The position numbers and the translations under genes are program-made. Source: a virus. From it: DNA of 23,532 nucleotides. The first letter of the stretch is position 1. Each line of letters opens with the position of its first letter. The stretch lies in the IMG/VR virus record IMGVR_UViG_3300046734_000910, positions 1 through 23,532 of that record; one strand, 5' to 3'. Shown here one piece after another: positions 1 through 23,532 of this stretch. The notes under the pieces are model-generated. The model did not search any database. It was given only the letters and a program-made list of their open reading frames with translations, and had not been told where the DNA came from.

Positions 1-684
1 GACTTTGAACGCGAGGTCCGAGCAGTCGCCCCCGAGGCATCTTTGGTACGAGTAATGTCCTATGAAGAGCGTTTCGGTGAAAACTCTCGTGGAGTATTTG
101 TAGTCGCCGGAGGCGATGACGGATCACCGTTGGAAACAGCGACTCAATCACTACTAGTGACTTCTTTGCGTGACAGGGTGCCGTTGGATGTGAAGGTGTA
201 TTTAGCGGAGCCTACGGTTTTGCCAGTTGAAGTTGTAGTTAGTGTTCTGTGGAACCCGGAGGATACGCAAACTTTTACAGACACTTTGGCAGAAAACATT
301 AAAGACATCATTGTCGACCAGGTTTATCCTTCAACCATCGGATTAGGGGGAAACTTGTTGTATGCTGACCTTCTTCGTCTAATTCTGGAAACAGATTTTG
401 TTGTTGACGTTCCGGTTCTAGATGTGAAGCAAATGGCTTTAAATCCAGAAATCACTGGCGGTACAGATGAGATTTGTGGGCGTTTTTTGGGGGCTGAGAA
501 TGAGTCTACTTCTACTTGTACGTATACGTACCTCCAGACTGTCGATAAATTGTCTGGGAGCGAACTTGTCGTGCCGGACTCTACATCAGGGTTTCGCCTT
601 TACCGGACTATTGTGTCGCTTATTTCGTCTGTTGACTACAGTACTTTAACATACACGTACGAGGGTTTATATGATATCGTCTAA
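1..684 (+). CDS. Baseplate wedge protein, baseplate-J / gp6-like (5' partial)
   Basis: This is the C-terminal part of a probable baseplate wedge subunit of the baseplate_J (P2 gpJ / T4 gp6) type, which forms the ring that links tail tube and fibres. The frame is open from the first base of the window, so the start lies upstream; the GTG at position 43 is internal, not the true start. The visible part begins DFEREVRAVAPEASLVRV, which resembles the 'Dfe..a..v...v.ra' strand of baseplate-J proteins. Next come a DGSPLETATQSL helix and the strand-helix alternation VPLDVKVYLAEPTVLPVEVVV, typical of the C-terminal domain of that family. The gene overlaps the next one by 14 nt, and a second wedge-like protein follows, as in the P2 J-I order. 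The family is assigned by pattern only; a precise homologue was not checked. Confidence 0.7.
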   Translation, partial: DFEREVRAVAPEASLVRVMSYEERFGENSRGVFVVAGGDDGSPLETATQSLLVTSLRDRVPLDVKVYLAEPTVLPVEVVVSVLWNPEDTQTFTDTLAENIKDIIVDQVYPSTIGLGGNLLYADLLRLILETDFVVDVPVLDVKQMALNPEITGGTDEICGRFLGAENESTSTCTYTYLQTVDKLSGSELVVPDSTSGFRLYRTIVSLISSVDYSTLTYTYEGLYDIV

Positions 685-2602
685 TAGTACTTGGGACCGA
701 AAACAATCTAAACGGACAGTTTCCCCGGCCTTTAGCCGGGGCAAAGCAAAAGTCACATACGAGTTTAGAAATAGACGTTCACAAAAAATATTCAACCACC
801 GGTTGGGAAATATTACGTTTAGGGAAACTCTCGGGTCCGAGTTAACTGAGAGCCGGGATGATGTGATACGAAGTGTTTATGGTGAACGTAACGTTAACGG
901 GTACCGTTATAAGTCGGTTTCCCATAGCCATATTCTCCCGACTCTGCTGAATAGCGATCTTGATATTTACGGGCACGGTGCACCGGTTAAGGCGGGTTAT
1001 GAAAATTGCTCCATGGTCGGGGCTACTTGCGCTAACGGTACGGATACTGAGTGCGATGTAGGTAAGTGTTTATATGGCCGGTTGTCACAAGTTTCAGGAA
1101 ACCAGTGGAGATACGATTCTTATACAGCGTCGGGTCTATACTACTTCGTATACGGGACAGAATATGTAACCTTACTTTCAGTGTCCCGTGGAAGATTTTC
1201 ACTACCTGCTGGTGCTGGAATAGTTGACGTATCTTCTCCTGCTAGTATTTCGTCTGTTGTTTATCTACCCCCCAAGACGTATTCGAACGAGACGTTTGTC
1301 CGCAGGATTGTAAAGAGTTTTGACAGCGATGGATTATTACGCTCAGCTACGGATTCTGTTGATAATTTCATTCGCGCTCTCCTGGGAACTAATCAAGCGA
1401 CAGTAGAGGTTGAAGAAGAAATTAGGGATCGTGTACTTTTAGCCACACGGGATACATTAGATTCGGTATGGTATGAGGTAATTAGCGATGCTATAGATGC
1501 AATCTGGCTTGCAAGATTTGAGGAAAAAAATGCCACAAACCGGAGCTTTTTAGTGCAGTGTTATGGGGTGTTGACAGATCTGTATGAAAGGGGAATACAA
1601 GTATCTCTGAGCGGTATTAAAGCATCCCGTGTAAACACAGACGTAGATATCGGACGTCCTGTGTATGATCGTTTACCCGGTATTTCCGGTGCGTATAATA
1701 ATGAGGCTGAAGATACTCCGGCTAAGTGGTTAACGTCTGGAGCGGATACCGAGTTATCCCTAAGTAAATCGTTACTTGATAGTTTTTATCGTGACTACCT
1801 AGACCCAGACACGTGCTATCCTTTAAACCTTGACTGGTTGGCACAACATTTTGGGTTTACAACAAATCTTTGGGATTTCTCATGGCCAGCTAGAGTAAAA
1901 AGATTGATGTTGTCTAACGCCCATATCAATAGTATAGATATCAGCGACACTTTGTGGACTGATGATTCGGATCTAGATACTTTTAGGGGGGTTGATTTCT
2001 CCAAAATTGAACGGGTTTTGGTGGATACAGGGACAAATGAAGTTACCACAGCATACCGTTATAGCAGTAAAGTATATGACACTGATACTAACCTGACTGC
2101 TATAGATACTACATCCGATCTTCAGATCGACGTATCTCAGTGGCAGGGAATCTTGCCCTCCAGGGGTTCTCTGTTAACTCTACTGTTTATTTTTTGGGTG
2201 TTTGGTATTAAAGCCCCTAGTGCAGAAGAATTAAGCTATAATAGTTCTGAAGGAACATTTATGGTGCGTAGCGGATTACGTAGTGCTGAGATTAACGCAC
2301 CAGTCAATACGCCTTATATTGTTGATACTTTAAAGGTGGGGTCAGATGTAGATGCAGAGATTGGTAATTACCCTAATCAGTTGATTGCTGACATTAGTAC
2401 ATGTCAGGATAAAACTTCAGCCAATACTGTGGTTATTCGTATGCCTTTTTATTATAACCGTAACGGTCGAAGTTGGGATGCAGCGAGTAATATAGTTGAG
2501 AATTATGTTCCAACTACGTCTATAAAACGAATACAATATTCTTATGCGGCTGCCGATCTGTTAGCAGCAGATGATATCTTTTTTGAACCGGAGATACAGT
2601 AG
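671..2602 (+). CDS. Baseplate wedge / tail protein with P2 gpI-like segment
   Basis: A 643-residue protein, probably the second baseplate wedge subunit (the position of P2 gpI or T4 gp7). Residues about 369-416 carry LDSFYRDYLDPDTCYPLNLD, then WLAQHFGF and a Trp-rich WDFSWPARVKRLML helix. This resembles the segment of tail protein I families in which a short helical pair with conserved Trp follows a 'yLp.Lae' strand. The rest is poorly recognisable: a Cys-containing stretch (NCSMVGATCANGTDTECDVG) near residues 115-135, a charged helical region around 235-290, and a hydrophobic LFIFWVFGI around 506. The ATG at 671 has a Shine-Dalgarno-like GAGG at 661-664. It overlaps the upstream gene by 14 nt and abuts the spike-like gene, so the three are probably co-translated. 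Function is inferred from position plus the gpI-like stretch. Confidence 0.6.
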   Translation: MISSNSTWDRKQSKRTVSPAFSRGKAKVTYEFRNRRSQKIFNHRLGNITFRETLGSELTESRDDVIRSVYGERNVNGYRYKSVSHSHILPTLLNSDLDIYGHGAPVKAGYENCSMVGATCANGTDTECDVGKCLYGRLSQVSGNQWRYDSYTASGLYYFVYGTEYVTLLSVSRGRFSLPAGAGIVDVSSPASISSVVYLPPKTYSNETFVRRIVKSFDSDGLLRSATDSVDNFIRALLGTNQATVEVEEEIRDRVLLATRDTLDSVWYEVISDAIDAIWLARFEEKNATNRSFLVQCYGVLTDLYERGIQVSLSGIKASRVNTDVDIGRPVYDRLPGISGAYNNEAEDTPAKWLTSGADTELSLSKSLLDSFYRDYLDPDTCYPLNLDWLAQHFGFTTNLWDFSWPARVKRLMLSNAHINSIDISDTLWTDDSDLDTFRGVDFSKIERVLVDTGTNEVTTAYRYSSKVYDTDTNLTAIDTTSDLQIDVSQWQGILPSRGSLLTLLFIFWVFGIKAPSAEELSYNSSEGTFMVRSGLRSAEINAPVNTPYIVDTLKVGSDVDAEIGNYPNQLIADISTCQDKTSANTVVIRMPFYYNRNGRSWDAASNIVENYVPTTSIKRIQYSYAAADLLAADDIFFEPEIQ

Positions 2603-5600
2603 ATGTCAGATTTATTCAAAACTATCGCCTCAATGCAGCAAGCTCAGACACGAGTTGTTGAAACTTTAGGGGTGCCATATGCCGATCCCTTTAACGAGGA
2701 GGGAGTAATTTCTGACGTCAACGACCCCCTGAAGTTGGGTAGGGTCAAAGTTATAACAGATGACGGTATTACTTCGGGTAACTGGGTGCCTGTATCTGGA
2801 TCCAATAGTGGAACTCTGAGTGCGAGATATATAGGTTCACGAGTTCTAATTGGTAAGACGAATGGCCGGTCGGAGAACATGTATGTCATAGGGGTTATTC
2901 GCAACAAACCTGACATCGATATGACTGGTAACCCTATTCAACTACCGGTCGTTGATGAAAGTATGGCGGTTTGGGAGGGATCCGCAGATGCGGGGATGAT
3001 GTGTAACCGAGGTAATGAGGGTCGGGTATACGTGCTGAGCAACGAGATGAATCAAGACGTTGTTGTCTGTCTACGTCGAACCAGTAATCAGGTGGATTCG
3101 AATTCCGCGTGGTCGTGGAAGTCTTTGACTAACGGTCTGTGGGTTGAGAAGGGGTTCAATCCCGGGAATGAGAGCACACCTGCCATTGCTCAGTCTCAAA
3201 AACAGAACCCTGGAATACCTCAGTGCACCGAGGCATTGCTAGGAGAGGTTCATGAGTTTACCGAGGACCGGGGATTTCGTACCACTACAATGGTATGTAG
3301 AAGGGACGAAAATAAGGATTTTTCCTGGATGCCAATTAGTTCTCCGCCAGTGTTTTTTCGCACAACTCTTCCGACATGTGCTGAGAAATTACATGGAATG
3401 GAAGCGGTTGTTGATAATGGTAATAATTCTGAATTAATTGTTTGCCAAAGATACCAAGGCAAAATGTTATGGGTAAAGCAGGGGAGAAGATTACCCCATA
3501 AGTTTTATAGCAAAGAGCAACCGTTAAGTCGTGTGCAGTTTACGTCTAATTTTAAAAATATAAGTGCTTTAGATGAAACTCCGGTATCATCAACAAATTA
3601 TGACTGGGTAGGTACGGAAGATATATCTACAGTTGCGTTTGATACGTTATTCAACAGTATAGATATTACCGGAACGGATCCCAAACTCAAGGAGCTATTG
3701 GAAATAGCGAGCATGGTTCCTGCTACGGCATTTGATGGGGCGCAAGTAATGCGCAAAGTGGCTACAGAATCTTTGTTAAAAAAGACAGGTATACCTGTAG
3801 AAACCTTGACTCAACAGGTACGAGCTGATCTTGAATCGGTAGGCGGGCTAACTCCTTCAACGGCTCAAATTTTGTCTGGTATTGGAAGTGCTGCTGACGT
3901 CTTAGTGAACGGTGTTTCGGATGATGACACTGGTGGGGCGTTACAAAAAATAGGAACAGATACTCTGAGGAATGCTTTGATTCTTTTAGAGCCAAAAACT
4001 GCATCTGTTATGACCGGTTTGATGTCTGGTGGAGTAATGGGGGCAGTAGACAGTGCGGTTGCTATAGGTCTTGATCAGTTACCAGATGAGGTAAATAGGT
4101 ATGCAGCCCCGGTTATTGATATTGCCAAAAATCTATTGCTATCTGACTACCCCGCGTCGTTAGACCGTATTTTAAATACTGCTGCTGGTGGAGGTCTACT
4201 CGGTGCTATTACTAGCACGATTAATAGTTCTTCAAAAAACAATATCGTAACCCCCCAATTGCTTGAAAAATTAACTACTAGTCTACAGGACGGGGTATTG
4301 GGAGAGATTCCTAAATTGTTTGGGTCTCTGTCAAATTTGGACTCCGTAGTTAAGATGCCTGCTGAGATAGGGTCGCTCCCGGTTTTGGCCTCTACGGCTC
4401 TCGGTGTTGTGGGCCAGATCGGTGTGGCACAGAAATTGTTAGGGGGCGGCGGGTTAGGCATAGAGGGGGTAGACAATCTGCTGGGAGATGGCTTCAGCTC
4501 TGCAGCAGCAATAGCGGGAGGGGTCAGCGGATTAGCCTCAGTTTTTGGGGGTGGTGTTTCTGGATTGGGGTGTCCATGTGACCCTAAGTGTCGTAAGATA
4601 TCCCACGGTCTTGATAGTGATGGTAATAATTTACTAGAAAAATGCGGATCAATGTTTGCTAATGGAGCTGATGCTAGTAACGCGACGAATGTACCAATTC
4701 CTAACAACATCGGTCCTATAGCAGAGGATATAGGACTGACTTCTACAGGTCTTGGAGACCCCCTGATTGTTAGCAATAGAAGAAATCTTAGCCAATCTAT
4801 TAGTGATGTAGAACGTATAGGTTCTATGGCTGATAGATTTTTCGATTCACGTTTTACTGATCAGGTAGAGGCTGTGGCAGAAATGACATACACCTTTGAA
4901 GCAGTTGAAAAAGCACTAAAAGCTACTGATAACAATATCACCCGTATTGAGTCTGTAGAGAAAAAACTAATTGACTCACTGTATAATTTACTCGGCTCTA
5001 TCGTTTATGGTAAAAAATCTGGCAGACTAGAGACAGCGGTTATACCCCGCCTTATCAAAGATGTTAGGGAGAATTCTCAAGCTATCAAAGATTTGTACCG
5101 TTTTACTCGCAGACTTGATTCCGTTAAGGACGGAGGCAGAGCGGGAGTAAACGTTACTAGAAGCCTTGCCGCATCTTTTCAAAACATACCCGATCTGAGT
5201 ACTCTGTTAAGTGTTAATCGTCGTGAAGCTTTAAAAGCATTACGTAATGGGGTGATTCCGGCTCACAGAGAGTGGAAGACGATGGATCCTGGCAATAGTG
5301 GGTATAGACCGGGGGGTATTGGAGAGTACGATAAAACTATACCCGATCCGTATCCCGATGAGAGAACTCTGTTTGATGGGGATCGGGTACTTTCTATCAG
5401 CGCGGAGTCTAAGTTGGGAGATAACTCACCCCCCGTAGAACGCACTCTCACAGATTTAGCGTTGTCGTCAAATCAGATAGATACGTTAAGGGGATTACCA
5501 TCCAGAGATGGCACAACACTTGATCCTGATCTTATCCAGGCTGGTAGCGATTTGTTGAACGGTATTAATAATCAACTCGATTTGTTGTCTAACATCCCAG

Positions 5601-5674
5601 AACCTGACGATTCGGTTGAAGGCTCATTATACGACTCTATATCAGACAGAAAAGGTCAGAAAAACTGTCAATGA
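2603..5674 (+). CDS. Baseplate spike-like protein: OB-fold, C-C-W repeats, Cys cluster
   Basis: A 1023-residue structural protein, probably at the central baseplate. Residues about 33-102 (GVISDVNDPLKLGRVKVITD ... YVIGVI) read like the OB-fold of gp5/gpV/VgrG spike proteins, where 'G.V....D....GRVkV' is the hallmark. Residues 131-292 hold three divergent copies of a small unit with a Cys, a Gly about 6 residues later, a second Cys about 22-24 residues after the first, and Trp about 9-16 residues further on (C134/C156/W170; C208/C232/W242; C259/C281/W290). Residues about 415-656 are Gly/Ala-rich and helical, followed by a CPCDPKC cluster (C657, C659, C663, then H668, C681). Residues about 735-845 look coiled-coil. 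GGAGA at 2590-2594 is a suitable ribosome site. The stop overlaps the terminase start (ATGA). It could instead be a tape-like or hub-associated protein; the OB-fold is the best-supported part. Confidence 0.6.
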   Translation: MSDLFKTIASMQQAQTRVVETLGVPYADPFNEEGVISDVNDPLKLGRVKVITDDGITSGNWVPVSGSNSGTLSARYIGSRVLIGKTNGRSENMYVIGVIRNKPDIDMTGNPIQLPVVDESMAVWEGSADAGMMCNRGNEGRVYVLSNEMNQDVVVCLRRTSNQVDSNSAWSWKSLTNGLWVEKGFNPGNESTPAIAQSQKQNPGIPQCTEALLGEVHEFTEDRGFRTTTMVCRRDENKDFSWMPISSPPVFFRTTLPTCAEKLHGMEAVVDNGNNSELIVCQRYQGKMLWVKQGRRLPHKFYSKEQPLSRVQFTSNFKNISALDETPVSSTNYDWVGTEDISTVAFDTLFNSIDITGTDPKLKELLEIASMVPATAFDGAQVMRKVATESLLKKTGIPVETLTQQVRADLESVGGLTPSTAQILSGIGSAADVLVNGVSDDDTGGALQKIGTDTLRNALILLEPKTASVMTGLMSGGVMGAVDSAVAIGLDQLPDEVNRYAAPVIDIAKNLLLSDYPASLDRILNTAAGGGLLGAITSTINSSSKNNIVTPQLLEKLTTSLQDGVLGEIPKLFGSLSNLDSVVKMPAEIGSLPVLASTALGVVGQIGVAQKLLGGGGLGIEGVDNLLGDGFSSAAAIAGGVSGLASVFGGGVSGLGCPCDPKCRKISHGLDSDGNNLLEKCGSMFANGADASNATNVPIPNNIGPIAEDIGLTSTGLGDPLIVSNRRNLSQSISDVERIGSMADRFFDSRFTDQVEAVAEMTYTFEAVEKALKATDNNITRIESVEKKLIDSLYNLLGSIVYGKKSGRLETAVIPRLIKDVRENSQAIKDLYRFTRRLDSVKDGGRAGVNVTRSLAASFQNIPDLSTLLSVNRREALKALRNGVIPAHREWKTMDPGNSGYRPGGIGEYDKTIPDPYPDERTLFDGDRVLSISAESKLGDNSPPVERTLTDLALSSNQIDTLRGLPSRDGTTLDPDLIQAGSDLLNGINNQLDLLSNIPEPDDSVEGSLYDSISDRKGQKNCQ

Positions 5675-7251
5675 ATAAAAAAGAACTTTCTAGAGAGAAA
5701 GAACTAGTAGTAGAAATGAGTAGAGATCTGGAAAGCCTCACTTCAGATCAAAAGACGGAGTTGTTGAGATTAAAGTGTCGTACTGACTTTGTGTCCTATG
5801 CCAAATTTATAACCCGTATTGTTGAAACTAGCGGAGTGTTTGAACCATATAGAGTTCACGAACTTATCTGCAGGTATGTGCAGAGTATTTGTGATGGTGA
5901 GCAACAATACCGCAGAACTACTATCTCGCTTCCCCCTAGGACAGGTAAAAGCATGCTTATTTCAAAAATCATGCCGTCCTGGCAAATGGGAAGAAGCCCG
6001 AGTGCTCAGTTTATTATGGCTAGTTATGCACTTAAACTGACTCAAGAATCCAGTAGGGCAATACTTAGTTACGTAAGTAGCGAAGCTTTTCAGTGGATTT
6101 TTCCTGAATGTACGGTTCTAGAAAAAGATTCGAATCTGAAAACTATTCGTTCAAAGCAAGGAGGACTGATTATGTTTGCTTCGGCGGGGAGCGGGGTGAC
6201 CGGATTCGGATATGGGACGATTAGCGAGGATGATTTACCAGGTATTGGAATACTAGACGATCTTCTGGAAGACGGTGATTCTGCTCAAGTTCTTGAAACA
6301 ACTTTCTCTTGGACGACTACACAGTTCCTCACGAGGGGTCTTCCCAACAATTGTATAGCAAGTATAGGTACCAGATTCCACAAAGAAGATGTTATCGGTA
6401 AGCTGCTTGCCAGTGACCCTGAGGGGTGGCTTGAACTTAATGTTCCAGCTCTTTGCCTGGACGAGGAAAATGACCCGCTTGGAAGAAAACTCGGTGAGTC
6501 TCATTGGCCCGAATTCTTTTCAGTAAAAGCTCTGGAATCAATTAAGAAGCAGAACGAGAAAACTTTCAATACTCTGTACCTGGGTCGTCCTCAAGGTGAA
6601 AGCGGTGCTTTGTTTAAAGATTTCTGGTTTGGCCATCACGATAAGAATAAAAAGAACTATGAGTATATTTTTGCTACGGCTGACACGGCCCTTAAAAAGA
6701 ATGAAATCAATGATCCCTCGGTGATCTGCATATTTGGTGTAGTTAGGAAGACGCGTCAACTCCATCTTATTCATGTGTACCAGGAAAGAATGGAGTTTCC
6801 CGAACTCCTCAAAGTAATGCCAGTGTGGTTAAAACTTTGGAGAGTGAGGGCATTGTATATTGAGAGTAGGGCGTCAGGTTTGCCACTCCTTCAAATGCTT
6901 CGGAAAGAGTTACAGATCGGGGTAAGAGAAGTAATACCCACAAAAGATAAGATTTTTCGAGCTAATGAAGTTTCACCTATAGCCGAAGAGGGACGTGTGT
7001 CTTTGTATTCAGAAATACCAGGACTAGGAGAACTAATGTCAGAGCTATGCGCATTTCCTTATGCTAAGCATGACGACTTTGTTGATAGTTTTTGTATGGG
7101 ATTAAAGGTATATAAAGACGAGATTATGGGATCTGCTAAAGCAGAACATGGTGGGAGTCGAATTAAATTACCCCAAATAAATCACACGGGTGGTACTCAA
7201 AGGACCACAAGTCGTCTGGGAAGAGGTTCTTTGAATGTGTCGTATTTGTAA
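5671..7251 (+). CDS. terL: Terminase large subunit (packaging ATPase/nuclease)
   Basis: The DNA-packaging motor, which translocates DNA into the prohead and cuts it. The 526-residue protein has the expected two halves. The N-terminal ATPase has Walker A PPRTGKS (88-94), a hydrophobic strand ending in Walker B acids (GIGILDD, D196/D197) and a coupling-type motif GTRFHKED (233-240). The C-terminal RNase-H-like nuclease has acids in ATADTA (D338), YIESRASG (E398) and HDDFVDSF (D468, D469, D472). The length fits the family. These motifs fit the large 'gp17-like C-terminal' terminase family found in many myoviruses; T4 gp17 itself is longer (610 residues). The ATG overlaps the spike-like gene's TGA by 4 nt, so translation is probably coupled; no strong ribosome site is seen. 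No small terminase subunit is recognised in the window. Confidence 0.95.
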   Translation: MNKKELSREKELVVEMSRDLESLTSDQKTELLRLKCRTDFVSYAKFITRIVETSGVFEPYRVHELICRYVQSICDGEQQYRRTTISLPPRTGKSMLISKIMPSWQMGRSPSAQFIMASYALKLTQESSRAILSYVSSEAFQWIFPECTVLEKDSNLKTIRSKQGGLIMFASAGSGVTGFGYGTISEDDLPGIGILDDLLEDGDSAQVLETTFSWTTTQFLTRGLPNNCIASIGTRFHKEDVIGKLLASDPEGWLELNVPALCLDEENDPLGRKLGESHWPEFFSVKALESIKKQNEKTFNTLYLGRPQGESGALFKDFWFGHHDKNKKNYEYIFATADTALKKNEINDPSVICIFGVVRKTRQLHLIHVYQERMEFPELLKVMPVWLKLWRVRALYIESRASGLPLLQMLRKELQIGVREVIPTKDKIFRANEVSPIAEEGRVSLYSEIPGLGELMSELCAFPYAKHDDFVDSFCMGLKVYKDEIMGSAKAEHGGSRIKLPQINHTGGTQRTTSRLGRGSLNVSYL

Positions 7252-7259
7252 AGAAAATA

Positions 7260-7268
7260 TGGTACAAT
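7260..7268 (+). promoter_or_regulatory. Extended -10 promoter sequence for the thioredoxin/sigma operon
   Basis: TGGTACAAT matches an extended -10 (TGn followed by TACAAT, one mismatch to TATAAT) 30 bp upstream of the ATG at 7299, just after the terminase stop. No good -35 stands at 17 bp. A degenerate relative of the GTTGAAAGC element (TTTGTAAAGA at 7245-7254) precedes it by 8 bp, which is suggestive only. Confidence 0.45.
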
Positions 7269-7298
7269 ATCTGTGTATTCGTCAAATATTTGAGAAAA

Positions 7299-7619
7299 AT
7301 GTCTGAATTCAAATACCGAGTAGTGTTTTTTCACTCTAATGGTTGTCCAGCATGTGATGCTATGAGACCTATTTGGTCCAAAGTAGCTGGAGAAGTATCC
7401 GAAGAGTACCCTGAACTGGCTATAGGTTGGGGAGAATTTAACGTCCTTGATGATAACTGGGAGTTTCTGGAATCACTTGTTCCTGGGACATCAGGGCAAG
7501 GTACTCCTGAATTCGCAATCTTCGATTCTGATTCCGAAATGGTTGCCTTTAACGGTGAAGGAATTATGGCAGCTAGCCAGTTAAAAGACTTTGTAATCAC
7601 TTCTATTCAGGGGTCTTGA
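7299..7619 (+). CDS. Thioredoxin/glutaredoxin-like protein
   Basis: A 106-residue thioredoxin-fold protein. The first strand YRVVFFHSNG leads into a redox-active CPAC motif (C16 and C19), followed by a helix (DAMRPIWSKVAGEV), a strand (LAIGWGEFNVLDD) and the likely cis-proline loop GQGTPEFAIFD. This is the order seen in thioredoxins. It probably reduces disulfides in a phage or host partner such as ribonucleotide reductase; the partner is unknown. I chose the ATG at 7299 over an in-frame TTG at 7290, because Met-Ser-Glu gives a normal family N-terminus. The gene is preceded by an extended -10 and its stop overlaps the sigma-factor start (TGATG), so the two are likely one transcript. Confidence 0.85.
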   Translation: MSEFKYRVVFFHSNGCPACDAMRPIWSKVAGEVSEEYPELAIGWGEFNVLDDNWEFLESLVPGTSGQGTPEFAIFDSDSEMVAFNGEGIMAASQLKDFVITSIQGS

Positions 7620-8323
7620 TGGAGTTAAATTCGAAACGGGGAGGAAAGAAGTCGGAGTACGAAATAACCAGAGAGCGTCATATTCGTGAGAATATGTGGA
7701 AAGCATCGCACGCTGCTAGGAAAGTTTCCATGTTTAGCGGCTTACCGTTTGAGGATCTAAGATCAGTTGCTTTAGAAGCTATGGTTAAGTTGTATGAGAA
7801 GTGGGATCCCAGCAAAGCCAATTTCAGTACATGGCTAAACCGGTCTCTAACATTCCAAGTACTTAATTATCTGCGCGATCATTCACGGATGATTCGAATG
7901 CCCCGTATTTATGCGGACACGTACTTGAAAATCCGGAGGATTATTGGGGAAAATCCTGATATTGCTGACCATGTCGTGGCTGAAAAAACAGGATTAGACG
8001 AGGCAGTTATTCGTGAGACACGTCGAGCCTATCAAATTCAGTACTTGGAGATCAATGAGGACACTGAAATGCCAGTGGACAATATTGACCTTCAAGAGGA
8101 TTCTCTTCAGAAAATGCTCGGAGATTACAGTGGAACTTTGGAGCGTTTAGCAGACCTTCCGGAAAATGAGTATAATTTTCTCGTAGACGTTTATATCCAC
8201 AAACGCGCATCATCCACGATAGCTCGCAAAAATCCGGGCGTAAATAACCCGGATCACGTTCGCGAACGTACCAGAGAAATCTTATCCAAGGTATTGTCAG
8301 AAGAATGTCAGCCAAATATATAA
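7619..8323 (+). CDS. Phage sigma-70-family RNA polymerase sigma factor
   Basis: A 234-residue sigma factor, expected to direct host RNA polymerase to phage promoters. Region 2 lies at about 28-97: FEDLRSVALEAMVKLYEKWD resembles the core-binding helices, and NFSTWLNRSLTFQVLNYLRD followed by MIRMPR matches the -10 recognition and melting segment. A region 3-like stretch (ENPDIADHVVAEKTGLDEAV) follows at about 111-145. A region 4-like helix-turn-helix (LADLPENEYNFLVDVYIHKR ... HVRERTREILSKVL) lies at about 177-226. Because region 4 appears to be present, it is more complete than T4 gp55, which lacks it. The ATG at 7619 is preferred over TTG at 7616: it makes a TGATG overlap with the thioredoxin-like gene and has AGGGG at 7609-7613. 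It overlaps the next gene by 19 nt. Confidence 0.88.
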   Translation: MELNSKRGGKKSEYEITRERHIRENMWKASHAARKVSMFSGLPFEDLRSVALEAMVKLYEKWDPSKANFSTWLNRSLTFQVLNYLRDHSRMIRMPRIYADTYLKIRRIIGENPDIADHVVAEKTGLDEAVIRETRRAYQIQYLEINEDTEMPVDNIDLQEDSLQKMLGDYSGTLERLADLPENEYNFLVDVYIHKRASSTIARKNPGVNNPDHVRERTREILSKVLSEECQPNI

Positions 8324-9015
8324 CTGTTGCGGGTCAACAGTATAACAAGAAGCAGTACGGACGGAGGTGGTCGGGAATCGTAGCTGGTTACGAGACCCGA
8401 ACGACTCTATCCCCTGGTGATACTGCGTTTTTTACGGAATCTGTATCTGGAATCCCCCGTTTTGCCAAAATTATGGCGCGTGGAAGGGTGACTTTTCGTG
8501 CTGTGCAGCATACTTTTAATGGGAGGAAGGTGAAAGGGATCGCAATGATCACACCTGGGTCTGGTATAGAGGTCTGGGTGGGCAAACAATTCGTCATGAA
8601 GTCGTTGTTTCCACCGGTCAACAGACCTGATCCGGCTAAAGAAAACCGCCGTCGAGTATTACGGGCTCTCCGTAATATTGTTGAACCACAAATCCAGCAA
8701 TACCGGAAAAGGTTCAGTGGTAAATCGGTAATTAAATCGTCGCTTACTGGAAAACCCATATTCGGCGCGTACCATGTCGATCATGTGTACCCTTTCATAC
8801 GCCTTGTTGAGGAATGGTGCAGGGAAAACGGCTACAATCTGGAGACTATGCCTGTTAAGACTCGTGGAATAGATTGTCTCCTGGATTCAATCGATATGGC
8901 TGAGAGCTGGTTTGATTATCACGCTATGCATGCCGAATTTCAAGTACTCGATCCCCTAGAAAACATATCCAAGGGGTCACGTTATTTCGGAAGAGGGGAA
9001 CAGCAGGTCGAATAA
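8305..9015 (+). CDS. DCL/DUF3223-type HNH-like protein, possible nuclease
   Basis: A 236-residue protein whose C-terminal third looks like an HNH-fold module of the DCL/DUF3223 type. A helical stretch with many Arg (about 114-138) leads to SLTGKPI (147-152). Then come YHVDHVYPF (H157, D159, H160) as the first strand-turn, WFDYH (H206), and a final VLDPLENISKGSRY with N220 and K223 in the place of the HNH 'N..K' helix. No zinc-binding CxxC pairs are seen. HNH proteins near terminases sometimes aid packaging; that role here is inference. The N-terminal 100 residues are beta-rich and unrecognised. The ATG at 8305 lies inside the end of the sigma gene; the last 39 nt overlap the convergent 176-residue gene. 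Confidence 0.65.
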   Translation: MSAKYITVAGQQYNKKQYGRRWSGIVAGYETRTTLSPGDTAFFTESVSGIPRFAKIMARGRVTFRAVQHTFNGRKVKGIAMITPGSGIEVWVGKQFVMKSLFPPVNRPDPAKENRRRVLRALRNIVEPQIQQYRKRFSGKSVIKSSLTGKPIFGAYHVDHVYPFIRLVEEWCRENGYNLETMPVKTRGIDCLLDSIDMAESWFDYHAMHAEFQVLDPLENISKGSRYFGRGEQQVE

Positions 9016-9507
9016 TCGTGCCGCTTCTGCGGCAAGTATTTCTCCCACGAGTGCATCACTTTGTACGATCCGGTTAAGCCAGGGTTGATCCGGATCTTTT
9101 TTATCGCTGTACCCGGGTACCATTGTGTAGACGGGGCGATTTTCCATGCCCACATACGTGGAGCGTTTATACTCTCCGTATCTTTTTTGCAAGTACTGGA
9201 CAACTGGTGAGTCTGGACCTTGTCTCTCAAGTTCAATCTCAAGGGTGCGTAAAGTACTCTGGAGGGAAAAGAACATGTCTTCCCCCGCGTTGTCACTGCT
9301 TACTTCTACGGATGCTGATCCTATTGATCGGACGTACTGAGATACGTTGTACGTTAATTCTCGGGTATAACTCTCGGCTACTGTGCGAAGAAATTCACGT
9401 CGTGCGGACTCGGCGATCTGTTTTACAGCTTCGCGTTTTATAATATCCTTGGCAGATTCCTCAATAATATCTTTGAAGAATAGCCCGAGAAGAGGTTTAA
9501 TTACCAT
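8977..9507 (-). CDS. Unknown phage protein downstream of tail hub
   Basis: A 176-residue protein I do not recognise. The first 45 residues form a probable helix: a hydrophobic start (MVIKPLLGLFF) followed by a charged amphipathic run (KDIIEESAKDIIKREAVKQI). The middle (about 80-115) is again helical and charged, and the C-terminus (LVGEILAAEAARLFDLLFP) is Ala/Leu-rich. There are no cysteines. The ATG at 9505-9507 sits one base after the stop of the hub/lysin gene, so it should be translated with it and is probably a small tail or baseplate component. It runs 39 nt into the convergent HNH-like gene on the other strand. Confidence 0.7.
   Translation of the reverse strand: MVIKPLLGLFFKDIIEESAKDIIKREAVKQIAESARREFLRTVAESYTRELTYNVSQYVRSIGSASVEVSSDNAGEDMFFSLQSTLRTLEIELERQGPDSPVVQYLQKRYGEYKRSTYVGMENRPVYTMVPGYSDKKDPDQPWLNRIVQSDALVGEILAAEAARLFDLLFPSSEIT
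9019..9034 (+). terminator. Possible hairpin terminator after the sigma operon
   Basis: TGCCGC TTCT GCGGCA forms a perfect 6-bp stem with a 4-nt loop just after the stop at 9015, followed by the weakly T-rich AGTATTTCT. It lies in the minus-strand 176-residue gene, where it encodes Ala-Ala-Glu-Ala-Ala, so it may only reflect that sequence. Confidence 0.3.
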
Positions 9508-9508
9508 T

Positions 9509-12500
9509 CTACGCAGCTCCGCAATCTAAGTCGTTGTAAATCTCCCGGGCATACTGTTGTCTCTCTAAACTTGCCTGTCCTCCAGATCTTTCGTAAAATT
9601 CATCAAAACGGTCTGCAGCCTGTTCAGGGCTACCGGCAGAGTTTAATGCTTTTACAGTTTCTGGACCATTATAGTCTGCTCCTTTAAGTTCCTGGACAAA
9701 CCATTGCATTTGGAGGTTAAAATCAGTCCAGGGTTTGCCTGTGGAGCTGGCAAGTCTGTCTAATCCTACCTTTCGATCACACCACTGAAATATTCCTATG
9801 CATCCTCTTCCTTGAGAGTCCAAAAAGTTCCTGTTTTTATTATCACTTGCAGGGTCAAGATTACCTGACGATTCCGCTATCGCATTACCTACAACCCCTG
9901 CATACCCCGCTTTTGTATTAATTCCCCCCTGTCTAGCTGCATTGATAATAGAGTTAACGCGGTCTTTGGGATATTTTGCACCTCGATATTGACAATTAGC
10001 TGGGGGATATTCACTCGTTACCGAGGCACCAGAATCCCGTTGTGTTCCTAATGACTGGGTAATTTGCTGTGCTTCAGCGCACAAAACCTCACACGATGTT
10101 CTTCCGTCTCCTAGCTTCCAGCACAAGTCTCCGAGTGACCTTATGTATCCGTAGTAGTCTTTGTACTCTAGTTCTGTTTTCGCAAAACTCGAAATATACT
10201 CTTCAAATCGGGGAATTTTAATCCGAGATGTCGCATTTCCCCAGTCGCTAACTCCAGAGATCGATACAAGTAAATCTCCTTGTGACCATTTGTAGGTGGC
10301 ATCTTTTACAAACCATTTAGAAAAGCGACCAGCAATCCATACACCAGGATCTATATCAGAAGGTCTACCTTTTTCTACCCATTCGTCATAATTGGTGATG
10401 AATGAGAGAATAGTTCTTCCCGGCACGATGCGTAATGCACGCGGTACTCCTTTGAATTCTGTTTGAATATTAGCTCCAATCGCGACAGGAGTAGACTGTA
10501 CTCCAGTGCCGTATCCTGACCCCGATGACGTTTGGCCGGGTGTACCTGTTATGGATGAGGGGGCTAAATGGGCGAGCCTCATATCCCCCTTGGGAGTACT
10601 AATTGTGATATAATTACCAAATCTCCCCCCACACTCCTTATCCCCATTCTGGCAGTTGCTTTCGTTTACTTCTTTTAGAAAAGAGCCGTTTATAAGGTAT
10701 ATGGGAGTACCTTCTGTCGCACCTATATCTATCCCTTTATGTTCAGTAGAAGCGCCAGGGGTTGGTGATTGTCTCGGTCCGAATCCGGAAGTGACATTCC
10801 CGGAAACTGAGACGTATTCCCTAGCATCAGACTCCGTAATTCGTCTTCTATCTGTCCATTCTATATGGACATGAGAGTTTGTGCTAGTTCCAGTGTTACC
10901 TACTTTGGCAACAAAAATAGAACTAGGCAAAGACGAAGGCGACTGATTGGAAGGAGATTGAGGGTTTCCGGCTTTTACTAGTCCTACATCTTTGAGTTCC
11001 TCGTCTGTAAGCTCTTTGACCGGAATAGCATATTTCCATACAATAGAAGGTGATATGGTCACGGTGTCCGATTGTCCTACACCGGGAACATAAAACCGTA
11101 CAAACTCAGGTTTATCGGATGATGCTTCGCCGAGTTTCTGATTCATCTCGACCTTAGAACCCATCTTCAGCTTATTGACGTCTATGTTGGTAAGATTGGT
11201 AGTATGCTGGTAGATAGAGCTATTTTTGCATTTTTTCTGTTCATTACAAAAACGTAAAAAATAATTCGTTCCGATCAAAATGTGACCTTGGTCGGCTGAA
11301 ACGGGGCTGACAATTTTACCGTCCAGTAATGCTACTGGCTCGGAACCGGTTACTGAGATACCATACATATTGACTTTTTGTAATCTTTCAGTAGTAACTT
11401 CGGGGCCACTGCTTTTCCATGCTAACCCGCTGGAAGAGTACTTGTCACTAAACCTTTTATCTAATACATCAAATTGACCGGGGAAAGATGTAAGATCGGT
11501 ACGAGCTTTTTTAAATTTAGCTTCGCGACGCTGAGGATAGATTTCATCTATCGTGAATTTCTCATTCTCTTTTATTCCCCCAACGCTGTAGTCATACCCC
11601 AGACCCCGGTTCATGTCGTATTCGAGGTTTAGGTTTAATGTATTCGGGTCCACGTTACCCGAGATGCTGTAACCCTCATATAGACCTACACCCAAGTAGA
11701 AAACCGAACACCCCTGGTTAATATTAGCCCTAGTACACATTGATATCTTGCGGGCATATTCGGCAGTAGGTAGTGATAGGTAATTACCACCTACACTATC
11801 TAAATACTTCTTAATAACTTCTCCCGCAGTGACATTCTTCTCTTTAAAAGATTGTGGCATCACATATCTTTTTGTGTCCGTATCAGTAGGATCAGTACAA
11901 AAGGAGACCTGGTAACCCTGCTCTTCTACTATTTTTTGTAAGTTCTCTTCTAAAGTTCTGTTCTCTTCGAGCTGAATATTTTGGAGAGACTGGTTAAATG
12001 TGACAACTTGGGGGTGTACTCCGCTTAGAGATACTTGGGGGTAAGATTTTCCGTGGACGATATTAAACCCCTGGAGCCTAAAGTAGCTGTCCATGCCAAA
12101 CTTCACTCCGGCCACATCATAGTAAAGTTTTACTAAGATATGAGCGAAGTTCCCAAGGCCCCCTCTTCGGGATAAGGGGTCTTCTATTTCAGGGAACGGG
12201 CGACACTTGCCCGAAGCCGAGGTCTCACCTTCTTTGCAGGCTGGTAAGAGGATGTGGTTTGCTGCTGCCTGAGTTACATTCCCATAAGCAGCAGCGCTGT
12301 CGAACAGGGCGGCCCAGGCAATCCCCGTCATATAGGGGTCGGATAAAGTGACATTAACTGTCGACGCACCTAGGGAGTTTACGAATTGTGATGCCTCGGT
12401 TTCATAGTCAGCATTCAAGGTTATCCCATTAGGATTCCACCTCATGTTGACAGTTGCGTCGACAACTTGTTTCTCGCTGAAGACAATAAGTTTACTGCTA

Positions 12501-12550
12501 GCGTAGGGACGGTACCCTACAGCACATCGGCAGCGATACAGGCTATGCAC
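9509..12550 (-). CDS. Tail hub / tail lysin with reordered M23 peptidase and C-terminal lysozyme-like domain
   Basis: A 1013-residue protein, probably the baseplate hub that carries the phage's cell-wall drill. Residues about 1-500 are beta-rich with many paired Cys and fit a hub-like part (T4 gp27 / gpD role, by inference). Residues 541-670 carry every M23 zinc-peptidase motif, but in unusual order: GNTGTSTNSHVHIEW (H560, H562) first, then SGFGPR, HKGIDI (H604, D608), GTPIY, RFGNYITI and HLA (H661). Residues about 855-1005 resemble a phage tail lysozyme: NAIAESSGNLDP with likely catalytic E893, then GCIGIFQWCD, GKPW and LQMQWFVQEL. The frame has a stop just upstream, so the GTG at 12550 is the earliest start; no clear ribosome site is seen and a later start is possible. 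It follows the 240-residue gene by 10 nt. Two wall hydrolases in one virion protein suit peptidoglycan cutting at entry. Confidence 0.82.
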   Translation of the reverse strand: MHSLYRCRCAVGYRPYASSKLIVFSEKQVVDATVNMRWNPNGITLNADYETEASQFVNSLGASTVNVTLSDPYMTGIAWAALFDSAAAYGNVTQAAANHILLPACKEGETSASGKCRPFPEIEDPLSRRGGLGNFAHILVKLYYDVAGVKFGMDSYFRLQGFNIVHGKSYPQVSLSGVHPQVVTFNQSLQNIQLEENRTLEENLQKIVEEQGYQVSFCTDPTDTDTKRYVMPQSFKEKNVTAGEVIKKYLDSVGGNYLSLPTAEYARKISMCTRANINQGCSVFYLGVGLYEGYSISGNVDPNTLNLNLEYDMNRGLGYDYSVGGIKENEKFTIDEIYPQRREAKFKKARTDLTSFPGQFDVLDKRFSDKYSSSGLAWKSSGPEVTTERLQKVNMYGISVTGSEPVALLDGKIVSPVSADQGHILIGTNYFLRFCNEQKKCKNSSIYQHTTNLTNIDVNKLKMGSKVEMNQKLGEASSDKPEFVRFYVPGVGQSDTVTISPSIVWKYAIPVKELTDEELKDVGLVKAGNPQSPSNQSPSSLPSSIFVAKVGNTGTSTNSHVHIEWTDRRRITESDAREYVSVSGNVTSGFGPRQSPTPGASTEHKGIDIGATEGTPIYLINGSFLKEVNESNCQNGDKECGGRFGNYITISTPKGDMRLAHLAPSSITGTPGQTSSGSGYGTGVQSTPVAIGANIQTEFKGVPRALRIVPGRTILSFITNYDEWVEKGRPSDIDPGVWIAGRFSKWFVKDATYKWSQGDLLVSISGVSDWGNATSRIKIPRFEEYISSFAKTELEYKDYYGYIRSLGDLCWKLGDGRTSCEVLCAEAQQITQSLGTQRDSGASVTSEYPPANCQYRGAKYPKDRVNSIINAARQGGINTKAGYAGVVGNAIAESSGNLDPASDNKNRNFLDSQGRGCIGIFQWCDRKVGLDRLASSTGKPWTDFNLQMQWFVQELKGADYNGPETVKALNSAGSPEQAADRFDEFYERSGGQASLERQQYAREIYNDLDCGAA

Positions 12551-12560
12551 ACGTCAGATA

Positions 12561-13283
12561 TTAGTTTACAGAGTCGACGGTAGCAGTACCACCGGAACCG
12601 GTTGAAGACTCCTGGCCTCCAACACTATCGTCGATGGTAAGACCGATCACGTCGTTTACAGCGAAACCGTCGCCGCCGTCAGTAATAGCGGTCAAACTGG
12701 TAATGACTCCACTAGAGATGTTACCTACAATAGTTGCGTCGGCATACTGGGCCGGGTCAGTTTGATTGCTAAGAGTGAGGGTACCAAGGAAAACAACGCC
12801 AGTTTCAGTGTCGTCCGAACCGTCAATTGTGTAGCCGCTACCACCTCCGTCTAACGTCAGCGTCAGGATTGGTCCTACGGGGGTTACGTTATCAAGGATG
12901 CTTGATAGAGTCACACTGAGGTTATAAACAGCAACCATAAAGTGATAATCACCTTCTCCGGCAATTCCTACATAGCGAGTCACGTTGACTAGCTGATCAT
13001 TTAAGGAGTTGACATAGGGATCGGTTGGCACGTCGGGGTTGTTAACCAGAGCGTCGATGGCCAGCTCAAGGGTCCCGTAGGCGGATTTTTTGGCTTCGAA
13101 GCCCATGCTAGGGCCGCATCCTACGAATTCTGAGTAAAGTCTGGTACGAGCTTCTGGAGTATTATTGCCAACACTGTATTCATTGACTAGTTTATTAGTT
13201 AATAAGTCGACGAAAAATGTTTGCAGTTCGATTTTATATTGAAACTCGATGCCTACGAGTCTCTTAAGAGTTGCTGCGGACAT
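12561..13283 (-). CDS. Virion-type protein with GGxGY/F beta repeats
   Basis: A 240-residue probable virion protein. Residues 1-130 are mostly helical and unrecognised, with a single Cys (C56). From about 138 it turns into beta units of a kind common in marine phage structural proteins: LTLDGGGSGYT (142-152), then a strand ADATIVGNISSGVITSLTAI and a second GGDGF turn (203-207), ending with GGTATVDSVN, which looks like the start of a third unit. A GSGY-type unit is also seen in the 630-residue fibre-like protein near the right end. It is the first gene after the promoter at 13309-13330 and is followed after 10 nt by the hub/lysin gene. CAGGG in the leader is a possible ribosome site. Its exact place in the virion is not determinable here. 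Confidence 0.72.
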   Translation of the reverse strand: MSAATLKRLVGIEFQYKIELQTFFVDLLTNKLVNEYSVGNNTPEARTRLYSEFVGCGPSMGFEAKKSAYGTLELAIDALVNNPDVPTDPYVNSLNDQLVNVTRYVGIAGEGDYHFMVAVYNLSVTLSSILDNVTPVGPILTLTLDGGGSGYTIDGSDDTETGVVFLGTLTLSNQTDPAQYADATIVGNISSGVITSLTAITDGGDGFAVNDVIGLTIDDSVGGQESSTGSGGTATVDSVN

Positions 13284-13308
13284 GGCGGGAATTTACCCTG
13301 TAATCAAA

Positions 13309-13330
13309 AGTATATCATATAGCTTTCAAC
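13309..13330 (-). promoter_or_regulatory. Putative phage promoter: GTTGAAAGC - 7 bp - TATACT
   Basis: On the minus strand GTTGAAAGC (13330-13322) is followed by exactly 7 bp and then TATACT (13314-13309), a one-mismatch -10. Transcription would start near 13302, about 20 nt before the ATG of the 240-residue gene. CCCGTTGAAAGC is shared as a 12-mer with the promoter at 15400. The short spacing means the element is not a normal -35 but sits about -28 to -20. Confidence 0.6.
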
Positions 13331-13347
13331 GGGTTGTTATGCAACCC
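13331..13347 (-). other. Small hairpin at the end of the 109-residue gene
   Basis: GGGTTG and CAACCC form a perfect 6-bp stem with a 5-nt loop around the stop codon of the 109-residue gene, directly next to the GTTGAAAGC element. There is no U-run after it, so termination is doubtful; it could trim or protect an mRNA end. Confidence 0.3.
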
Positions 13348-13666
13348 TGATTTTAAGAACGCTTCCTGTTCGATACAGACCACCAATATCGAGAGCGGGG
13401 TCTGCTGCTGCTGCGGCTGCGTCGTCGGCGAATTCGCGTAACCCGGTGAAGTCGATACGGGAGAAGGATACAGGCGTGGTTTCATTTACGCCCCGGCACA
13501 CCCCGTCTAATCCGACGTAGAATAATTCTTCTGAGACTTCATTTAAAAAGAGTTCTCCTCGTTTCGCCGCAGTTGAATCGTTGTCGTATAGATTTTGAAT
13601 GTAGTCTTTATTTTTGGAGATGACGTCAGTGAACCTGACACCCCAACGAGGACGAGGAGTTGACAT
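13337..13666 (-). CDS. Small fibre-type virion protein ending in GGLYRTGSVLKIRV
   Basis: A 109-residue protein. Its end, DDAAAAAADPALDIGGLYRT then GSVLKIRVA, is a module found at the ends of many marine phage fibre and decoration proteins: a short Ala-rich helix, a Gly-Gly-x-Tyr-Arg-Thr turn and a beta strand. The middle (ELFLNEVSEELFYVGLDGVC) is like the short beta repeats of phage fibres, where 'l..nG...gv' strands report a value and label. I read it as a small structural or fibre-tip protein; which virion part it belongs to is unknown. The ATG at 13666 has an AT-rich upstream region with a tentative promoter. It lies 53 nt before the 240-residue gene, which has its own promoter. Confidence 0.7.
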   Translation of the reverse strand: MSTPRPRWGVRFTDVISKNKDYIQNLYDNDSTAAKRGELFLNEVSEELFYVGLDGVCRGVNETTPVSFSRIDFTGLREFADDAAAAAADPALDIGGLYRTGSVLKIRVA

Positions 13667-13677
13667 TAGTATAGGCG

Positions 13678-13699
13678 ATATATCTGCAGAGCTTTCAAC
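13678..13699 (-). promoter_or_regulatory. Tentative minus-strand promoter sharing the 13691 element
   Basis: Read on the minus strand, the 13699-13691 element is GTTGAAAGC, followed by 7 bp and ATATAT (13683-13678; TATATC if an 8-bp spacer is allowed). It would serve the 109-residue gene at 13666 with a leader of only about 5 nt. The -10 is poor, so this half of the bidirectional site is less certain than the plus-strand half. Confidence 0.35.
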
Positions 13700-13712
13700 G
13701 AGATGTTATAAT
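13691..13712 (+). promoter_or_regulatory. Putative phage promoter: GCTTTCAAC - 7 bp - TATAAT
   Basis: GCTTTCAAC (13691-13699), the complement of the repeated element, is followed by exactly 7 bp and then a perfect consensus TATAAT (13707-13712). The predicted start near 13719 is about 19 nt before the kinase ATG at 13738. It is the strongest -10 in the window. Confidence 0.65.
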
Positions 13713-13737
13713 ACGGCGGATTACTATAGTTGTACCA

Positions 13738-14334
13738 ATGGTGGACTCCATTATCGTTCTTGGTGCTGATAGGGTAGGAAAGTCTACACTAATTAGCAAT
13801 ACTACTAAATTGATGAAAGAGGAGGGGTTCAATCCCCTAACTGCCCACTTCAGTAGCGTTAAGCCTGAACACAATTCCCCCACCGAGCAATTTACTAATT
13901 TTTTAAGAGGAGAGGATTGCCTTAAAGCAGACTTTTTATTGATGGACAGATTTGTACCAGACACTTTATTCTACGAACAATACCGGTACCAGTTACCTAA
14001 AATCCCAGATTTTTATGCTCTATCAGTTGAAAACGAATTGCTTGAGGTCACAGGGTGGATCGAAGTTTTTATAATTACCCACGAGTGGAATAAAAATCTT
14101 ATCGAACGCCACGAAAAAGAGATAGCCTCATTATGGCCGGGGTGCAGTGATTACTGGTTAAGTGCTCAGGTAGAAAAAAGACGACGAGAGCATGAAGCCT
14201 ATTATGACCACATGGTCCGATATATAAATAATATTACTTTAATTAATTCGTCACATGTTCACTGGGTAGAGGGGGATAAATTAGGTCCCGATAGCTTTAT
14301 TCAATCCGGGGATTTTAAGTTGAAAGCTATGTAG
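13738..14334 (+). CDS. Thymidylate-kinase-like P-loop (deoxy)nucleotide kinase
   Basis: A 198-residue P-loop kinase. The Walker A GADRVGKST (9-17) immediately after a hydrophobic strand is that of thymidylate kinases and related deoxynucleoside kinases. LLMDRFVPDTLFYEQYR has the DR(F/S/Y) motif (D70, R71), which binds phosphate and substrate in that family. An Arg-rich stretch (IERHEKEI and VEKRRREHEAYYDHM) could be the lid. It probably phosphorylates a nucleoside or nucleotide to feed phage DNA synthesis; the substrate cannot be read from the sequence. It has its own strong promoter (13691-13712) and is closed by an intrinsic terminator at 14384-14416. No clear Shine-Dalgarno is seen before the ATG. 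Confidence 0.75.
   Translation: MVDSIIVLGADRVGKSTLISNTTKLMKEEGFNPLTAHFSSVKPEHNSPTEQFTNFLRGEDCLKADFLLMDRFVPDTLFYEQYRYQLPKIPDFYALSVENELLEVTGWIEVFIITHEWNKNLIERHEKEIASLWPGCSDYWLSAQVEKRRREHEAYYDHMVRYINNITLINSSHVHWVEGDKLGPDSFIQSGDFKLKAM
14319..14327 (+). repeat. Isolated GTTGAAAGC copy in the end of the kinase gene
   Basis: An exact copy of the 9-bp element lies in the last codons of the kinase gene (encoding Leu-Lys-Ala). At the usual 7-bp spacing the downstream sequence is GAAACA, not a -10, and a terminator separates it from phoH, so it may be a chance or inactive copy. Confidence 0.35.
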
Positions 14335-14383
14335 GAAACATCCGGACAGATCAGTGTTAACCACGATCCCCGACAATTCCCAC

Positions 14384-14416
14384 GGGTAACATGCTACGGC
14401 GTGTTGCCCATTTTTT
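14384..14416 (+). terminator. Rho-independent terminator between kinase gene and phoH
   Basis: GGGTAACATG (14384-14393) pairs with CGTGTTGCCC (14400-14409) over 10 bp, including two U.G pairs allowed on the plus strand, with a CTACGG loop. It is followed by A and six T (14411-14416). The U.G pairs mark the plus strand as the transcribed one. Confidence 0.85.
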
Positions 14417-14433
14417 GTATCTATAAAAACTAC

Positions 14434-15186
14434 ATGGCCAAGTCACGGACCCGGAGAGACAAAGTAACTGAAGCTTCAGTACCAGGATACGAGGAGATCG
14501 CTTATGGAATCCCCGCTTCTAAGGGTGACGGGATTCATCAAGTTCACCCGATGAATGAAAACCAGAAGGAGGCTATGGAGCACCTTAGGAAAAAGACTTT
14601 AACGATCCTCACCGGTCCTCCTGGTACCGCAAAAACACTGTTATCCGTCTATGTAGCTTGCGAACTTTTGCAGAAGAGAAAGATTGACAAGATTTACTAT
14701 GTGAAACCTATTGTAGATACTCCTGGGGAGAAAGGTATTGGCTATTTGCCCGGGTCAGAAATGGAAAAATTAGAGCCCCATATCGCCTCTTTGAGGGATG
14801 CGTTGAGTGTTTTTATGGCAAAAGGAAAGGCCGATTATCTCGTTGATAAAAAGATCATTGAGTTTCTACCTATCGAACACCTGAGGGGGAGATCCCTACA
14901 CCGCTGCACTATCATCGCTGATGAGATGCAGAATGCTACTAGTCATAGTGTTCTTACTATCTTAACACGTCTTGGTGAAAATAGTACTATCTCTCTACTC
15001 GGTGATGTTGTCCAACGTGATCTGGCTAACCGGTTCGGTAAAGACGGTCTGAGCGACGCGGTTAAGAGGTTGTGTGAACTTCAGGACTTTGTCGGACACG
15101 TCGATTTTAACTTTGACGATATTACTAGGTCTGAATTTGTGAAATCAGTTATTCACTCTTACGCCGATTTGTACCGGGAAAGCTAG
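14434..15186 (+). CDS. phoH: PhoH-like P-loop ATPase
   Basis: A 250-residue PhoH family ATPase. Walker A GPPGTAKT (61-68) follows the strand TLTILT, Walker B is IIADEMQNAT with D163 and E164, and VKPIVDTPGE, GIGYLPG and GDVVQRD are standard PhoH signatures. PhoH-like genes are widespread in marine phages; an RNA-helicase/ATPase role is usual, but their function in infection is not settled. I take the ATG at 14434: the only upstream alternative, the GTG at 14401, lies inside the terminator stem. CTATAAAAAC sits 10 bp before the ATG, so either the leader is very short or transcription enters by read-through. No Shine-Dalgarno is visible. A candidate RNA follows directly. Confidence 0.92.
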   Translation: MAKSRTRRDKVTEASVPGYEEIAYGIPASKGDGIHQVHPMNENQKEAMEHLRKKTLTILTGPPGTAKTLLSVYVACELLQKRKIDKIYYVKPIVDTPGEKGIGYLPGSEMEKLEPHIASLRDALSVFMAKGKADYLVDKKIIEFLPIEHLRGRSLHRCTIIADEMQNATSHSVLTILTRLGENSTISLLGDVVQRDLANRFGKDGLSDAVKRLCELQDFVGHVDFNFDDITRSEFVKSVIHSYADLYRES

Positions 15187-15188
15187 AA

Positions 15189-15350
15189 GTTTGTAGGCCG
15201 GATGGAAAGAAAAGTCCAGCCGCAAACATCCACCTGTCAACACATTGATTTGCAGAGTAGGGTCCACGTGTCCAGTTAGGTATCTCGCAAGCTGACAAAA
15301 AACTTATACAGAACAATAGTTCTGCTAGAAGGAACAGTGACCCCTCTGCA
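15189..15350 (+). ncRNA. Candidate structured RNA after phoH (unrecognised)
   Basis: This 250-bp gap (15187-15436) has no credible gene but folds strongly on the plus strand. Hairpin 1: GTTTG (189-193) with CAAAC (223-227), then GGC/GCC and GGA/TCC (coordinates +15000). A long closing helix pairs TGCAGAG (15251-15257) with CTCTGCA (15344-15350) and, after a 2-nt bulge, GGGTC (15260-15264) with GACCC (15339-15343). Inside it are a GTTAG/CTGAC stem (275-279, 292-296) and a perfect CAGAAC-AATA-GTTCTG hairpin (309-324). This looks like a branched RNA. A 25-codon ATG frame at 15208 has no ribosome site. I know no family that fits; it could be an untranslated region of phoH or an independent RNA. 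Confidence 0.5.
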
Positions 15351-15385
15351 TTTCTAACACTCATCTTTTACATCCCATATACCTT

Positions 15386-15408
15386 GCTTTCAACTGCCCG
15401 TTGAAAGC
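15386..15408 (+). repeat. Perfect inverted repeat of the GTTGAAAGC element
   Basis: GCTTTCAAC (15386-15394), a 5-nt gap TGCCC, then GTTGAAAGC (15400-15408) form a perfect 9-bp inverted repeat. The right arm is the promoter element of the next gene; a dyad of this size is a plausible site for a dimeric protein or a paired operator. Confidence 0.6.
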
Positions 15409-15421
15409 CCTATAGTAGAAT
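15400..15421 (+). promoter_or_regulatory. Putative phage promoter: GTTGAAAGC - 7 bp - TAGAAT
   Basis: GTTGAAAGC (15400-15408) is followed by exactly 7 bp and TAGAAT (15416-15421), one mismatch from TATAAT. Transcription would start near 15428, only about 9 nt before the ATG of the 1086-residue fibre gene. An overlapping TATAGT (15411-15416) is an alternative -10. Confidence 0.55.
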
Positions 15422-15436
15422 GTAACACCAGACAAC

Positions 15437-18400
15437 ATGGCCACGAGGATTAGTGGGGACTTCGGACTTAGCGGTCAGGCACTGATCCGAACTTTAAGGA
15501 GAAAGGCCCCTAAAGGAGAAATTGAAGCCAACTTTGTAGGCCTACAAAGGTCTTTGGCTTTATCCGATGTTAGAGACAGTAGTAAGTCGTTAGATAATAT
15601 TCTTGAAAAAATTAGCATCACGGAGGTGTCTGAACGCAACCAGTACGGGGGTCCTTATAATGCGTTAGATTGGAAGGTTACCGACAGGTTTGACGAAGAA
15701 GGTATCAATAAATCGTTTCTTAGTAAGCTATATAACACGAGCGTGGGCGGAGGATCTCTGGGGGCCACTGTTTCTATAACTCCACGTATTCGTATTCAAG
15801 ATAGGCTAGGTTTTATAAAAGCATTTTACGGAGAGGGTAGTTTTCCCGGAGTTCACAGTGGCCCTGATGCGCAGTTTTACAAAAGCCCGCTTCCAAACCA
15901 CATAGGTTACATTAAATTCACGTTTGACTCTGGAACAGGTAGTGTAAATGTAACCGAACTTAAGCAACCTGACGGCAATACTGATCTTACAGTAGGATCT
16001 ATTTTAGGTGACGAAACGGAGGTAGTTTTAGACCTGGAAGAATACGAAACCACTAATGGTATCGAGATAAACATTGGAGGTTTCGGTATTTCTTTAAAAC
16101 TGAGTGGTGGGTCAACGTGGACAGTAAGTGGATCCGGGGCGTTAAATAATCTTAATAGCACCAGTGACTCCAATGATTCGTTCGGAGATTTACGTTTCAA
16201 GCTGATGCGTCCGTATTCGTTTAAGTATAAACCTTTGTGGTTTACGCAATCTCCTGACGATTCTAATGTAGGAGCAGACGGAGGAGCTGATGATTTAGAC
16301 CCTAGTACTACGAACCGTTTAATAAATAATGTAGCTGGAAACATACTACCTTACACAGAAAGAGGTTACTGGTACACGGGTGCGTACATAGAGGAGAGGT
16401 GGACTGTTAAGGAGAGGGAACTTCTCACATATTACGGGGTAAATAACATATTAGTTGTAGGGGACTCCAATATGAGGTGGCAAAACCCACCACTGAGATT
16501 AAAATCTCAAACATATAACTGGGGAATCAGGTGGGATGGTTATTTATCAATAGAAGCCGGAATATACTCCTTTAAAATACTGACCAATGTGGCGATAAAA
16601 ATAGACATGGCACTGAATAGCGATAAGTCATGGGTTAATGTGTTTGGTACAGATGGGAATTCTGCACAAATAAGTGAAAAGAACTATGTATCAAGTCAGT
16701 CTTTTAACACTAACAATCTGCATGATGACTATAAGTATGTTTACGGATCTGGTAACGACGACTGGAACGGATACGTCCCTATTACGATTCGAATGTACCA
16801 TGGGGGTCAGGACAAATCTGAACCGGAAATCCTGATAGGTAGAGATCCCAATCTTTTCATAAAGACGACGTCATTGGGCGCGGAACAAAACTATTACTTT
16901 GAAGAGTATGTGGTGACGTTGTCGGGTTCGGATGGGAATTGGGGGGTCACTAGCGGTAATTTGACTGAAATTATCAGTGTGATACAGGACACTGATGCTT
17001 CAGTGAATTACAATATAACAGCCGAAGGGGACACTATTTTAACTGAACCGATCGGAATCAGTCTTGCCACGAATGGTTCAACGGTTACTAGTAATACTAC
17101 AGGTCTTTCAGAAACAACTTACACCCTAAGCATTACGCCCTTACTAAGCACAGAGTTCAATGAGAATTTAACTCCCCTATGGAAAGGTCGTATCTCATCT
17201 CCAGCAAAAACTCACACAAACTATAGTGATCTTACTGATGGTAGCTATGAACCGAACTTAAAAAAAGTTGCTTTCGACTCTCTCCCCCAATGGTGGAAAG
17301 TCTCAGAAGGTAACCCCTATGAATTTAATAGTACTTCCAGTAAGAGTAATACTCCTCTTGACGGATTTGTCCCCAATTTGTTCAAACCCGTTTTGGAGTC
17401 GGATGCTGGGATTGGATTGTATGGGGATGGCAGTGGTTCGTACACCAACAAGCCCAATATTATTTTTGGGGAATCCAGATATGGTACTAATTCAGAACTC
17501 GGTTCAAACTATATCGGTTTAAGGCTTGTTCCCAACCTTCTAGGGGAGGGGGGTAAATTAAATCTGACGGCATTACCTGTAAATAGCATCGAATCAAACG
17601 ATGGTACGATAGCAGGTCAAAATGACTTAGGTGGTGGTTCTAATCACTTAACGGTTGCGGATGGCAAAGTTGAAGCTGATGTCATTCGGTTGTATCTGTC
17701 CAATACCAGTGTTCTTAACACTAGCGATCAGTACAATAAATACCATACTGTAGTAGTCTACAATGGCTCATTGCCGACCTCAGACGTTGGTAGAATTTAC
17801 AATGAATCTGATAATAAATTCTATGAGTGGGACGGGTCTGCGTCTTCTTATACTGAAGATACCTCTCCCACAGCAGATAACCCCGCTACTTATGGTTTAC
17901 CCGATTTTACCGATAGCGATTGGCTTTCACCCATTACCGTGACAGTTACCCGAGTTGCCGATAATCAGAGTATTACGACAAACGTAACTCCCCTGACCGC
18001 ACCTTTAACGATGACGGTGGAGAAAGTTACGTTAGGCGGCATTAATATGCTTCAATTCTCAACAACTCAGGCGTCTCTTCTATACGAGTTAGGGACAGCA
18101 GGGGAAGACGTATCTAGTTTTAGTGGAAAATACATTGAGTACTACAATGAAGACAATGTCGCATCTCAATACATCCGTGTTGATGATGGTAGGTCTTTAT
18201 CTTTTGCTGACGTACTTAAACTAACCTTTGACGAGAATGACGATTTCCAACGTACATTTAGCGAGGTTCCTAGTGCCCCCTCAAGTCGTGTTATACCATT
18301 TGGTTTTGATAAACCAGAGTTTAGCTCTGGAGTTTGTTATCCCCCATACAGTATTACCAATCCTTTACTCTCAGAAATTGCGATCGAAGACAGTGACCTG

Positions 18401-18697
18401 TATGCTGAAAGTGCTGGGAATTACGATGTATTTTGGGGTTACCCTGGAGAAATTCGGCTAGATAACAAATTCCTTGAAATTACTGAAAAAATTGAGTTTA
18501 TACAATCCGATACTAATTCCAATGATGTGGTTGAAGATTTAACTACACCTGTAGTTGTTAACTATGACGATTATACACACAGGCTAAAGGTTGATATGCC
18601 CTTGTCAGGAATCTATGACTCTGATCAACTTATACATATAGGTAACAACGAGAAAGCAAGAGAATCTTACTACGCTTACGTAAAACTAGATAGCTAA
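15437..18697 (+). CDS. Large tail-fibre-like protein with PA14-like segment
   Basis: A 1086-residue protein, probably a tail fibre or baseplate-attached adhesin. The N-terminus (MATRISGDFGLSGQALIRTL ... VGLQRSLALSDVRDSSKSLD) is probably the attachment part. Residues about 359-475 resemble a PA14 domain: YNWGIRWDGYLSIEAGIYSF, then hydrophobic strands VAIKIDMAL, and later YVPITIRMYHGG. That is the usual 'w.G.l.....g.Y.f....d....i' then 'p..i...y' order, and PA14 folds often bind sugars. The rest is Ser/Thr/Asn/Gly-rich beta sequence (NITAEGDTILTEPIGISLAT and similar) with only one Cys, as expected for a trimeric fibre. It has a dedicated promoter and a very short leader without a Shine-Dalgarno. 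Its stop overlaps the stop of the convergent 630-residue gene by 12 nt. Confidence 0.7.
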   Translation: MATRISGDFGLSGQALIRTLRRKAPKGEIEANFVGLQRSLALSDVRDSSKSLDNILEKISITEVSERNQYGGPYNALDWKVTDRFDEEGINKSFLSKLYNTSVGGGSLGATVSITPRIRIQDRLGFIKAFYGEGSFPGVHSGPDAQFYKSPLPNHIGYIKFTFDSGTGSVNVTELKQPDGNTDLTVGSILGDETEVVLDLEEYETTNGIEINIGGFGISLKLSGGSTWTVSGSGALNNLNSTSDSNDSFGDLRFKLMRPYSFKYKPLWFTQSPDDSNVGADGGADDLDPSTTNRLINNVAGNILPYTERGYWYTGAYIEERWTVKERELLTYYGVNNILVVGDSNMRWQNPPLRLKSQTYNWGIRWDGYLSIEAGIYSFKILTNVAIKIDMALNSDKSWVNVFGTDGNSAQISEKNYVSSQSFNTNNLHDDYKYVYGSGNDDWNGYVPITIRMYHGGQDKSEPEILIGRDPNLFIKTTSLGAEQNYYFEEYVVTLSGSDGNWGVTSGNLTEIISVIQDTDASVNYNITAEGDTILTEPIGISLATNGSTVTSNTTGLSETTYTLSITPLLSTEFNENLTPLWKGRISSPAKTHTNYSDLTDGSYEPNLKKVAFDSLPQWWKVSEGNPYEFNSTSSKSNTPLDGFVPNLFKPVLESDAGIGLYGDGSGSYTNKPNIIFGESRYGTNSELGSNYIGLRLVPNLLGEGGKLNLTALPVNSIESNDGTIAGQNDLGGGSNHLTVADGKVEADVIRLYLSNTSVLNTSDQYNKYHTVVVYNGSLPTSDVGRIYNESDNKFYEWDGSASSYTEDTSPTADNPATYGLPDFTDSDWLSPITVTVTRVADNQSITTNVTPLTAPLTMTVEKVTLGGINMLQFSTTQASLLYELGTAGEDVSSFSGKYIEYYNEDNVASQYIRVDDGRSLSFADVLKLTFDENDDFQRTFSEVPSAPSSRVIPFGFDKPEFSSGVCYPPYSITNPLLSEIAIEDSDLYAESAGNYDVFWGYPGEIRLDNKFLEITEKIEFIQSDTNSNDVVEDLTTPVVVNYDDYTHRLKVDMPLSGIYDSDQLIHIGNNEKARESYYAYVKLDS

Positions 18698-20578
18698 TAG
18701 TTTCGCATCTTTTATTGATGCGCCATCTCTATAGGAAAAGAGTGGCCATGCTTTTAATTCATAGTTAGTACCAGTCCGGATAGTATCTGTATACAGAGTA
18801 CGATGGTAAACGAATCCCCCGTTTGATGAATTAGTTGATAAACTCTGGGTCAAGACGGATATCTTGGTGTTAAAACCCCTTGAGGTTTCTTCACTACTAT
18901 TATAGTAACTAGCGCTAATACTGTACTTGTTGTCTCCTGTCTGATTTAGCGTGGCTCCGTCTTCTGAATATATGGCTGGGCTATAATACTCTTTATATTT
19001 AGAACTTATAAAAGCTTTTTCGTCTGAGCTAAATACACGTTGATATTTTTCTCCTGTCCATAGCCAAATGCCTGGTATATTTTCACCATTTAAGTTTGTA
19101 CCATCTGTTTCGTTCAATGATGCGAGATCATTAAAGCTAACATCTGATTGATCTAATACACCGTCAGGGTCTCTAAAAATTAACCTATAATTAGATCTAA
19201 TATTTCTTCCTTCAAAAATATTGTACTGTATCCCTAATGTATTATTTTCACTATCTAATAAAGATGGTTGTTTTAAATTTTGCACAAAAAGTTTAAGCGA
19301 AGTAAGTACTTCTTCAGCCCGTTCTGATATGTCTATAAGGACACCAGAAATTGAATCCTTTGACTCGTATACATCTTCATAACTCCAGCAGGCCGATCTT
19401 CCGTTCAAGTTATATAGCTGAACCAAATTATCTGAAGACAATTCATCCCGTCGCTTAATTACAACCGCCGGAGTATCTCCTAATTCTGGAAATATGTTGA
19501 TATTATCATAAGCAGCACCTAAATAGACGTATTCTCCAACCCCATCATCGTATAAAAAGAAACCATCGCGGGAAGCAAATAAAACACGATAGGTGTATAG
19601 TTCATTTCGTAATAATGCTTTACGGGACACCTCTCCTGATGCAAAATACGTTTGCCTAATAGTAGTACCATCGCGTGTGACTTCTACATTACCTGAAGCA
19701 CTATCAGAATTAGATGCGGTAACAGTAAACGTATTTTCATCAGTAACTGTGATAATGTAGACACCGTCAAGAGCTGAATTATCAATGAATTTTAGATTAA
19801 CAGTATTCCCAGTAGTAAGTTTATGACCGGTTAGTGTGGTTGTTACAGTCGTTCCGGATTTGCTAAAGGTCGCACTATGTGTTGTAGGTACGTTATATAC
19901 TAAACACGAGTCCTCTTCTGGGATGTCTCCCGGTCTGCATCCGGGTATGATCTCAAGATACTCGTTTCTAATATAACCCGATCCGGGTGATATAATGGTG
20001 GGGATTTTTAACTCATCAATACTTCCATCACTCTTAACAGTCAACTTCACAACAGCATTAGTTGCACTTGACTCAATACCACGCAAATTTACATCAACCT
20101 CAGCAGGCAAGGGTAGATCGTTTCCATCACTATCAACAATAAAATAGTTGATGCCTTTGCTAAATACCGGTGCTGAGACAATCGACCCATTTACGGAGAC
20201 ATTAACCGGTGCCCCGTATGTATCGGAAGACGAACGCTTATCAAAACCAGTAGGTAAGGTGTCAAACCATACATAATTGTCGGACGAAAAGGTATATATA
20301 TCCTGCAAAGATCCATTAGGATCGGGTCTACCCCGAGTTATAAATTTTGTCCGAGTGGAGATATTACCCTGAGAATCTGATATAGATTCGTTTACTAATC
20401 CATATACTTGGCCACTATCCTCTGTTGTAGGTGATGATATAAAAGACTCTAACCTACTTGCGAATGAAAATAACAATAAGTCGCTTTCAACCCCAGGACT
20501 ATACAGTTTCTGTACAGCACTGGTTGCGTTAAGACCATCTTCTGAAAGATTGTTATTTGTATAAAGACCGGCTGTCAT
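18686..20578 (-). CDS. Tail-fibre-like protein with Ig/beta-sandwich module
   Basis: A 630-residue probable fibre or adhesin subunit. The N-terminus (MTAGLYTNNNLSEDGLNATS) is followed by beta-rich sequence. Around residues 175-215 a GSGY unit (IISPGSGYIRNEYLEIIPGC) resembles the GGxGY units of the 240-residue virion protein. Around 233-313 a clear Ig-like or beta-sandwich module reads SATFSKSGTTVTTTLTGHKL, then TGNTVNLKFIDNSALDGVYI and TVTDENTFTVTASNSDSASG. That is the 'sHgl.tGd.v.......dG.y.v.......Ft' module common in phage fibres. Further on there are a Trp-containing turn (GIWLWTGEKYQRV) and more Ser/Asn-rich strands. Its ATG follows the LRR gene stop by 5 nt, so it is co-transcribed with it. 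No enzymatic motif is seen. Confidence 0.7.
   Translation of the reverse strand: MTAGLYTNNNLSEDGLNATSAVQKLYSPGVESDLLLFSFASRLESFISSPTTEDSGQVYGLVNESISDSQGNISTRTKFITRGRPDPNGSLQDIYTFSSDNYVWFDTLPTGFDKRSSSDTYGAPVNVSVNGSIVSAPVFSKGINYFIVDSDGNDLPLPAEVDVNLRGIESSATNAVVKLTVKSDGSIDELKIPTIISPGSGYIRNEYLEIIPGCRPGDIPEEDSCLVYNVPTTHSATFSKSGTTVTTTLTGHKLTTGNTVNLKFIDNSALDGVYIITVTDENTFTVTASNSDSASGNVEVTRDGTTIRQTYFASGEVSRKALLRNELYTYRVLFASRDGFFLYDDGVGEYVYLGAAYDNINIFPELGDTPAVVIKRRDELSSDNLVQLYNLNGRSACWSYEDVYESKDSISGVLIDISERAEEVLTSLKLFVQNLKQPSLLDSENNTLGIQYNIFEGRNIRSNYRLIFRDPDGVLDQSDVSFNDLASLNETDGTNLNGENIPGIWLWTGEKYQRVFSSDEKAFISSKYKEYYSPAIYSEDGATLNQTGDNKYSISASYYNSSEETSRGFNTKISVLTQSLSTNSSNGGFVYHRTLYTDTIRTGTNYELKAWPLFSYRDGASIKDAKLLAI
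20483..20491. repeat. GCTTTCAAC copy within the 630-residue gene
   Basis: A sixth exact copy of the 9-bp element. In the plus direction it is followed after 8 bp by TATACA, which would give a transcript antisense to the start of the 630-residue gene; in the minus direction no -10 follows at 7 bp. It may be a chance occurrence in coding sequence. Confidence 0.3.
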
Positions 20579-20583
20579 GGCAA

Positions 20584-23532
20584 TTAAGTAGTGATTAGTT
20601 TAAAAACCAGATTAGAGCTGTTTTTCCAGCATTTACTGCCAGAATCACCAACTCCGGTTGGACATGCACCCAAAGGTTCAAGACCAGAATCTGTGATAGA
20701 ATCGTCTTCGGTAGTTGAACCACCATACTTAGTGGAAGTAACAACAGGAGTTGTGTTGGGTTGCTTATATATAAACCCCAGTTCTACCTTAATACCCTTT
20801 AGGTTTTTAAAGGCGGTAGCTAACGGGTGTTCAACAGTGAACTGAGTTGATTCTACTTTAAATTTGTAATAACTTCCTGATATTTCTTGAGCTGGTACGC
20901 TTCTGTTAACTGTAGAAACTTTTTTCCAAACATCCACTCCTGTTTCATTTTCAAGGGTAACTGTAGTTTTTTCGTGAACAGTGAATCTTTCATTTCTATA
21001 TAAATCAGTTACCCTGTCGCTACCTTTTGAGGTAGATACTGGAAAAATGTCTTGCTGATCGTAATTAGAGTATTTATTGCTACTGGTTAATTTATTTCCT
21101 GTGAGATAGACTTTACAATTTCTAAATTTATTTGCACTGTCTGCACTACTTACGTCTTTAATAATCTTTATTATTTCTGAGGGGGGAAAGTTATTATTAG
21201 ATAAGTCAATATCGATATTTCTAGAAGATCCCCTAAAAATTTTATTTAAACACCCCTCTTCGTACCCCGTAAGAATATTATTACTGATCATGATTCCGGG
21301 GTATGTGGTATTTTTAGTTTTACTAAAACCGTTTCTAATATTAAACTTGCCAGAAAGTCTACAATTTTTCAGCCTAAGTCTAGATAATTCAGAATAACCC
21401 TTTTGGAACGAGTTAGAGATGTCTACGGTTTTTCTATAAAAACGCAGGTCTCCACTAAAATTTATTTCATCGCTAATGATTACTTCTGAATTTGAGACAG
21501 ATAAGACTTTTGCTAAAAATTCATCTTCTGTGTTTCTTATTTCGTCGTTAACCATGACTTTTGTTTTCATATCTGAGCCCCCTGTTAACTTATACACAAT
21601 GTCATTGGGGTGGTCACTGGACGTGGGATCAAGGGTAGTTAGTGATAAACCCGATACTGTAGTGTAGGCATCACCATCCTTTACACATGCCTCTCTTAAT
21701 TCTGCTACTGACCAGTTAGGGGGGTACTGGCTTGGCAAGCAATTATTTAAGTTTATATACTCGATACCTGAATTTGAACTTCCTTCGAGGCTTGGTAAAA
21801 TTGCACCTCCATTGATGCGGTTGCTCTCATAAGCACTTATTCTTCTAATGTTACTTGCAAAATCACTGTTGCCTTGGGTAATTGAAAGAGAACTTAAATC
21901 GTAGAATCTGGATTCTACGATCGATACATTTATACCTTTAGGGGAAGAGGGGTCAACTGGTACTTTGGGGAACCTCCCGGTTAGCCAAGAATCTCTAAAG
22001 AAAATATTTGTCAAGTTATCTAAGTTTTCAAAATCGTCCCTTCTAAACCTGTGCTCTAATTTTAAATAATCAGCATAAAAGCTTTCTAACTTGTGTTTGG
22101 TATTTGGGGTACGTGCGGGAGCAAAATTGGGGGGTAATAGGTAATCAATACCACTATCTACTGAGGCTGAAATATAATTGCATCTCCCGATGTCAATACT
22201 TTTTAAAGAGTTAGTATTAGTAGCATTACCCAGTTTGGGCATAAGTCCATTAGTCCCGGAATTTACTAGATTTAAACTCTGTAGTTTTGGTGTGTTCAGG
22301 GTTTGATGTGACGAGGTGTCAAATTTGACACCTCCTGAACTCCGGGCATCCAATGAATTAAGTTTTTCCCATGTACCGGTTTGCAAGTCAATTTCGACAT
22401 TTGTAAATTCTATATTTATGGATGTTGCAGTATTCTTCCATGCAGACCAATCCTCATTGGGGTCGTTTATAAACCCATTTATTTCATGACTATAACCCTC
22501 TTTGCCGCCAATATCAAATACTCTCATCTTATACTTAGACACATAACCGTCGTCTGCTGTATTAGTAGATGTACCTATCTCTGTTATATCTCCATTAGCC
22601 CCAGACAAGGCAATATTATACCCAATAATTTTTTCGTTGTTATTTAACTTAGGTAGACCATCGAAGATATATTGGTAATTTCTATCATCGTACACGGTGT
22701 CATTTCTAGGTCTTGACCAGCTTAGGTTAGTAAGTTCGGGAAAGACATCGTCAAATCTGGCTCCCTTACCATAAAACCGGTCTCCTAGATTAAGTGTTTC
22801 TAGGGCTGAAAATTCCCGGTAATCGGCGGATAAGAGTGAATTACCCTTCAGGTATTTTTCAAATTTTTCATCTGACCAGTCTGATCCGGATGAAGATTCT
22901 GTCAAGAAACCACCCTCTTTAGGTATGGTCAAATAACTTACAGCAGTGTATAGGGGGACTTTATTTCCTACAGAATTTACACCAGTAATATTTGAAGCAG
23001 TTGCTGAAGAATTTCTTATATCAAACCACCCCATGGGACCATTGCGCCAGGTATCCTCAGACGAGGATAAGTCTAGGATTTTCAGCTTCGTACGGAGAGT
23101 CTTAAGCCACAACGGCAGGATAGTCAACCTGTCACTTGCTAAACTTAATATCTCTAGGTTATCAAACCCGACAAGGCCAATATCTTTTTGATCCGGGAAC
23201 TCTTTAAGTTGTATATTAGAAAATTCCATACCTTTTATCTTTGCAGGATTAACATACACATATAGATAAAGGTCGTATAAGTTTTGGTACCCTGTACTAG
23301 TAATATCTATATTTGCGATAAACTCGGTGAGACCAGATTCCGGTTTTTCTACGGTAACAGGTAAAAAATCTACAACTGGTGAGTTTGGCTTCTGTTGGGC
23401 CGGTTGAATCTGTATCCCATAGAAGTAAGGATCACTGTTAGTTGTGGGTTCAGTGAACGTAAACTTTATAGACCCCTTCTTTATACGGCAATATAACTTT
23501 AGGGGTGTGTTTTTAGTTGCCAGGAGCTTGAC
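20584..23532 (-). CDS. Leucine-rich-repeat fibre/adhesin protein (5' partial)
   Basis: A very large protein (982 residues visible), probably exposed on the virion. The frame stays open to the right edge, so the start lies outside; a GTG at 23257-23259 is not convincing as a start. Counting from that GTG codon (+1), LRR-like units occur irregularly: FDNLEILSLASDRLTILPLW and TKLKILDLSS (about 32-65), FSALETLNLG (about 149), KLQSLNLVNS (about 330), LDNLTNIFFRDSWLTGRFP (about 410), IEYINLNNC (about 505), then LSRLRLKNCRLSGKF and IDIDLSNNNFPPSEI (about 640-710). The 'L..L.L..N.L' pattern with LTGKF-like turns is LRR. It ends with a beta region containing CPTG...SKCW. LRR arcs are usually protein- or glycan-binding, so receptor binding is inferred. 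The next gene on this strand is the 630-residue fibre-like protein. Confidence 0.7.
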   Translation of the reverse strand, partial: VKLLATKNTPLKLYCRIKKGSIKFTFTEPTTNSDPYFYGIQIQPAQQKPNSPVVDFLPVTVEKPESGLTEFIANIDITSTGYQNLYDLYLYVYVNPAKIKGMEFSNIQLKEFPDQKDIGLVGFDNLEILSLASDRLTILPLWLKTLRTKLKILDLSSSEDTWRNGPMGWFDIRNSSATASNITGVNSVGNKVPLYTAVSYLTIPKEGGFLTESSSGSDWSDEKFEKYLKGNSLLSADYREFSALETLNLGDRFYGKGARFDDVFPELTNLSWSRPRNDTVYDDRNYQYIFDGLPKLNNNEKIIGYNIALSGANGDITEIGTSTNTADDGYVSKYKMRVFDIGGKEGYSHEINGFINDPNEDWSAWKNTATSINIEFTNVEIDLQTGTWEKLNSLDARSSGGVKFDTSSHQTLNTPKLQSLNLVNSGTNGLMPKLGNATNTNSLKSIDIGRCNYISASVDSGIDYLLPPNFAPARTPNTKHKLESFYADYLKLEHRFRRDDFENLDNLTNIFFRDSWLTGRFPKVPVDPSSPKGINVSIVESRFYDLSSLSITQGNSDFASNIRRISAYESNRINGGAILPSLEGSSNSGIEYINLNNCLPSQYPPNWSVAELREACVKDGDAYTTVSGLSLTTLDPTSSDHPNDIVYKLTGGSDMKTKVMVNDEIRNTEDEFLAKVLSVSNSEVIISDEINFSGDLRFYRKTVDISNSFQKGYSELSRLRLKNCRLSGKFNIRNGFSKTKNTTYPGIMISNNILTGYEEGCLNKIFRGSSRNIDIDLSNNNFPPSEIIKIIKDVSSADSANKFRNCKVYLTGNKLTSSNKYSNYDQQDIFPVSTSKGSDRVTDLYRNERFTVHEKTTVTLENETGVDVWKKVSTVNRSVPAQEISGSYYKFKVESTQFTVEHPLATAFKNLKGIKVELGFIYKQPNTTPVVTSTKYGGSTTEDDSITDSGLEPLGACPTGVGDSGSKCWKNSSNLVFKLITT

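Follow-up and report, generated by a model that had tools for sequence, protein, structure and literature searches.

Order of the M23 motifs

How should a peptidase be read when its motifs stand in the wrong order? The stretch of viral DNA analysed here (the window, 23,532 nucleotides, positions 1 to 23,532 of IMG/VR record IMGVR_UViG_3300046734_000910) raises this question through ORF 9509-12550(-), whose product of 1013 residues had been described in a first-pass annotation as carrying an M23 zinc peptidase with its signatures reversed, most simply explained by a circular permutation in which the old C- and N-termini have been joined. A script scan of the protein recovered this arrangement at the positions that the annotation had given (Table 1). 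The GNTG...H560-V-H562 block, normally the last one, precedes SGFGPR, H604xxxD608 and H661 (the histidine of the YaHL motif), and all five metal and catalytic residues of the M23 enzymes are present. Each of them occurs a single time, as had been claimed: when every histidine motif was located, the whole protein was found to have 11 histidines, one HxxxD and one HxH. The only HxxxD is the one formed by H604 and D608, and therefore there is no second motif of this kind able to partner H562. The linear order of the family (HxnD, then HxH) is found neither in the window nor in the full-span permuted sequences described below.

By homology to the LytM-type enzymes, with residue roles as given in PMC9662197, H562, H604 and D608 would bind the zinc ion, and H560 and H661 would serve in catalysis by activating water and stabilising the transition state in the manner of LytM. 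The Pfam model of the family (PF01551, cut-off 28.7 bits) scores 26.7 bits on the whole protein and 29.0 on the trimmed domain, and it reaches 44.5 and 47.0 bits on the permuted relatives from phage S-TIM54 and from a freshwater T4-like contig (L067).

Table 1. Features of the 1013-residue protein; positions are those of the window.
Feature	Residues	Position	Strand	Basis
Virion (probable tail/baseplate) protein carrying the permuted M23		9509..12550	-	ORF and full-length relatives
Upstream module, probably degenerate M23-like (barrel-sandwich), ordinary order, catalytic residues absent	405-490	11081..11338	-	hhalign, weak
Permuted M23 domain core	543-665	10556..10924	-	Tandem-M23 alignments, AlphaFold, permuted-profile census
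Old C-terminal block, now first, GNTGTSTNSHVHIEWT	551-566	10853..10900	-	Matches ordinary M23 profile positions 88-108
GNTG motif	from 551	10900-10889	-	Script scan
HVH motif	560-562	10873-10865	-	Script scan
New connection, old C-terminus to old N-terminus, DRRRITESDAREYVSVSGN	567-585	10796..10852	-	Between the two aligned blocks
Old N-terminal block, VTSGFGPR (586-593) and H604-K-G-I-D608	586-608	10727..10795	-	Pfam M23 match, invariance in alignment A2
SGFGPR motif	588-593	10789-10772	-	Script scan
HKGID motif	604-608	10741-10727	-	Script scan
A660-H661-L662, predicted catalytic histidine, now the C-terminal end of the domain	660-662	10565..10573	-	Invariant in A2; final model strand 655-662
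HLA motif	661-663	10570-10562	-	Script scan
Phage tail lysozyme domain, C-terminal	871-1007	9530..9940	-	PF18013

Tests of circular permutation

A circularly permuted M23 domain should hold all segments of the ordinary one, each of them once, in cyclic order and contiguous over the junction of a duplicated ordinary sequence, and this is the pattern that we found. In hhalign, a profile of permuted domains aligned to a single ordinary M23 in two separate blocks whose order is exchanged (101 and 51 in score), and to a tandem-duplicated ordinary M23 as one block of 108 columns running over the junction (score 140). The same was seen with HMMER, where all nine ordinary M23s gained between 18 and 27 bits with the permuted profile when they were duplicated, with a match crossing the junction, and the control, an ordinary profile on the same duplicated constructs, changed by about -3 bits. 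When the ordinary profile was applied to permuted domains, it found first the C-block (model positions 82-117) and then the N-block (model positions 2-72) in 19 out of 19, some of the individual block matches being weak, notably those of phage P60. Solved M23 structures (3slu, 6ue4 and 6jn7) also gave a match in two pieces in swapped order.

From these alignments and the structural model described below, it is very probable that residues 543-665 are a LytM-type M23 zinc peptidase domain in circularly permuted form, with predicted activity. The sequence shows each element of an ordinary M23 once and in cyclic order, with about 20 residues bridging the old C-terminus and the old N-terminus and with the new ends in the loop from the HLx strand to the GxxIGxxGxTG strand. 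The joining of the old termini proposed in the annotation is in this way strongly supported by the tandem-duplication alignments and the swapped matches to solved enzymes, as well as by two further lines of evidence: the conservation of the catalytic positions, and the existence of natural versions whose own first or last residues coincide exactly with the new termini.

Conservation and predicted structure

The closest annotated relatives of the window are the S-TIM5-type cyanophages (Aurunvirus), and full-length relatives of the protein were found in S-TIM54, S-TIM66, S-TIM61 and S-TIM5 and in four IMG/VR loci (L004, L005, L055 and L056). The permuted order was kept in all the full-length relatives that we read (S-TIM54, 66 and 5, and the four loci) and in a partial one (L006), at identities of 28-54%. 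Chance can be excluded as the source of the order because it is kept both in these Aurunvirus-type relatives and in other protein families. An assembly artefact was also rejected, as the order is carried by the sequenced isolates S-TIM5, S-TIM54, S-TIM66, P60 and S-EIV1 and by Acinetobacter and Moraxella phages.

Alignment A2 comprises 22 sequences, 24-40% identical to the window, which come from three unrelated protein contexts. It shows no substitution at H560, H604, D608 or H661, and position 562 holds either H or D; mixed alignments of nine and ten sequences were too diverged for pattern scans. The frequent replacement of HxH by HxD might indicate that the permuted fold is inactive on peptidoglycan and acts instead as a structural or peptidoglycan-binding module, all the more as inactive factors with a LytM fold are known, e.g., EnvC (PMC9662197). 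However, we consider this unlikely, given the complete set of five residues in the window, the invariance of the other four positions throughout A2 and the presence of a lysozyme partner both in the window protein and in gp33 of P60. In the permuted relatives with HxD, which are the majority, the zinc ligation may be different or weaker.

The AlphaFold model of residues 535-690, obtained with an alignment of only 22 rows, had a mean pLDDT of 82.9 and a pTM of 0.77, with values below 50 at the two ends only and mostly 84-97 along the core (543-665). Its strands are located where M23 enzymes have them (545-550, 560-565 and the final one at 655-662), so that the permuted chain is predicted to fold into one compact domain. 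With the core as query, Foldseek returned no significant hit from the PDB, which neither supports nor refutes the permutation because an aligner that works in sequential order would be expected to miss a permuted fold. In BFVD, E 0.001 was passed by two long viral proteins, and the two that followed them had a probability of 1.00. The top matches with the same topology include P60 and a protein of 851 residues that, from its length, we take to be of the Moraxella tape-measure type. The full-length model also gave Foldseek matches to lysostaphin and LytM, but we have not used them as evidence, the model being of low confidence and the matching part not being given.

Trimers are frequent among phage hub and tail proteins. 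In such a trimer, the GNTG-HVH strand of one chain could complete the HxxxD half of its neighbour by domain swapping, and the order would be reversed only in appearance. This is very unlikely, since the single chain folds confidently in AlphaFold, the linker goes down to about 20 residues and the permuted order recurs across proteins that differ widely in size and context.

Spread among virion proteins

Well beyond the cyanophage relatives, tblastn with the window domain matched tail proteins of Moraxella Mcat phages over both motif groups, which read GNSG...HLD, HRGID and LLHL in that order, and tape-measure proteins of Acinetobacter and Moraxella have the permuted order too. It is also found in a protein of 249 residues of phage S-EIV1, annotated as "peptidase M23 family", and in 36 IMG/VR relatives of S-EIV1. 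These S-EIV1-type proteins, of 210-250 residues, start only some 15-20 residues ahead of the HxD motif, so nothing upstream supplies the missing half. At the other extreme, gp33 of P60, with relatives in S-CBP1 and DSL-LC07, carries the module at its very C-terminus and ends a few residues past the final VHG motif; therefore nothing downstream supplies it either. The permuted domain is present as well in a T4-like freshwater cluster, within a protein adjoining gp27- and gp5-like genes, in a tape-measure-like protein of Leptolyngbya and in a 218-residue ORF of another cyanobacterial genome.

As suggested in the first-pass annotation, we searched with a permuted profile. Built from 19 diverse domains of the permuted type, it had end-to-end matches in 152 locus records (some of which overlap on the same contig), corresponding to 92 distinct sequences. 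The full motif set is present in 91 of them, the remaining one (L052) lacking the last motif where its contig ends. The third-ligand motif is HxD in 80 of these 91 and HxH in 11, and the spacing between it and HxxxD ranges from 31 to 68 residues over the 92 sequences. There were also 273 partial matches, and those that we read by eye were mostly ordinary M23s. Among sampled cellular genomes, a match covering almost the whole profile was present in 2 of 386 cyanobacteria and in 1 of 369 gammaproteobacteria, counts that include centre genomes picked for carrying the permuted domain. Two PHROG tape-measure families (3519 and 1506) span the permuted stretch from end to end, and they are not named as permuted M23.

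Several candidates turned out to have the ordinary order and were discarded: Synechococcus phage ACG-2014f, Stenotrophomonas RAS14, many cellular and fecal-phage matches, and the internal protein of cyanophage A-4L (PDB 9k2v_E), which had been considered as a possible solved structure of a permuted M23. The ordinary-order M23 of one fecal phage (L011) likewise has HLD. Among T4-like phages both arrangements occur, the M23 of cyanophage ACG-2014f (L015) being ordinary and that of the freshwater contig beside gp27- and gp5-like genes (L067) permuted.

Directly upstream of the permuted domain, residues 405-490 match ordinary M23 in hhalign with a probability of 53% (E 1e-4, score 30; five other stretches scored 17 or less), and the corresponding module of the S-TIM5 and S-TIM66 relatives matches Pfam M23 with an E-value of 2e-4. 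This probable degenerate module would favour the idea that HVH is the end of an upstream M23 copy and HxxxD the start of a second one, neither being a complete enzyme, but we rejected this scarcely credible reading in view of the N-terminal S-EIV1-type and C-terminal P60 versions, the invariance of the catalytic residues of both halves over highly diverged families, and the upstream module itself, which has no HxxxD and already possesses its own GxKVxxxQxLG...RFYV end. Relatives keeping one half and losing the other were not seen among the 92 sequences, in a search that favoured full-span matches.

Origin of the permutation

Trees were built from rotated alignments, and in them a single branch separates the 19 permuted domains from 33 ordinary ones. 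The support of this branch was 79/98 with all columns, 99/98 with the well-filled columns and 86/96 without the longest branches, values that come from a short alignment in which the ordinary sequences were gathered by their similarity to the permuted ones and P60 and L257 form long branches. The trees are compatible with a single origin that preceded the present protein contexts. Most likely, an M23 gene would have been duplicated and then trimmed, on one occasion as far as the trees can support it, and the permuted module would have spread afterwards among phage virion proteins. One may speculate that the degenerate module at residues 405-490 is a relic of the tandem that gave rise to the permutation.

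The annotation had also suggested that selection may have favoured the arrangement as a way of threading the enzyme in between hub domains. This receives no support, because the module is N-terminal in the small proteins, at the extreme C-terminus in gp33 of P60 and internal in the tape-measure proteins, and because the trees allow a single origin that predates these contexts. On balance, we favour the view that the permuted M23s form a single ancient lineage of peptidoglycan peptidases, carried largely by phages, which goes back to one permutation and spread over virion proteins of myo-, sipho- and podoviruses, most of its members having an altered zinc site (HxD).

Comparison with known enzymes

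Compared with M23 peptidases such as LytM, lysostaphin, ShyA and phi29 gp13, the motifs and catalytic residues are alike and both halves match the profiles significantly. What differs is that the halves are reversed, with the new termini located in the loop that follows the HLx strand, and that two loops on the side of the groove, the one ahead of HxxxD and the one behind HxH, have become a single connection. There is a precedent in another fold of peptidoglycan hydrolases, the circularly permuted NlpC/P60 enzymes (YaeF/G6R and LRAT-like families), in which the catalytic residues come in swapped order (PMC6403190); unlike M23, these have an unrelated cysteine peptidase fold, and no permuted M23 case is mentioned in that work. 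Permuted forms are not mentioned either in the 2022 review of M23 enzymes, "one fold, many functions" (PMC9662197). We found no description of a permuted M23, LytM or lysostaphin in the open literature, subscription journals and preprints lying outside our search. The permuted M23 recurs in many unrelated phages and had apparently escaped description.

M23 is among the commonest families of peptidoglycan hydrolases, and a natural, conserved permutation indicates that its fold tolerates new ends and which of its loops can open. Because of the permutation, such domains are covered only partly by the models of Pfam and NCBIfam, and many tape-measure and virion proteins therefore go unrecognised as wall-degrading. 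The permuted M23s provide a testable set of virion-borne enzymes, and a ready permuted scaffold for lysin work.

The protein and its possible role in entry

The homologous gene in the S-TIM phages is annotated as a virion structural protein, and the C-terminal domain of the window protein matches PF18013 with an E-value of 6.9e-24 (85.1 bits, above the cut-off of 28.2), its relative in the PDB being the lysozyme of phi29 gp13 (3csr/3csq). The annotation and the lysozyme together suggest that the protein may be a tail hub. Full-length modelling gave a poor result (pLDDT 47), and no hub fold (gp27-like) was matched when the PDB was searched by profile.

A lysozyme and a permuted M23 are paired in the window protein and in gp33 of P60, and phi29 gp13 and Gp16 of PDB 9m7n similarly combine lysozyme and M23 in one virion protein. 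In these last two the lysozyme comes first and the M23 after, whereas in the window the permuted M23 precedes the lysozyme; in gp33 of P60 the lysozyme is first. The recurrent pairing suggests that glycan and peptide bonds are attacked together when the phage enters: the virion-borne M23 would cut the peptide cross-links and the C-terminal lysozyme the glycan strands, and the host wall would be opened in this way for the DNA to enter. The baseplate hub gp15 of cyanophage A-1(L) combines several domains that degrade the wall, one of them a peptidase for which lysis of host cells was demonstrated (PMC10966104), and resembles the window protein in being a cyanophage virion protein of this kind. 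M23 is not mentioned in that work, and the PDB chains matched by the M23 profile did not include any from A-1(L).

Two of the relatives (L004 and L005) have an insertion, located about 230-260 residues N-terminal of the permuted M23, with the motifs GHADA...NER...EIHND...GRSGV, which looks amidase-like by eye, yet it had no match in Pfam or the PDB. Elsewhere in the window, an ORF of 1023 residues at 2603-5674 (+) has a weak match to the Phage_base_V OB-domain (E 0.0013) and is a candidate spike protein.
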